A stretch of DNA of 64,000 bases from an uncultured Pelagibacteraceae bacterium (GTDB taxonomy: Bacteria; Pseudomonadota; Alphaproteobacteria; Pelagibacterales; Pelagibacteraceae), in the NCBI GenBank assembly GCA_902518835.1, contig CABYHH010000002.1:1-64000 (forward strand). Reading direction: 5' to 3'. Position 1 is the stretch's first letter. Every line of letters starts with the position of its first letter. Below the pieces are notes generated by a model. It worked only from the letters and a program-made list of their open reading frames with translations, had not been told where the DNA came from and ran no database searches. This document shows, in pieces, positions 1 to 64,000 of this stretch. The position numbers and the translations under genes are program-made.

Positions 1-1
1 A

Positions 2-1156
2 TTAAGAGATAAAAATGTAGCACCTAGGTTAGTCCCAATAATACCTGACGAGGCTAGGACATTTGGCATGGAGGGTTTTTTTCAGAAAGTAGGAATTTAC
101 GCTCATGAGGGTCAAAAATATGAACCAGAAGACTCTGCTCAACTAAGCTCTTATCGAGAAGAGAAAAGTGGGCAAGTTTTAGAGGAAGGCATTACGGAAG
201 CAGGTGCAATGTCCTCTTGGATTGCTGCTGGTACATCCTACACAAATCATGACATAGAGATGATTCCCATTTATTTATTTTATTCAATGTTTGGTTTTCA
301 AAGAATAGGGGATTTTGCTTGGGCTGGTGCAGATAGTCAATCGAGGGGTTTTTTAATAGGGGCTACTGCTGGAAGGACTACATTAGCAGGGGAAGGACTT
401 CAGCATCAAGACGGTCACAGTCATTTACTGGCATCTACTATACCAAATTGTATTTCATATGATCCAACTTTTCATTATGAGCTTGCTGTCATTTTTAGAG
501 AAGGTCTAAGAAGAATGCACGAAAAAAATGAAAATATTTTTTATTATATAACTACCATGAATGAAAATTATTCTCACCCAGAAATGCCGAAGGATAAAAA
601 ATGTGAGGATGGCATTCTTAAGGGTATGTATAAAATAAAAGAATTCAATAAACATAAGAAAACAAAAATTCAATTTTTAGGTTCAGGTACAATTCTTAGA
701 GAAATGATTGCTGGGGCTGAAGTATTACAGAATGAATATAATATAGATAGCGAGGTTTGGAGCGTGACAAGTTTTAATGAACTAAGAAGGGAGGGTTTAG
801 AAACAGAAAGATATAATTTGTTAAATCCAGACAAAGAGCAAAAAATCTCATATGTTGAGCAATGTTTGGGTAAAAGTGAAGGTCCAATATTAGCAGCTTC
901 CGATTATATGAGAATGAATTCCGATCAAATAAGACCTTATATTAAAAAAAGTTTTTATTCATTGGGAACAGATGGTTTTGGAAGAAGCGATACGAGAAAA
1001 AATTTAAGAAAATTTTTTGAGGTAGATAAAGAACATATAGTTGCTTATGGTTTAAGTGTTTTAGCAAAAGAACAACTTTTAGCATCTAAATATGCAACTG
1101 AAGCAATTAGAAAGTATAAAATAGATCCAGACAAACCGATGCCAACTAAACTATAA
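2..1156 (+). CDS. aceE: pyruvate dehydrogenase E1 component, homodimeric type (C-terminal part, truncated by window start)
   Basis: Frame open from base 2 (LRDKNVAPRLVPIIPDEARTFGMEGFFQKVGIYAHEGQKYEPED...), typical AceE C-terminal region. Confidence 0.93.
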   Translation, partial: LRDKNVAPRLVPIIPDEARTFGMEGFFQKVGIYAHEGQKYEPEDSAQLSSYREEKSGQVLEEGITEAGAMSSWIAAGTSYTNHDIEMIPIYLFYSMFGFQRIGDFAWAGADSQSRGFLIGATAGRTTLAGEGLQHQDGHSHLLASTIPNCISYDPTFHYELAVIFREGLRRMHEKNENIFYYITTMNENYSHPEMPKDKKCEDGILKGMYKIKEFNKHKKTKIQFLGSGTILREMIAGAEVLQNEYNIDSEVWSVTSFNELRREGLETERYNLLNPDKEQKISYVEQCLGKSEGPILAASDYMRMNSDQIRPYIKKSFYSLGTDGFGRSDTRKNLRKFFEVDKEHIVAYGLSVLAKEQLLASKYATEAIRKYKIDPDKPMPTKL

Positions 1157-1157
1157 T

Positions 1158-2087
1158 ATGTCATTAAACGATTATTTATTGGTATCAGCCTCTCCTAAAG
1201 TAAGAAAATTTGCAAGAGAGCTAGGGGTTGACATAAATAAAGTCTCAGGAAGTGAAAGTCGAGGAAGGGTCACAGAGGAAGATGTAAAATCATTTGTTTT
1301 AAAAAAGTCAAATCAAAATAAAAATGAGGTTCAATTAAAAGAGAATGAAAAAATAGAAATTGAGTATTCACACACAGAGTTTGGCGAGGTCGAAATTAAA
1401 GACATACCAAGGGTTAAAAAACTTTCATCAAAATATTTGATGAACTCTTGGTCTAATATTCCTCATGTGACAAATCACGATGAGGCAGATATTACCGAAA
1501 TGGAAGAATTTAGAAGTTCACTTAAAGATATTTATACTGGTGAAAAAAAGAAAATTACCCCATTGGCATTTATAGTTAAGGCTCTTACCGCTTCGCTTAA
1601 AAAATTTCCAAACTTTAATTCCTCAATTGATGAAATTGAAAAAGGAAAAATGACTTTAAAAAAGTATTATCATATTGGTATAGCAGTAGATACGCCACAT
1701 GGTCTGATGGTTCCAAAATTAAGAAATGCAGACGACAAGAAAATTTCTTTTATAGGAAATGAATTAAAAAAGTTAAGTAATCAATGCAGGAATCTTAAGA
1801 TCGAAAAAAAAGAATTATTTGGAGGTTCAATGACCATTACAAGTCTTGGTGGAATTGGTGGTTCATTTTTTACTCCAATCATAAATTTTCCAGAGGTTGC
1901 TATTCTTGGAGTTGGTAAATCGGAAAAAAAACAAGTTTTTAAAGATGGTAAATTTGTTACTAGGGTTATGTTACCACTCTCATTATCTTATGATCATCGA
2001 ATTATTGATGGAGCCGAGGCAGCACGTTTTAATAATGATCTTAAGGAAAATTTAGGAAAAAACTTTGCATATAAACTAGCTTTTTAA
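1158..2087 (+). CDS. aceF: dihydrolipoamide acyltransferase (E2) with E3-binding and catalytic domains but no lipoyl domain
   Basis: Peripheral-subunit-binding motif SPKVRKFARELGVDINKVSGSESRGRVTEEDV; catalytic YDHRIIDG near C-terminus; directly after aceE. Confidence 0.85.
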   Translation: MSLNDYLLVSASPKVRKFARELGVDINKVSGSESRGRVTEEDVKSFVLKKSNQNKNEVQLKENEKIEIEYSHTEFGEVEIKDIPRVKKLSSKYLMNSWSNIPHVTNHDEADITEMEEFRSSLKDIYTGEKKKITPLAFIVKALTASLKKFPNFNSSIDEIEKGKMTLKKYYHIGIAVDTPHGLMVPKLRNADDKKISFIGNELKKLSNQCRNLKIEKKELFGGSMTITSLGGIGGSFFTPIINFPEVAILGVGKSEKKQVFKDGKFVTRVMLPLSLSYDHRIIDGAEAARFNNDLKENLGKNFAYKLAF

Positions 2088-2104
2088 AAAAAAAAGAGAT
2101 TATC

Positions 2105-3007
2105 ATGACAAGAACTATTTCATTATTAAGTGCTTTATTATGCACCTTCATTTGGGGCACAACTTTTATTGCACAAGATACTGGAATGGATGATATTGGT
2201 CCTTTTACTTTTAACTCAGTCCGATTTTTTGTAGGTTTTTTGGCAATCTTACCTTTTGCATTTTATTTTGAGTATGGAAAAGCTAAATTAGAATTAAGCT
2301 TAGATTTAAAAACCTTCTCTTTTTTTTCATTTTTAATTGGGTCTTCTCTTTTTTTAGGATCTGCCTTACAACAGGTAGCATTACTTTATACTGATGTCGC
2401 AAACGCGGCTTTTTTTACAATTTTCTATGTTCCACTTGTACCAATAATAATTTTTTTATTTGTAAAAAAATCAATTCATTGGAGTATCTGGCCATCAGTA
2501 ACTTTGTGTCTTGTTGGTGGATACTTATTAACAAATTTTTATGATGCCACCATAAGGTTAGGAGATGGACTTGTTATTTTGGGTGCTTTTTTTTGGAGTA
2601 CCCATATTATTTTTGTTGGTATTATTATAAAAAAATTTAATCTTCCATTAACTATTGGTGCTGTTCAAACATTAATAGTTGCATTTTTTTCTTTTATTGT
2701 AGGTTTTTTTTATGAAGAATTTATTTTACAAAATATAATGAATGAAATTGACTCAATTCTTTATGCAGGAATTCTGTCGGGGGGAATTGCATTTGTTTTA
2801 CAAATTTATGCACAACAAAATATTACCCCTGCCCCTGCTGCAATAATTTTTTCATTAGAGGGAGTTTTTGCAACTATAGCTGCGTGGTTTTTACTTGATC
2901 AAATTTTAGGTGTAAGCAACGTTTGGGGTTGTATATTTATTTTAGGTGGTGTTTTATTATCTCAATTACTTCCAATTTTAAAAAAGAAATCTAATAATAT
3001 ATTATGA
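2105..3007 (+). CDS. DMT/EamA family transporter
   Basis: About 10 hydrophobic segments, 'CTFIWGTTFIAQ' N-terminal EamA-like motif. Confidence 0.8.
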   Translation: MTRTISLLSALLCTFIWGTTFIAQDTGMDDIGPFTFNSVRFFVGFLAILPFAFYFEYGKAKLELSLDLKTFSFFSFLIGSSLFLGSALQQVALLYTDVANAAFFTIFYVPLVPIIIFLFVKKSIHWSIWPSVTLCLVGGYLLTNFYDATIRLGDGLVILGAFFWSTHIIFVGIIIKKFNLPLTIGAVQTLIVAFFSFIVGFFYEEFILQNIMNEIDSILYAGILSGGIAFVLQIYAQQNITPAPAAIIFSLEGVFATIAAWFLLDQILGVSNVWGCIFILGGVLLSQLLPILKKKSNNIL

Positions 3008-3758
3008 ACAATATAGTTATAGCTAATAATATTCTATAGATAACAAATAAATTTAAAGAAAATTTATTAATAAATATTAGAAAGTATTTTACTGTAAGAT
3101 AAGAAAATATAAATGATAAAATAATTGAAATAAAAATTAAAAAATTAAAATTTAATGATTGATTCAAAGCATCCTTAAGCCCTAGAAAACTAGCTCCTGC
3201 TAAAGCAGGAATAGATAATAAAAAAGAAATTTTACTTGAGTCAACCCGATTAAATTTTAAAAATCTTGCGGCAGTAATAGCTATACCTGCCCTACTAACA
3301 CCTGGTATCAAAGCAAGAATTTGAAAAAGACCTATTATAATTATTATTTTAACATTCAAATTCTTATTAATATTTTGATCTGTTTTTCTTTGATCAGAAA
3401 AAAAAAGGATAACCCCAAAAAATAACGTAGCAAATGCTATAATTTTTACATTTCTTAATAGATATATCAGTTCAGAAGAATGAAGTATGTAGCCGAAAAT
3501 AATCACTGGTAATGATCCAATGATAATTAATTTTAAAAGTTTTTTATTTTGACTGAAATCGAGTAAGTCTTTTTTGAAATAAAACAAAATCGCAAAAAGA
3601 GACCCGAGGTGTAGACTTATGTCAATTAATAAAGAGCTTGTTTTAAAGTTGTAAAAATTAGAAACTAAGATTAGGTGAGCGGAGGAGCTTATTGGAAGAA
3701 ATTCAGATATTCCTTGAATTGCAGACAGTATTAGAATTTCTATAAAATCTGTTAACAT
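2991..3758 (-). CDS. uppP: undecaprenyl-diphosphatase
   Basis: ILSAIQGISEFLPISSSAHLIL and PGVSRAGIAITAARF motifs of the BacA/UppP family. Confidence 0.92.
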   Translation of the reverse strand: MLTDFIEILILSAIQGISEFLPISSSAHLILVSNFYNFKTSSLLIDISLHLGSLFAILFYFKKDLLDFSQNKKLLKLIIIGSLPVIIFGYILHSSELIYLLRNVKIIAFATLFFGVILFFSDQRKTDQNINKNLNVKIIIIIGLFQILALIPGVSRAGIAITAARFLKFNRVDSSKISFLLSIPALAGASFLGLKDALNQSLNFNFLIFISIILSFIFSYLTVKYFLIFINKFSLNLFVIYRILLAITILFIIYY

Positions 3759-3941
3759 TTAATTGTCGTAACTCAAAAAATGTTCATTTTAAACAATTCG
3801 ATTAAATCATATTAGGTATGCAAAAAAAAAAATTACTAAATTTTTCGCCAAATATTGCTATATTTAGGTCATATATATTGACATAAATAATCCTTTTACT
3901 AAAAAAAATACTGTATAATCTAGCTTAGAAAACAATATCTT

Positions 3942-5381
3942 ATGACTGATAAAATGCTAAAATTCGTAAAAATAGGTCAACAAACACCACCTAAAAGAGA
4001 GATTAAAGACAGAAAAGATGATTTTAATGAAATTTATAATGAATTTATCACCAAAAAAGCTGAGGAGCAATCAAGCAGATGTTCCCAATGTGGAGTTCCT
4101 TTCTGTCAAGTTCATTGCCCACTAAGTAATAATATACCTGATTGGTTAAAATTAACTGCTGAAGGAAGATTAAAAGAGGCATATGAATTGTCACAAAGCA
4201 CAAATAATATGCCAGAAGTTTGTGGAAGAATTTGTCCACAAGACAGACTTTGTGAGGGAAACTGCGTTATTGAACAATCCGGACATGGAACCGTTACTAT
4301 TGGTTCAGTTGAAAAATACATAACAGATACCGCCTGGGAAAAAGGTTGGGTTAAACCGATTGAGGTAAAATTTGAAAAAAATCAAAGTGTTGGGATAATT
4401 GGAGCGGGGCCTGCAGGATTGGCCGCAGCAGAACAATTAAGAAAAAATGGTTATAAGATTACTGTTTATGATCGCTATGATCGTGCAGGTGGATTATTAA
4501 TTTATGGTATACCAAATTTTAAGCTAGAGAAACATGTTGTTGAAAGAAGAACTAAAATATTAGAGGAGGGTGGAATAGAGTTTGTCCATAATTTTGAGGT
4601 TGGTAAAGATGCAACTTTAGATCAATTAAGAAAAAAACATGATGCAATTTTAATTGCTACAGGAGTTTACAAATCAAGAGAAATAAATTTACCTGGAAAT
4701 GATTTAAATAACATTTTTCCTGCGATGGAGTTTCTAACTGCATCAAATAAAAAAGGCCTAGGTGATAAAGTAGAACTATTTGATAAAGGTATATTAAATG
4801 CTGAGGGCAAAGATGTAATTGTTATTGGTGGAGGTGATACAGCTATGGATTGTGTTAGAACCTCTGTTAGACAAAAAGCTAAATCTGTAAAATGTCTTTA
4901 TAGACGAGATAAAGTGAATATGCCTGGATCAGCTAGAGAAGTATCAAATGCCGAGGAAGAAGGTGTAGAATTTGTATGGCTCTCAAGTCCAAAAGAATTT
5001 AAAGGTAAAAATAAAGTTGAAAAAATAATTGTTGATCGTATTCAATTAGGTGAACCCGACGACTCAGGAAGAAGAAAACCCGAGATAAAAAAAGGATCCG
5101 AATTTGAGGTAAAAGCAGATTTGGTCATAAAAGCATTAGGTTTTGATCCAGAAAATCTTCCACAATTATTCGACGCACAAGAATTACAGGTTACAAAATG
5201 GGGAACTATTAAAACTGATTTTGATACTTTAGAAACTAATATTAAAGGTGTTTTTGCTGCTGGTGACATAGTTAGAGGTGCATCATTAGTTGTTTGGGCA
5301 ATAAAAGATGGAAGAGACGCAGCGATAGGTATTAAAAATTATCTTGAAAATATTGAAATTAAAAAAACGAAAGTAGCTTAG
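3942..5381 (+). CDS. gltD: glutamate synthase small subunit
   Basis: CSQCGVPFCQVHCPLSNNIPDWL, dinucleotide-binding GAGPAGLAAAEQL; followed by gltB. Confidence 0.95.
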   Translation: MTDKMLKFVKIGQQTPPKREIKDRKDDFNEIYNEFITKKAEEQSSRCSQCGVPFCQVHCPLSNNIPDWLKLTAEGRLKEAYELSQSTNNMPEVCGRICPQDRLCEGNCVIEQSGHGTVTIGSVEKYITDTAWEKGWVKPIEVKFEKNQSVGIIGAGPAGLAAAEQLRKNGYKITVYDRYDRAGGLLIYGIPNFKLEKHVVERRTKILEEGGIEFVHNFEVGKDATLDQLRKKHDAILIATGVYKSREINLPGNDLNNIFPAMEFLTASNKKGLGDKVELFDKGILNAEGKDVIVIGGGDTAMDCVRTSVRQKAKSVKCLYRRDKVNMPGSAREVSNAEEEGVEFVWLSSPKEFKGKNKVEKIIVDRIQLGEPDDSGRRKPEIKKGSEFEVKADLVIKALGFDPENLPQLFDAQELQVTKWGTIKTDFDTLETNIKGVFAAGDIVRGASLVVWAIKDGRDAAIGIKNYLENIEIKKTKVA

Positions 5382-8300
5382 TGAAAAATTACAATAAAAA
5401 TTTTAAATTATTAAAGAAAAATCATATTTATTCTGAAGATATGGAACATGATGCCTGTGGAGTAGGACTAATAGCTTCGACGGAAGGAAAGAAATCTAGA
5501 TCTGTTGTTGATTATGGAATTGAAGCATTAAAAGCAGTTTGGCACAGAGGAGCTGTAGATGCTGATGGAAAAACAGGTGATGGAGCAGGAATACATTTAG
5601 AAATTCCTAAAGATTTCTTTATAGAAAAGGTTGAAGTTACCGGTCATGATTATGATAATTCTGAAATTTGTGTAGGAATGATTTTTCTCCCAAGAAATGA
5701 TTACTCAACCCAAGAAAGTTGTAAAACTATTGTTGAAAGTGAATTGACAAAAAATGATTTTAGCATTTACGGTTGGAGACAGGTTCCGGTAAACCCAAAA
5801 GTTTTGGGAGAAAAAGCTTTTCAAACGATGCCGGAAATCATTCAGGTATTATTTAGACCCAATGACCAAAATCTTTTGGATAAAGAACTGGAAAGAAAAA
5901 TATATGAAACTAGAAAAAGAATTGAAAATAAAGCTTTTGAAGCGTCGTTAAATAATTTTTACATATGCTCAATGAGCTCAAAATCAATTATTTATAAAGG
6001 GATGTTCCTAGCTGAGGCTATATCAGATTTTTATTTAGATTTATTGGACAAAAGATTTATTTCAAGGTACGCGATTTTTCATCAAAGATTCTCGACAAAT
6101 ACTGCGCCAAGTTGGAGCTTGGCTCAACCCTTTAGGGCTGTTGCACATAACGGGGAAATTAATACTTACAAAGGAAATAAAAATTGGATGAAAGTCCACG
6201 AGGAAGAGATGAACAGTCCGCTCTTCGAAAATATTGAGAATTTGAAGCCTGTAATACAAAAAGGAGTGTCCGACTCAGCTGCTTTAGACAATGTATTTGA
6301 GCTGCTGAATAAATCTGGTCAACCAGCCCCTTTAGCAAAATTGATGTTGATCCCAGATGCTTGGTCAAAAAAGAACAAAACTTTGCCCAAAAGTCATCAA
6401 CAACTTTTCAATTTTTTAAATAGCACCATGGAACCATGGGACGGACCAGCTGCAATCGCAGCTACTGATAATGAGTGGGTAATTGCAGCAAATGATAGAA
6501 ATGGATTAAGACCACTAAGATATGCAATTACAAAAGACAAATTACTTTTTGCAGGCTCGGAAACAGGTATGATTGAATTAAACGAAAAAAAAATTTTATC
6601 AAAAGGAAGATTGGGTCCAGGAGAAATTATTGGTGTAAGAATCGAGAAAGGAAAAGTTTTTTCAAACGATCAAATAAAAGATTTTTTAGCGAAAGAATAC
6701 AAACATTTTAATTCGCAGATAATAGATTTAGATGAAAAACTTATTATATCTAATGAAAAAAATAATTTTGAAGGAGAAGATCTAAGAAGAAGACAACATA
6801 CTTTTGGAATTAGTTTAGAAGATCTAGAATTAATCTTACATCCCATGGCAGAAGATGCAAAAGAAGCAACAGGATCAATGGGTGACGATACTCCTTTAGC
6901 TGTTCTGTCTGATAAATATAGACCATTATATCATTTCTTTAGGCAAAATTTCAGTCAGGTAACAAATCCTCCAATTGACTCATTGCGTGAAAATAAAGTT
7001 ATGAGCTTAAAAACCAGATTTGGAAATTTAGGTAATATTATTGATTTTGATACTCTTACCAAAGAAAATATTTATGTTTTAAATAGTCCAATATTATCAA
7101 ATTCACAATTTATTAAATTTATTAATTTTTTTGGTCAGAACTCTAAAACGATTGATTGCTCCTTTTCAAAGAATGAAACTTTGAGCATTGCTCTCGAAAG
7201 AATTCAAAGAGAGTCAGAAATTTCAGTTAGAAAAGGTGTTACCCAAATTATATTGAGTGATAAAGAAATTTCTTCTGAGAGGTTACCAATGCCAATGTTA
7301 TTATGTGTTGGTGCTATAAATTCTTTTTTAATCAATAGAAAGTTAAGAGGATATGTATCAATTAATGTTCAATCTGGTGAAGCCTTGGACACGCACTCAT
7401 TCGCGACGTTAATTGGTGTTGGTGCAACTACGGTAAACCCATATTTAGCTTTCGATAGTCTTTATCAAAGATACGAGAAAAAGTTGTTTGGACAATACAG
7501 TTTTGATGATTGTGTAGAGAGATATATTAAATCTGTTAATGCTGGTCTTCTTAAGATTATGTCAAAAATGGGTATTTCCGTGATAAGTTCTTATAGAGGC
7601 GGATGTAATTTTGAAACTGTAGGATTAAGCAGAACTATTGTAGATGACTATTTTCCAGGCGTAACATCTAAAATTTCTGGTATTGGACTTATAGGCATTG
7701 AAAAAAAAATTCGTCAAATTCATAAAGAGGCTTTTGAAAGTACAAATACAGTATTACCAATAGGAGGTATTTACAGATATAGAAAAAATGGTGAAACACA
7801 TCAATACCAAGGAAGGCTAATTCATTTATTGCAAAGCGCTGTAGGATCCAATTCATATTCTGCATATAAAAGATATGCTGAGGGAATATATAATTTACCG
7901 CCGATAAATTTAAGAGACTTAATTGATTTTAGAAAAAAAAAATTAGGATCATCAATAGATATTAAATATGTAGAGCCTGTAGAAAAAATTTTGAAAAGAT
8001 TTGGTAGTGGGAGTATGTCTCATGGTGCGCTATCTAAAGAAGCACATGAAACATTGGCAATAGGAATGAATCGTATAAAAGGTGCTTCATGTAGCGGTGA
8101 AGGTGGTGAAGATGAGAAAAGATTTAAAGTTTTAAATAATGGTGACAGCGCAAACTCAAGAGTAAAACAAATTGCATCTGCAAGATTTGGGGTAACTGTA
8201 AATTATTTAAATAACTGTAATGAAATAGAGATAAAAATAGCGCAAGGTGCAAAACCTGGTGAGGGTGGTCAACTTCCTGGATTTAAAGTAACTGATGAGA

Positions 8301-9886
8301 TAGCTAAATTAAGACATTCAACACCAGGAGTAACTTTGATTTCACCACCACCTCATCATGATATTTATTCAATAGAGGATTTAGCCCAATTAATTTATGA
8401 CTTAAAACAGATAAATCCTCATGCGCGAGTTGGGGTAAAATTAGTGGCATCATCTGGAGTTGGAACAATTGCTGCTGGAGTAGCTAAAGCAAAAGCGGAT
8501 ATTATTTTAATCTCAGGTCATAATGGTGGCACAGGTGCCACTCCTCAAACAAGCGTTAAATATGTTGGTATTCCTTGGGAGATGGGTCTCACTGAAGCCA
8601 ATCAAGTACTTACATTAAATAATTTAAGGCATAAGGTGACTTTAAGAACTGACGGTGGGATCAAAACTGGAAGAGATGTAGTCATAGCTGCAATGATGGG
8701 AGCTGAGGAATATGGTGTTGCAACTACAGCTTTGGTTGCTATGGGATGTATTATGGTCAGACAATGTCATTCAAATACATGTCCTGTTGGAGTTTGCACC
8801 CAAGATGAAAAATTAAGAGAGAAGTTTAATGGTACTCCAGATAAAGTGGTGAATTTATTTACTTTTATAGCATCGGAGGTCAGAGAAATTTTAGCTAAAA
8901 TAGGGTTTAAGTCTTTAAATGATATTATTGGAAGAACAGATTTGTTAATGCAAGTTAGCAAAGCTTCACCAAATTTAGATGATTTAGATTTAAATCCTTT
9001 ATTTGTTCAAGCAGATTCAGGAAATAATAAAAGGTATTGTGAAGATTTAAAGATCAATAATGTACCGGATACATTAGACCAAAAAATATGGCCTGAGATA
9101 GAAAGATCTTTAGATAGGAAAGAAAAAATAGATAAAGAATTTTTGATTAAAAATACCAATAGAGCAGTTGGAACTAGAATTTCCCATCATCTTTATAAAA
9201 AATATGGATATGAAAGTTTAAATGAAAATTTCTTAACACTTAATTTCAAAGGTTCTGCAGGACAATCATTCGGAGCTTTCTCTTGTAAGGGGTTAAAACT
9301 AGTTCTCAAAGGAGATGCCAACGATTATGTTGGTAAAGGATTGTCGGGAGCTACGATTTCTATCAGTTTACCTGATGAAAGTAATTTAATTTCAAACGAA
9401 AATACAATTATCGGAAATACAGTCTTATATGGAGCTACATCTGGAAAACTATATGCCGCTGGTCAGGCTGGAGATAGATTTGCCGTAAGAAACTCTGGTG
9501 CCATAACTGTTGTCGAAGGATGTGACTCTAATGGCTGTGAATACATGACAGGTGGTACTGCTGTTATTTTAGGAAATGTGGGTGATAACTTTGCGGCTGG
9601 TATGACAGGAGGAATGGCATTTATTTATGACAAATCAAATGTATTTGAAAGAAAAGTAAATCCAGAATCTGTTATTTGGCAAAATGTTGAAACTGATTTT
9701 TGGAAAAATTATTTAAAAAACTTAATCTTGGAACATTCAAACGAAACGAAATCTTTATTTTCACAAAACATAATTTCAAATTTTGATGATGAAATAAAAT
9801 ATTTTGTTCAAGTTTGTCCTAAAGAAATGGTAGATAAAATATCTAATCCCCTTTCTTTAAAATCTAAAGTTAAAAGAGTTAGTTAA
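5381..9886 (+). CDS. gltB: glutamate synthase large subunit
   Basis: DACGVGL N-terminal amidotransferase, GEGGEDEKRF, KPGEGGQLPGFKVT, CPVGVCTQ; 1501 aa. Confidence 0.97.
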   Translation: MKNYNKNFKLLKKNHIYSEDMEHDACGVGLIASTEGKKSRSVVDYGIEALKAVWHRGAVDADGKTGDGAGIHLEIPKDFFIEKVEVTGHDYDNSEICVGMIFLPRNDYSTQESCKTIVESELTKNDFSIYGWRQVPVNPKVLGEKAFQTMPEIIQVLFRPNDQNLLDKELERKIYETRKRIENKAFEASLNNFYICSMSSKSIIYKGMFLAEAISDFYLDLLDKRFISRYAIFHQRFSTNTAPSWSLAQPFRAVAHNGEINTYKGNKNWMKVHEEEMNSPLFENIENLKPVIQKGVSDSAALDNVFELLNKSGQPAPLAKLMLIPDAWSKKNKTLPKSHQQLFNFLNSTMEPWDGPAAIAATDNEWVIAANDRNGLRPLRYAITKDKLLFAGSETGMIELNEKKILSKGRLGPGEIIGVRIEKGKVFSNDQIKDFLAKEYKHFNSQIIDLDEKLIISNEKNNFEGEDLRRRQHTFGISLEDLELILHPMAEDAKEATGSMGDDTPLAVLSDKYRPLYHFFRQNFSQVTNPPIDSLRENKVMSLKTRFGNLGNIIDFDTLTKENIYVLNSPILSNSQFIKFINFFGQNSKTIDCSFSKNETLSIALERIQRESEISVRKGVTQIILSDKEISSERLPMPMLLCVGAINSFLINRKLRGYVSINVQSGEALDTHSFATLIGVGATTVNPYLAFDSLYQRYEKKLFGQYSFDDCVERYIKSVNAGLLKIMSKMGISVISSYRGGCNFETVGLSRTIVDDYFPGVTSKISGIGLIGIEKKIRQIHKEAFESTNTVLPIGGIYRYRKNGETHQYQGRLIHLLQSAVGSNSYSAYKRYAEGIYNLPPINLRDLIDFRKKKLGSSIDIKYVEPVEKILKRFGSGSMSHGALSKEAHETLAIGMNRIKGASCSGEGGEDEKRFKVLNNGDSANSRVKQIASARFGVTVNYLNNCNEIEIKIAQGAKPGEGGQLPGFKVTDEIAKLRHSTPGVTLISPPPHHDIYSIEDLAQLIYDLKQINPHARVGVKLVASSGVGTIAAGVAKAKADIILISGHNGGTGATPQTSVKYVGIPWEMGLTEANQVLTLNNLRHKVTLRTDGGIKTGRDVVIAAMMGAEEYGVATTALVAMGCIMVRQCHSNTCPVGVCTQDEKLREKFNGTPDKVVNLFTFIASEVREILAKIGFKSLNDIIGRTDLLMQVSKASPNLDDLDLNPLFVQADSGNNKRYCEDLKINNVPDTLDQKIWPEIERSLDRKEKIDKEFLIKNTNRAVGTRISHHLYKKYGYESLNENFLTLNFKGSAGQSFGAFSCKGLKLVLKGDANDYVGKGLSGATISISLPDESNLISNENTIIGNTVLYGATSGKLYAAGQAGDRFAVRNSGAITVVEGCDSNGCEYMTGGTAVILGNVGDNFAAGMTGGMAFIYDKSNVFERKVNPESVIWQNVETDFWKNYLKNLILEHSNETKSLFSQNIISNFDDEIKYFVQVCPKEMVDKISNPLSLKSKVKRVS

Positions 9887-10625
9887 TAATAAATTTAAGC
9901 TCTTTTTTTAATTTACGAAGATATTTTTGAGAGGATAAACTATGATTACCGTTCTTGATTATTATCAATTTTTTTTTCGCTTTACTAAAAATTTTTAAAA
10001 TTTTTCTGGAATATGAAATTGGTACAACTTCATCTTTTTGACCATGGACCATTGTGACCTTTATTTTTGAGTCAATTTTTTTGTTGAAAACTCTATTTTT
10101 TCTTCCATCTTTAATTAATTGAAGAGTTATAGGATATTTATAATCTCCGTGGTTTAAATGGTAAATTTTCTTTTTTATAAGTTCATCTTTGATTTTTTTT
10201 GTAAATTTTTTCCACATTAGATTTTCTAAAAATTCTGGAGCAGATCCGATTCCTAAAAAACCAACTATCTGTTTTTTAAATTTTTGAAATTGATTTAATG
10301 ATATCCAAGATCCCATACTTGAACCAACAAAAATAATCTTATTTTTATTTACAATTTTTTTTATAAGAATACTTGTATCCTCACTCCATTTTGTAATATT
10401 TCCATTAGTAAATTTACCAGATGATTTTCCATGACCTGTGTATTCTAAAGCTAAAAAACCCAAATTATTTTTTTTTGCGAAATTAAAAAAAGCCTTAGGC
10501 TTCGCTCCTTCTAAGTCTGACATAAATCCATGTAAAAAAACTATGTAAACACTATTATTTCTCATATGTTTTAAATATCGTATTCTTTTTGTTTTAGTGA
10601 TCTTAAAATAATTGAAGTTTGTCAT
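9879..10625 (-). CDS. alpha/beta hydrolase
   Basis: VFLHGFMSD, GSSMGSW nucleophile elbow, C-terminal D/H motifs. Confidence 0.8.
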   Translation of the reverse strand: MTNFNYFKITKTKRIRYLKHMRNNSVYIVFLHGFMSDLEGAKPKAFFNFAKKNNLGFLALEYTGHGKSSGKFTNGNITKWSEDTSILIKKIVNKNKIIFVGSSMGSWISLNQFQKFKKQIVGFLGIGSAPEFLENLMWKKFTKKIKDELIKKKIYHLNHGDYKYPITLQLIKDGRKNRVFNKKIDSKIKVTMVHGQKDEVVPISYSRKILKIFSKAKKKLIIIKNGNHSLSSQKYLRKLKKELKFIIN

Positions 10626-10666
10626 TAAAGTTTATTAGTTTTATCTATTATTATATAACTTATATT

Positions 10667-11821
10667 ATGACGTCTAATATAAAAGTTTTACAAGTAATAC
10701 CTAAATTGGGTTACGGGGGTGCTGAAACTGGTTGTTATGATATTGCACACTATCTTCCCGAAAATAATTGTAAATCTTTTATTGTAACGAGTGGGGGTGA
10801 ATTAATAAAATTTGTTGATAAAAAAAAAGTAAAGATAATTAGACTACCAGTTCACAGTAAAAATCCAATTTTAATATTATTTAACGCAATAATTTTGGTA
10901 GGTATAATCTTAATTTTTAATATATCAATTGTGCATGCTAGAAGTCGAGCACCTGCATGGTCATGTTTTTTAGCAACCAAGTTAACAAATAGAAAATTTG
11001 TAACTACTTTTCATGGAACTTATAACTTCAAGAGTAAATTTAAAAAATTTTATAATTCAATTATGTTAAGATCTGATTTAATAATTGCTGGATCAAATTT
11101 TATTTTTTCACATATCAAAGAAAATTATTCAGAGCTATTAAATATTAAAAAGAAGTTTTTAGTAATTTTTAGAGGAATAAATGTGGATTATTTTGATTGC
11201 ACTACTACTTTAGAAAATGACGAAAAAAAACTACTCAAAGATTGGCAAATTAATAAAGAAAAAAAAATTATTCTAATGCCAGGAAGACTTACTTCTTGGA
11301 AAGGACAACAACTATTTATAGAGGCAATAAATCTTGTTAAAGTAGAACTTGGTTATGAGGCTTTTCATGCTGTAATATTAGGTAATGACCAAGGAAGAGA
11401 TTTGTACAAAAAAAAATTAATACGCTTAACTGAGCAACATCGTTTAACTGATCAAATAAAATTTATAGATCACTGTAGAAATATGGCATTAGCCTATAAA
11501 ATTTCTGATATTGTTGTTTCTGCTTCAATCGAACCAGAAGCATTTGGAAGAGTTGCTGTAGAGGCACAATCTATGGAAAAAATTATAATTGCAAGTAATA
11601 TTGGTGGATCAAATGAGACAATCATCAATGATGAAACAGGATTACTTTTTGAGTCTGGTGATGCAATGTCTTTAAGTAAAAAAATCATACAAGCTTTAAC
11701 AATGGACGAATCGTCAACAAAATTAATGGGAAAAGAAGGGCGAAAAAACGTTATTAAAAAATTTAATGTTGAAAAAATGTGTTTTTCTACTTATTCAGAG
11801 TATAAAAGATTACTAAACTAG
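10667..11821 (+). CDS. glycosyltransferase family 1-like (GT4 fold)
   Basis: KVLQVIPKLGYGGAETG, MPGRLTSWKGQQLFIEA, EPEAFGRVAVEAQSM; internal ATG preferred over the track start at 10619. Confidence 0.85.
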   Translation: MTSNIKVLQVIPKLGYGGAETGCYDIAHYLPENNCKSFIVTSGGELIKFVDKKKVKIIRLPVHSKNPILILFNAIILVGIILIFNISIVHARSRAPAWSCFLATKLTNRKFVTTFHGTYNFKSKFKKFYNSIMLRSDLIIAGSNFIFSHIKENYSELLNIKKKFLVIFRGINVDYFDCTTTLENDEKKLLKDWQINKEKKIILMPGRLTSWKGQQLFIEAINLVKVELGYEAFHAVILGNDQGRDLYKKKLIRLTEQHRLTDQIKFIDHCRNMALAYKISDIVVSASIEPEAFGRVAVEAQSMEKIIIASNIGGSNETIINDETGLLFESGDAMSLSKKIIQALTMDESSTKLMGKEGRKNVIKKFNVEKMCFSTYSEYKRLLN

Positions 11822-13741
11822 ATGCCTATTATTACATTACCTGACGGAAAGAACTTAGATTTTTCTAAAGCTGTTACAGGATTAGAAATTGCAGAAAAAA
11901 TCAGCAAGTCGCTAGTTAAACAAGCTTTAATTATGAGTGTAGATGGAGAATTAAAAGATTTATATTTTACTATAAAAAAGGATTGTTCAGTAAAAATATT
12001 TACCTCCAAAGATCCTGAAGGATTAGAGGTGATTAGACACGATACAGCACATATTATGGCTATGGCGGTTCAAGAATTGTTTCCTGGTACTCAGGTAACA
12101 ATCGGACCAGTAATCGAAAATGGTTTTTATTATGATTTTGCCAGAAAGGAACCTTTTACAAGTAGTGATCTGGAAAAAATTGAAAAAAAAATGTTAGAGA
12201 TAATTGATAAGGATGTAGTAACAAAAAGAGAAGTTTGGGAAAGGAAAAAAGCAATCGATCATTTTAAGGAAATTGGTGAAAAATATAAGGCTGAAATAAT
12301 AGAAAGCATTCCAGAAAATGAGGAGCTCTCTATATATCATCATGGGGATACTTGGTATGATTTGTGTAGAGGCCCCCATCTTTTATCATCAGGTAAAATT
12401 GGCAAAGCTTTTAAGCTTACAAAAGTTGCAGGAGCTTATTGGCGTGGAGATTCTAAAAATGAAATGTTGCAGAGAATCTACGGAACAGGTTGGGCATCAC
12501 AAAAAGATTTGGATGATTATTTAATAAGAATACAAGAAGCTGAAAAAAGGGACCATAGAAAACTTGGTAAAGAAATGGATCTATTTCATTTTAGAGAAGA
12601 GAGTCCTGGATCCGTTTTTTGGCATGAAAAGGGATGGGCATTATTTCAAAAATTAACTAATTATATGAAGATGAAACAAAATACAGCTGGATATAAAGAG
12701 ATTAATACTCCAGAGGTTTTAGATAGGAGTTTGTGGGAAAAATCAGGTCATTGGGAAAAATTTGGAACAAATATGTACACATCAACGACACCAGATGAAA
12801 AGGTATTTGCTATTAAACCTATGAATTGTCCAGGTTGCGTTGAGGTCTTTAATCAAGGTCTTAAAAGTTATAAAGATTTACCATTAAAAATGTCTGAGTT
12901 TGGAAAGGTTCATCGCTATGAACCCTCAGGCGCGCTTCATGGTTTATTAAGAGTAAGAGCATTTACACAAGATGATGCACATATATTTTGTACTGAGGAT
13001 CAAATAACAGAAGAATGTTTAACAGTAACTAATCTTATCTTAGAAATTTATAAAGATCTTGGTTTCGAAAATGTTATTCTAAAATATTCTGACAGGCCAG
13101 AATTAAGAGTTGGAGATGATGGGGTATGGGATAAAGCAGAGGCAGCTTTATTAGAAGCAGTTAAAGCTACCAAGTTAGAATATACTATTAATAATGGGGA
13201 AGGTGCATTTTATGGACCTAAAATCGAGTTTGTTTTAAGGGATGCTATTGGAAGAGATTGGCAATGTGGTACTCTTCAGGTAGATTTTAATTTACCTGGA
13301 AGATTGGGTGCTTCATATGTAGACAAAGATGGAACCAAAAAAGTTCCAGTAATGTTACATAGAGCATTGTTTGGATCACTTGAAAGATTTATCGGAATTT
13401 TGATTGAAAATTATGCGGGAAAATTTCCATTTTGGATTTCTCCATTACAAATAGTCGTAATTCCAATTTCAGAAGATTTCGAAGATTATGCTATGGAGGT
13501 TTCAAAAAAGATAAAGTCAGCTGGCATGAGTGCAATTGTTGATTTAAAAAAACACAATTTGAATTATAAAATTAGAGATCATTCGCTAGCAAAAGTACCT
13601 CTTTTATTAATTTGTGGTAAAAAAGAAGTTGACAGTAACTCAGTAACCATTAGAAAATTGGATTCAAATAAACAAGAAAATATGGAACTGAATAAATTTT
13701 TAAAAACATTCTCTGCTTTAAATAAAGCACCCTCAAATTAA
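11822..13741 (+). CDS. thrS: threonyl-tRNA synthetase
   Basis: TGS domain start, HDTAHIMAMAVQELFP, class II motifs, KPMNCPGCVEVF. Confidence 0.97.
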   Translation: MPIITLPDGKNLDFSKAVTGLEIAEKISKSLVKQALIMSVDGELKDLYFTIKKDCSVKIFTSKDPEGLEVIRHDTAHIMAMAVQELFPGTQVTIGPVIENGFYYDFARKEPFTSSDLEKIEKKMLEIIDKDVVTKREVWERKKAIDHFKEIGEKYKAEIIESIPENEELSIYHHGDTWYDLCRGPHLLSSGKIGKAFKLTKVAGAYWRGDSKNEMLQRIYGTGWASQKDLDDYLIRIQEAEKRDHRKLGKEMDLFHFREESPGSVFWHEKGWALFQKLTNYMKMKQNTAGYKEINTPEVLDRSLWEKSGHWEKFGTNMYTSTTPDEKVFAIKPMNCPGCVEVFNQGLKSYKDLPLKMSEFGKVHRYEPSGALHGLLRVRAFTQDDAHIFCTEDQITEECLTVTNLILEIYKDLGFENVILKYSDRPELRVGDDGVWDKAEAALLEAVKATKLEYTINNGEGAFYGPKIEFVLRDAIGRDWQCGTLQVDFNLPGRLGASYVDKDGTKKVPVMLHRALFGSLERFIGILIENYAGKFPFWISPLQIVVIPISEDFEDYAMEVSKKIKSAGMSAIVDLKKHNLNYKIRDHSLAKVPLLLICGKKEVDSNSVTIRKLDSNKQENMELNKFLKTFSALNKAPSN

Positions 13742-14287
13742 GTGGCAAATTTGAAACAAAATTATTTCCAAAAGAGAACCAAAGATAGAGGTCCTAGATC
13801 CAATAATAGAATTTCGTCTCCAGAGGTTCAGGTTATTACAAATGATGGAGAGAATTTAGGAGTCCTAAATACAAATGAGGCTATATCAAAAGCTAAAAAC
13901 CAGGGCCTAGATTTAATTGAAATAGCACCTAATGCAAATCCGCCAGTTTGTAAGATTATGGATATGGGAAAATTTAAATATGACGCTCAGAAAAAGGCAA
14001 ATCTTGCAAAAAAAAAACAAAAAGTCATTTCTCTTAAAGAAATAAAAATGAGACCAGTCACAGAAACGCATGATTACGAATTTAAAGTAAAAAATGCTAA
14101 AAAATTTATTGCAAAAGGTGACAAGGTAAAATTTACAATCAGATTTAAAGGACGTGAGCTTCAACACTCTCATCTGGGCAATGCACTTATGACAAAGATT
14201 AAAGAAGATATGAAGGATATAGGTAAAGTAGAATTGCATCCAAAATTTGATGGAAAACAAATGATTATGGTAATTCAGCCAATATAA
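13742..14287 (+). CDS. infC: translation initiation factor IF-3
   Basis: GTG start; ISKAKNQGLDLIEIAPNANPPVCKIMDMGKFKY. Confidence 0.97.
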   Translation: MANLKQNYFQKRTKDRGPRSNNRISSPEVQVITNDGENLGVLNTNEAISKAKNQGLDLIEIAPNANPPVCKIMDMGKFKYDAQKKANLAKKKQKVISLKEIKMRPVTETHDYEFKVKNAKKFIAKGDKVKFTIRFKGRELQHSHLGNALMTKIKEDMKDIGKVELHPKFDGKQMIMVIQPI

Positions 14288-14339
14288 ACTTTAATTCTAG
14301 TTGTAAATTTTAATCATTCTTTGTATAAGTTCGTCCATT

Positions 14340-14546
14340 ATGCCGAAATTAAAAACAAAAAGCTCAGCAAAAAAAAGATTTAAAATATCAGCTAGGGGAA
14401 AAGTAATAATGGCACAGGCTGGTAAGAGACACGGGATGATTAAAAGATCAAATTCACAAATTAGAAAATTAAGAGGCACTACAACGATGTCTAAACAAGA
14501 CGGTAAAATTGTTAAATCGTACATGCCCTACAGTTTGAGAGGCTAA
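14340..14546 (+). CDS. rpmI: 50S ribosomal protein L35
   Basis: [22 protein letters not shown]; infC-rpmI-rplT order. Confidence 0.97.
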
Positions 14547-14547
14547 T

Positions 14548-14904
14548 ATGGCAAGAGTTAAAAGAGGTGTCACTAGTAAAGCAAAACATAAAAAAGTCTT
14601 AAAAGCAGTAAAAGGTCAATGGGGCAGAAGAAAAAATACTATAAGGGCTGCCAGGCAAGCAATGGAAAAAGCCATGCAATATTCTTATAGAGACCGAAGA
14701 AACAAAAAAAGAGATTTCAAATCTCTATGGATACAAAGGATAAATGCTGGAGTAAGAGCTGAAGGTTTAACTTATTCTAAATTTATTAATGGTTTAAATA
14801 AATGTGGAATTAAAATCGATCGAAAAGTCCTTGCTGAGATCGCTTATGATAGTCCAGAAGCCTTTAAAACTATTGTTCAAAAAGCACAATCTGCTTTAAA
14901 CTAA
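14548..14904 (+). CDS. rplT: 50S ribosomal protein L20
   Basis: [38 protein letters not shown]. Confidence 0.98.
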
Positions 14905-14947
14905 TCTTCACTATTGTTTTTATTTCCTGAAGAAATAATCTGTTAAC

Positions 14948-16015
14948 ATGTCTGATCTAAAAAAAATAAAGGATGAATTTCTCACGAAACTTAAAGGGAA
15001 ATTAAATTTATCTGAAATTAATGAAATAAAATCTAATCTTTTTGGAAAAAATGGATTGATCTCATCGCAATTTAAAAAAATAGGATCGATTGCTAAAAAT
15101 GAAAGAAAAAAATTTGCATCAGATCTGAATAACATCAAAGATGAATTACAAAATTTGATAGATTACAAAATAAATGAAATTCAAAATGCAGAAATTAACG
15201 AAAAATTAGAAAAAGAAAAAATTGACGTTACCCTGCCGGAAAGATCTTTTGTGAGGGGAAAAATTCATCCTGTGTCACAAACAATCGACAAAATATCTTC
15301 TATATTTTCTGAAATAGGATTTAGCGTTGAAGAGGGCCCTGATGTTGAAAATGAATATAATAATTTCACAGCGTTGAATACTCCAGATAATCATCCAGCA
15401 AGAGATATGCATGACACATTTTATTTAGATGAAAAAAAAGAAAAATTATTACGAACTCATACTTCACCAGTTCAAATTAGAACAATGCTTAAGGATAAAC
15501 CTCCATTTAAAATTATTGCTCCGGGAAGAACTTACAGATCAGATAGTGACCAAACACATGCTCCAATGTTTCATCAGGTTGAGGGGCTTCATATAGATAA
15601 AAACATAAATATGGGCAACTTAAAAGGCTGTTTAAATTATTTTATTAAAGAATTTTTTGAAGTTGATAAAATTAAAATGAGATTTAGACCAAGTCACTTT
15701 CCTTTTACAGAACCTTCTGCTGAAGTCGATATTGGTTACAAAATTAAAGATGGAAAAATTATTATTGGTGAAGGTGATAAATGGCTTGAGATTTTAGGAT
15801 GTGGAATGGTTCATCCTAATGTACTTAAAAATGTAAAAGTTGATCCAATAAAATTTCAAGGTTATGCATTTGGGATGGGAATTGACAGATTAGCAATGCT
15901 CAAATATGGCATCAATGATCTTAGAGCTTTTTTTGATTGTGATTATAGATGGTTAAATCATTTTGGGTTTGATCCTTTGGATGTTCCAACAAATTATAGA
16001 GGCTTAAGTAGATGA
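14948..16015 (+). CDS. pheS: phenylalanyl-tRNA synthetase alpha subunit
   Basis: [31 protein letters not shown]; class II motifs. Confidence 0.97.
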
Positions 16016-18420
16016 AAATCACATTCGATTGGCTTAAAGATCACTTAAGTACAAATTTAAAGGAGGAAAAACTTTTAGAGCTCCTTACAAATATTGGCTT
16101 GGAGGTTGAGAGTGTTGAAAATCTATCATTAGGAAATGAATTATTTAAAGTAGCAAAGATTGTTAATACAGAAAAACACCCAAACGCTGATCGACTTAAA
16201 GTTTGTGATGTTAATGTTGGAGAAAAAGATTTAAAAAAAGTTGTGTGTGGAGCTAATAATGCAAGAAAGGGGTTGATTACAATATATGCTACACCTGGAG
16301 CAATTATCCCCAAAACCAAAATAAAACTAGTGGAAGCCAAAATAAGAGGGGTTACCTCAAAGGGAATGCTTTGCTCTGGGTCTGAACTGAATTTATCAGA
16401 TGAGAGTGATGGAATAATTGAATTACCAAAATCTAAATATGAGAAAAGTATTGGAAAGAGTTATTTTTCAAAATCTAAATCTAATTTTATAGATATATCA
16501 ATTACACCTAATAGACCAGATTGTCTTGGCGTAAGGGGAATAGCAAGAGATGTGGCGGCTTCTGGCTTTGGAAGATTAAAATATTTTAAGGAAAAAAAAA
16601 ATAAATCAAAAGCAAAACAAAACTTAAAAGTAAAAATTAATAAAGAAAAAAATCTGGGATGTAATACTTTTGGAAGTTGTTTAATTACTAATGTTAAAAA
16701 TATTGAAAGTCCCCAATGGTTAAAAGATAAATTAATTTCTATTGGCCAAAAACCAATTTCAGCAATAGTTGATATTACAAACTATATTATGATTGATATT
16801 AACCGTCCATTACACGCCTATGATGCTGATAAGATTGAAAAAGGGATTGTAGTTCGAAACTCTAAGTTAGGTGAAAAATTTACAGCTCTTGATAATAAAG
16901 TTTATAAATTAGAAAATGGCATGTGTGTGATAAGTGACAGTGAAGGTGTTTTAGGATTAGGTGGAATAATAGGAGGCATAAGATCAGGAACGAAATTTAA
17001 CACAAAAAATGTATTATTAGAGGCAGCATATTTTGATCCTAAATCTATAAGAAACACAGCGAAAAAATTAAATATTGATACAGATGCAAAATTTAGATTT
17101 GAGAGAGGTATTGACCCATTGTCTATCGAAGATGGCTTAAATAAAGCAGCATCTTTAATAAAAGAAATTTGCGGTGGTGAAATTAGTAAAATTGATATCC
17201 AAAAAACTGAAATTTATAAAAACAAAACTATTAAATTTGACCCCCACTTATTTGAACAAATAACTGGTTTTAAAATTTCTATTAAAGAAATTTTAAAAAT
17301 TTTAGAAGATCTTGGATTTGGAATTAAAAGAGATAAAAAGTTTTTAAAATTAATTATTCCATCATGGAGACCTGATATTTCACAAGGGGTAGATATTGTT
17401 GAAGAGCTGGTAAGAATTACTGGCTATGATAAGATTAAAACTGTAAATCCAATTAAGGAAAGAACTAAATCAACATTAACTAAATCTCAAAAACTTTTTC
17501 ATTTCTTACAAAGATCGATCGCATCCAAAGGTTATTTGGAGGTAATTACTTGGTCATTTACAGACTCAAATTATAATGATTTTTTTAAAGACAAAAATAA
17601 AGAAATTAAGATAATTAATCCTATAAGTTCCGAGTTGGGAGTTTTAAGAAATTCAATATATTCTAATTTAATTATGTATATGAGTAAAAATCTTGATAGA
17701 GGTTTCAAAGATTTATCAATATTTGAAATAGGCCCCATTTTTACGGGTTCTAATCCGGGTGAACAAAATACTGTAGTTTGTGGATTGTCAGCAGGTAAAA
17801 AATATAGATTATCTTGGATTGATAAAGAGAGGAATATAGACGTATATGATATAAAAAAAAATGTAGTCCAAAGTTTAGTTGAAGCTGGTTATAATTCTGA
17901 TAAGTTTTTTATAGATAGAGAAACACCCAATTACTATCACCCTGGTAAATCAGGTAGATTATTTTTAAATAGAGGAAAAGATCAAGTGGCAGCTTACTTT
18001 GGAGAAATTCATCCAAATATTTTAAAAAAGACAGATTTAAAAACAGAGTCTTTAATGGGGTTTGAGATTTTTATAGATAATTTAGAATTGCCTAAAAAAA
18101 CTTTAAATGATCAAAAAACAAAATTTATAGTTTCTGATTATCAAAAATCTGAGAGAGATTTTGCATTTATTGTTGATAAGGATGTAAGTTCACAAGATTT
18201 AATAAATGCTATTTCTAATGTTGATCAAAATTTGATTAGTAATATTAAAATTTTTGATGTTTATGAGGGTGAAAATATTCCTGAAAATCAAAAATCAATT
18301 GCAATAAGTGTATCAATCCAGTCATTTGAAAAAACATTAAACGATAGTGATTTAGAAAAAATTAATAAATCGATTATTGAAACTGTAGAAAACAAAACTG
18401 GTGCTAAAATTAGATCCTAA
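16012..18420 (+). CDS. pheT: phenylalanyl-tRNA synthetase beta subunit
   Basis: [12 protein letters not shown], tRNA-binding domain and B3/B4, C-terminal FDX-ACB. Confidence 0.97.
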
Positions 18421-18427
18421 AAATTGA

Positions 18428-20236
18428 ATGAGCACTATTGATAATATAAGAAATTTCGCAATTATCGCTCATATTGATCATGGTAAATCAACAATAGCCG
18501 ATAGAATAATTCATAATTGTGGAGGTCTCACAGAAAGAGAGATGAAAGCTCAAGTACTCGACTCAATGGATATAGAAAGAGAGAGAGGAATAACTATAAA
18601 AGCTCAAACAGTTAAACTTAATTATAAAGCAAAAAATGGTAAAAATTATATTTTGAATATAATTGACACTCCTGGTCATGTAGATTTTAGCTATGAGGTA
18701 AGTAGATCTCTTTATGCTTGTGAGGGATCAATACTTATTGTTGATAGTACACAAGGGGTAGAAGCACAAACTTTAGCAAATGTTTATCAAGCTTTAGATA
18801 TAAATCATGAAATAATACCAGTGTTGAATAAAATAGACTTACCTGCATCAGATTTAGATAAAACAAAAAAACAAATCGAGGATGTAATTGGTATTGATAC
18901 TGAAAATGCAGTCCCATGTTCAGGAAAAACAGGCGAAGGAATTGAGGAAATATTAGAGCAAATTATAAATCAATTACCCGGTCCAAAAGGCAGTCAAATT
19001 GATGATTTAAAATGTTTATTAGTCGATAGTTGGTATGATACTTACCTAGGTGTAGTTATTTTAGTTCGAGTAATTAATGGAAAAATTACAAAAAATATGA
19101 AAGTAAAAATGCTTTCAACGAACCAGGATTATATCATAGAAAAAGTTGGAGTTTTTACACCAAAACCAAAAGATATAAATGAACTCAATACTGGAGAGAT
19201 TGGTTTTATTACAACTGGTATTAAAGTTTTATCAGAAACCAAAGTTGGAGATACTATATGTGACGCATCTAAGCCACCTGTTGAGGCTTTGCCTGGGTTC
19301 AAACCAAGTAAGCCAGTAGTATTTTGTGGATTATTTCCTGTTGATAGTTCTGAGTATCAAAAATTAAAAGATGGATTAGCAAAGTTACAGCTTAATGACT
19401 CAAGCTTTTCATTTGAGGCAGAGTCTTCATCAGCTTTAGGATTAGGATTTAGATGTGGATTTTTAGGATTACTACATCTCGAAATAATAACTGAGAGATT
19501 GGAAAGAGAATTTGATGTAAACTTATTAACAACTACTCCTGGTGTTGTATATAAAGTTAATTTGAACAATGGAGATATTCTCGATCTACAAAATCCCTCA
19601 AGTCTTCCAGATCCAACATCAATTAAACTTATTGAAGAGCCATGGATTAAAGCAACAGTTATTACACCCGATGAATATTTAGGATCGATTATAAAACTTT
19701 GTCAGGATAAAAGGGGAATTCAAACCAATCTCAGTTATTCGGGAAATAGAGCAGTTTTAAGTTATGAACTTCCATTAAATGAAGTAGTGTTTGATTTTAA
19801 TGATCGTATAAAATCAATGACAAGTGGTTATGCTAGTTTTGATTATGAGATAATTGGTTATAGAGAAGGTGAGTTAGTAAAGTTGGGAATTTTGGTAAAC
19901 GGTGAACCAGTTGATGCATTAGCAATGATGATTCATAAAGATTTTGCTCAAAAAACAGGCAGAGAAGTATGTGAGAAATTAAAAGATTTAATTCCTAGAC
20001 ATAATTTTATGATACCAGTACAGGCAGCGATAGGAGGCAAAATTATTGCTAGAGAAACCATAAAAGGATTTAAAAAGGATGTTTTAACCAAAATTCACGG
20101 TGGTGGAGCAACTGATAGAAAAAGGAAATTACTTGAAAAACAAAAAAAAGGTAAAGCAAGATCCAAACAATTTGGAAGAGTTGAGATACCTCAAGAGGCT
20201 TTTATTGGTGTACTTAAAATATCTAAAGAAAAATAA
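18428..20236 (+). CDS. lepA: elongation factor 4
   Basis: [20 protein letters not shown], LepA C-terminal [20 protein letters not shown]. Confidence 0.97.
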
Positions 20237-20238
20237 AT

Positions 20239-20328
20239 GGAGAGGTGGCCGAGTGGTTGAAGGCGCACGCTTGGAAAGCGTGTATAGGGGAAACTCTATC
20301 ATGGGTTCGAATCCCATTCTCTCCGCCA
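20239..20328 (+). tRNA. tRNA-Ser (anticodon GGA)
   Basis: Cloverleaf with long variable arm, GGTTCGAATCC T-arm, encoded CCA; loop CTTGGAAAGC. Confidence 0.96.
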
Positions 20329-20336
20329 AAGAATTA

Positions 20337-21251
20337 TTATGTAATTGACTTTATAATTTTTTTAATAATTTTATCTGCTGATAGGCGATCAGCATTATAA
20401 TATTTATTTTTTTTGAAGATTATTTTACTTTCAGGTTTAGTATAAATAGGAAGATATATAGCGTGAACATTCTTTTTTAAAGATGATCCTAAACATATTG
20501 GCCCAGACTCATTTCCAATAACATGACTACAAGTCTCTATAGTGTTTATAATTTCAAATATTTTTTTTTTGTAAGTATAATGAATTTTATTTGAAAAAAG
20601 CAATTTTTTAGGAAAGTATGTAAGAAAATGTTTTTTATCTGGGCTAAAGTTAATATAGAGAATATTCTTTTTCATTAAAATTTTTATTATTTGCAAATAA
20701 TTATTTATAGGCCAATTGTTTTGATCATGGTGTGAGTCAATATTTATGAAGATTTTATTTTTGAATTCTTTTTTTATTTTTGGTTTTGTTAAAAAAAAAT
20801 TATTCACTTCAACGGGGAGTCTTAAGTCTTTAGTATATTTCATTAGCCTTTCTGAAATTGTTAGATGATTAAGAGATTTATCTTTATCAATTATAAGATT
20901 ACCAAGACCAAATATATATTTTTTTCTTGCGTTTGATAATAAAACTGGAATTGCTAATCTACGATAATTAGCTGTAAGAATTATTTTATCAACATTGAGT
21001 TTGTTTATTTTATTCTTAAATTCAACTATATTTTTTATTGTTTTTACAAAACCGTATCTATTATTATCAAAATCTATTATTTTTTTTACAAAATTTTCAT
21101 TTTTATATACTTCTCCAGCTTGATTTACTTTATTTGACAAAATAATTATTTTTTCCTTGTAGCTTTTATGAAGCGATCTCAGCAGGGGTAAATGATAAAT
21201 TAAATCTCCTATACCTCTTGCACCAATTATAACTAATAATTTTTTTTTCAT
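20337..21251 (-). CDS. glycosyltransferase family 9 / heptosyltransferase-like
   Basis: LLVIIGARGIGDLIYHLPLLRSLHKSY; HVIGNESGPICLGSSL. Confidence 0.75.
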   Translation of the reverse strand: MKKKLLVIIGARGIGDLIYHLPLLRSLHKSYKEKIIILSNKVNQAGEVYKNENFVKKIIDFDNNRYGFVKTIKNIVEFKNKINKLNVDKIILTANYRRLAIPVLLSNARKKYIFGLGNLIIDKDKSLNHLTISERLMKYTKDLRLPVEVNNFFLTKPKIKKEFKNKIFINIDSHHDQNNWPINNYLQIIKILMKKNILYINFSPDKKHFLTYFPKKLLFSNKIHYTYKKKIFEIINTIETCSHVIGNESGPICLGSSLKKNVHAIYLPIYTKPESKIIFKKNKYYNADRLSADKIIKKIIKSIT

Positions 21252-21292
21252 TAATCTTAATAATACATTATAAATATCTATTATAATAAAAA

Positions 21293-22099
21293 ATGATTTT
21301 GAATTCTAAATATAATTTTCTGAAACCTTTCAAAGTAAAAAAATTGATAAGGTTTGGAAGAAATTTTGATGGTGGCTATTTAGTTTGCGCTGATGCTTTG
21401 AAAAGAATTGAAAATTTGATCACTCTAGGAGTCGGTGACGACATTTCATTTGAGATGGAAATTGAAAAAAAAACTTCAATTAAAAATGTATATTTATATG
21501 ATTTTACTGTAAGCCATCTTCTTTTTATTAGAATAATATTAAAGTATATTAGGAGAATTTTAACTTTTAGAACAAAATTCAATAACTTTACTTACAGTAT
21601 AAAAAATTACTTGGACTTTATTAAATTTTTAAAAAAAAAAAATGTCAAACTTCAAAAAAAAAGAGTAGTGAAAATATTAAAAGAAAAAATTGATACAAAC
21701 CTTGAGCTAATATTTTCAAAAACAGAAGGTGATAACAATTTATTGAAAATAGATATTGAAGGAAATGAATATGAAATAATAGATGATATTTTGATATTTA
21801 GTCAAAAGATTAAAATGATGGTAATTGAGTTTCATTGGATAAATATTGAAAAAAATAATTTTATTAATTCAGTAAATAAGTTAAAAAATAAATTCGATAT
21901 AATTCATATCCATCCAAACAACTATAGAGAAAAAAAAAATAATGAGGATTTTTTTGATGTGGTCGAAATGACCTTTGTTAACAAAGATATTAATATTTAT
22001 AATGAGGAATTTAGATATGATTTTCCTATTCCTGATTTAGATTATGAGTGTTTTCCAGATCATAAAAAGATTAAATTTTCTTTTTATAGAAATTCATAA
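21293..22099 (+). CDS. FkbM-like methyltransferase-family protein
   Basis: DGGYLVCADALKRIENLITLGVGDDISFEMEI ... LLKIDIEGNEYEIIDDI. Confidence 0.65.
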   Translation: MILNSKYNFLKPFKVKKLIRFGRNFDGGYLVCADALKRIENLITLGVGDDISFEMEIEKKTSIKNVYLYDFTVSHLLFIRIILKYIRRILTFRTKFNNFTYSIKNYLDFIKFLKKKNVKLQKKRVVKILKEKIDTNLELIFSKTEGDNNLLKIDIEGNEYEIIDDILIFSQKIKMMVIEFHWINIEKNNFINSVNKLKNKFDIIHIHPNNYREKKNNEDFFDVVEMTFVNKDINIYNEEFRYDFPIPDLDYECFPDHKKIKFSFYRNS

Positions 22100-22188
22100 T
22101 TTTCCATACAATATTACTTTGAAATAATGATAATTTGCATAGGTTCTTAAAAAAAAAATGATATAATAAAATTTTCCGAAAAAAATAA

Positions 22189-24246
<2,058 letters not shown>

Positions 24247-24249
24247 GAG

Positions 24250-25530
24250 ATGAAGTTCTTTGAAACTTCAAAATATTACACTTTAAAGAAATCTACGTAT
24301 ATTACTCTTAGGTGGATAGCAATATTTGGTCAACTATTTTCAATCAATGTAGTATATTTTTATTTCAAATTTAATTTTGATTATTTTTATTCTACCTTAA
24401 TTATTTTAGTCGGGATATTAAGTAATTTTTATTTAATTTACATTTATCCAAAAACTCAAATCTCAGATAGAGCTGCATTATTATTTTTACTAATAGATAT
24501 ATTTCAACTTGCTGGGTTAATTTATTTAACAGGAGGAATACTTAATCCTTTTATTATTTTTTTAATAATACCAAGTGTCTTTTCATCATCTAATTTAGGT
24601 TTTAGATCTAATTTACTACTTGTTTTAACTACAATATTAACAATAATTTTTTTGACTTTTTTCTCTAAAAGTTTACCAGCACCATTAAATGATCATTTTC
24701 ATGTGAGTCCTTATTACGTTTATTCGATACCAGTATCATTAATAATAGCCTTGGTATTTTTGAATTATTTTGCAATTATTTTTGGCTCAGAGTCTAGACT
24801 GAGAAAAGATGCTTTAAATAAAATGGAGGAAATTATGGCTAAAGAGCACGAAATGCTATCATTAGGAGGACAGGCTGCGGCTGCTGCACATTCTCTAGGC
24901 ACTCCTTTATCAACAATCAAAATTATAAGTCAAGAGCTGATGAAGCAACTTAAAGATCAAAAAGATGTTATTCAGGATATTAAACTTTTGTCTAGTCAAG
25001 TTGAAAGATGTAATCAAATATTAAAAAGGTTGTCTTTAGATCCCAACCAAGAGGATGACTTTATAGATGAGGATATGACAATGCGAGATTATTTGAAAGA
25101 AATTATCTCCTCATTTCAAGAAACAAGTGAAAAAAATTTTATTTTTAATTTTGCGCAAGACTCAAATTCAAAAAAGATTACAAAGTCAATCGAAATCATT
25201 TACGGATTGAGAAACTTCGTTGGGAATGCTAACAAATTTAGCTCAAAAAAAATATTTATTACACTTAAAAGTGATAATGATTTTACTGAAATTATAATTG
25301 AGGATGATGGCAATGGTTTTCCAAATGATATAATTTCAAAAATAGGTGAGCCATATTTAAAATCTATAAAAAACTCAAATCCTAAAAAAGATGGACTAGG
25401 TTTAGGTTTATTCATTGGAAAAAATTTATTAGAAAAAAATTTTGCTATGATAAATTGCCAAAATTCTGAAATACGAACTGGTGCTGAGATAAAAATTAAA
25501 TGGAAAAATAAAGATTTATTTAAAATTTAA
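24250..25530 (+). CDS. sensor histidine kinase of RegB/PrrB type
   Basis: N-terminal TM segments, H-box GGQAAAAAHSLGTPLSTIKI, HATPase motifs DGLGLGLFIGKNLL. Confidence 0.82.
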   Translation: MKFFETSKYYTLKKSTYITLRWIAIFGQLFSINVVYFYFKFNFDYFYSTLIILVGILSNFYLIYIYPKTQISDRAALLFLLIDIFQLAGLIYLTGGILNPFIIFLIIPSVFSSSNLGFRSNLLLVLTTILTIIFLTFFSKSLPAPLNDHFHVSPYYVYSIPVSLIIALVFLNYFAIIFGSESRLRKDALNKMEEIMAKEHEMLSLGGQAAAAAHSLGTPLSTIKIISQELMKQLKDQKDVIQDIKLLSSQVERCNQILKRLSLDPNQEDDFIDEDMTMRDYLKEIISSFQETSEKNFIFNFAQDSNSKKITKSIEIIYGLRNFVGNANKFSSKKIFITLKSDNDFTEIIIEDDGNGFPNDIISKIGEPYLKSIKNSNPKKDGLGLGLFIGKNLLEKNFAMINCQNSEIRTGAEIKIKWKNKDLFKI

Positions 25531-25531
25531 C

Positions 25532-27331
25532 TTAATGCATCTTTTTTTTTTTATCAAATAAAGTACTTAATTGTGATATCATAACATCTCCCAATTCATT
25601 TACATCGGATATTTTAATTGCACGATTATAATATCTTGATACATCATGACCAATACCTACAGCTAATATTTCGATTTCAGTTTTTTCCTCAATAAATTTT
25701 ACCATTTTTTTTAAATGTTTTTCTAAAAAATCACCTGAATTAACAGATAGAGTTGAGTCATCAACAGGTGCTCCATCTGAAATTACCATGAGTATTTTTC
25801 TTTGTTCCCTTCTTTTTTTTAATCTATTAAAAGCCCAAGAAATAGCCTCACCATCAATATTTTCTTTAAGTAATCCCTCTTTTAGCATCAAACCAAGATT
25901 ATTCTTAGATTGGCGCCAGTGACTATCTGCACTTTTGTAAATAATATGTCTAAGATCATTTAATCTACCTGGTAATTTTGATTTTCCACTAGTATTCCAA
26001 TTTTCTCTACTTTGTCCTCCTTTCCAATTTTTTGTAGTAAAACCAAGTATTTCGACTTTTACTGAACAACGCTCCAAAGTTCTTGATAAGATATCTGCAC
26101 AAATTGCTGCTATTGTTATAGGTCTGCCTCTCATAGATCCTGAGTTGTCTATTAATAGGGTTACAACAGTATCCTCAAATTCCAAATCTTTCTCTTTTTT
26201 AAAAGATAAAGAGTTATATGGATCCATAATTATTCTCGGTAATTTTGAGCTATCTAAAAGACCTTCATCTAAGTCAAATTCCCAAGATCTATTCTGTTTA
26301 GCTAATAATTGTCTTTGAAGTTTATTTGCAAGCTTAGTAATTATATCCTGAAAGTTTATTAATTGTTGATCTAAAGTTTTTCTCAGTTTTTCTGACTCTT
26401 CTGAATTTTCTAAATTTTCAGCCTTAATAATTTCATCATACTCAGTAGTGAAAATTTTATAATCAAGATCAATAGTATTCAAAGTTTTTTTTTGTATAAC
26501 TTGATCAATACCTCTCTCTTCAGAATTAGTATCCATTTGATCTTCATTTAGTTTATATTCATCAACACTAAACTCTGACTCCATGCTTGCGACTGACTCC
26601 TCATCTTTAGCTTGATCTTTATTATCTTCATTTTCAGCATTTTTGTCATCATTGAATGGATTATTTTGTTCGCTATCTTGATTCTCTTCTTTAGATTCGT
26701 TATTTTCCTCATTTTGGAATATATCCATTTCTTTAAAAATTTCTGTAAATTTTGAGGAATATTTGTTTTGATTTTCTAAGTTTTCTTTTAAAAAATTAAT
26801 ATGTTTATTGATTGAAATATCAAAATCTTTTTCCCAGTAACTTAACATTTTTTTTGCGAGTGAGTTAAGCTTTATACCGTGGAAGTTCTTAAGCATGTAT
26901 AATTCAAATGCCTCATTAATAGATACATCATCTTTGCTTTCTAGTTTCTCTTTTTTCTTGAGATTAATTACCCGATAATAATTTTCTTCAAAATTTTTTT
27001 GAATACCTTTGAGCATTTTTCCACCCAGTAATTCTACTCTTATTTTTTCTGTTAAAGAATACAGTGATTTACAAGACGAATTTAATGGTAAATTTTTTTT
27101 ATAAATGTTTTCGTCTGAAAATTTTTTTTTTAAAGCCAAGGTATCCGTATCTGCCCTAGCCTTTACAAAAGAGCTTTTGGTATTAAGGGTTTCAATTTCT
27201 GGAAAATTTGATTTTTTAATTAATTTATCTTTTTTATCAGCCTTTAAATCATCTGAGATTACTTTAAAAGTAGAATGTAGAGCTTGTTTAAACTTCTCTC
27301 TAAAATTAGAAACTTTACTGCTATTGCTCAT
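25532..27331 (-). CDS. cobT: CobT-like cobaltochelatase subunit (VWA domain)
   Basis: Acidic central region, [31 protein letters not shown]. Confidence 0.87.
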
Positions 27332-28306
27332 CTATAGCTGGATATTAGCAAGAGACTCTGGCAATTCCTCACCAAAACATCTTTGATAATATTCTGCAAT
27401 AATATTTTTTTCTATCTCGTCACATTTATTTAAAAAAGTAACTCTAAATGCATAACCAATATCTTTAAATATTTCTACATTTTCAGCCCAATGTAACACG
27501 GTCCTTGGACTCATCACTGTAGAGATGTCACCTGCTATAAATCCTTTTCTTGTTAATGTTGCGACCTTAATCATGTTAGCTATATCTTCTTTACCTTTTT
27601 GATTATTAAAATTTTTATTTTTTGCTAAAATAATTTCCATTTCTTTATCCAAGCTTAAATAGTTCAAAGTTGTCACTATATTCCACCTATCCATTTGACC
27701 TTGATTTATTTGCTGAGTGCCGTGATATAAGCCTGTTGTATCTCCAAGACCAATAGTGTTAGACGTAGCAAAAAGTCTAAAATACTTATTTTGTTTTATT
27801 ACTTTATTTTTGTCTAAAAGGGTAAAATTACCTTCTGTTTCAAGTACCCTTTGAATAACAAACATAACATCTGGTCTTCCAGCATCATATTCATCAAAAA
27901 CTAGAGCAATTGGATTTTGAATTGACCAAGGTAAAATGCCTTCATTGAATTTGGTTACTTGTTTTCCATCTTCCAAAACAATCGCATCTTTTCCAATTAG
28001 ATCAATTCTACTTATGTGACTATCAAGGTTTACTCTCACACAGGGCCAATTAAGTCGCGCTGCAATTTGTTCAATATGTGTTGATTTACCGGTTCCATGG
28101 TATCCTTGGATTAAAACCCTTTTATTAAAAGCAAACCCAGAAAGAATAGCTAGTGTGGTGTCTTTATCAAATTTGTAATTTTTATCTAACTCGGGAACAT
28201 ACTCACTTTTTTTTGAAAAAGCACTCAACTCCATATCAGAGTCAAAACCAAAAGTTTGTTTTATTGAAATTTTTATATCTGGTTGTATATTTAAATTATT
28301 TATCAA
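27332..28306 (-). CDS. cobS: CobS-like cobaltochelatase subunit (MoxR-type AAA+ ATPase)
   Basis: [61 protein letters not shown]. Confidence 0.92.
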
Positions 28307-28823
28307 TTTTTTCTCTATATGTATTTTTTAATTGTGTATAAGCCAAAGTAATTAATTTAAGTTTTTCTTCAAATTTTTTATTACCTGAATTCATATCAGG
28401 GTGAAATTTTTTGACAAGGATTTTGAATTTTTCTTGTATTTTTAACCAATTTAACCCAACTGAAATTCCCAAAATTCCAAAAGCCTCTATATCTTTATGA
28501 TTAAATTTAAATTGACGCATGTGGTTATAATCACTCTTAAATTTGTTTTTATCAAGTTCATCTTTTAATGTGTTATTCCACAAAATTTTAAAAAAATTAT
28601 CTGAGGAGCTGAAGCTTTGAGTTGGTTTGTGCCAAGTCATATCCGATTTTAAAAAATTTATAACCTGATCATCGTTCATCCCAGAGAAATAATTCCAATT
28701 TTTATTAAATTCTTTTACATGCTTCAAACATAACATTCTAAATTTTCTACTATTATCTTTCTCAATTGGAGCTCTATATTCACCAGTTTCTTTACAATTT
28801 TTCCAGTCACAAATGTATTTCAT
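28296..28823 (-). CDS. DnaJ-like J-domain protein
   Basis: C-terminal [34 protein letters not shown] (HPD motif). Confidence 0.85.
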
Positions 28824-28844
28824 GATATATAATGAAATATATTT

Positions 28845-29105
28845 ATGGACATAAATAAATTAATTGCAAATATAAAAAAAAAAATAGAGAAAAATGTTCC
28901 TTTAGATTATATTAAAATAGAAGATAAATCTTTTATTCACAAAAATCATCCAGGCAATAAGGAAGGTAAATGTCATTTAAAAATTCTAATTAAATCTTCA
29001 AAGCTTAAAAAAATTAGCAGAATAGATAGTAATAAGATAATTTATAAATTATTAGATAATGAATTAAAAAAATCTATTCACTCTCTACAAATATTGATTG
29101 AGTAA
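28845..29105 (+). CDS. BolA family protein
   Basis: HLKILIKSSKLKKISRIDSNKIIYKLLDNELKKSIHSLQI pattern of BolA. Confidence 0.8.
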   Translation: MDINKLIANIKKKIEKNVPLDYIKIEDKSFIHKNHPGNKEGKCHLKILIKSSKLKKISRIDSNKIIYKLLDNELKKSIHSLQILIE

Positions 29106-30200
29106 TTTTTTTTTAAAAAATACTTTCAATTTATTTATGCTAAAACTGTTTCCTATTGAAGTTTTTCCAATTTTTTTTAATAAAATAAGATTTATCATAT
29201 TTGAATCATTTTTCTTATCTCTAGTCATGTAATATAAAATTTTATTTATATCTCTAGCCGAAAAATAATTATTTAAATCATAAGGTAATTTTGAATTTTT
29301 GATATGATTAACAATAGAGTTAAAGTCTTTTTTACGTAGATATTTATTTTCTAAGCTAAATTTTAAAGCTGAATATATTCCTAGAAAAACAGCTTCGCCG
29401 TGATTTAATTTTTTTGAGTAATCTAAAGATGCTTCATAGGAATGGCCAAATGTATGCCCAAAATTTAATATTTTTCTAATATTATTTTCTTTTTCATCTC
29501 TCTGGACTATTTGTTTTTTTATTTTACAACTTTCATAAATAGCCTTTTCAATATACGGAGATTTTAAATTTAAAATTTGAGATACATTTTTATCTAAATA
29601 TTTATAGAATTTTCTATTTAAAATTAAAGAATGTTTAAAAATTTCTGCATATCCGCAGACTAATTCTCTCTTAGGAAGAGATTTTAGAAAATTGGTATCA
29701 CTAATAACTAATTTTGGCTGATAAAAGCTTCCAATTAGATTCTTACCATAATGGGTATTAATACCAGTTTTTCCACCTATAGAAGAGTCGACTTGAGATA
29801 AAAGAGTTGTCGGAATATTTATAAACTGCAAGCCTCTTTTATAAATACTTGCTGCAAAACTAACAACATCCCCAGTAATGCCCCCTCCAATTGCAATTAT
29901 ACAATCAGATCTTGAAAAATTTTCTTTTAGCAGGGTATTGATAATTAAATCTACATTTTTTTGATTTTTATTTTTTTCATTTGCTACCATAAACCTTAGT
30001 GACAATTCCTTATTTCTAAAATTATCTTTTAATAATTTTATTATTCTTTTTGGAACTTTTTTATCAATTACCAACATACACTTTCTAAACTTGATTGAAT
30101 TTTTATTTATTATATTTGATAATTTTGCAATAATATTTGATCCAATTATTACATTATACCCACTAGAGTTTGTATTCACTTTTAAATTAATCTGATTCAT
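29085..30200 (-). CDS. aroB: 3-dehydroquinate synthase
   Basis: IAIGGGITGDVVSFAASIYKRGLQFINIPTTLLSQVDSSIGGKTGIN. Confidence 0.95.
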   Translation of the reverse strand: MNQINLKVNTNSSGYNVIIGSNIIAKLSNIINKNSIKFRKCMLVIDKKVPKRIIKLLKDNFRNKELSLRFMVANEKNKNQKNVDLIINTLLKENFSRSDCIIAIGGGITGDVVSFAASIYKRGLQFINIPTTLLSQVDSSIGGKTGINTHYGKNLIGSFYQPKLVISDTNFLKSLPKRELVCGYAEIFKHSLILNRKFYKYLDKNVSQILNLKSPYIEKAIYESCKIKKQIVQRDEKENNIRKILNFGHTFGHSYEASLDYSKKLNHGEAVFLGIYSALKFSLENKYLRKKDFNSIVNHIKNSKLPYDLNNYFSARDINKILYYMTRDKKNDSNMINLILLKKIGKTSIGNSFSINKLKVFFKKKLLNQYL

Positions 30201-30762
30201 GAATTTTTTTTATCTTATTAACAATTTGTTTTTTTGAAAGACCATCACAATTAATACTATATAGAGCTTTTGAGTAGATAATTGAACGTTTTTTTATTAG
30301 TTTCATTAATTCAATATTTGTTAAATTAAATGCGATTGGTCTTTTGGGGTTATTTTGTACTCGTTTTAAAATAGTTTCAGAATTCCATTTCAACCAAAAA
30401 GAATTATGATTTTTTAATATTTCATTTCTAACATTTTTATTTAGGAAAGTTCCTCCGCCTAAAGAAATAACAGAGTTTTTATTCTTTAATATCTGTAAGG
30501 TTATTTTTTCCTCAAATTCTCTAAAAAACTTTTCACCTTTATCTTGAAATATTTGAGGTATTTTCAGATTGAGTTTTTTTTCAATAACACGATCAGTATC
30601 AAAAAATTCTAAATTTAATTCTTTTGATATCAAAAAACCTATAGAGGACTTCCCCGAGCCCATCATACCTAAAAAAACAATGTTTTCTTTTGAATTCATA
30701 ATTTTCTTTATTGAAAAAACACAAATATGTCTTAATTTGAAAATAACTAAAACTATATGCAA
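30187..30762 (-). CDS. aroK: shikimate kinase
   Basis: IVFLGMMGSGKSSIGFLISKELNLEFFDTDRVIE; adjacent to aroB. Confidence 0.92.
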   Translation of the reverse strand: MHIVLVIFKLRHICVFSIKKIMNSKENIVFLGMMGSGKSSIGFLISKELNLEFFDTDRVIEKKLNLKIPQIFQDKGEKFFREFEEKITLQILKNKNSVISLGGGTFLNKNVRNEILKNHNSFWLKWNSETILKRVQNNPKRPIAFNLTNIELMKLIKKRSIIYSKALYSINCDGLSKKQIVNKIKKIHESD

Positions 30763-30936
30763 TTTATAAAAAAAACAAGTTCGAGAGTAAACTTTCTTGG
30801 GTTAATAATAAAATTAACTTTGGTTTTAGTTACAATTATAGGAATTGTTTTTTTATTGAATAAAATTGATTTTCCTGCGCCAATAAAAGAAATTGATAAG
30901 ATAATTCCTAATGAAAATTTTAAAATTATTAAATAA
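30757..30936 (+). CDS. small single-TM protein (59 aa), absent from supplied ORF track
   Basis: Reading: MQFIKKTSSRVNFLGLIIKLTLVLVTIIGIVFLLNKIDFPAPIKEIDKIIPNENFKIIK*; stop overlaps start of next CDS. Confidence 0.7.
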   Translation: MQFIKKTSSRVNFLGLIIKLTLVLVTIIGIVFLLNKIDFPAPIKEIDKIIPNENFKIIK

Positions 30937-32680
30937 AAAGTTCTTTTTATCATCTTTATTTTGTTTATTTTTTAGTTTTATTTCCTTTGCTGAAAATCAA
31001 CCAGTCGATATTTGGAATATTGAAAATAAAGAAAATAATAATTCATTGAATAAAAATAAAAATGAGGATTTATCAATAGATGAGTCACCCTCAAAATTTA
31101 AAATTTTCGATATGCAAAAAAATAATGAGATGAATATTATTACTTCAGATCAAAATTTAAATTCAAAAGAAATAAAAATTTATGGTCTTTATGATCCTCA
31201 AACTTATGGACTTGATATGAGTATGTGGTTGAACTCTGACGGTGATCAGCTTAAAAGTATTTTTACAAAATTGAATAGAATAAGCTTATCAAAAGATGCA
31301 AGTGAAATCATGAATATTGTCTTATTAACAAATGCAGAGTCTCCACAAAGAAATATTACTAATGAAGAGTTTCTAAAATTTAGATCTGATTGGTTAGTTA
31401 AAAATTCTGATTTAGATCTAATTGAAGAATATCTTGTAAAAAACCAAGTATTCAATCTTCATCCGCAACTAACAAAGTATTTGGTAAATCAGTATCTATC
31501 CGAAGCCAACATAAAAAAATCTTGTGAAATATTTTCAAAAATACTGGATCCGTTAAAGGATGAATACCTTTCAAAATTTAGGATATATTGTTTAGTTTAC
31601 TCAGGTAAAGAAGAAGAGGCTCAACTTATTTTTGATTTAAAAAAAGAGTTAGGTTTTGATGAAGAGTATTTTGAAAGGAAGATGAATTTTTTCTTTGGTT
31701 ATAATACAAAAGTTGATACAGCAATATCGGAGAAAACTATTTTTGATTTTTATTTAGCTCACAAGTCAAATCCAGAATTTAACTTTGAACCAAATGATAA
31801 GACAAGTAAAATGATTTGGAAGTATCTGTCTTTCTCCGGTCTTTTAAAATCTGTCGAATTAATAGATATCTCGAAGCTAGACGAAATTTCAACTTTAGAG
31901 AAAGCTACACATAATAAAAACTATCCTGAAAAAGAATTATTTAAGATATATAAACGATTTCAATTTAATATAAATCAACTTTTAAACGCTGAACAATCTT
32001 ACAAGTCTTTGACTAATATTGAGGGAAGAGCATTACTTTATCAAAAAACTCTTTTGGAGTCCGACGTAATAAGAAAATTAAATTATTTAAAATTGTTAAA
32101 AAAATCTTTTAAAGATAATGACCTAGAAAACGCGTTTGATAATGAATTAAAAAAGTTTCTTGAAAAAATAGATCCTATGAAAATACCTGATAATTTAACT
32201 AGTTTTTATTACACAAATATTGAAATTAAAGATGACGATAAATTTGAGAAAAAATATAATAAAGATGTTTTGCATCAATCTAAGTTAATAAATTATTTTA
32301 ATGGTGATTATTCAAAATCAAAGATAGAGAAAGATGTGGAGAATTTTTTAAAAAAAATAAAAAAGAATAAGAAGTATTTTTTTTCTAAAAAAGATCAAAT
32401 ATTTTTAGAGTCTCTAAAGTATGATGGTATCGTGATCTCTGATAAATATGATGATTTATATGAAGTAAATAAATCTGAAATACCAACAGACATTCAGGTT
32501 ATGATTAATAATAATGAGAAAGCTGCTGCATTGTTAAGAATTATAGAGGTCATAGGTCAAGATAAATTAGAAAGAATTGATGAAGATACCATTTATTTTA
32601 TTATAGCTACACTTAATCAGCTAAATATAGATTTTTTGAGAAACAAAATTTTACTTAAAGTTCTTCCTTTAAAAGTTTAA
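30911..32680 (+). CDS. hypothetical secreted/envelope protein with signal peptide
   Basis: N-terminal KFFLSSLFCLFFSFISFAEN signal-like segment; long lineage-like ORF. Confidence 0.75.
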   Translation: MKILKLLNKKFFLSSLFCLFFSFISFAENQPVDIWNIENKENNNSLNKNKNEDLSIDESPSKFKIFDMQKNNEMNIITSDQNLNSKEIKIYGLYDPQTYGLDMSMWLNSDGDQLKSIFTKLNRISLSKDASEIMNIVLLTNAESPQRNITNEEFLKFRSDWLVKNSDLDLIEEYLVKNQVFNLHPQLTKYLVNQYLSEANIKKSCEIFSKILDPLKDEYLSKFRIYCLVYSGKEEEAQLIFDLKKELGFDEEYFERKMNFFFGYNTKVDTAISEKTIFDFYLAHKSNPEFNFEPNDKTSKMIWKYLSFSGLLKSVELIDISKLDEISTLEKATHNKNYPEKELFKIYKRFQFNINQLLNAEQSYKSLTNIEGRALLYQKTLLESDVIRKLNYLKLLKKSFKDNDLENAFDNELKKFLEKIDPMKIPDNLTSFYYTNIEIKDDDKFEKKYNKDVLHQSKLINYFNGDYSKSKIEKDVENFLKKIKKNKKYFFSKKDQIFLESLKYDGIVISDKYDDLYEVNKSEIPTDIQVMINNNEKAAALLRIIEVIGQDKLERIDEDTIYFIIATLNQLNIDFLRNKILLKVLPLKV

Positions 32681-32703
32681 AAATTAGTTTATCTTTTTAA
32701 CTA

Positions 32704-33228
32704 ATGGGTATTAGAGATATCATTACTGTTCCGAATGAAGTTTTAAAAAAAGTTTCAGAGCCAATAGATAATTTTGGAATAAATGAAAAAAAACTTATTA
32801 ATGATCTATTTGATACAATGTATAAATTTAAAGGCATTGGTCTTGCAGCTGTTCAGGTTGGCATACTTAAACGTGTAATTGTAATTGATGTGTCTGAAAA
32901 AGATAAAAAAAAAGAGCCATTAAGCTTGATAAATCCTAAAATAAAAAATTTAAGTAAAAGAACATCAATTTATGAGGAGGGATGTTTATCTATACCAAAT
33001 ACCTTTATTGAAATTGAGAGACCTGAGGAATGCGAGGTTGAATATATCGATATAAACGGAAAACTGAAAATTTTAAAATGCGACGGTTTATTATCAACTT
33101 GTATACAACATGAAATAAATCATTTAGATGGTAAATTAATCATTGATCAATTATCAAAATTAAAAAGAGATCTCATTATCAAAAAAATTTCTAAGTCAAA
33201 AAAAAATCCAGATAGAGTAATAGTATAA
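32704..33228 (+). CDS. def: peptide deformylase
   Basis: GIGLAAVQVG, EEGCLSIP, QHEINHLDG. Confidence 0.97.
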   Translation: MGIRDIITVPNEVLKKVSEPIDNFGINEKKLINDLFDTMYKFKGIGLAAVQVGILKRVIVIDVSEKDKKKEPLSLINPKIKNLSKRTSIYEEGCLSIPNTFIEIERPEECEVEYIDINGKLKILKCDGLLSTCIQHEINHLDGKLIIDQLSKLKRDLIIKKISKSKKNPDRVIV

Positions 33229-34160
33229 TGTCAAAAAAAATCGTTTTTATGGGTACACCAATGTTTTCTGTGCCAATTTTAAAATCTTTATACATAGATG
33301 GATTTTCAATTAAGTGTGTATACACTCAGCCTTCACAAAAATCTCATAGAGGTCAAAAAATTAATAAATCACCCGTTCAAATTATATCGGAAACTTTAAA
33401 TATAAATTTTAGATCACCGCAAAGTCTAAAAAATAATATTGAAGAATACAATTTCTTTAAGTCAATTGATGCAGATGTTGCAATTGTTGTTGCTTATGGG
33501 CAAATAATTCCTAAAGAATTTTTAAGTTTAACTAAAAAAGGTTTTATTAATATTCATGCATCCATTCTACCCAAATGGAGAGGAGCAGCGCCCATACAAA
33601 GATCAATAATGAATTTGGACACTGAAACAGGAATAAGCATAATGAAAATAAATGAGAAATTAGACAGTGGACCTGTGTGTAATACATATAAGATTAATCT
33701 TAATCAAAATTTTAATTCAAAAGAAGTTTCAGAAAAGCTTTCTCTCTTAGCGGCAGATAAAATTATAGGAAATGTAAAAGATATCCTGGAGGGTCACTCA
33801 AAGTTTGTTGATCAAGATCATTCAAAAGCAACCTATGCCAAAAAAATTGAAAAAAAAGAGGGACAAATTAATTGGAATGACGATGCATTAAATATTATTG
33901 GTAAAATTAATGGCTTATATCCCTCACCAGGGGCTTTCTTCAATTTTAACTGCGAAAGATATAAAATCATAAAAGCTGAAATTGGAAATGGCACGGGCAA
34001 AAATGGTGAGGTTATATCAGACAATCTTGAAATAGTTTGTGGAAATAACAAATCGATCAAGATTATTGAAATCCAAAGAGAAGGAAAAAAAGTTCAAAAA
34101 GTTGAAGAGTTTATTCTTGGATCTCAAATTAAAAAAGGATCTTTGTTAACTAATGCTTAA
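33228..34160 (+). CDS. fmt: methionyl-tRNA formyltransferase
   Basis: KIVFMGTPMFSVPIL, NIHASILPKWRGAAPIQRSI. Confidence 0.97.
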   Translation: MSKKIVFMGTPMFSVPILKSLYIDGFSIKCVYTQPSQKSHRGQKINKSPVQIISETLNINFRSPQSLKNNIEEYNFFKSIDADVAIVVAYGQIIPKEFLSLTKKGFINIHASILPKWRGAAPIQRSIMNLDTETGISIMKINEKLDSGPVCNTYKINLNQNFNSKEVSEKLSLLAADKIIGNVKDILEGHSKFVDQDHSKATYAKKIEKKEGQINWNDDALNIIGKINGLYPSPGAFFNFNCERYKIIKAEIGNGTGKNGEVISDNLEIVCGNNKSIKIIEIQREGKKVQKVEEFILGSQIKKGSLLTNA

Positions 34161-34893
34161 GTATCAGATATTAATTGAATATGTTGGAACTAATTTTAGA
34201 GGTTGGCAAGTGCAAAAAAAGGGCAAAACTATTCAAGGATTAATTCAAGATAAAATCTCACTGCTTTTAAAAGAAAAAATTAATCTTTTAGGTGCTGGCA
34301 GATTAGATAAAGGTGTTCATGCGATTGAACAATCTGCACATTTTGAATGCAAAACAAAAATAATAAATTTAAATAAATTTCTTAAATCCATAAACTTTTT
34401 TTTGAATAAAGATATGGTGACAATTTTAAAAATTAAAAAGCAAAATAAAGATTTTCATGCGAGATACTCAGCGAAAATGAGAATATACAGGTATGTAATA
34501 ATTAACCGTATAAGCGAATCAGTATTGGATCAAAATAGAAATTGGCATATCATTAATGATTTAGATATAGAAATGATGAAAAAAGCAGCAAAAAAATTAG
34601 TTGGCACAAATGATTTTTCTACTTTTAGAGCTGCCAGTTGTAGAGCGAAAAGTCCAATTAAGACTATGAAATCTGTAAAAATAAAATCAAAAAATAACAA
34701 GATAGAAATTGAGTTCCAATCCCAATCTTTTTTGCAACAACAAGTTCGTTCTATGGTGGGTTGTTTAAAATATGTAGGTGAAAAAAAATGGTCTTTAAAA
34801 AAATTCATTTTTGTAATGAATTCTAAGAAAAGAGCTTTGTGTGCACCACCTGCACCTCCCGAAGGGCTTTACTTAGTGAGAGTTATTTATTAA
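34153..34893 (+). CDS. truA: tRNA pseudouridine synthase A
   Basis: GAGRLDKGVHAIEQSAHF catalytic motif, QSFLQQQVRSMVG. Confidence 0.95.
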   Translation: MLKYQILIEYVGTNFRGWQVQKKGKTIQGLIQDKISLLLKEKINLLGAGRLDKGVHAIEQSAHFECKTKIINLNKFLKSINFFLNKDMVTILKIKKQNKDFHARYSAKMRIYRYVIINRISESVLDQNRNWHIINDLDIEMMKKAAKKLVGTNDFSTFRAASCRAKSPIKTMKSVKIKSKNNKIEIEFQSQSFLQQQVRSMVGCLKYVGEKKWSLKKFIFVMNSKKRALCAPPAPPEGLYLVRVIY

Positions 34894-35359
34894 TTTTTTT
34901 ACTCATCGAAAATTTTTTATTAATTCGCCACCTAGACTCCTCTCTAACAATATAACCACAACAATTTTTTGAGCCACATTTACAAGGAAATTGTTTGTAG
35001 TCTTTATCAAAACCAAATCCATAATCACAAGTGAATTCTTCACCTTTTTTAATATCCCTTATAGCTGTAATCCAAATCTTAAGGCCTTTACCTTCATAAT
35101 CGCAGTTGTTATTACAACTGTGGTTTATAAGTCCAGCAGTATTCCAAGAAAAATCTCCATCTAGAGTATACTTTTTATTTAATGTGAATAAGTAAATAGG
35201 TTTTTGGTTATCAAATTTTTTTGATTCATCTACTTCTTTATTTGTAATAATTTTTCCAACATAATTGATTATTTTAGTTCCCTCCTTAATATCACGGTTA
35301 GCATAAAGTCCTCGTCCTTTGTTATCAATTTTAGATCTTTTAATTTTATAAAGTTTCAT
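34883..35359 (-). CDS. SET domain protein
   Basis: GRGLYANRDIKEGTKIINYVG, LINHSCNNNCDY, GEEFTCDYG, post-SET-like CKCGSKNCCGYI. Confidence 0.88.
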   Translation of the reverse strand: MKLYKIKRSKIDNKGRGLYANRDIKEGTKIINYVGKIITNKEVDESKKFDNQKPIYLFTLNKKYTLDGDFSWNTAGLINHSCNNNCDYEGKGLKIWITAIRDIKKGEEFTCDYGFGFDKDYKQFPCKCGSKNCCGYIVREESRWRINKKFSMSKKINK

Positions 35360-35389
35360 GGGAGTGAATTATTATTAACTAAGTTTAAG

Positions 35390-36313
35390 TCAATTGAATT
35401 CTATAAGAGCATTAATATGTTCATTAGCACTTTCAGCTAAAGCGTTTAAATCATATCCGCCTTCAAGTATAGAAACGACTTTACCTTCAGTAAATTTATT
35501 AGTAGCTTTTAGAGTTCTTTTAGTTATCTCATAAAAGTCTTTTGAACTCAGCTGGAATTGAGCTAACGGATCATCTTTGTGTGCATCAAAACCTGCTGAA
35601 AATAAGAGAAAATCTGGTTTATATTCTACCAACCTATCCAAAACTCTATTAAATGCGTTAAAGTATTGTTCTGAGTTTGTACCAGCAGGCAAAGGTATAT
35701 TTAAAGAATTATTAAAGTCACCCTTATCTTTTTCTGTTCCTCCTCCTGGATAAAAAGGATATTGGTGAGTAGATATGTATAAAGAATTTTTATTATTACG
35801 CATAACATCATAATTACCATTTCCCCAATGAACATCAAAATCTACGCAAGCAATTTTCTTATATTTGTATTTACTAATTAAATAATTGGTAGCTACCCCA
35901 GCGTTTGATATACAACAAAATCCCATCGCTTTATCCTTTTCTGCATGGTGTCCAGGAGGTCTTGCTAAGCAAAATGCGTTCTTGAATTCTTTATTTTCTA
36001 TTCCATCTATTGCTCTGATTGTTGAGCCAGCAGCATCAAATATTGCTCTTTTACTATCTGGTGATATCACGGTATCTCCATCAAGAAACTTTAGACCCTT
36101 TTGAGGAAAAGAACTTTTTAAGTTATCAATATATTCTTTTGAATGTGTCATTGCCAATATATCATCAGGCACACTAACTGGTTTTTCCCAAATAAGATCC
36201 TTTCTTTTTTTTAACTTTTCTTTTATTACAATTACTCTTTTAGGCTGTTCTGGGTGACCGTTACCTGTGTCGTGTTTTTCATAAGAGTCTGAGTTAATAA
36301 TCGCTGTATTCAC
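35390..36313 (-). CDS. histone deacetylase / acetylpolyamine amidohydrolase family protein
   Basis: ARPPGHHAEKDKAMGFCCISN, DFDVHWGNGNYD, FSAGFDAHKDDPLA. Confidence 0.93.
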   Translation of the reverse strand: MNTAIINSDSYEKHDTGNGHPEQPKRVIVIKEKLKKRKDLIWEKPVSVPDDILAMTHSKEYIDNLKSSFPQKGLKFLDGDTVISPDSKRAIFDAAGSTIRAIDGIENKEFKNAFCLARPPGHHAEKDKAMGFCCISNAGVATNYLISKYKYKKIACVDFDVHWGNGNYDVMRNNKNSLYISTHQYPFYPGGGTEKDKGDFNNSLNIPLPAGTNSEQYFNAFNRVLDRLVEYKPDFLLFSAGFDAHKDDPLAQFQLSSKDFYEITKRTLKATNKFTEGKVVSILEGGYDLNALAESANEHINALIEFN

Positions 36314-37467
36314 TTAAAATAATTTTTTAAAATACTTTCATAAATTTTGGTTAGATTTTTAAGATCTTTAAGAGATACTGCTTCATCAACTTTATGCATA
36401 GTTTTTCCAACTAAACCAAATTCAAGACCAGGACATATAGTTCTTATAAATCTTAAGTCTGAAGTTCCACCTGAAGTAGATAATTTTGGTTTCAATTTAG
36501 TTATCTTTTTAATAATATTTTGAATCATAAATGTAGTTTTATTGGGTTTTGTTAAAAAAGCTTCACCAGAAACTCTGTATTCAATTTTAAATTTTGATTT
36601 ATGTTTTTTGGTTATTCTTTTAAAGATTTTGTTGAGCCTTTTTTTTAGAGAGTAAGAAGAATGTTTGTTGTTAAATCTTATATTAAATGTTGCTTCAGCC
36701 GTTGTAGGAATAACATTATCTGCAGTATTATTTATATTAATTTTAGTAACTTCTAAGTTTGAAGGCTGAAAATCTTTAGTCCCTTTATCAAACTTAATTT
36801 CTTTTAATTCTTTTAAAATATTAATAATTATGGTCGAAGGATTATTTGCTCTAGAAGGATATGCGACATGGCCTTGGTGGCCGATTATATTCAATTTCCC
36901 AGTCAAACTTCCCCTGCGTCCGATTTTAATCATTTCACCTAATTTATTTGGATTAGTTGGCTCACCAACAAGACAAAAATTTATTTTCTCTTTTCTTTTT
37001 TTTAAATATTCTACAACTTTTTTAGTACCATTTATTGCATCTCCCTCTTCATCTCCAGTAATTAATAAACTAATTGATCCGTTAAATTTTTTATTTTTTA
37101 ATAAAAAAGTGCTTACAGCAGAAACAAAAGCTGCAACAGAACTTTTCATATCATTTGCACCTCTTCCAATTAAATGATTATTTTTTACAGATGGTTTAAA
37201 TGGATTTATCGTCCAATCTCTTATGTTACCTGGGGGAACAACATCTAGGTGACCTGCATAACAAAAATTAGGTCCTTTTGTTCCCAACCTTGCATATAAA
37301 TTTTTAACTGGTTTGAAATCTTTTTCTTTAAATTCAAGTAATTTTGTTTTGAAACCGAGTTTTTTCAATTTTTTTTCTAAAAATTTCATTACCCCAGCGT
37401 CTACTGGAGTAACAGATGGAAACCTAATTAGCTCTTTAGCTAATTGTAATTGATTAATCTTTTGCAT
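36310..37467 (-). CDS. dapE: succinyl-diaminopimelate desuccinylase
   Basis: YAGHLDVVPPGNIRDWTINPF, GRGANDMKSSVAAFVSA; adjacent dapD. Confidence 0.94.
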   Translation of the reverse strand: MQKINQLQLAKELIRFPSVTPVDAGVMKFLEKKLKKLGFKTKLLEFKEKDFKPVKNLYARLGTKGPNFCYAGHLDVVPPGNIRDWTINPFKPSVKNNHLIGRGANDMKSSVAAFVSAVSTFLLKNKKFNGSISLLITGDEEGDAINGTKKVVEYLKKRKEKINFCLVGEPTNPNKLGEMIKIGRRGSLTGKLNIIGHQGHVAYPSRANNPSTIIINILKELKEIKFDKGTKDFQPSNLEVTKININNTADNVIPTTAEATFNIRFNNKHSSYSLKKRLNKIFKRITKKHKSKFKIEYRVSGEAFLTKPNKTTFMIQNIIKKITKLKPKLSTSGGTSDLRFIRTICPGLEFGLVGKTMHKVDEAVSLKDLKNLTKIYESILKNYFK

Positions 37468-37469
37468 GT

Positions 37470-38297
37470 CTAATCTCTTAAAAGATCATTAATTGATGTC
37501 TTTGATCTAGTCTTTTCGTCTACTTGTTTGATTATTACTGCACAGCTTAGTGATGGTGCAGATGGACTCTTTTTATCAGGAAGAGAACCTGGAACAACAA
37601 CTGAGTATGGAGGAATTTTTCCATACGTGATCTCACCGGTTGATCTATTAACAATTTTTGTAGATTGTGTAATCAGCATTCCCATGCTCAACACAGAACC
37701 TTGTCCAACAATCACTCCCTCAACCACCTCAGACATTGCTCCTAAAAATACATTATCTTCTATTATTGTAGGTAATGCTTGAGCAGGTTCTAACACTCCT
37801 CCAACTCCTGACCCAGCAGATATATGACAATTTTCTCCAATCTGGCAACAACTACCAGCACGACTGAATGTATCCATCATTGTTTTAGCTCCGATGTAAG
37901 CACCAATGTTTATATAACATGGCATAAGAACAGCATCTTTACCTACGAATGATCCTTTTCTAACAGGTGAGTTTGGAACCATTCTAAAACCTGCTCTCTC
38001 ATGATCTTCTTTTGACCATCCTGCTGTTTTACCTTTTAGCAAATGAGACTTATCATACCAACTACTATAAGGCCCATTTAAATTTTCCATAGGATAAATT
38101 CTAAAGCTTAACATTATTGCTTTTTTTAAGTGTTGATGGGTTACCCATTCACCATTAATTTTTTCAGCAACACGAGATTTACCACTATCCAAATCACTTA
38201 TAACTTGGTTAATAGCATCCTTTAAAGATTGATCCGAATTTTGATTTATTTGATCTTTAACTTCCCAGGCATCATTAATAATTTTTTCTAAAGACAT
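37470..38297 (-). CDS. dapD: 2,3,4,5-tetrahydropyridine-2,6-dicarboxylate N-succinyltransferase
   Basis: MVPNSPVRKGSFVGKDAVLMPCYINIGAYIGAKTMMDTFSRAGSCCQIG. Confidence 0.96.
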   Translation of the reverse strand: MSLEKIINDAWEVKDQINQNSDQSLKDAINQVISDLDSGKSRVAEKINGEWVTHQHLKKAIMLSFRIYPMENLNGPYSSWYDKSHLLKGKTAGWSKEDHERAGFRMVPNSPVRKGSFVGKDAVLMPCYINIGAYIGAKTMMDTFSRAGSCCQIGENCHISAGSGVGGVLEPAQALPTIIEDNVFLGAMSEVVEGVIVGQGSVLSMGMLITQSTKIVNRSTGEITYGKIPPYSVVVPGSLPDKKSPSAPSLSCAVIIKQVDEKTRSKTSINDLLRD

Positions 38298-38300
38298 AAA

Positions 38301-38993
38301 CTAATTACTTTTTAATAGCCTTATTTCTTTTAGAAATAAAGATAGATTTTCAATTTTATGGGAAATATATTCTTTATCAGAGTCCATCTTTCCAAAATGT
38401 TCATCATTAATTAACCAAACAGTTGAACAGCCACGCTTATGTCCAATGCTAAGATTTTTTGCAATATCTTCGATGTAGATTGTTTCTTTAGGGTTAATTC
38501 CAAATTTTTTTGTCATTAAATCAAAAGTTTTTGCTTCAGGCTTTGGTACGTATTCTGCATCCTCAATATCGAATACTTTTTCTCTACCAAATAAGTCATA
38601 AATACCAAGATGAGTTAGAATATTTTTAGCATGTTCCGCGCTACCATTAGTAAAAATAAATTTTTCCATGTCCAATTGCTCAAGTTCATTTCTCATTATT
38701 ATATCTTTTTTCATAAATGATAAATCTATATTATGAACATACTTTAAAAATTCTTGTGGAGGAATGCCATGGTGAATCATTAGCCCGTTTAAACTAGTAT
38801 TATATTTATAAAAATAATTGGTTTGAAGTTCTTTTGCTTTTTTTTCATTTATTTTTAGTTTTTCAGATATGAATTTTGTCATACGATTTGAAACTTGCCC
38901 AAAAACTTTTTCCAAAGAGTAGTTGTTATGTTTTCCATAACAAACACCATCAAGATCTAAAAGTAGATATTTCATATTTTTAAAATTTTTCAT
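38301..38993 (-). CDS. HAD-family pyrimidine 5'-nucleotidase-like hydrolase
   Basis: LLLDLDGVCYGKHN, FTNGSAEHAKNIL, IYIEDIAKNLSIG. Confidence 0.85.
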   Translation of the reverse strand: MKNFKNMKYLLLDLDGVCYGKHNNYSLEKVFGQVSNRMTKFISEKLKINEKKAKELQTNYFYKYNTSLNGLMIHHGIPPQEFLKYVHNIDLSFMKKDIIMRNELEQLDMEKFIFTNGSAEHAKNILTHLGIYDLFGREKVFDIEDAEYVPKPEAKTFDLMTKKFGINPKETIYIEDIAKNLSIGHKRGCSTVWLINDEHFGKMDSDKEYISHKIENLSLFLKEIRLLKSN

Positions 38994-39838
38994 TTTCTTA
39001 TTAAAGTTCCAGATCCTTTATCAGAAAATATTTCAAATAATACTGAGTGTTTTTTTCTTCCATCAATAATTCCAACAGCTGTTACCCCATTATTAATTGC
39101 ATCTAAGCATGTATTTATTTTAGGTATCATTCCCTCAGTAATAATTTCGTGATTTATCATTTCTATAATTTCTGAAGAAGAAATTTCTTCAATAAGTTTT
39201 TTATCTTTATCTAAAACACCCTCAACATTTGTCATTAACAATAATCTTCTAGATCTAAGAGATTTTGCTATCGCTCCTGCAGCTATATCGCCATTTATAT
39301 TATAAGATTGTTTATCTTTATCTAAACCTAGGGGAGAAATAATTGGAATAATTTTTTTTTTTATTAAGTTATCAATAAAATTAGTGTTTATTTTATTAGG
39401 TGTTCCAACAAAACCTAATTCCTTAACCTCAGGTATAACCTCTATTATATTATTATTTTTTGTATGTATTTCTACAGCAGGGCATTCATTTTTTTTCAAT
39501 GAGTTTACAATATCTTTATTAAAATCAATTAGCACTTTTTCAACAATATTTATAATTTTTTCATCTGTAACTCTTAAGCCATGAATGAATTTAGATATAA
39601 TCCCAGATTTATCTAGTTCCCTTTTTATTCTTGGCCCCCCTCCATGTACGACTACAATAGAAATTCCTAATTTATTTAAAATACAAATATCATAAATAAA
39701 GTTGTTAAAAATTTCCCTATCAATAAAAACATTTCCACCATATTTAATTACAATTAAATCATTTCTGTATTTATCTATGTATTTTGCGACTTCTTCTAAA
39801 GGTGGTCCGTATTTAGGAATTATTTCTTTTATATTCAT
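38990..39838 (-). CDS. argB: acetylglutamate kinase
   Basis: IVIKYGGNVF, VVHGGGPRIKREL, NINGDIAAGAIAKSL. Confidence 0.95.
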   Translation of the reverse strand: MNIKEIIPKYGPPLEEVAKYIDKYRNDLIVIKYGGNVFIDREIFNNFIYDICILNKLGISIVVVHGGGPRIKRELDKSGIISKFIHGLRVTDEKIINIVEKVLIDFNKDIVNSLKKNECPAVEIHTKNNNIIEVIPEVKELGFVGTPNKINTNFIDNLIKKKIIPIISPLGLDKDKQSYNINGDIAAGAIAKSLRSRRLLLMTNVEGVLDKDKKLIEEISSSEIIEMINHEIITEGMIPKINTCLDAINNGVTAVGIIDGRKKHSVLFEIFSDKGSGTLIRK

Positions 39839-39860
39839 TGATAAGTTTTTGTTATTTGAC

Positions 39861-41540
39861 TTATGTTAAAGTTTTAACTGTTGTTCTCTTCATGATAAAT
39901 ACTTGTTGAGCCATAGTTAAAATATTGTTTATAGTCCAATAAATTACAAGTCCACTAGGAAATGGTGCGAGTATAACAGTTAAGAATAGTGGAAAAAACA
40001 TAAAAATTTTAGCTTGCATAGGATCTGTAGGGGCAGGATTTAATTTTTGTTGAATCCACATCGAAACTCCCATGGCTACAGGCCATGCTCCTATCACAAG
40101 AAATGATGGCACATCGTAGGGCAACAGACCAAACAAGTTGAATAAACTTGTTGGGTCTCTTTCGCTTAAATCTTGTATCCAGCCATAAAATGGCATTTGT
40201 CTCATCTCTATGGTAACGAATAAAACTTTATATAGAGCAAAAAAAACAGGTATCTGAACAAGAATTGGAAGGCACCCGGACATTGGATTTACTTTTTCTT
40301 TTTTATAGAGTGCCATCATTGCCTGTTGAAGTTTCATTTTATCATCCTTGTGAAGATCTTTTAATCTTACCATTTCTGGCTGAAGTGCCTTCATTTTTGC
40401 CATGCTTCTAAATGAAAAATTTGCTAATGGAAAAAAAACTAGACGAATACAAATTGTTATTGCAATAATTGCTAAACCATAATTCCCAAATAATTTAAAG
40501 AAATAGTCAATTCCAAAAAAAAGAGGTTTAGTAATGAAATATAAGAATCCCCAATCTATTACTAAGTCAAACTTATCTATATTTAAAGACTCTGCATAAC
40601 CGTCTATAACATCTACTCTTTTGGCTGCTACTATAACTTGCAACTCCTCTTCAATTTTACTATTTCCATTTAATTCAAGTGGTTGAGTGGATATAAAATT
40701 AGCTCTAAATTTTTTTTTGTAATCAAAAGTTGTTTTAAATTCTTTATTTTTTGGTGGAATCAGTGATGTAATCCAATATTTATCCCCTATGCCCAACCAT
40801 CCCTTTTTGGCAGTTTTAGTGAACTTATTCTCTTCTATATCGTCGTAGTCTTCCTCAATAAGCTCATCATCTAAAGTAGCTATAAGCCCCTCATGAAGAA
40901 TATAAAAATTTGAAATTTCTGGTATCGAATTTCTTATGATTTGACCATAAGAGTAAAAGTCATATTTCATTTCTGTTGAGTTGATTACTCTTTGTTTAAT
41001 TGTAAACAAAAATTTATCATCTAACTTTATTTCTTTTTCAAATGTTATTCCTTGATCGTTAGTCCAAATTAATTTTATCGGTGACTGATTTGTTAATTCT
41101 TTATTTCCCATAATAGACCAAAGTGAGTCTGAATTTGGAACATCAATATTCTTATCTGTTGTTACAAAACCACTTTCAATTAAATACCCATCTTTTATGT
41201 TTCTAGGATTTAAAAGTACTACTTTTTCATTACTTTGAAGCTCAGTGTTATATTGTTTAAATGTTAAATCATCAATGCTAGCTCCTTTTAAAGATATTGA
41301 TCCAATTATACTTTGATTTTCAAATTTTATTCTTTGACTTTGCTTGATAGACTCTTCCCGAGAAATCTGAATTTGAGTTTCCTCTTGGCTTAGACTAGGT
41401 GCATCAGTGCTTCTTTCAACTATATTTTTTTCATTAAGGTTTTGATTTTTTGCGGACTGCTCAGGGATAAAGAATAAAGAATAAAGAACTATTACTGCAG
41501 AAGATAGTGCGATTGCTGCGATTACATTTTTGGTTTCCAT
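39861..41540 (-). CDS. yidC: membrane protein insertase
   Basis: Periplasmic domain followed by conserved 60KD_IMP region GNYGLAIIAITICIRLVFFPL; yidD-rnpA-rpmH upstream. Confidence 0.95.
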   Translation of the reverse strand: METKNVIAAIALSSAVIVLYSLFFIPEQSAKNQNLNEKNIVERSTDAPSLSQEETQIQISREESIKQSQRIKFENQSIIGSISLKGASIDDLTFKQYNTELQSNEKVVLLNPRNIKDGYLIESGFVTTDKNIDVPNSDSLWSIMGNKELTNQSPIKLIWTNDQGITFEKEIKLDDKFLFTIKQRVINSTEMKYDFYSYGQIIRNSIPEISNFYILHEGLIATLDDELIEEDYDDIEENKFTKTAKKGWLGIGDKYWITSLIPPKNKEFKTTFDYKKKFRANFISTQPLELNGNSKIEEELQVIVAAKRVDVIDGYAESLNIDKFDLVIDWGFLYFITKPLFFGIDYFFKLFGNYGLAIIAITICIRLVFFPLANFSFRSMAKMKALQPEMVRLKDLHKDDKMKLQQAMMALYKKEKVNPMSGCLPILVQIPVFFALYKVLFVTIEMRQMPFYGWIQDLSERDPTSLFNLFGLLPYDVPSFLVIGAWPVAMGVSMWIQQKLNPAPTDPMQAKIFMFFPLFLTVILAPFPSGLVIYWTINNILTMAQQVFIMKRTTVKTLT

Positions 41541-41782
41541 TATTTTTTTATCTCCCCCTTTTTTTTAACTGGATCAAACCCACCATTACTCCAAGGATGA
41601 CACGATAAGATTCTTTTAAAACTTAAAAAAAGTCCTTTAAAAATACCAAATGTTTTTAAAGCCTCTATAGCGTAATCTGAGCAAGATGGTAGATATCTAC
41701 AAGAATTACCAAATAAAGGACTTACCAAAAATTTATAACATTTTATTATTTTTATTAAAAGATTGGTTAAAATATTCATCAT
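41540..41782 (-). CDS. yidD: membrane protein insertion efficiency factor
   Basis: CRYLPSCSDYAIEALKTFG ... RILSCHPWSNGGFDPV. Confidence 0.95.
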   Translation of the reverse strand: MMNILTNLLIKIIKCYKFLVSPLFGNSCRYLPSCSDYAIEALKTFGIFKGLFLSFKRILSCHPWSNGGFDPVKKKGEIKK

Positions 41783-42120
41783 CGTATTTTTTCTAGTTCT
41801 CGAAAAAGTGTTTCTTTCATTTTTTTAAATTCATTATTTAACATAGTTGGCTTAGCAATAACAAGGTATGAATATTTAAATTTTATCGAATTGATTTTAA
41901 CAGCTTCATTTATTATATTTTTTAATCTTCTTTTGATTTTATTTCTTTTTACAGCATTTCCAATTTTTTTTTTTGTAACAAAAGAAATATTTAATTTTTG
42001 TTTATTATTGTTAACTAAATAGCCAAAAAAAATTGTGACATATTGATTAGAAATTTTTTTCTTTTTTAGAAGAGTTTTAAATTCCTCATTTTTAGAAAGA
42101 GCAATTATTTTGCTTTTCAT
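41779..42120 (-). CDS. rnpA: ribonuclease P protein component
   Basis: SFVTKKKIGNAVKRNKIKRRLKNII. Confidence 0.93.
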   Translation of the reverse strand: MKSKIIALSKNEEFKTLLKKKKISNQYVTIFFGYLVNNNKQKLNISFVTKKKIGNAVKRNKIKRRLKNIINEAVKINSIKFKYSYLVIAKPTMLNNEFKKMKETLFRELEKIR

Positions 42121-42129
42121 TGAGTAAAC

Positions 42130-42291
42130 TCATTTTCTTTTTCTTTTTATACTTGAAGATACAGTCAGTTTTTTTCTTCCTCTAGCTCTTCTTCGTTTTA
42201 AAAGCTTTCGTCCACCCTTAGTTTTCATCTTAGATCTAAATCCATGAGTGCGACTTCGTTTTTTTCTAGATGGTTGGTATGTTCTTTTCAT
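42130..42291 (-). CDS. rpmH: 50S ribosomal protein L34 (absent from supplied ORF track)
   Basis: Reverse strand reads [53 protein letters not shown]. Confidence 0.97.
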
Positions 42292-42381
42292 AAATGTGGT
42301 CTATAAATATTAAATTTCGCTCTTTATAATAATTAAATATATAAATAGCAAATAGAAGATTTTATAAATACGATAACAACA

Positions 42382-43104
42382 ATGCAAAAATCAAAAAAAA
42401 TTAAAATATTGATAGGTTTATCTTACCTTATTTTAATAAGTATATTTTTGTTTTTGTTTTTTTCAAAATTTAGTCTTCAAGAATTAACATCCTATGAATT
42501 TATCAAACAAAATAGATCGTATTTTATTGAATTAAAAAGTTCTAATTTATTTTTAGTACTCATAGCTTTTTTATCCTTTACTATATTATGGGTATTCCCT
42601 TTTCTGGGATTTGGATCACCAATTGCTCTTCTTGGTGGTTTTATTTTTGGAAAATGGATTGGAACAATTATAGTGGTATTTGGTTTAAGTATTGGTGCAA
42701 CCTTTTTATATATATTTGGTAATTATTTTCTAAAAGATCTTATTAGAGAAAAATTTTTAAATAAGTTTCAAAACCTTGAGAATAAATTTAAAAAATCTGA
42801 ATTTAATTACCTTTTAATTTATCGTTTCTTAGGAGGCATACCATGGCAAATCAGTTGCTTATTACCAACTCTTTTTAACGTAAGGACTTTAAATTTTTTC
42901 TTTGCTACGTTAATTGGAATTATACCCCAAATCTTTCTTGCTGTATCTATAGGGAGTGGACTTGAAATGATAATAGAGCAAAATTCTGAAGTTCCAAAAA
43001 TTATTGACATAATTTTTACCCCAAATATATATATTCCAATTATTGCTTTTTTTACTTTAGTTATTCTTACTATTTTTTTAAGAAAAATATTTTATAGAAA
43101 TTAA
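42382..43104 (+). CDS. TVP38/TMEM64 (DedA-like) membrane protein
   Basis: FGSPIALLGGFIFGKWIGTIIVVFGLSIGATFLYIFGNYF; YRFLGGIPWQISCLLPTLFNV. Confidence 0.83.
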   Translation: MQKSKKIKILIGLSYLILISIFLFLFFSKFSLQELTSYEFIKQNRSYFIELKSSNLFLVLIAFLSFTILWVFPFLGFGSPIALLGGFIFGKWIGTIIVVFGLSIGATFLYIFGNYFLKDLIREKFLNKFQNLENKFKKSEFNYLLIYRFLGGIPWQISCLLPTLFNVRTLNFFFATLIGIIPQIFLAVSIGSGLEMIIEQNSEVPKIIDIIFTPNIYIPIIAFFTLVILTIFLRKIFYRN

Positions 43105-43107
43105 ATC

Positions 43108-43181
43108 TGGTGCTCCCACCCTGTACTGACCAGGGAATTAGTCCTTACCAAGGACTTGTTATACCATTTAACTACAGGAGC
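43108..43181 (-). tRNA. tRNA-Thr (anticodon GGT) with atypical T-loop
   Basis: Reverse strand gctcctg...tgggagc acceptor, agtcc-ttggtaa-ggact anticodon arm, ccctg-gtcagta-caggg T-arm, encoded CCA. Confidence 0.85.
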
Positions 43182-43279
43182 AATATATCAAATGTATTTT
43201 AAAGATAATAAAGCATTTTTTACAAAATAATGCCTTAATTTTTCTGATAATATGATTTATATCTACTTAAGGAAATTTT

Positions 43280-43480
43280 ATGGGTATTCATTACGATTAT
43301 AAATCTACAAGAAGTGCAAAATTAATGGAAAAACAGGCTAAGCGAGAGAAAAAATTAGCTGAAAGAAAAGCAAAAAGATTGGCCAAAGAAGGTCCTAAAA
43401 AAGACCAAGATAAATCGAAAATCTTGGATGCATCAAAACCAATCACACTAGATTTTCTGACTAATCCAGATAAAGAATGA
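43280..43480 (+). CDS. small Lys-rich hypothetical protein
   Basis: 66 aa MGIHYDYKSTRSAKLMEKQAKREKK...; preceded by AAGGAA. Confidence 0.6.
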   Translation: MGIHYDYKSTRSAKLMEKQAKREKKLAERKAKRLAKEGPKKDQDKSKILDASKPITLDFLTNPDKE

Positions 43481-43599
43481 TAATTAAAAAAGATAAAAAT
43501 GAGCGTCTCAGCCTAGCTTTAAAAAAAAATTTAAAAAAAAGAAAGTTATTTCAAAGAAAATTTCTAAAGAAAAAAAATAATGTCAGTCCTTTCCGATAA
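43477..43599 (+). CDS. small basic peptide (40 aa), absent from supplied ORF track
   Basis: ATGA overlap with previous stop; [40 protein letters not shown]; overlaps start of dcd. Confidence 0.45.
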
Positions 43600-44134
43600 A
43601 TGGATAAGAAAAATGTCCAATGAAAAAGGTATGATAACACCTTTTGAAGAAAAACAAGTGAGAGGTGACAATATATCATTCGGTTTATCATCTTTTGGTT
43701 ATGATGCAAGAGTAGCTGATGAATTTAAAATTTTTACTAATGTTAATTCTGAAATTGTGGATCCTAAAAACTTTAAACCTACTAATTTTGTAACAAAAAA
43801 AACTTCGGAATGCATTATACCCCCAAATTCTTTTGTATTAGCGAGAACAATTGAAAAATTTAAAATACCTGATGATGTCCTTGTAGTTTGTTTAGGTAAG
43901 TCAACTTATGCAAGATGTGGTATAATAGTGAATGTAACTCCTCTCGAGCCAGGATGGGAGGGTTATGTAACCTTAGAATTTTCAAATACTACGCCATTAC
44001 CAGCAAAAATTTATGCAAATGAAGGAGTTGCTCAATTTATTTTCTTAAAAGGAAATGAAAAACCTGAGGTGACCTATGCTGATAGAGACGGAAAATATAT
44101 GGGCCAAACAGGTGTAACTTTACCTAAAGTATAA
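43580..44134 (+). CDS. dcd: dCTP deaminase
   Basis: [48 protein letters not shown]. Confidence 0.96.
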
Positions 44135-44136
44135 GT

Positions 44137-45390
44137 ATGCAAAAATTAGAGGTTTTTGGGCCAAATAAGCTCAAAGGGAAGATTGATATTTCGGGCTCTA
44201 AAAATGCTTCACTACCAATATTAGCTGCTACTTTATTATCAAATAGAAAAATTTATTTAAAAAATTTACCAAAAGTAAAAGATATAGAGACAATGATTAA
44301 TTTATTAAAGTCGTTGGGTTCAAAAATAAAATTTAAAAAAAAAATTTTGATAATAAACAATACAAAGCAAACTAATAAAATTGCATCTTATAAATTGATG
44401 AAAACAATGCGTGCAGGAATTTTAGTGCTGGGACCTTTGTTGGCAAAGTTTGGGCACGCAAAGGTATCATTACCAGGTGGGTGTGCTATCGGCACAAGAC
44501 CAATCGATATTCATCTTAAAAGTTTAGCAAAGCTTGGAGTTAAATATAAGATTGACCAAGGATATGTTCATGCTATGGCACCAAAAGGTTTAGTAGGAAC
44601 GAAAATACGTTTTTCAAAAATTTCAGTCGGTGCAACGGAAAATTTGATAATTGCTTCAAGCTTAGCCAAAGGAGTTACTATTTTAAAAAATTGTGCCTTA
44701 GAGCCAGAAATTAAAGATTTAGTAAATTTTCTTAACAAAGTTGGCTGTAACATAAAATGGATAGCAAAACGTTCAATAAAGATTAGTGGGGTAAAAGAAA
44801 TTAACGAAAATTCTTATTCAATCATGTTTGATAGAATTGAAGCTGGAACTTATCTGATTGCCGCAGCTATAACTGCAGGAAATTTAAGGATCAAAAATAT
44901 TAAATCAGACTTTTTGAAAACTGAGATAGATATATTAAAAAGGATCGGATCAAAGATTAAAGTAAAAAAAAATGAGATATATATTCGAGGTGCAAAAAAA
45001 ATAAAAAGTATCAATTTAAAAACAGCACCTTGGCCTGGTCTTGCAACAGATTTGCAAGCTCAAATGATGGTATTGCTATGTAAGGCAAATAAAAGTTCGG
45101 TGATACAAGAAAATATTTTTGAAAATAGATTTATGCATGTATCTGAACTTAATAGAATGGGAGCTAAAATTTCTATAAAAGGAAATAAGGCTCTAATTAA
45201 TGGAAACACTAAATTTGCCGCTGCAGAATTGATGGCAACAGATCTTAGAGCTTCTGTTTCACTTGTATTAGCCGCTTTGACTACAAAAGGTAGGTCTATA
45301 ATTAATAGGATTTACCACCTTGATAGAGGGTATGAAAGTATAGAAAAAAAATTAAGACGAGTAGGTGCTAAAATTAAAAGATTAAAATAA
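44137..45390 (+). CDS. murA: UDP-N-acetylglucosamine 1-carboxyvinyltransferase
   Basis: LKGKIDISGSKNASLPILAATLL, LPGGCAIGTRPIDIHLK. Confidence 0.97.
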   Translation: MQKLEVFGPNKLKGKIDISGSKNASLPILAATLLSNRKIYLKNLPKVKDIETMINLLKSLGSKIKFKKKILIINNTKQTNKIASYKLMKTMRAGILVLGPLLAKFGHAKVSLPGGCAIGTRPIDIHLKSLAKLGVKYKIDQGYVHAMAPKGLVGTKIRFSKISVGATENLIIASSLAKGVTILKNCALEPEIKDLVNFLNKVGCNIKWIAKRSIKISGVKEINENSYSIMFDRIEAGTYLIAAAITAGNLRIKNIKSDFLKTEIDILKRIGSKIKVKKNEIYIRGAKKIKSINLKTAPWPGLATDLQAQMMVLLCKANKSSVIQENIFENRFMHVSELNRMGAKISIKGNKALINGNTKFAAAELMATDLRASVSLVLAALTTKGRSIINRIYHLDRGYESIEKKLRRVGAKIKRLK

Positions 45391-45785
45391 TGAAAAAAAA
45401 ATATTTAGCACAAATAATAGCGATGGATAATGAGGGTTTACAAATGATTTCTGCATGTAGTGCTGGTGCAAAGGTTAAAGTGGCTGATATAAAATATCTT
45501 GGATCAAATAAGGTTTTCCTATTATCAATGGAGAGAAATAAAATAGAAAAGAGCCAAATAAATAAAAAAGTAAGTAGTGTATGTAGGTTTGATTTTGTAG
45601 ATAAAGTAAAATCAAAAAATATCGATCAAAAAAATGAGAAATTTATATTAGAATTAATCGGTATTGATCAAATGAAGAATGGTAATAATTATGAAATTAA
45701 TCTTATTTTTAAGAATAATGCTCACATTACTTTAACTACAGAAACAATTGAAGTAAGACTTGAGGATCAAAATGAAATAAAATAA
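45390..45785 (+). CDS. DUF2948-like protein
   Basis: IIAMDNEGLQMISACSAGAKVKVADIKYL pattern; murA-DUF2948-hisD order typical of alphaproteobacteria. Confidence 0.7.
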   Translation: MKKKYLAQIIAMDNEGLQMISACSAGAKVKVADIKYLGSNKVFLLSMERNKIEKSQINKKVSSVCRFDFVDKVKSKNIDQKNEKFILELIGIDQMKNGNNYEINLIFKNNAHITLTTETIEVRLEDQNEIK

Positions 45786-45789
45786 TTAG

Positions 45790-47079
45790 ATGCCAATGAA
45801 AATTTTAAGTAGTAAAAAAAAAAATTTTAATAAAATCCTTGATGGATTTCTTCAATTAAGAAAAGATAAGTTGAAATCAAGCAATGTAACTGTAACAAAA
45901 ATTATTAAAGATGTTAAAAAAAATGGTGACAATGCATTGTTAAAATATGAAAAAAAATTTAATCAAAATAAAATTATAAAACCTTCATTAAAAAAAATAT
46001 CTAAGGCAATTTCCAAACTTGATACAAAAGTAAAAAGAGCCATTGATTTAGCATATAGCCGAATTTATAAATTTCATTCATTACAAAAGTTTAAAAATAT
46101 TTCTTATGTAGATAAATTTAAAAATAAAATTGATTATAAATATTTACCACTTGAGTCAGTTGCGATATACGTTCCTGGCTCAACTATTTCATACCCGTCA
46201 AGTGTATTGATGAATGCAATTCCTGCAGTTGTTGCGGGTGTAAAAAGAATAGTTATGATAAATCCTGGTTTTAAGGGAAATCAAAGCGCAGCTGTGTTAT
46301 ATGCTGCTCAAAAATGTAAAATAAAAGAAATTTATTCAATAGGCGGTCCATCTGCTATTGCTGCAGTTGCATATGGAACAAAAAAAATCAAAAAAGTTAA
46401 TAAAATTGTTGGACCAGGGAACTCATATGTTGCTGCTGCTAAGAAAGAAGTTTTCGGGGATGTTGGTATAGAGGGAATGACTGCAGGTCCATCAGAAGTA
46501 ACTATAGTATGCGATAAATTTTCTGATCCTGAGTGGGTTGCAAGCGATCTTATTGGTCAAGCTGAGCATGATAATTTAGCACAGTGTATTTTAATTTCAA
46601 AAGACAAAAAGATAATAGAAAAAATAAAATTTGAAATTTATAAACAATTAAAAAAAATTCCCAGGATCTTGGTTGCTAAAAAAAGTTTAACTAATAATGG
46701 AATGATTATACATGTAACATCTAATAAAAAAATTGTTGAAATTATTAATCTCATTGCACCTGAGCATTTAGAACTAAATGTAAAAAATTATAAATCTTTA
46801 TTGCCCAAAATAAAAAATGCGGGTTCAATTTGTATGGGTAAATACGCAGTTATGGCTATGACGGATTATAATATTGGATCTAATCATATATTACCTACAA
46901 ATAGTTCTGCAAAATATTCAAGCGGTATAAGTGTGCATGAGTTTTATAAAAGAATTTCTTACATAAACTTATCAAAAAAGGGTATTGAAAGTCTTGGACC
47001 ATCAGTTATAACACTTGCAAATTATGAAGGGTTAGTTGCTCATGCAAAGTCCGTCCAAAAAAGAATTAGGAGAAAATAA
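45790..47079 (+). CDS. hisD: histidinol dehydrogenase
   Basis: [50 protein letters not shown]. Confidence 0.96.
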
Positions 47080-47081
47080 AT

Positions 47082-47297
47082 TTGGCAAAACAAGATTTAC
47101 TTGAATTTAAAGGTAAGGTAATAGACTTACTTCCTAACGCCATGTTTAGAGTTGAGCTTGAGAATGGAGCAAAAGTTACCGCTCACACTGCTGGTAAGCT
47201 TAGAAAAAATAGAATAAGAGTTTTACAAGGAGATAATGTTACAGTAGAAATGACTCCTTATGACCTTACTAAAGGTAGGATTATCTTTAGAGGATAA
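47082..47297 (+). CDS. infA: translation initiation factor IF-1 (TTG start)
   Basis: [45 protein letters not shown]. Confidence 0.96.
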
Positions 47298-47303
47298 TAT
47301 ACG

Positions 47304-47379
47304 GCCGAATAGCTCAGCCCGGTAGAGCAGCGCCCTGAAAAGGCGTGTGTCACAGGTTCAAATCCCGTTTCGGCCACCA
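47304..47379 (+). tRNA. tRNA-Phe (anticodon GAA)
   Basis: ggccgaa/ttcggcc acceptor, cgcc-ctgaaaa-ggcg, GTGTC variable loop, encoded CCA. Confidence 0.96.
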
Positions 47380-47455
47380 CATCTTTACATCTTGAAATTA
47401 AATGAAAAAAAAATTAATTTATTAGATAATAACAAGAAATATAAGGACGAGTAAA

Positions 47456-47668
47456 ATGACGACACTAAAGGGTACTTGTAAATGGTTCAATCTTCGCAAG
47501 GGCTTTGGTTTTCTTGAAAGAGATGACAAAGAAAAAGATTGTTTTGTACATATCACTGCACTTAAAGCTGCGGGGTTAAGAACATTACAAGAAGGAGAAA
47601 AATTAGAATTTACTACTGAGGATGGTCCTAAAGGCCCATCAGCAGTAAATCTTAAAAAGATAGATTAA
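47456..47668 (+). CDS. cold-shock domain protein
   Basis: GTCKWFNLRKGFGFLERDDKEKDCFVHITAL (RNP1-like). Confidence 0.94.
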   Translation: MTTLKGTCKWFNLRKGFGFLERDDKEKDCFVHITALKAAGLRTLQEGEKLEFTTEDGPKGPSAVNLKKID

Positions 47669-47685
47669 TTTTCTAAAAATTCTTT

Positions 47686-47724
47686 GGACGTTTTACCTTA
47701 AAAAGTAGAACGTCCATTTCTTTT
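47686..47724 (+). terminator. probable Rho-independent terminator after cold-shock gene
   Basis: ggacgttttac-cttaaaaa-gtagaacgtcc, 11-bp stem (one GU), followed by atttctttt. Confidence 0.75.
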
Positions 47725-47764
47725 AAGGGTTGCATAATTTTTGTTTTTGTCTAAAAGATTGTTT

Positions 47765-47866
47765 ATGAATAAAATTGAGTTAAATATAATGACAATTAAA
47801 AGTACTTTAAGAAAAGTTCTTAAAGGAACTAGTAGAGTTGCGCACGCTCATTTCCATGCTGGCTAA
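47765..47866 (+). CDS. micro-ORF (33 aa) with C-terminal His-rich HAHFH; candidate leader peptide
   Basis: MNKIELNIMTIKSTLRKVLKGTSRVAHAHFHAG*; internal ATG at 47789 possible; overlaps hairpin 47856-47875. Confidence 0.4.
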   Translation: MNKIELNIMTIKSTLRKVLKGTSRVAHAHFHAG

Positions 47867-47935
47867 AGCTAGCATTTAATCATTACATTATAATTTTAAA
47901 TTCACATAAAATAATATAAATATAATTAAGGATAG

Positions 47936-48009
47936 GCGCCCTTAGCATATGGGTAATGTTCCTGGTTGTGGTCCAGGCTAAAGTAGTTCGAGTCTACTAG
48001 GGCGTACCA
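47936..48009 (+). tRNA. tRNA-His (anticodon GTG)
   Basis: gcgccct/agggcgt acceptor, cctgg-ttgtggt-ccagg, agtag-ttcgagt-ctact T-arm, A73, encoded CCA. Confidence 0.94.
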
Positions 48010-48014
48010 AACAA

Positions 48015-49481
48015 ATGAAAAAAGATAAAAAACTAAATCCAGAGCTTGCTTTAGGATTTACAGATAGAAAAGGTGATGAATTATTAGTTAAAGATCGTTT
48101 AATTGAAATCATCAAAAAAAATTTTCAACTTTACGGATTCGAGCCTTTAGATACACCAGGATTTGAGCTGTCAGAGAATATTGGTAAATTTTTACCAGAT
48201 GAGGATAGACCAATGTCTGGAGTTTTTGGTTTTAAAGAAAAAAGCCAATGGTTATCATTAAGATATGATTTAACAGCCCCGCTTGCACGTTATGTATCAA
48301 GGAACTATAGAGATATTTCAAGACCTTTTAAAAGATACCAAATAGGAACTGTTTGGAGAAATGAAAAACCAGGCCCTGGAAGATATAGGGAATTTACACA
48401 AATTGATGCAGATATTGTTGGAACAAAAAATATTTATGCAGATGCTGAGCTATGCATGTTGATGGCAGATACCTTAATTAAATGTGGTTTAGAAAAAGAT
48501 AGGTTTATAATCAAGATTAATAATAGAAAAATATTTCAAGGAATTCTTGAATTTTTTGAAATAAAAGATCCAAAGCAAAGTTTAACTATACTTAGATCAA
48601 TTGATAAATTTCAAACTGTTGGAAAAAAAGGGGTATTAGAACTTTTAACAAAAGGAAGATTAGATAAATCTGGTGATTTCACTAAAGGGGCAAATTTAAA
48701 AAAAGAGATAGCCGAAGAGATTTTTGAATTATTATCTGCTGACTCAATTATAAGAGATAAAAAAACTGGCGTATGTAGACTATCAGCAGGTGACTCATTA
48801 TTTAAAATTGAGAACGATACGTATTTAGAGGGATTAAAAGAAGTTGATACTATTTTAAATTATTTGGGTGAAAATAAAGAGGTAAATATAATGAGCACAG
48901 ATTTATCATTTAAACAAGATATGATTAATTTTCAAATGGATCTATCCGTTGTAAGAGGTCTAGAATATTATACTGGCACAGTAATGGAGGCAGAGACAAC
49001 TGATACTTCATTTTGGAAATCATCAAGAGACGCAAATGCATTTAAAAAAATAAAATTGGGTTCACTTTCTGGTGGGGGCAGATTTGACAAACTTGTATCA
49101 AGGTTTTTAAATGATGACTATCCATCTGTGGGAATATCTATTGGTCTTGATAGAATTTTAATGCTTTTGAAAGATAAATATAAAGATCAAACATTAAAAA
49201 ATCCTATAATAATTTGTGTTTTCGACAAAAATTATTTTTCAAAATACAATGAAATTTTACAGACACTAAGATCAGCAAATATCAATTCTGAAATTTATAT
49301 TGGAGATGGAAATCTAAAATCTCAAATGAAATACGCAGATAAAAGAAATGCTCCAGCTGTAATTTTTTGTGGTGACAATGAAATTAAATCTGGAAAAATT
49401 ACACTAAAAAACTTGAAGTCTGGAGATGAAATTTCTTTAGAATTAAAAAATCTTACTAATGAAATCAAAAAAATTATCTAA
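48015..49481 (+). CDS. hisS: histidyl-tRNA synthetase
   Basis: SLRYDLTAPLARYVSRN, VRGLEYYTGTVMEAE, GGGRFDKLVSRF. Confidence 0.95.
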   Translation: MKKDKKLNPELALGFTDRKGDELLVKDRLIEIIKKNFQLYGFEPLDTPGFELSENIGKFLPDEDRPMSGVFGFKEKSQWLSLRYDLTAPLARYVSRNYRDISRPFKRYQIGTVWRNEKPGPGRYREFTQIDADIVGTKNIYADAELCMLMADTLIKCGLEKDRFIIKINNRKIFQGILEFFEIKDPKQSLTILRSIDKFQTVGKKGVLELLTKGRLDKSGDFTKGANLKKEIAEEIFELLSADSIIRDKKTGVCRLSAGDSLFKIENDTYLEGLKEVDTILNYLGENKEVNIMSTDLSFKQDMINFQMDLSVVRGLEYYTGTVMEAETTDTSFWKSSRDANAFKKIKLGSLSGGGRFDKLVSRFLNDDYPSVGISIGLDRILMLLKDKYKDQTLKNPIIICVFDKNYFSKYNEILQTLRSANINSEIYIGDGNLKSQMKYADKRNAPAVIFCGDNEIKSGKITLKNLKSGDEISLELKNLTNEIKKII

Positions 49482-50520
49482 TAAAATCCTTAAAACTATT
49501 AAGTCTAGAGGATTTAAGTTTGTTGAATTACCTCCCGTTATAGAGGCTAGCCATATTCTTCAAAGATCAGGCGAAAATTTTAGAAAATATTTGTTCTCTT
49601 TCAATAATTCTGATGGTAAAGAATTTGCTTTAAATCCTGATCTAAGTCTTTCAGCTATATTGCATTTCGCAAAAAAGGATGTCAACAAAAGAGAAAAAAT
49701 TTTTTACTCAGGTAACGCTTTTAGAAAATCTTATAATAATAAAAAGACAGTTATTGACCAAATAGGAATAGAGATTTTTTCATCTAAAGATGAAAACAAA
49801 GATGACAAGGAAATAATTGATACCTCAATAAAGATGTTGAAAACTTCAGGATTTAAAAAAGCAACAATAAAAATTGGTAATTTTAAATTATTCGAACTTT
49901 TAATAAAAAAGCTACCGATCGTCACTAGGTGGCAAAATCGTCTTTTAAAATTTTATTGGAATGAAAAATATTTTTCGCAACTTTTAAAAAGATTAGAAAG
50001 CAATCTGGATATTGATCCTTTTGTAGTTTCTGCTGATCATAAAATTTATCTAAAAATGAAAAAGGATAATCCTAATAAGATGATTGCTGGAAGATCGTAT
50101 AAAGAAATACTTTCAAGGTACGAAAATAAACTACAAAATCCAAGAATAACAAAAACTGGAAAATATAGTGCAAAAGTTATTAAAGAATTTCTAAAAATCA
50201 AATCATCTTTAAAAGACGCACCAGAAAAATTAAATAAATTTTATAAAAAATATAATCTTAATATATTTGTTGGAAAAGATTTTTTTCCCGTAACTAATTT
50301 TAACCAAAATGATTTAAAGTATGAATTCTCAGCTTGTAATGGCAGAGGTAAAGAAGTTGAGTATTATGATTCATTCAATTTTTCAATAGATGTAAAATTA
50401 AAAAAAAAAACAAAGACTTATATTGCTGGAGGTAGATATAATAATATGGCACAAAAAAATCTTGGCTTAAAAAAAATACCGGCTGTAGGAGCTGCAATAA
50501 ATCTTGGAGTTTATGAGTAA
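49459..50520 (+). CDS. hisZ: ATP phosphoribosyltransferase regulatory subunit (HisRS paralog)
   Basis: HisRS-like class II core lacking full catalytic motifs, followed directly by short-form hisG. Confidence 0.82.
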   Translation: MKSKKLSNKILKTIKSRGFKFVELPPVIEASHILQRSGENFRKYLFSFNNSDGKEFALNPDLSLSAILHFAKKDVNKREKIFYSGNAFRKSYNNKKTVIDQIGIEIFSSKDENKDDKEIIDTSIKMLKTSGFKKATIKIGNFKLFELLIKKLPIVTRWQNRLLKFYWNEKYFSQLLKRLESNLDIDPFVVSADHKIYLKMKKDNPNKMIAGRSYKEILSRYENKLQNPRITKTGKYSAKVIKEFLKIKSSLKDAPEKLNKFYKKYNLNIFVGKDFFPVTNFNQNDLKYEFSACNGRGKEVEYYDSFNFSIDVKLKKKTKTYIAGGRYNNMAQKNLGLKKIPAVGAAINLGVYE

Positions 50521-51202
50521 AGAAATAATTAACATAGGATGTGTTTCTAAGGGTAGGTTAAAAATTCAATCTGAACAATTATTAAAAAGAAAAAAACTTA
50601 AAATTTTTTTTGACAGAGGTGATAGAGAATTAATTGGCAAAGTCAAAGGTCGTCCAGATATTTCTGTATCATTTATGCATGCAAGAGAAATATTAGATCA
50701 ATTATCTATTGGAAATTTGGATATTGGTATAAGTGGATTAGACCTTTTAAAAGATTCCGAAGCAAATGTTCAAAAAAATATCAAGATAGAAAAAAAGCTT
50801 AAATTTGGGTTTGCAAATTTGATTCTTGCTTGTAGGAAGGAATTCATTGACTTGTTTACCACTCTAGATCTTGATGAAGTTGCAGAAGATTATAAAAAAA
50901 AGAATAAATCTTTATTAAAAATTGGAACAAAATACCCAAATCTCACAAGAGAATTCCTTTATTCAAGAGGTGTTACCAACTTTACTATAGTTAAGTCACT
51001 CGGTAGTACAGAATTGATGTGTGCAATGAATACCGCACAACTTATATCCGATATTACAAGCTCTGGTGACACACTTAAGCAAAACAACCTTAGAATACTT
51101 AATGATGGAGAAATTCTAAAATCTCAAGCCTGTATATTTAGTTCAAAGAAAAGTAAGAAAAAAAAAGGATTAAAAAGTTTAATAAGATTACTTACCAAGT
51201 AA
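50504..51202 (+). CDS. hisG: ATP phosphoribosyltransferase, short form
   Basis: 232 aa; DISVSFMHAREILDQLSIGNLDIGISGLDLL; TKYPNLTREFL. Confidence 0.93.
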   Translation: MEFMSKEIINIGCVSKGRLKIQSEQLLKRKKLKIFFDRGDRELIGKVKGRPDISVSFMHAREILDQLSIGNLDIGISGLDLLKDSEANVQKNIKIEKKLKFGFANLILACRKEFIDLFTTLDLDEVAEDYKKKNKSLLKIGTKYPNLTREFLYSRGVTNFTIVKSLGSTELMCAMNTAQLISDITSSGDTLKQNNLRILNDGEILKSQACIFSSKKSKKKKGLKSLIRLLTK

Positions 51203-51319
51203 TTTGTCTTTAAAGTAAATAAGAATAATCTTAATAATATCCAGGTTTCTTAATACAGCGTAGCACCCAATAATCAGCAAAAATATTAAAAAAATTTTAA
51301 ACATAAAAATTAAGTCCAT
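51188..51319 (-). CDS. small hydrophobic (single-TM) ORF, 43 aa, absent from supplied ORF track
   Basis: Reverse strand MDLIFMFKIFLIFLLIIGCYAVLRNLDIIKIILIYFKDKLLGK*; convergently overlaps hisG 3' end. Confidence 0.45.
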   Translation of the reverse strand: MDLIFMFKIFLIFLLIIGCYAVLRNLDIIKIILIYFKDKLLGK

Positions 51320-51348
51320 AAAAAATTCTAATCAATTGATCAAAGTAT

Positions 51349-51717
51349 TCAATATTTATTTCGCCAATAGTACTCTTTACTTCTTATTGTATCGCATTCA
51401 GAACAATTACTTCTTTTTTTATTAGTCGAACCATATTTATCATTTGGAAACTCATCTAATGATTTAAATTTTTTACAAATTGAGCATTGCAATTTATCAT
51501 TTTTATATTTTTTTTGATTACCAACATTTTTGAATATTAAACCTTGTCTTTCGGTCTCTGACCTTGTTAATATTTTGATTTTGTTATTTTTTCCTTCTCC
51601 TCTAAGATCTTTTTTAGTCCAGGTTGGATGTTGGTTAATTATTTTTTGAATTTCTTCGTCACTTCTAGTAATCCATTGATTAGAGCCCTTTGGATTTCTA
51701 TTAAAATTTTTAACCAT
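51349..51717 (-). CDS. zinc-ribbon (CxxC...CxxC) protein resembling the N-terminal region of HNH endonucleases
   Basis: CSICKKFKSLDEFPNDKYGSTNKKRSNCSECDTIRSKEYYWRNKY; 5 bp from the Dcm stop. Confidence 0.6.
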   Translation of the reverse strand: MVKNFNRNPKGSNQWITRSDEEIQKIINQHPTWTKKDLRGEGKNNKIKILTRSETERQGLIFKNVGNQKKYKNDKLQCSICKKFKSLDEFPNDKYGSTNKKRSNCSECDTIRSKEYYWRNKY

Positions 51718-51722
51718 AAATT

Positions 51723-52916
51723 TTAATCATTAAAATTAAATTTCATTTGTGGTCCTAATTCTTCTTTTCCTGTGAAGTATAAATCTTTACCTTTTGCCTT
51801 TATCATCCAGTCATGATGATATGAGATTAGTTTTTTATTTTCTTTTAGGGTCTTTTTGACTGCTTTCATTATTTTTTCTGCTCCTAATACAGGTACAGCC
51901 ATTCCAATTTGTCTTCTAACAGATTCTTTTCCCCCTACAAAATTGTAGGTGAATGGAAAAGTTTGTAAAGTTGCTCGCTCTCTATTAGTCAATGCTCTAT
52001 TTTCTTTATAATGATATACATGCGTTCCACCACCTCCACTTCCTGTGACAGTATAGGCAGGTTTAGAACTATCTAGTCTTTTATAGATGTGGCTCATTCT
52101 TGCTTTTTTAACTCCAGGAAGACCGTCTTCATCGTCACCTAAATCCCATACATTTTTACCTTCAGCTGTTTTTTTTAGTCTTCTTATAACTCTTTCATCA
52201 TGTTTAGTTTTTTCCGTATGTTCCATTCCATCAGGAATCTCATTCAAAGCTTCTTTACATGTCTTGAAAGGCCCTTTATTTTTTTCAGGTTTTTCAAAAT
52301 TAATTTTATTTTTCCTAAAATAATCTTCTCTAAAACCAACAAGTATAATTCTATGTCTTGTTTGAGGTATGCCGTATTCTTCAAATTTGTAATTATCTGC
52401 ATAAATCCTATATCCATGTTTAGAACAATTGGCTAAATCACCCATTATCTTTTTAAAATTTTGATAATTTTGGTTTTGAAGTTTTTCTTTATTAAAAACT
52501 TCTTTTACTAATACTTGTTCTGAAGAATTAAATTTAAGTTTTTTACTTAAAGAAGTAACATTTTCTGCAACAAAAAATTCTGGTTCAAAAAAGTTAAGAA
52601 CTTTACATGCATATCTATAAAGTCCTCCAAATTTCCCCTCCATTTTTTTGTTTTTTCCAACTAGACTAAAATCATTGCAGGGAAATCCAAATAAAAGACC
52701 ATTAATTTTTCCAAAATCTTTCTTTACTTTTTCGAGCCTTTTCGGCTTTGAAAAATCCTCTATTTTTTCATGAAAAGCCTCACATTTTTGATTATTTTTA
52801 AAGGTTTCACAAGAATCTTTATGAATATCAACTCCCCAAATATGCTTAAATCCTGCCCTTTTAGCTCCTTCAGCAAAACCTCCAGCTCCACAAAATAATT
52901 CAGCAATTTTTAACAT
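51723..52916 (-). CDS. DNA (cytosine-5-)-methyltransferase, Dcm-like
   Basis: Motif I AELFCGAGGFAEGAKRAG, IV FPCNDFSLVG, VI FVAENV, VIII QTRHRIILVGFR, C-terminal LTNRERATLQTFP. Confidence 0.95.
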   Translation of the reverse strand: MLKIAELFCGAGGFAEGAKRAGFKHIWGVDIHKDSCETFKNNQKCEAFHEKIEDFSKPKRLEKVKKDFGKINGLLFGFPCNDFSLVGKNKKMEGKFGGLYRYACKVLNFFEPEFFVAENVTSLSKKLKFNSSEQVLVKEVFNKEKLQNQNYQNFKKIMGDLANCSKHGYRIYADNYKFEEYGIPQTRHRIILVGFREDYFRKNKINFEKPEKNKGPFKTCKEALNEIPDGMEHTEKTKHDERVIRRLKKTAEGKNVWDLGDDEDGLPGVKKARMSHIYKRLDSSKPAYTVTGSGGGGTHVYHYKENRALTNRERATLQTFPFTYNFVGGKESVRRQIGMAVPVLGAEKIMKAVKKTLKENKKLISYHHDWMIKAKGKDLYFTGKEELGPQMKFNFND

Positions 52917-53015
52917 AGAACTTGACTTTCTTGTTTATTTATTGTACTAAATACATATACTATTTATATATACTTTACAAATATATTTAAATAACTATAT
53001 ATTAAATAATTATTT

Positions 53016-53321
53016 ATGGAAATGAAAAAAATTGTTGATTTTAGAGGTCCAAGAAAAAAAACAAAAGGCTGGGGCCCAGAGAAAAAATTTAGAGAATTTG
53101 CGGCCATTAGAGTCCCAAAATTACTAAGAGCATTAAAAAATGTCCAAAACTTATCCACAGTTTACAATGAAAAAACTAAAATTGGCTACAGATATTCTGA
53201 TGCTGAAAGAAAGAAAATTTTAAAAGATGTTAAGGAAGCTTATCAAGCTATGATGAAGGCTTGGGAGAATGCAGGTAAAAAAATTAAAGAAAAAGAAAAA
53301 AAATCATATTGGGATGAATAA
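53016..53321 (+). CDS. small conserved-looking hypothetical protein, first ORF divergent to dcm
   Basis: 101 aa, REFAAIRVPKLLRALKNVQNLSTVYNEKTKIGYRYSDAERKKILKDV; coding-like composition. Confidence 0.65.
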   Translation: MEMKKIVDFRGPRKKTKGWGPEKKFREFAAIRVPKLLRALKNVQNLSTVYNEKTKIGYRYSDAERKKILKDVKEAYQAMMKAWENAGKKIKEKEKKSYWDE

Positions 53322-53486
53322 AATTAATAAATTTGACGAATTGATGCACATTAAAAAGAAGGGGTTATCATACACGGTATACAGCTATATCGATAGAACA
53401 TCAGGGATACCTCTTGCCAGCGTGCATCCTGGTTTTCTATTGCCCTCATGTTCAAAAGTTGTTTTAAGCATGTTAACTATGCAAAC

Positions 53487-53543
53487 TTTAATGCGTGCAA
53501 AGCTACAGCTTTCTTTCTTTCTATGTAGCTTGTACGCGTTAAA
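53487..53543 (+). other. long imperfect hairpin upstream of 53566 ORF
   Basis: tttaatgcgtgcaaagctaca / tgtagcttgtacgcgttaaa: about 20 bp incl. two GU pairs, one bulged A, 16-nt pyrimidine-rich loop. Confidence 0.7.
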
Positions 53544-53565
53544 AAATAACCACAAAGGAGTTTAA

Positions 53566-53850
53566 ATGAAAAAAGATTATTTCCATTCTTGTTTACAGGA
53601 TAGATTGCAATACGCTCAAGAGTTTGCAAAAGATTACACAATATACCTACGAAGTGTTGAATTTACAAAAAAAGCAGAATCAGAGTTTTATAGAAATAAT
53701 AAGATATTATTTTTGTTAAACAAAATTCTTAATTTACCAACTAATACACTAAAATTTTTCAAAGTTTTAAAAAGCAGGTTTATTTTGAGCAAATGCCTAA
53801 ATGAAATTGAGGTGATCAAAAAAGAATTAAAGGCTTACGAGGAAAATTAA
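53566..53850 (+). CDS. hypothetical protein, 94 aa
   Basis: Good SD (aaaggag) upstream; 1-bp overlap with the GHKL ATPase start. Confidence 0.65.
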   Translation: MKKDYFHSCLQDRLQYAQEFAKDYTIYLRSVEFTKKAESEFYRNNKILFLLNKILNLPTNTLKFFKVLKSRFILSKCLNEIEVIKKELKAYEEN

Positions 53851-55982
53851 TGCTAAAATTTATTCCTGATAAATACTCTGGTGGAAAAGTAATAGATCCA
53901 ACCCCACATCAAAAATTTGAAAAACCTGATAACTGTATTTTAGAGTGTGTTCAAAATGCAATTGATGCTGCTATCGAACAAAATAAAGAAAGGAAAACAA
54001 CTAAATTAAGTTTTCAATTCAAAATGATTAAAAAAGATGATTGTTCATTTTTTGATAAAAACTTTGAAAAACATCTTAATGAAAGAAGATATAACAAAAG
54101 AACAAATTTTACGTCTGATATTCCATGTTTAATTATGGAGGATTTTAATACAACTGGTATTACTGGGGATCCTGAAAAACTTGATGAGGAGACTGACTCA
54201 GGAGAGAGAAATAATTGGTATTATTTTCTACATGACTTTGGAGGTAAATCAAAACTTGAAGATCATACTAAAGGAGGAAGTGAAGGTGAAGGTATGCAAA
54301 CTTTCATGCTTAACTCAGGCATATCAACTTTTTTTGGTCTTTCAGTTGATTCTACGAACAATAATAGAGCTAGTATTTTTGGAATGTCTTATTTCGGTTC
54401 AAGAAAAGTTGATGGTTTAAGATATGGAGTTTTTGCTTCTTTTGGAAAAGAAAAAGAAATAGATGGAAACAAAGAATGTGTACCAGAAAACGATCCTACT
54501 AAAGTAAAAAATTTCATTACTCTTTTTGGTTTAAAAAGAGGCATTTCTGACTCAGGGACGAGTATTATTATTCCTTTTTATAATAGAGAAGAAATAGATG
54601 AAAAATTTATTATTCAGAAACTTTTAGATATTTACAGAGTTCCGATTTTTAGAAATCAACTTGAAGTTCAAGTAGGGAGTGTAACAATAAATCATGAAAC
54701 AATTCAAAAATTAGCGATAGATAATGAAGAAGGCCTTGCAAATAAAAGATTATGTGACGATTATTTTAATTTTTTATCTGAAATTAAAAACAGACCAGAC
54801 AGCACTAATACTTACGAATTAGTTTTTTATGATCAAGATGATTTAAAAAAACAAGACATAAGTTCATTTGATAAATTAGTTGAAGAGTTTAATTCATATA
54901 AACTATTGCAACTTCGAGTTAAATTCCAAATTAAAAAGTATCAACAAAATTCTAAAACAAGAACCATAGACTCTCATACTTATTATGATGTTTTTTTTAA
55001 GAAATATCCAGCAGCAGTGGATAACCTAAGAGAGACATTTAATGATTTTATTAGAGGGCCAATGCCACTATACAAAAGAAGAAATAAGCAGTGTACAATG
55101 TTTCATTTAGTAGATGTGCAAGATAAACATGTTGCCCTTTTGTTTAAACACGCAGAACAAGCTAACCATTCAGAAATTAGTGCTGATAACTGGAAATTAA
55201 AAGAAGATTATAAAGGTTTTAGAAAGATAATTCTTTTATCAAGAAATATAACCACAAAAATTTATAGACTTATCACCCTTGAGAATACCGAAGAAGATTT
55301 TGAGGCTACTCAGGATCTTTTTAAAATCAACGAAGAAGGTTTTGGTCAAAATGAGGAAGATGAGGATCTAGGAGTTGATGAAGAAAACAAAGAAGAAAAA
55401 GAAAATAAAGACAAATCAAAAACAAAAGTTACTCATATTATTGTTCCACCAATATTTAAAGGATTAAAGAAATATGAAGTGTCTCAGAATAACGAAAAAG
55501 ATGGCACTATAACATACAAATTAAAAGGAATTTCTTATGATAAAAATAAAATTAAAGAGTCAATTGAAAAAGCACAGAATTATTTGGAAGAAACAAAAAA
55601 AATAGATATTACAAAATACACAGATGAACTAGGTAAGAAACAACTAGATCTAATGCAAACAACCATCGCAAAGTATGAAAAAAGGATAATCGAATACCAA
55701 AATTTTTTGACTGATGGCTGTACATTTTTTCCAAGAAGAATTGTGATCGAAGCAGCTTATGATTCCGAGGGGTTATCAAATCCTTTTAAAAGATACAGTA
55801 TCAGAGATTTTGATTTTTCTGATGAAGAATTCAAAATAAATATGAAAAATGTCAAAGGTATAGAAAAAAATTATAATCAAATTGTTTTTTTTGTTCACGA
55901 TCCAAAATTTGAATTTAGTGTAAATGGTTTTGGTGAAGGAATTGAAGATATAAGATGGAGAGATAGAAATTATAGCTTATAA
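53850..55982 (+). CDS. GHKL (MutL/MORC/Hsp90-type) ATPase, 710 aa
   Basis: N-box ECVQNAIDAA, G1-like EDFNTTGITG, G2-like GGSEGEGMQTF, later GTSIIIPF; acidic low-complexity linker NEEDEDLGVDEENKEEKENKDK. Confidence 0.8.
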   Translation: MLKFIPDKYSGGKVIDPTPHQKFEKPDNCILECVQNAIDAAIEQNKERKTTKLSFQFKMIKKDDCSFFDKNFEKHLNERRYNKRTNFTSDIPCLIMEDFNTTGITGDPEKLDEETDSGERNNWYYFLHDFGGKSKLEDHTKGGSEGEGMQTFMLNSGISTFFGLSVDSTNNNRASIFGMSYFGSRKVDGLRYGVFASFGKEKEIDGNKECVPENDPTKVKNFITLFGLKRGISDSGTSIIIPFYNREEIDEKFIIQKLLDIYRVPIFRNQLEVQVGSVTINHETIQKLAIDNEEGLANKRLCDDYFNFLSEIKNRPDSTNTYELVFYDQDDLKKQDISSFDKLVEEFNSYKLLQLRVKFQIKKYQQNSKTRTIDSHTYYDVFFKKYPAAVDNLRETFNDFIRGPMPLYKRRNKQCTMFHLVDVQDKHVALLFKHAEQANHSEISADNWKLKEDYKGFRKIILLSRNITTKIYRLITLENTEEDFEATQDLFKINEEGFGQNEEDEDLGVDEENKEEKENKDKSKTKVTHIIVPPIFKGLKKYEVSQNNEKDGTITYKLKGISYDKNKIKESIEKAQNYLEETKKIDITKYTDELGKKQLDLMQTTIAKYEKRIIEYQNFLTDGCTFFPRRIVIEAAYDSEGLSNPFKRYSIRDFDFSDEEFKINMKNVKGIEKNYNQIVFFVHDPKFEFSVNGFGEGIEDIRWRDRNYSL

Positions 55983-55984
55983 AT

Positions 55985-56839
55985 ATGACACAAGTAGTAT
56001 CTAACAGAACAGGAAGAGAAAAGATAATTACCGCCGAAGGTGAGAATACTGAATTTTCAGTAGAAGTTAAAAAACAAAAAAATTTACTAAGAGTGAGATC
56101 TTCTATAAAATTAAGCAAAGATCACAATTTTAAAGATTATTATAAAATTTTTCTACAAGCTTATGAGTCAGGAGGAATAGCTAAAGAGCCTTGGTCTTTA
56201 GGTACCGTTGGTGATACAGGAGAATTTGAATTTAGTATTGATAATATTAGTTACGATACATTATTATTTAGATTAAAAATTATAGATAGTTCTAATTTTG
56301 TAAAAGGATATGCAGAAGAAATAAGACCTAACGTAGAAAGTAGTGGGAAGGATAAAAGATCAAATGATTCAGAAATTTCAAACACACTCCTTCCTATAAG
56401 AGAAACAGATAAAATTTCATTACCATTTGCTGTTGAAATGAGTCCGGATAGTAAACCTATTTTGTTGGTAAAAAGTAAGTTAAATTTAAAAGAGCAGTTT
56501 AAGCACGATATTAAAACAAAAGTTTTTATTTATACTTCTGTAATAAAACAAATCTTAACAATTTATCTATCAGATAATAATTTTAAAAATTGTTATGAAA
56601 AAAAAAGGTTTATCAATAAAGTCATAAGCAATACTGGAACAGATCCAGATCTTGTAGAAATTCCTAATTATTTTGATGAAAATAATAATATCAATCAAGA
56701 AGCACTAGATTGGATAGATAATATTACATCTGAATGTTTAAATAATCCTGTGGAGTTTAAAGGTAAAAAAATTAATTACATAACTGTTTTTGAAAAATAT
56801 TGCAGAGAAGAAAGGTTTGACGAAGAAGATGAAGATTAG
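55985..56839 (+). CDS. hypothetical protein, 284 aa, partner of GHKL ATPase
   Basis: Immediately downstream (2 nt); no recognised motif. Confidence 0.75.
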   Translation: MTQVVSNRTGREKIITAEGENTEFSVEVKKQKNLLRVRSSIKLSKDHNFKDYYKIFLQAYESGGIAKEPWSLGTVGDTGEFEFSIDNISYDTLLFRLKIIDSSNFVKGYAEEIRPNVESSGKDKRSNDSEISNTLLPIRETDKISLPFAVEMSPDSKPILLVKSKLNLKEQFKHDIKTKVFIYTSVIKQILTIYLSDNNFKNCYEKKRFINKVISNTGTDPDLVEIPNYFDENNNINQEALDWIDNITSECLNNPVEFKGKKINYITVFEKYCREERFDEEDED

Positions 56840-57617
56840 AAAGTTTAATTCAGAGGGTCATAATAAATGGGTAGAATTATATAATGAGTTATTTGTAGAG
56901 ATAAAAAGAATTTCCAAAGGATCAAAAATTTCTCCAGAGGATATTAAGAAGGGGTACAACAAACACTTTAAAGAAAAATATGAATTAATAAAAAATTCAA
57001 ATGATTTTTCTGAAGAATTGTCAAATAGTAAAGATTTTAAAGTTAAAAATTTCGATAACTCTTATGAATTAGCAAAAAGCATCAATATTGCTTTATCAGA
57101 GTATAACTTTTATGAAATAGATAGATCAGAAATTTGGGATTGGATTGCGATGATCTTATTTGATCAAATTTTTGTTCCAGGAAAAATCAGGGGAGCTTCT
57201 CCATATAGATATGTTGTAAATATAAACGATTTTTTTACTAGTTTTAGACATTTAATAAGAGGTCCTTGTTGGGCAGAAAATCAGTTTAAAGAAAATTCTA
57301 AGATTTTTACACATACAAAGCCATATCAGCAAAATGACTGGCTAGAGCAATTTATTAAAGTTTCTTTTTTAAGAGAAATGAAAGTTATGGGACAAGTTTG
57401 TTCAGAATTATATTTCGACTATAAAAAAAATGAGGCAATTCAAGGAACTAGTAAAGCTCCAGGTAATGACCCTGATAAGCCAGGAATTTTTCCTAGATTA
57501 AGAAATAAATTATCACAATTTAATAAAGTAAAATATTTATGGGGAATGAGTGCAGAAGAAATAATCAAGATGCTACCTAAGGAGTTTAATAATTACAAAA
57601 AGAATATTACAAAATGA
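56829..57617 (+). CDS. hypothetical protein, 262 aa
   Basis: MKIRKFNSEGHNKWVELYNELFVEI...; start at 56829 overlaps previous stop. Confidence 0.75.
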   Translation: MKIRKFNSEGHNKWVELYNELFVEIKRISKGSKISPEDIKKGYNKHFKEKYELIKNSNDFSEELSNSKDFKVKNFDNSYELAKSINIALSEYNFYEIDRSEIWDWIAMILFDQIFVPGKIRGASPYRYVVNINDFFTSFRHLIRGPCWAENQFKENSKIFTHTKPYQQNDWLEQFIKVSFLREMKVMGQVCSELYFDYKKNEAIQGTSKAPGNDPDKPGIFPRLRNKLSQFNKVKYLWGMSAEEIIKMLPKEFNNYKKNITK

Positions 57618-58093
57618 ATTCAACTTTTGATTTATTAATAAAAAATTTAGAAACTTCTCATAAGGATAGACTTCTGTGGTTTCAAAAAAATAAGAATGAA
57701 GAATTTAATGGATGGTTACCTAGTTATGATGAAGATAAACTTTTAGCCACTAAGGCAAAAGGTATTTATAAACCAAAAGAATTAAAATATGCTTTAAGTA
57801 TTAGAATGACAAAAGATGGCCCTTATGAAGATAAAATTGAAAATAAAGAAGAAAATAAAGTATTTACAATAAAATATTTTCAAGAAAATAAAAATATTAG
57901 AGAAAGAGATACAGAGTATACAAACCTAGGATTAAAAAAATGTATGATTGATAATGTACCTATTGGAATTATCAAACAATTAGAAAAAAAACCAAATAGT
58001 AAGTACCAAGTAATTGGAACTGGAATAATAAAAAAATGGGAAAATGGATATTATCATATAAATGTTTTTGATGCCCAGGGAGAAATTGGATGA
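57614..58093 (+). CDS. hypothetical protein, 159 aa; possible DNA-recognition/REase-associated domain
   Basis: ATGA overlap with the previous gene and with vsr; LATKAKGIYKPKELKYALSIRMTKDGPYEDKI ... VIGTGIIKKWENGYYHINVFD. Confidence 0.7.
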   Translation: MNSTFDLLIKNLETSHKDRLLWFQKNKNEEFNGWLPSYDEDKLLATKAKGIYKPKELKYALSIRMTKDGPYEDKIENKEENKVFTIKYFQENKNIRERDTEYTNLGLKKCMIDNVPIGIIKQLEKKPNSKYQVIGTGIIKKWENGYYHINVFDAQGEIG

Positions 58094-58458
58094 GCATTTC
58101 AAAAAATACCAAACCAGAAAAATTAATTAGATCTAAACTATATAAAAATGGTTATAGATTTAGAATTCATGTAAAAAAACTTCCTGGTAAACCAGATATT
58201 GTTCTGCATAAACATAAAACAATTCTAAATGTTCATGGTTGCTATTGGCATTATCATGGCTGCGCTCATAGCAATGTGCCAAAGACAAAAACTCAATATT
58301 GGATAGAAAGATTAGAACTTAATAAGAAAAGGGATTTTGTTAATAAAAATAAATTAATAAAATTAGGTTGGAAAGTCATTGATGTATGGGAGTGTACTTT
58401 AAAAGGAAAGAATATTGATAAAACTTTTAACACTCTGGAACGTCTAATCATTGCCTAA
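58090..58458 (+). CDS. vsr: Vsr-type (very short patch repair) endonuclease
   Basis: NTKPEKLIRSKLYKNGYRFRIHVKKLPGKPDIVLHKHKTILNVHGCYWHYHGCAHSNVPKTKTQYW. Confidence 0.93.
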   Translation: MSISKNTKPEKLIRSKLYKNGYRFRIHVKKLPGKPDIVLHKHKTILNVHGCYWHYHGCAHSNVPKTKTQYWIERLELNKKRDFVNKNKLIKLGWKVIDVWECTLKGKNIDKTFNTLERLIIA

Positions 58459-58474
58459 AGATATATATCAAATA

Positions 58475-58741
58475 ATGGATAAAAGTTACTTAATGGAGCT
58501 GAAACTATCAGAATTAAAATCAGAAAATCAAAAAGAAGTTTTCTTTAGATATTTATCTATCGCTGAGCATTATATTTCAACTGAAAATGAAAAGGAGGCT
58601 GAGAAGATTTTAAAAAATTTGGGCTATAATAAAAAAACCATCAAGTCATTCATAAAAACAGTTCAAAATCATGTTGCTTCAGAATTTCAAGACATGAAAG
58701 AAATTATGATGGGTAAGGTTCCAAAAAGGTTATTAAACTAA
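58475..58741 (+). CDS. hypothetical small protein
   Basis: MDKSYLMELKLSELKSENQKEVFFRYLSIAEHYI...; ATG at 58475 preferred over TTG at 58451. Confidence 0.6.
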   Translation: MDKSYLMELKLSELKSENQKEVFFRYLSIAEHYISTENEKEAEKILKNLGYNKKTIKSFIKTVQNHVASEFQDMKEIMMGKVPKRLLN

Positions 58742-58950
58742 TGCTAATTTTTAATTACAAATCCAAAAAAGAGCTCAAACAGAATATTGGAAAACCTCTT
58801 AATTATACCGAAACAAGTATATTTGGACCTGAGTATAAGGAAAGTGGAGTGTTAGTTGGTAGCAACAGACCTTATTCAACTGAGAATAAAGGACGTGAAT
58901 TTTTTGCAGAGGTAATAATAAAAAATAACATAATCGTAAAAGTAAATTGA
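58741..58950 (+). CDS. small conserved-looking hypothetical protein
   Basis: 69 aa LNYTETSIFGPEYKESGVLVGSNRPYSTENKGREFFAEVIIKNN. Confidence 0.65.
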   Translation: MLIFNYKSKKELKQNIGKPLNYTETSIFGPEYKESGVLVGSNRPYSTENKGREFFAEVIIKNNIIVKVN

Positions 58951-58992
58951 AAAAAACTTTAAATATAATCAAGGAGGTATAACATACGAATC

Positions 58993-60090
58993 ATGGATAC
59001 AATTTTAATAATAATTTTAGGTTTATTGCTTATAGCAACATTAGCAATTCTTTATTTGAACATTAAGTCTAAAACTAAAAAAGAAGATGAAAATAAAGAG
59101 GCTGAAGAAATAGCTAATTTAAATGCAGAAATTGTAAAACTCAAAGATAGCTTAAATGCTACAATCAATACCTCATTAAGTTCTATGTCTACTTCGTTTA
59201 ATGCCTTATCAACTGGTGTTACAAAAGACATGACTGAGGCTTTAACTAAGGTTGATGAAAAGGTTGGAAATTTTAATCAACAGGTTCAATTGCTAAATCA
59301 AAGCCAAGAAGGTATTACAAAAATACTTGCTGGTGTTAAGAAATATGGTGTTTTAGCAGAGAGCAGCCTTGATGCGCTTATGAGGGATTTATTACCCGCA
59401 TCTCAATTTATGACTAATGTGAAGATGAAAGAGGATACTAGTGAGAATGTGGAATTTGCTATCAAACTTCAAGGAGATGTTTTGGTCCCAGTGGACTCTC
59501 ATTTTCCGGTAGAAAAATTTAAAGCAATTACTGATGCACATGAGGCAGATGATAAAAAAGCAGTTGCTGATGCTAGAGCAAAATTGGCAAGCGCTTTTAA
59601 GTTGAAAGCAAAAAGCGTTAATGAGAAGTATATAGTACCACCAAAAACAACTGATTTTGCCATTGTTTATGCAGCCTCAGAAAGTCTTTACAGAGAATTA
59701 ACCGAGTATCAAGATCCAAGTACAAAAGAATTACTCACTCAAGAATTGATGAGAAAATATAAAATTGTTATTTGTGGTCCTAATACCCTGTCAGCTTATT
59801 TACAATCTTTACACATGGGTTTTCAATCATTGAAAGTTCAAAAAGGCGCAGTGGAAATTTATAACCATTTAAAAACAATCAGCACAAGATTTGCTAAACA
59901 TTTTGACAATGTAATAGTTTTAAGAAAAAAACTAGATGAAGCAATGAGTGTTGTTGATAAGTTTGGAACTGACGCAAGATCAATTACAAGAACTTTAGAA
60001 AATATTAAAGATCCCGAGCAAGTTGAAAAAGCCATACTAACGGAGAACGTTGAGAATTTTGTTGAGAGAAATAAACAAGTTAAAAAATAA
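58993..60090 (+). CDS. rmuC: DNA recombination protein RmuC
   Basis: N-terminal TM, coiled coil, PVDSHFPVEKFKAI, IVPPKTTDFAIVYAASESLYREL. Confidence 0.92.
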   Translation: MDTILIIILGLLLIATLAILYLNIKSKTKKEDENKEAEEIANLNAEIVKLKDSLNATINTSLSSMSTSFNALSTGVTKDMTEALTKVDEKVGNFNQQVQLLNQSQEGITKILAGVKKYGVLAESSLDALMRDLLPASQFMTNVKMKEDTSENVEFAIKLQGDVLVPVDSHFPVEKFKAITDAHEADDKKAVADARAKLASAFKLKAKSVNEKYIVPPKTTDFAIVYAASESLYRELTEYQDPSTKELLTQELMRKYKIVICGPNTLSAYLQSLHMGFQSLKVQKGAVEIYNHLKTISTRFAKHFDNVIVLRKKLDEAMSVVDKFGTDARSITRTLENIKDPEQVEKAILTENVENFVERNKQVKK

Positions 60091-60127
60091 TTTCTTTTTT
60101 CACATATTACCGACTATAAGAAATCAC

Positions 60128-60814
60128 ATGCGCTGGAATAAGAAATACAATTATCCATCAAGTTCAAGGGCTACCGAAGATGGAATAAGAAGATATGTTT
60201 TAGGAGAGGCAAAATTACCAAGTGTAACGTCAATACTTGATGCAACAAAGTCAGAGGAGGATAAAGCAGCGTTAGCAAATTGGCGAGAAAGAACTGGCCA
60301 TAAAGAGGCTGAAGCTATTACAAAAGCGGCCAGTAGTAGAGGTTCTCAGATGCACAGCTATTTAGAATCTTTTCTTTTAGGAAGAGAAAATTTAAGTTTC
60401 TTTGAAGATAGTGAACAATATAAAAAAATGGCAAAAGAAATAATTGACAAAGGTTTAACAAACAGATTAGAGGAAATATATGGTGTGGAATGTACAATGC
60501 ATTACCCTGAAAAATATGCAGGAACAGCAGATTGCGTTGGTGTTTATGAGGGAAAAGAAACTATTATTGATTTCAAACAATCCAATAAACCAAAAAAAGC
60601 TGAATATATAGACTCTTGGTTTTTACAAACTGCTGCTTATTCTTTAGCACACAATGTTGTTTATAATTCAAATATCAACGCTTGCGTTGTTCTTGTATGC
60701 ACTGTAGATAATTTGTTTCAAGAGTTTAAAATTCAAGGACCTGAATTAGTAACTTATCAAAATTTATTTCTTGGAAGACTTAAAAAATTTAATGAACTTA
60801 CAAATTTGGAGTAG
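60128..60814 (+). CDS. PD-(D/E)XK-superfamily exonuclease, phage-like
   Basis: RGSQMHSYLESFLLG, EKYAGTADCVGVYEGKETIIDFKQS, SWFLQTAAYSLAHN; ATG at 60128 preferred. Confidence 0.82.
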   Translation: MRWNKKYNYPSSSRATEDGIRRYVLGEAKLPSVTSILDATKSEEDKAALANWRERTGHKEAEAITKAASSRGSQMHSYLESFLLGRENLSFFEDSEQYKKMAKEIIDKGLTNRLEEIYGVECTMHYPEKYAGTADCVGVYEGKETIIDFKQSNKPKKAEYIDSWFLQTAAYSLAHNVVYNSNINACVVLVCTVDNLFQEFKIQGPELVTYQNLFLGRLKKFNELTNLE

Positions 60815-60822
60815 TGTAAATA

Positions 60823-62259
60823 ATGGATAAAATAGTAATTTATGATACCGAAACAACCAATAGTACTATTTGGGGATCAATAATTGAAGTAGGTGCTGTT
60901 GTTGTTGATAAAAATCTTAAAGAGATTGGAAAATTAAATATCAGAGGCAGAATGCCAGAAGGAGAGGTGCCCAGTGCAAAGGCCTTACTTGTTAATTCAA
61001 CTAGCATTGATTTACTTACCAAAGGCAATTATTCACATTACGATTTTTTAGGTGCTGTTGAAAATTTTTTCACAAAGTGTGCTCCCGCAGTATTTATGGG
61101 TTGGTCAAATTTAAATTTTGATCGAAGAATGTTCCACTTTAATTTTTTTAAGGGTAATCGGTATCCTTATGCTACCCACTCATCGCCCAATAGTGAACAT
61201 GATGGTTTGCACATAGCTAGAGCAGCCCAAACATTAAACTCAGAGACCCTAAAAACAGAGCTAACCGAAGCAGGTAATCCAAGTCTTGCTTTGGAATCTT
61301 TGTCTAGAATGCAAGGTTTTGACACTTCAGCTAGCCATACAGCCTATGTTGATGCACAGAATTCACTGAAGGTTTTAAGAATTATAAAAGACAAACATAA
61401 AGAAAATTGGGATACGTTTTTAAAGACATCAACAAAGACTAGCGTTGAAACATTTTTAAAAAATGAAGGTATTTACTCAGTATTTGAAAATGTGAAGGGT
61501 AGAAATATGATGTATCTTACTGGCACTCTTCATCCAAATCATTGCTTTCATCCATCTTATGCATCTTGGGGATATGTTTGGGATTTAAGAAGGGATCCAG
61601 AACCATTATTAAACTTAACGGTAAATCAATTAAGAGATGTACTAAAAAAATATAGTCCTAAGGCTTTGAGAGTTTTAAAAACTAATAAAGCTCCAGTAAT
61701 TTTAGACAAACAATTCGCTATTAAACAGAAACCTTATTCAGATTTAGATTTAGTAACAATTCAAAAAAGAGCAAAACTTGTTAGAGAAAATGAGAATTTT
61801 TGTAAGAATATTCAAGTTATAAATAGAGAAGCTGCAGAGGAAAAGGAGCAAACAAAAACTCAAGAAGATTTATTACCAGAGGAAACTCTTTATGAGAAAT
61901 TTATTCCAAACAGAGATACATCATTATTTAAAACATGGCACAGTTCGTCATGGGAAGATAAATTAAGAATGTTAGATAAATTTACAGATAAAAGATGTAG
62001 TTGGTTTGGACAAAAAATTATTTATCAAGAAGCTCCTCAAATTTTGCCACCTGATTTATATAAAAATATTAAAAGTGAAATCGCAAGACGGATTCTAAGT
62101 AAAAACAAAGAAAAATGGCAAACTGTTAATATGGCATATACTGAAATTGATTATTTAAGAGATCAAGCTTCAAATAGAGATGATGAAAAAGAATTAAAAA
62201 AATTAGATGAAATTAATGAATTTATTATGTCGATTGAGAAAAAATATGAAATTACCTAG
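60823..62259 (+). CDS. sbcB: exodeoxyribonuclease I-like (DEDD) exonuclease
   Basis: IVIYDTETTNSTIWGSIIEVGAVVVD, GWSNLNFDRRMFH, SHTAYVDAQNSLKVL. Confidence 0.85.
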   Translation: MDKIVIYDTETTNSTIWGSIIEVGAVVVDKNLKEIGKLNIRGRMPEGEVPSAKALLVNSTSIDLLTKGNYSHYDFLGAVENFFTKCAPAVFMGWSNLNFDRRMFHFNFFKGNRYPYATHSSPNSEHDGLHIARAAQTLNSETLKTELTEAGNPSLALESLSRMQGFDTSASHTAYVDAQNSLKVLRIIKDKHKENWDTFLKTSTKTSVETFLKNEGIYSVFENVKGRNMMYLTGTLHPNHCFHPSYASWGYVWDLRRDPEPLLNLTVNQLRDVLKKYSPKALRVLKTNKAPVILDKQFAIKQKPYSDLDLVTIQKRAKLVRENENFCKNIQVINREAAEEKEQTKTQEDLLPEETLYEKFIPNRDTSLFKTWHSSSWEDKLRMLDKFTDKRCSWFGQKIIYQEAPQILPPDLYKNIKSEIARRILSKNKEKWQTVNMAYTEIDYLRDQASNRDDEKELKKLDEINEFIMSIEKKYEIT

Positions 62260-62293
62260 TTGACTTTAAGATACTAATTTATAGAAAGTATTA

Positions 62294-62611
62294 ATGTTAG
62301 TAGATTTTAAAGATGAAGATTTTGATAGTAAAATCAAAAATGAGGATATTTCAGTAATTCAATTTAGTGCTGCTTGGTGTGGACCTTGCAAAACTCTAAA
62401 ACCTGTAATGGATAAATTAGCCGAGGAATATAAGGACAAAGCAGGTTTTTATTATGCTGATATTGAGGATGGTGGAATAAACACTGGTAGTGCAGCAGGT
62501 ATTAGAGGTGTTCCGACCGTGATTATATATAAAAAAGGTGTAGAGGTAGATAGAAAAGTTGGTGGTGTTCCGGAAAGCCATATGAAAGAATTTTTAGAAA
62601 AAAATATCTAA
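62294..62611 (+). CDS. thioredoxin
   Basis: FSAAWCGPCKTLKPVMDKLAEEY; GIRGVPTVIIYKKG. Confidence 0.94.
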   Translation: MLVDFKDEDFDSKIKNEDISVIQFSAAWCGPCKTLKPVMDKLAEEYKDKAGFYYADIEDGGINTGSAAGIRGVPTVIIYKKGVEVDRKVGGVPESHMKEFLEKNI

Positions 62612-63873
62612 TTTAAGTCTAAAATTTCAGAACAAAGATATAAAGATCCAGTAACAAGCAAAAGATCTCCTTTATCTAAATTAATACCTTTTATAGCTTC
62701 TTCGATACTTTCTTTATAGTCAACATTCGGAATATTGTTAAACTTTTCTTTTAGTTGTATCCCACTAATTGCACCAGATTGCTTCTTTATATCTACAGTT
62801 GTTAAAGAGGCAATATTCTCAAAGTGACTAATATATTTTTTGTGTTCCTTGTTTTTCATCATACCAATAATAATATGTTTTTTACAATCTAAGCTTCTAA
62901 GATATTCATTTAAAACTCTTGCGCCATCTTCATTATGATCTCCTGATATCAAAAATAAATTATCTTTTACTAAATTTTTTAATTTACCTGATTTAATTTC
63001 CTGAAGTCTTGCAATATTCTCAATTTTTTGAATACCCTTTTTGATATGATGGTCTTTAATATCAAGATCTAGAATTCGTAAAGTTGCTATTGCTGATGAA
63101 ATATTTTCTTTTTGATATTGACCTAAAACATTAGGCTCTGGTAACTTTAATCTACCGAATTTATCTTCATAATAAAAAAAATTGTTATCTTCATCCGAGA
63201 ATGAAAAATCCTTATTAAAGTAATATTTATCAGATTGATTTGTATCAATAGTTTTTTTTATTTTTTTCAATGTTGAAATAGGATGTTGTCTTGCAATTAT
63301 GAGATTTGAGTCTAAAAGATTTGAAGTTTTTTCATAAATAATTTTATCAATTGATCTTTGATTTGCTGGAAGCCAGTCCAAGTGATCTATTGAAATAGAA
63401 GTTATTATACTTGCTAGATTATTTTTTAAGATATTTGTTGCATCAAACCTATGAAATAAACCTGCTTCGATTAAATTGATGTTATTTGGATATTGTGCTG
63501 CCTTATAAAAGAAACAAGCTGTTAAAATTTCAAAAAATGTAATTGGTTTATTATTATTGATTTTTTCGACCTCTAAAAAAAGGGAGGCCAATTCGTCGTC
63601 ATTTAATTGTTTGTTATTAAAAACAAACCTCTCATTTATTTTCTGAATATGTGGACTGGTATAAACGTTACATTTTTTTCCTGCTTCTTTTAAAATTGAA
63701 TAACAAGCTTGAATAGTAGAGTTCTTACCGTTTGTACCAACAACACTTATGGCTTTTATTTTATCTTGAGGATTACCAAGTTTTTCGCAAAGATGATTTA
63801 TTCGATCTAAGCTTAGATCGATTTCTTTTTTATGCAATTTTAGAAAGCGACTGAGTATTTCCTGTATTTTCAT
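62608..63873 (-). CDS. folC: folylpolyglutamate / dihydrofolate synthase
   Basis: AISVVGTNGKNSTIQACYSILKEAGKKCNVYTSPHI. Confidence 0.93.
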   Translation of the reverse strand: MKIQEILSRFLKLHKKEIDLSLDRINHLCEKLGNPQDKIKAISVVGTNGKNSTIQACYSILKEAGKKCNVYTSPHIQKINERFVFNNKQLNDDELASLFLEVEKINNNKPITFFEILTACFFYKAAQYPNNINLIEAGLFHRFDATNILKNNLASIITSISIDHLDWLPANQRSIDKIIYEKTSNLLDSNLIIARQHPISTLKKIKKTIDTNQSDKYYFNKDFSFSDEDNNFFYYEDKFGRLKLPEPNVLGQYQKENISSAIATLRILDLDIKDHHIKKGIQKIENIARLQEIKSGKLKNLVKDNLFLISGDHNEDGARVLNEYLRSLDCKKHIIIGMMKNKEHKKYISHFENIASLTTVDIKKQSGAISGIQLKEKFNNIPNVDYKESIEEAIKGINLDKGDLLLVTGSLYLCSEILDLN

Positions 63874-64000
63874 CTTGTTCAGTGCTTATATCAGAGTTTT
63901 TATTTAACAATATTGATAATAAGGTTCCAATTTTTTTAGTAAGGTCTTTTCTATCAACAATTAAATCTACAAAGCCAGTTTTTTTAACGTAACTACTTTT
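63830..64000 (-). CDS. accD: acetyl-CoA carboxylase carboxyltransferase beta subunit (C-terminal fragment, truncated by window end)
   Basis: Reverse strand KSSYVKKTGFVDLIVDRKDLTKKIGTLLSILLNKN...*; accD-folC order. Confidence 0.8.
   Translation of the reverse strand, partial: KSSYVKKTGFVDLIVDRKDLTKKIGTLLSILLNKNSDISTEQDENTGNTQSLSKIA

Follow-up and report, generated by a model that had tools for sequence, protein, structure and literature searches.

Between hisG (ending at 51202) and rmuC (starting at 58993), the window studied here, a 64,000-nucleotide stretch of contig CABYHH010000002.1 from an uncultured Pelagibacteraceae bacterium, carries an accessory island (51203..58992) whose core is a tightly overlapping gene triad, A-B-C. 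This triad, with or without a fourth gene, D, has been exchanged in place among SAR11 lineages, and the neighbouring Dcm-type methyltransferase and its putative recognition region have been kept. A role for the island in anti-phage defence is likely on sequence grounds, and we assign a probability of about 0.6 to the locus being a restriction-like anti-phage system of the paraMORC2/PDC-M33 kind. The defence reading draws on the recurrence of the triad, its PADLOC PDC-M33 matches, its intact GHKL and ExxxH motifs and the nucleases found beside it in other genomes, as well as on a hotspot that can hold an alternative island of defence-like genes, cassette replacement, purifying selection and conservation of the Dcm recognition region across both cassette types. 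The hotspot and the cassette exchange are new relative to an earlier note on this DNA.

With respect to layout, every gene listed in the earlier note is present. The minus strand encodes a small zinc-ribbon protein of 122 aa (51349..51717) and the Dcm-type C5 cytosine methyltransferase (51723..52916). On the plus strand, a small protein 5′ of the ATPase gene, designated s (53016..53321), is followed by a putative 98-aa ORF (53269..53565) with a counterpart at the same place in the SAR11 locus L053, and by o94 (53566..53850), a SAR11 small protein 82-88% identical in L053-L055. The genes for the 710-aa ATPase A (53850..55982), its partners B (55985..56839) and C (56832..57617), the rare accessory protein D (57614..58093), a Vsr-type endonuclease (58090..58458) and the small SAR11 island proteins E96 (58451..58741; 94-99% identity in L053-L055) and F69 (58741..58950) then form a continuous plus-strand run of overlapping or near-abutting ORFs, as the note had described for the stretch up to about 58458. 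In unsaturated SAR11 comparisons the island ORFs show dN/dS values of ~0.03-0.11 (about 0.09 for o94 and 0.03 for E96), indicative of purifying selection; together with the intact homologues, this rules out a chance array or decaying genes. The ORF s is no filler but a conserved component of these loci, present at 19/97 of them in two variants that sort independently of ATPase type. The zinc-ribbon protein has a weak endonuclease VII/HNH-like match (phrog_1035, E 6e-5), and its homologue adjoins hisG in a different, unrelated island at the same site in L150 (E 1e-23). It may therefore be tied to the hotspot and is not necessarily part of the ATPase system in which the note had placed it.

The GHKL motifs of A (E32/N36/D39, D98..G103, G143..G146.G148 and G236) are each retained by 94-96 of the 96 homologues, window included, and A matches the PADLOC model PDC-M33A directly (E 1.2e-15), which supports the original call of a GHKL ATPase. 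Pfam gives no HATPase domain match in A and, at its cut-offs, leaves A, B, C and D all unrecognised. The ExxxH hallmark of paraMORC2 occurs in 95/96 homologues (E436/H440 in the window), and the MORC motif GhXhhpXXRhl is absent from window A and present in only 1/96. Judged by these motifs, A is a member of the paraMORC2 family (Iyer, Abhiman and Aravind 2008; PMC2292703) with a predicted S5 region, and the missing motif rules out MORC proper as its identity; the description of A as MORC/MutL-type thus holds for a MutL/MORC-related GHKL protein and fails for MORC itself. Fusion proteins joining A, B and C, sought as proof of interaction, were not found, nor were copies of A or D in viral contigs.

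The three proteins that the note could not recognise, and to which it looked for any missing functions, differ in kind. Two of them, B and C, belong to the core and have predicted folds unlike those of nucleases; D is a rare accessory. Profile-profile alignment with hhalign joins B to the PDC-M33B group (E 8e-6, prob 84) and C to the DUF6339, or PDC-M33C, group (E 2e-5, prob 77); the PADLOC models of PDC-M33 B and C give no direct hmmscan match to either window protein. AlphaFold yielded structures for both proteins (284 and 262 aa). B is predicted to combine an Ig/FN3-like beta-sandwich with a helical domain (pLDDT 86), and Foldseek of this model gives no fold support for a hidden nuclease. 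C is predicted with confidence to be all-helical (pLDDT 94.7, pTM 0.90), carries Trp, His, Arg and Gln residues that are invariant, and in Foldseek shows neither a structural match in the PDB nor any nuclease resemblance; a nuclease concealed in C, though conceivable, has no support from its fold. Neither B nor C has a known toxin fold. D gives Pfam SAD_SRA matches of E 0.006 and 0.011 (16.8 bits, below the 30.7 cut-off), and its best PDB profile match is the SUVH4 sequence (E 0.06, weak). Over its full length D is ~40% identical to the N-terminus of an HNH_2 protein from Rhizobium (L146, 7998-8954), which differs in carrying a fused HNH nuclease domain that D lacks. D is thus possibly an SRA-like DNA/5mC reader, a tentative suggestion. 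A separate search aimed at genuine SRA proteins for comparison retrieved none and had no positive-control match.

Among known systems, the closest is PDC-M33, an unvalidated PADLOC candidate whose gene order and sizes equal those of window A-B-C. Its B and C models strongly match relatives of window B and C (C being DUF6339), whereas the window proteins themselves are too divergent for these models and are joined to them only by profile-profile comparison; the window also has Dcm, Vsr, s and D in addition. On this sequence evidence A-B-C is a divergent copy of PDC-M33, with a constant core of ATPase, B and a DUF6339-like C. Our literature search found no paper naming PDC-M33 or DUF6339. In the available part of Iyer et al. 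(PMC2292703), paraMORC2 GHKL-S5 ATPases with ExxxH are described as laterally mobile and tied to Dcm, Vsr and restriction nucleases, features shared with the window; that part of the main text does not describe constant B/C partners, an SRA-like accessory, a hotspot or cassette exchange. A putative type I system of Z1, PD-(D/E)XK and C5-methylase genes includes 'three additional genes' (PMC9523054; Nat Commun 2022) that could be A-B-C. One locus, L025, links this system and mzaABCDE to the present family by combining Z1 (MzaC) and MzaD-like genes with A-B-C and Dcm, whereas the window lacks Z1, MzaD and AIPR. For VcSduA, a Shedu-type paraMORC3 nuclease, the GHKL ATPase has been proposed to govern the attack on DNA during phage defence (PMC12137116); there nuclease and ATPase share one protein, whereas in window A no nuclease domain is recognised, and B and C accompany it.

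A survey of homologous loci, a motif-based and non-random sample on which all neighbourhood counts rest, located A at 97 loci, counting the window itself, and as a rule B and C follow it immediately: B was identified at 65 of these loci, C at 74, Dcm at 49 and Vsr at 33. The triad, mostly with 1-4 bp overlaps, is spread over many bacterial and archaeal phyla, and the nucleases beside it include EcoRII (10 loci), MvaI (3), MutH of the MutH/Sau3AI type (1) and AIPR (1). The association of the ATPase with Dcm and Vsr therefore extends well beyond this contig. Some family loci carry Z1, and most A loci found have no Z1 homologue, so that the Z1-free form is common and not a reduction. The note's 'reduced or variant' Mza relative is accordingly better described as a divergent PDC-M33 than as a reduced Mza system. 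Its observation that Z1 and AIPR are missing stands: no Z1 was found in the 86%-complete source genome (the search control matched in one genome), and the island proteins gave no match to AIPR or MzaD.

The island is accessory rather than core SAR11 content. In 31 of 35 other relatives with hisG and rmuC close together on one contig, the interval between them is only 20-827 bp, and the remaining four hold an unrelated island of 8.7-9.9 kb with putative defence genes. The block was absent from 150 relatives by tblastn (0/150), and a pattern search of GTDB found five SAR11 carriers. The surprise that the note had attached to a SAR11 occurrence is lessened by the figure legend on gene neighbourhoods in Iyer et al. 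(PMC2292703), which already includes Candidatus Pelagibacter among its species. Comparison with L054 and L055 delimits an exchanged cassette (53829..58098), inside which there is no nucleotide similarity and just outside which identity is 79-87%; the breakpoints fall within or next to the genes on either side. Close relatives have swapped A-B-C(-D) only and retained Dcm, Vsr and the flanks; between the window and L054, Vsr is 97% and A 31% identical. L054 and L055 come from SAR11 genomes that have diverged from each other, yet the DNA of their A-B-C-Vsr genes is 99-100% identical (Vsr 100%), as against 79% for Dcm; their cassette is therefore a recent in-place transfer.

Both remaining enzymes match the families to which the note had assigned them. 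Dcm matches Pfam DNA_methylase (E 1.8e-57) and TIGR00675, has intact catalytic PC, ENV and QxRxR motifs, and keeps a putative target-recognition region that is near-invariant in six SAR11 copies across both cassette types. Vsr matches TIGR00632 above cut-off (8e-35) and E. coli Vsr structures (2e-27), and its conserved acidic and zinc-binding positions line up with E. coli Vsr (1cw0). Profile searches recognised no cognate endonuclease of a classical type II restriction-modification system in the island, and EcoRII-C was not found in the genome by a search that had no positive-control match. Vsr is the sole intact recognisable nuclease in the island.

Taken together, these observations suggest the following mechanism. 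Dcm, by family membership, would methylate a short motif in host DNA. A would act as an ATP-driven GHKL-S5 dimer clamp in one complex with its constant partners B and C, engaging incoming DNA that lacks the mark or bears another feature of infection, and ATP-dependent clamping would recruit or activate a nuclease. In some family loci this could be the adjacent EcoRII, MvaI, MutH/Sau3AI or AIPR; in the window either Vsr would cut, or it would only repair Dcm-induced T:G mismatches and the effector would be a protein not yet recognised. Since the exchange leaves Dcm and its putative recognition region in place, the methylated motif is probably unchanged, and the driver of the exchange may be phage counter-measures or the sensing of particular phages, not a change in site specificity. 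Against the defence reading, the literature examined reports no measured activity for the A-B-C family, PDC-M33 is a prediction, Pfam does not detect A-D at its cut-offs, and the only nuclease recognised in the island, Vsr, behaves as a Dcm companion. In addition, Dcm is not seen within ~9 kb in nearly half of the sampled loci, for some of them because of contig ends, and the sample is non-random.

The effector is where the alternatives divide. One narrower version of the favoured explanation gives A the part that MutL plays in very-short-patch repair: acting on Vsr, the A-B-C clamp would convert it into a restriction enzyme that nicks DNA without the Dcm mark. GHKL-nuclease partnerships of this type are proposed by Iyer et al. 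(PMC2292703), the functional positions of Vsr, the only candidate nuclease, align with those of the E. coli enzyme, and Vsr moved with A-B-C between L054 and L055. Nonetheless, Vsr follows Dcm rather than A (32/33 Vsr loci also have Dcm), is no more frequent at loci lacking the other tested nucleases (21/38) than at loci that have them (9/12), and stayed nearly constant across the swap between two A proteins 31% identical, which gives no sign that it co-evolves with a particular A; we consider this form rather unlikely. Comparably doubtful is the proposal that Dcm and Vsr are an ordinary modification-plus-repair pair and that A-B-C is its own abortive-infection or DNA-clamping effector, with C, the unclassified helical protein, as a candidate. 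Its appeal lies in the triad occurring, at roughly half of the loci, with no Dcm or Vsr detected, in a confidently folded C with no PDB relatives, and in a Dcm unchanged through the exchange, but the triad is repeatedly linked to Dcm and type II nucleases, neither B nor C has a known toxin fold, and some Dcm-less loci are short contigs.

A non-defence role, as a methylation-linked DNA repair or chromosome-maintenance module on a side branch of MutL/Vsr repair, is in our view very unlikely. Repair recruitment of some paraMORC-type proteins is suggested in PMC2292703, and a MutL-like ATPase beside Vsr does recall very-short-patch repair; the patchy distribution, plasmid occurrence, association with restriction enzymes, hotspot with alternative defence-like contents and exchange of A-B-C all speak against it. 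Returning to the restriction-like defence system, its most elaborate version is unlikely as a whole. In that version methyltransferase and target would remain fixed, ocean bacteria would swap the A-B-C±D sensor as an allele, the sensor and not DNA site specificity would be under arms-race selection, D would read methylated DNA and Vsr would be a repair enzyme turned restriction nuclease.

The three-gene constant core and the predicted folds of B and C give testable substance to a predicted class of bacterial and archaeal ATPase-restriction systems related to eukaryotic MORC proteins, and hisG–rmuC is defined as a SAR11 island hotspot. In some of the ocean's most abundant, streamlined cells, SAR11 provides a natural experiment in which closely similar methyltransferases accompany two ATPase cassettes ~31% identical, and in which a cassette has recently moved between diverged lineages. 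Swapping of the ATPase set with a kept methylase is consistent with a defence by DNA restriction that is being pushed to vary.

The block lies between hisG, which ends at 51202, and rmuC, which starts at 58993, on a 105-kb contig of a SAR11-type genome of 1.0 Mb that is 86% complete. Every gene listed for it in the earlier note was found in the window, and both Dcm (51723-52916, minus strand) and Vsr (58090-58458) scored above curated cut-offs in profile searches. The 284-aa B (55985-56839), 261-aa C (56832-57617) and 159-aa D (57614-58093) passed no curated cut-off and gave no significant E-value against Pfam, NCBIfam, PHROGs or PADLOC. The ATPase gene A (53850-55982, 710 aa) matches the A component of PDC-M33, a PADLOC candidate system (E 1.2e-15). 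Among 97 loci with A, the window counted, iterated profiles detected B at 65 and C at 74, in the order A-B-C with a usual overlap of 1-4 bp, and additional loci carry ORFs of fitting size and position that these profiles did not pick up. At locus L017 each gene of the triad hits its PDC-M33 counterpart (A, B or C), and C also matches Pfam DUF6339. In profile-profile comparisons, window-type B aligned with the PDC-M33B group (E 8e-6, probability 84) and window-type C with the PDC-M33C/DUF6339 group (E 2e-5, probability 77). Together with the identical gene order, these alignments argue that the window triad is a divergent PDC-M33, itself a predicted system.

With respect to the ATPase, the earlier note's MORC/MutL-type assignment stood in part: A has the complete set of GHKL motifs, but the MORC motif is absent from it and occurs in 1 of 96 A homologues, 95 of which carry ExxxH. 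By the criteria of Iyer et al. 2008 (PMC2292703), these two features make A a paraMORC2 protein of the GHKL-S5 family. Relatives occur on plasmids of Enterococcus and Priestia and in Proteobacteria (tblastn, PADLOC-family and alignment searches), and a pattern scan of GTDB genomes added Acidobacteria, Planctomycetes, Nitrospinota, Chloroflexota, archaea and others. The six SAR11 A proteins form a single supported group in a quick tree (SH-aLRT 100).

The relatives were recruited largely via two motifs of A, so the frequencies of neighbouring genes are not population estimates; many contigs stop inside its neighbourhood and the SAR11-type genome is itself incomplete. Within this sample, Dcm lies within ten genes in about half of the loci (49/97). 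EcoRII stands beside the triad in ten loci (L105, L121, L090, L076, L065, L077, L129, L060, L093 and L139) and an MvaI/BcnI-family endonuclease in three (L089, L091 and L066); each of these families has members specific for CCWGG, the sequence that E. coli Dcm methylates. MutH/Sau3AI and AIPR were each found in one locus, and a small protein, 's' (53016-53321 in the window), is located upstream of A in 19. Three loci without Vsr (L103, L114 and L135) link a large HSP70-like protein to A-B-C and Dcm; the one scanned (L103:6858-9830) combines HSP70 with a Swt1-like HEPN domain. A protein of ~900 aa precedes the triad in L025 and L026. In L025 it is a Z1 protein (MzaC) followed by an MzaD-like gene, which resembles the type I putative system that PMC9523054 describes as three core genes (Z1, PD-(D/E)XK and C5 methylase) plus three additional ones.

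In terms of mechanism, gene content, conservation, linkage, exchange and selection were observed directly, and as families Dcm enzymes methylate cytosine and GHKL-S5 ATPases are ATP-operated dimer clamps. A, B and C would assemble into a clamp/sensor complex, which would use a nuclease against DNA that is unmarked or foreign. Vsr is a tentative candidate for this nuclease. Of the 33 loci with Vsr, 32 also carry Dcm, and among the Dcm-bearing loci Vsr is present in 21 of the 38 without any tested nuclease (of 50) versus 9 of the 12 with one. Vsr thus goes with Dcm and does not stand in for a nuclease that is absent. An activity within A-B-C that our searches failed to recognise is likewise a tentative proposal, and the predicted folds of B and C appear not to be nuclease-like. 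The AlphaFold model of C is all-helical (pLDDT 94.7, pTM 0.90), with no PDB match below E 1 in Foldseek, and that of B (pLDDT 86, pTM 0.66) begins with a beta-sandwich of ~95 residues, followed by helices, that locally matches Ig/FN3-like domains (best E about 3e-4). An unlinked enzyme elsewhere could also serve the clamp/sensor complex.

D, which among the 97 loci is confined to three (the window, L051 and L052), matches SAD_SRA weakly (E 0.006; 0.011 for the L051 copy), has SUVH4 as its best PDB profile match (E 0.06) and shares ~40% identity, from end to end, with the N-terminal half of an HNH_2 protein from Rhizobium. The natural reading is a putative SRA-like reader detached from its nuclease. 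The fused protein, on a Rhizobium plasmid (L146:7998-8954), is possibly a stand-alone modification-dependent nuclease.

In 35 other relatives with hisG near rmuC on one contig (distances read from two tables), the gap is 20-827 bp in 31 and 8.7-9.9 kb in four (G051, G003, G004 and G039). By eye, window and empty sites are alike directly after hisG and in the last bases before rmuC. These four genomes carry an alternative island (L149, L150, L151 and L152), which in L149 holds an AAA_15/OLD-like ATPase with a partner, a sigma-70 region 4 protein, NurA, HerA and a small hydrophobic protein; L150-L152 have similar gene orders, and these islands are possibly an undescribed HerA-NurA defence system. 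PADLOC recognises their HerA, otherwise only distant AAA families. A homologue of the zinc-ribbon protein (51349-51717, minus strand) adjoins hisG in the unrelated island L150 (1305-1757), so this protein may go with the site and not with the ATPase system; the L150 copy resembles chiefly the N-terminal half. Beyond the island, rmuC, a PD-(D/E)XK_1-like gene and an exonuclease I-like gene (58993-62259) form a nuclease trio kept together in most SAR11 relatives inspected, but rmuC was found in just 41 of 101 relatives.

Window and L054 DNA are 83-87% identical from hisZ through 53828 (Dcm 85%), show no detectable similarity between 53828 and 58099, and return to 83-87% identity from 58099; L053 and L055 break likewise, and D falls inside the exchanged stretch. 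Protein identities are 31%, 29% and 36% for A, B and C versus 89% for Dcm, 97% for Vsr and 99% for both E96 (58451-58741) and rmuC. Between L054 and L055, A, B, C and Vsr are 99.3-100% identical in DNA among diverged genes (hisG 66%, Dcm 79%, rmuC 80%), which shows a recent, in-place transfer of A-B-C-Vsr between these lineages. The two forms of 's' (window and L053; L051, L052 and L055) assort independently of A type. Nearby, hisS (48015-49481) is only 42-48% identical to the L053-L055 copies, and the adjacent hisZ and hisG are 86-92% identical to L054; hisS is possibly another local allele replacement. The dN/dS ratios are low, indicating purifying selection, both for window/L054 (Dcm about 0.08, Vsr 0.11, E96 0.03, o94 at 53566-53850 0.09) and for L053/L054 (A 0.04, B 0.06, C 0.10). 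In Dcm, the putative recognition region hardly differs between the two cassette types. From its conservation while the triad was replaced, we infer that selection would act on the triad's sensing or on escape from phage inhibitors rather than on site specificity.
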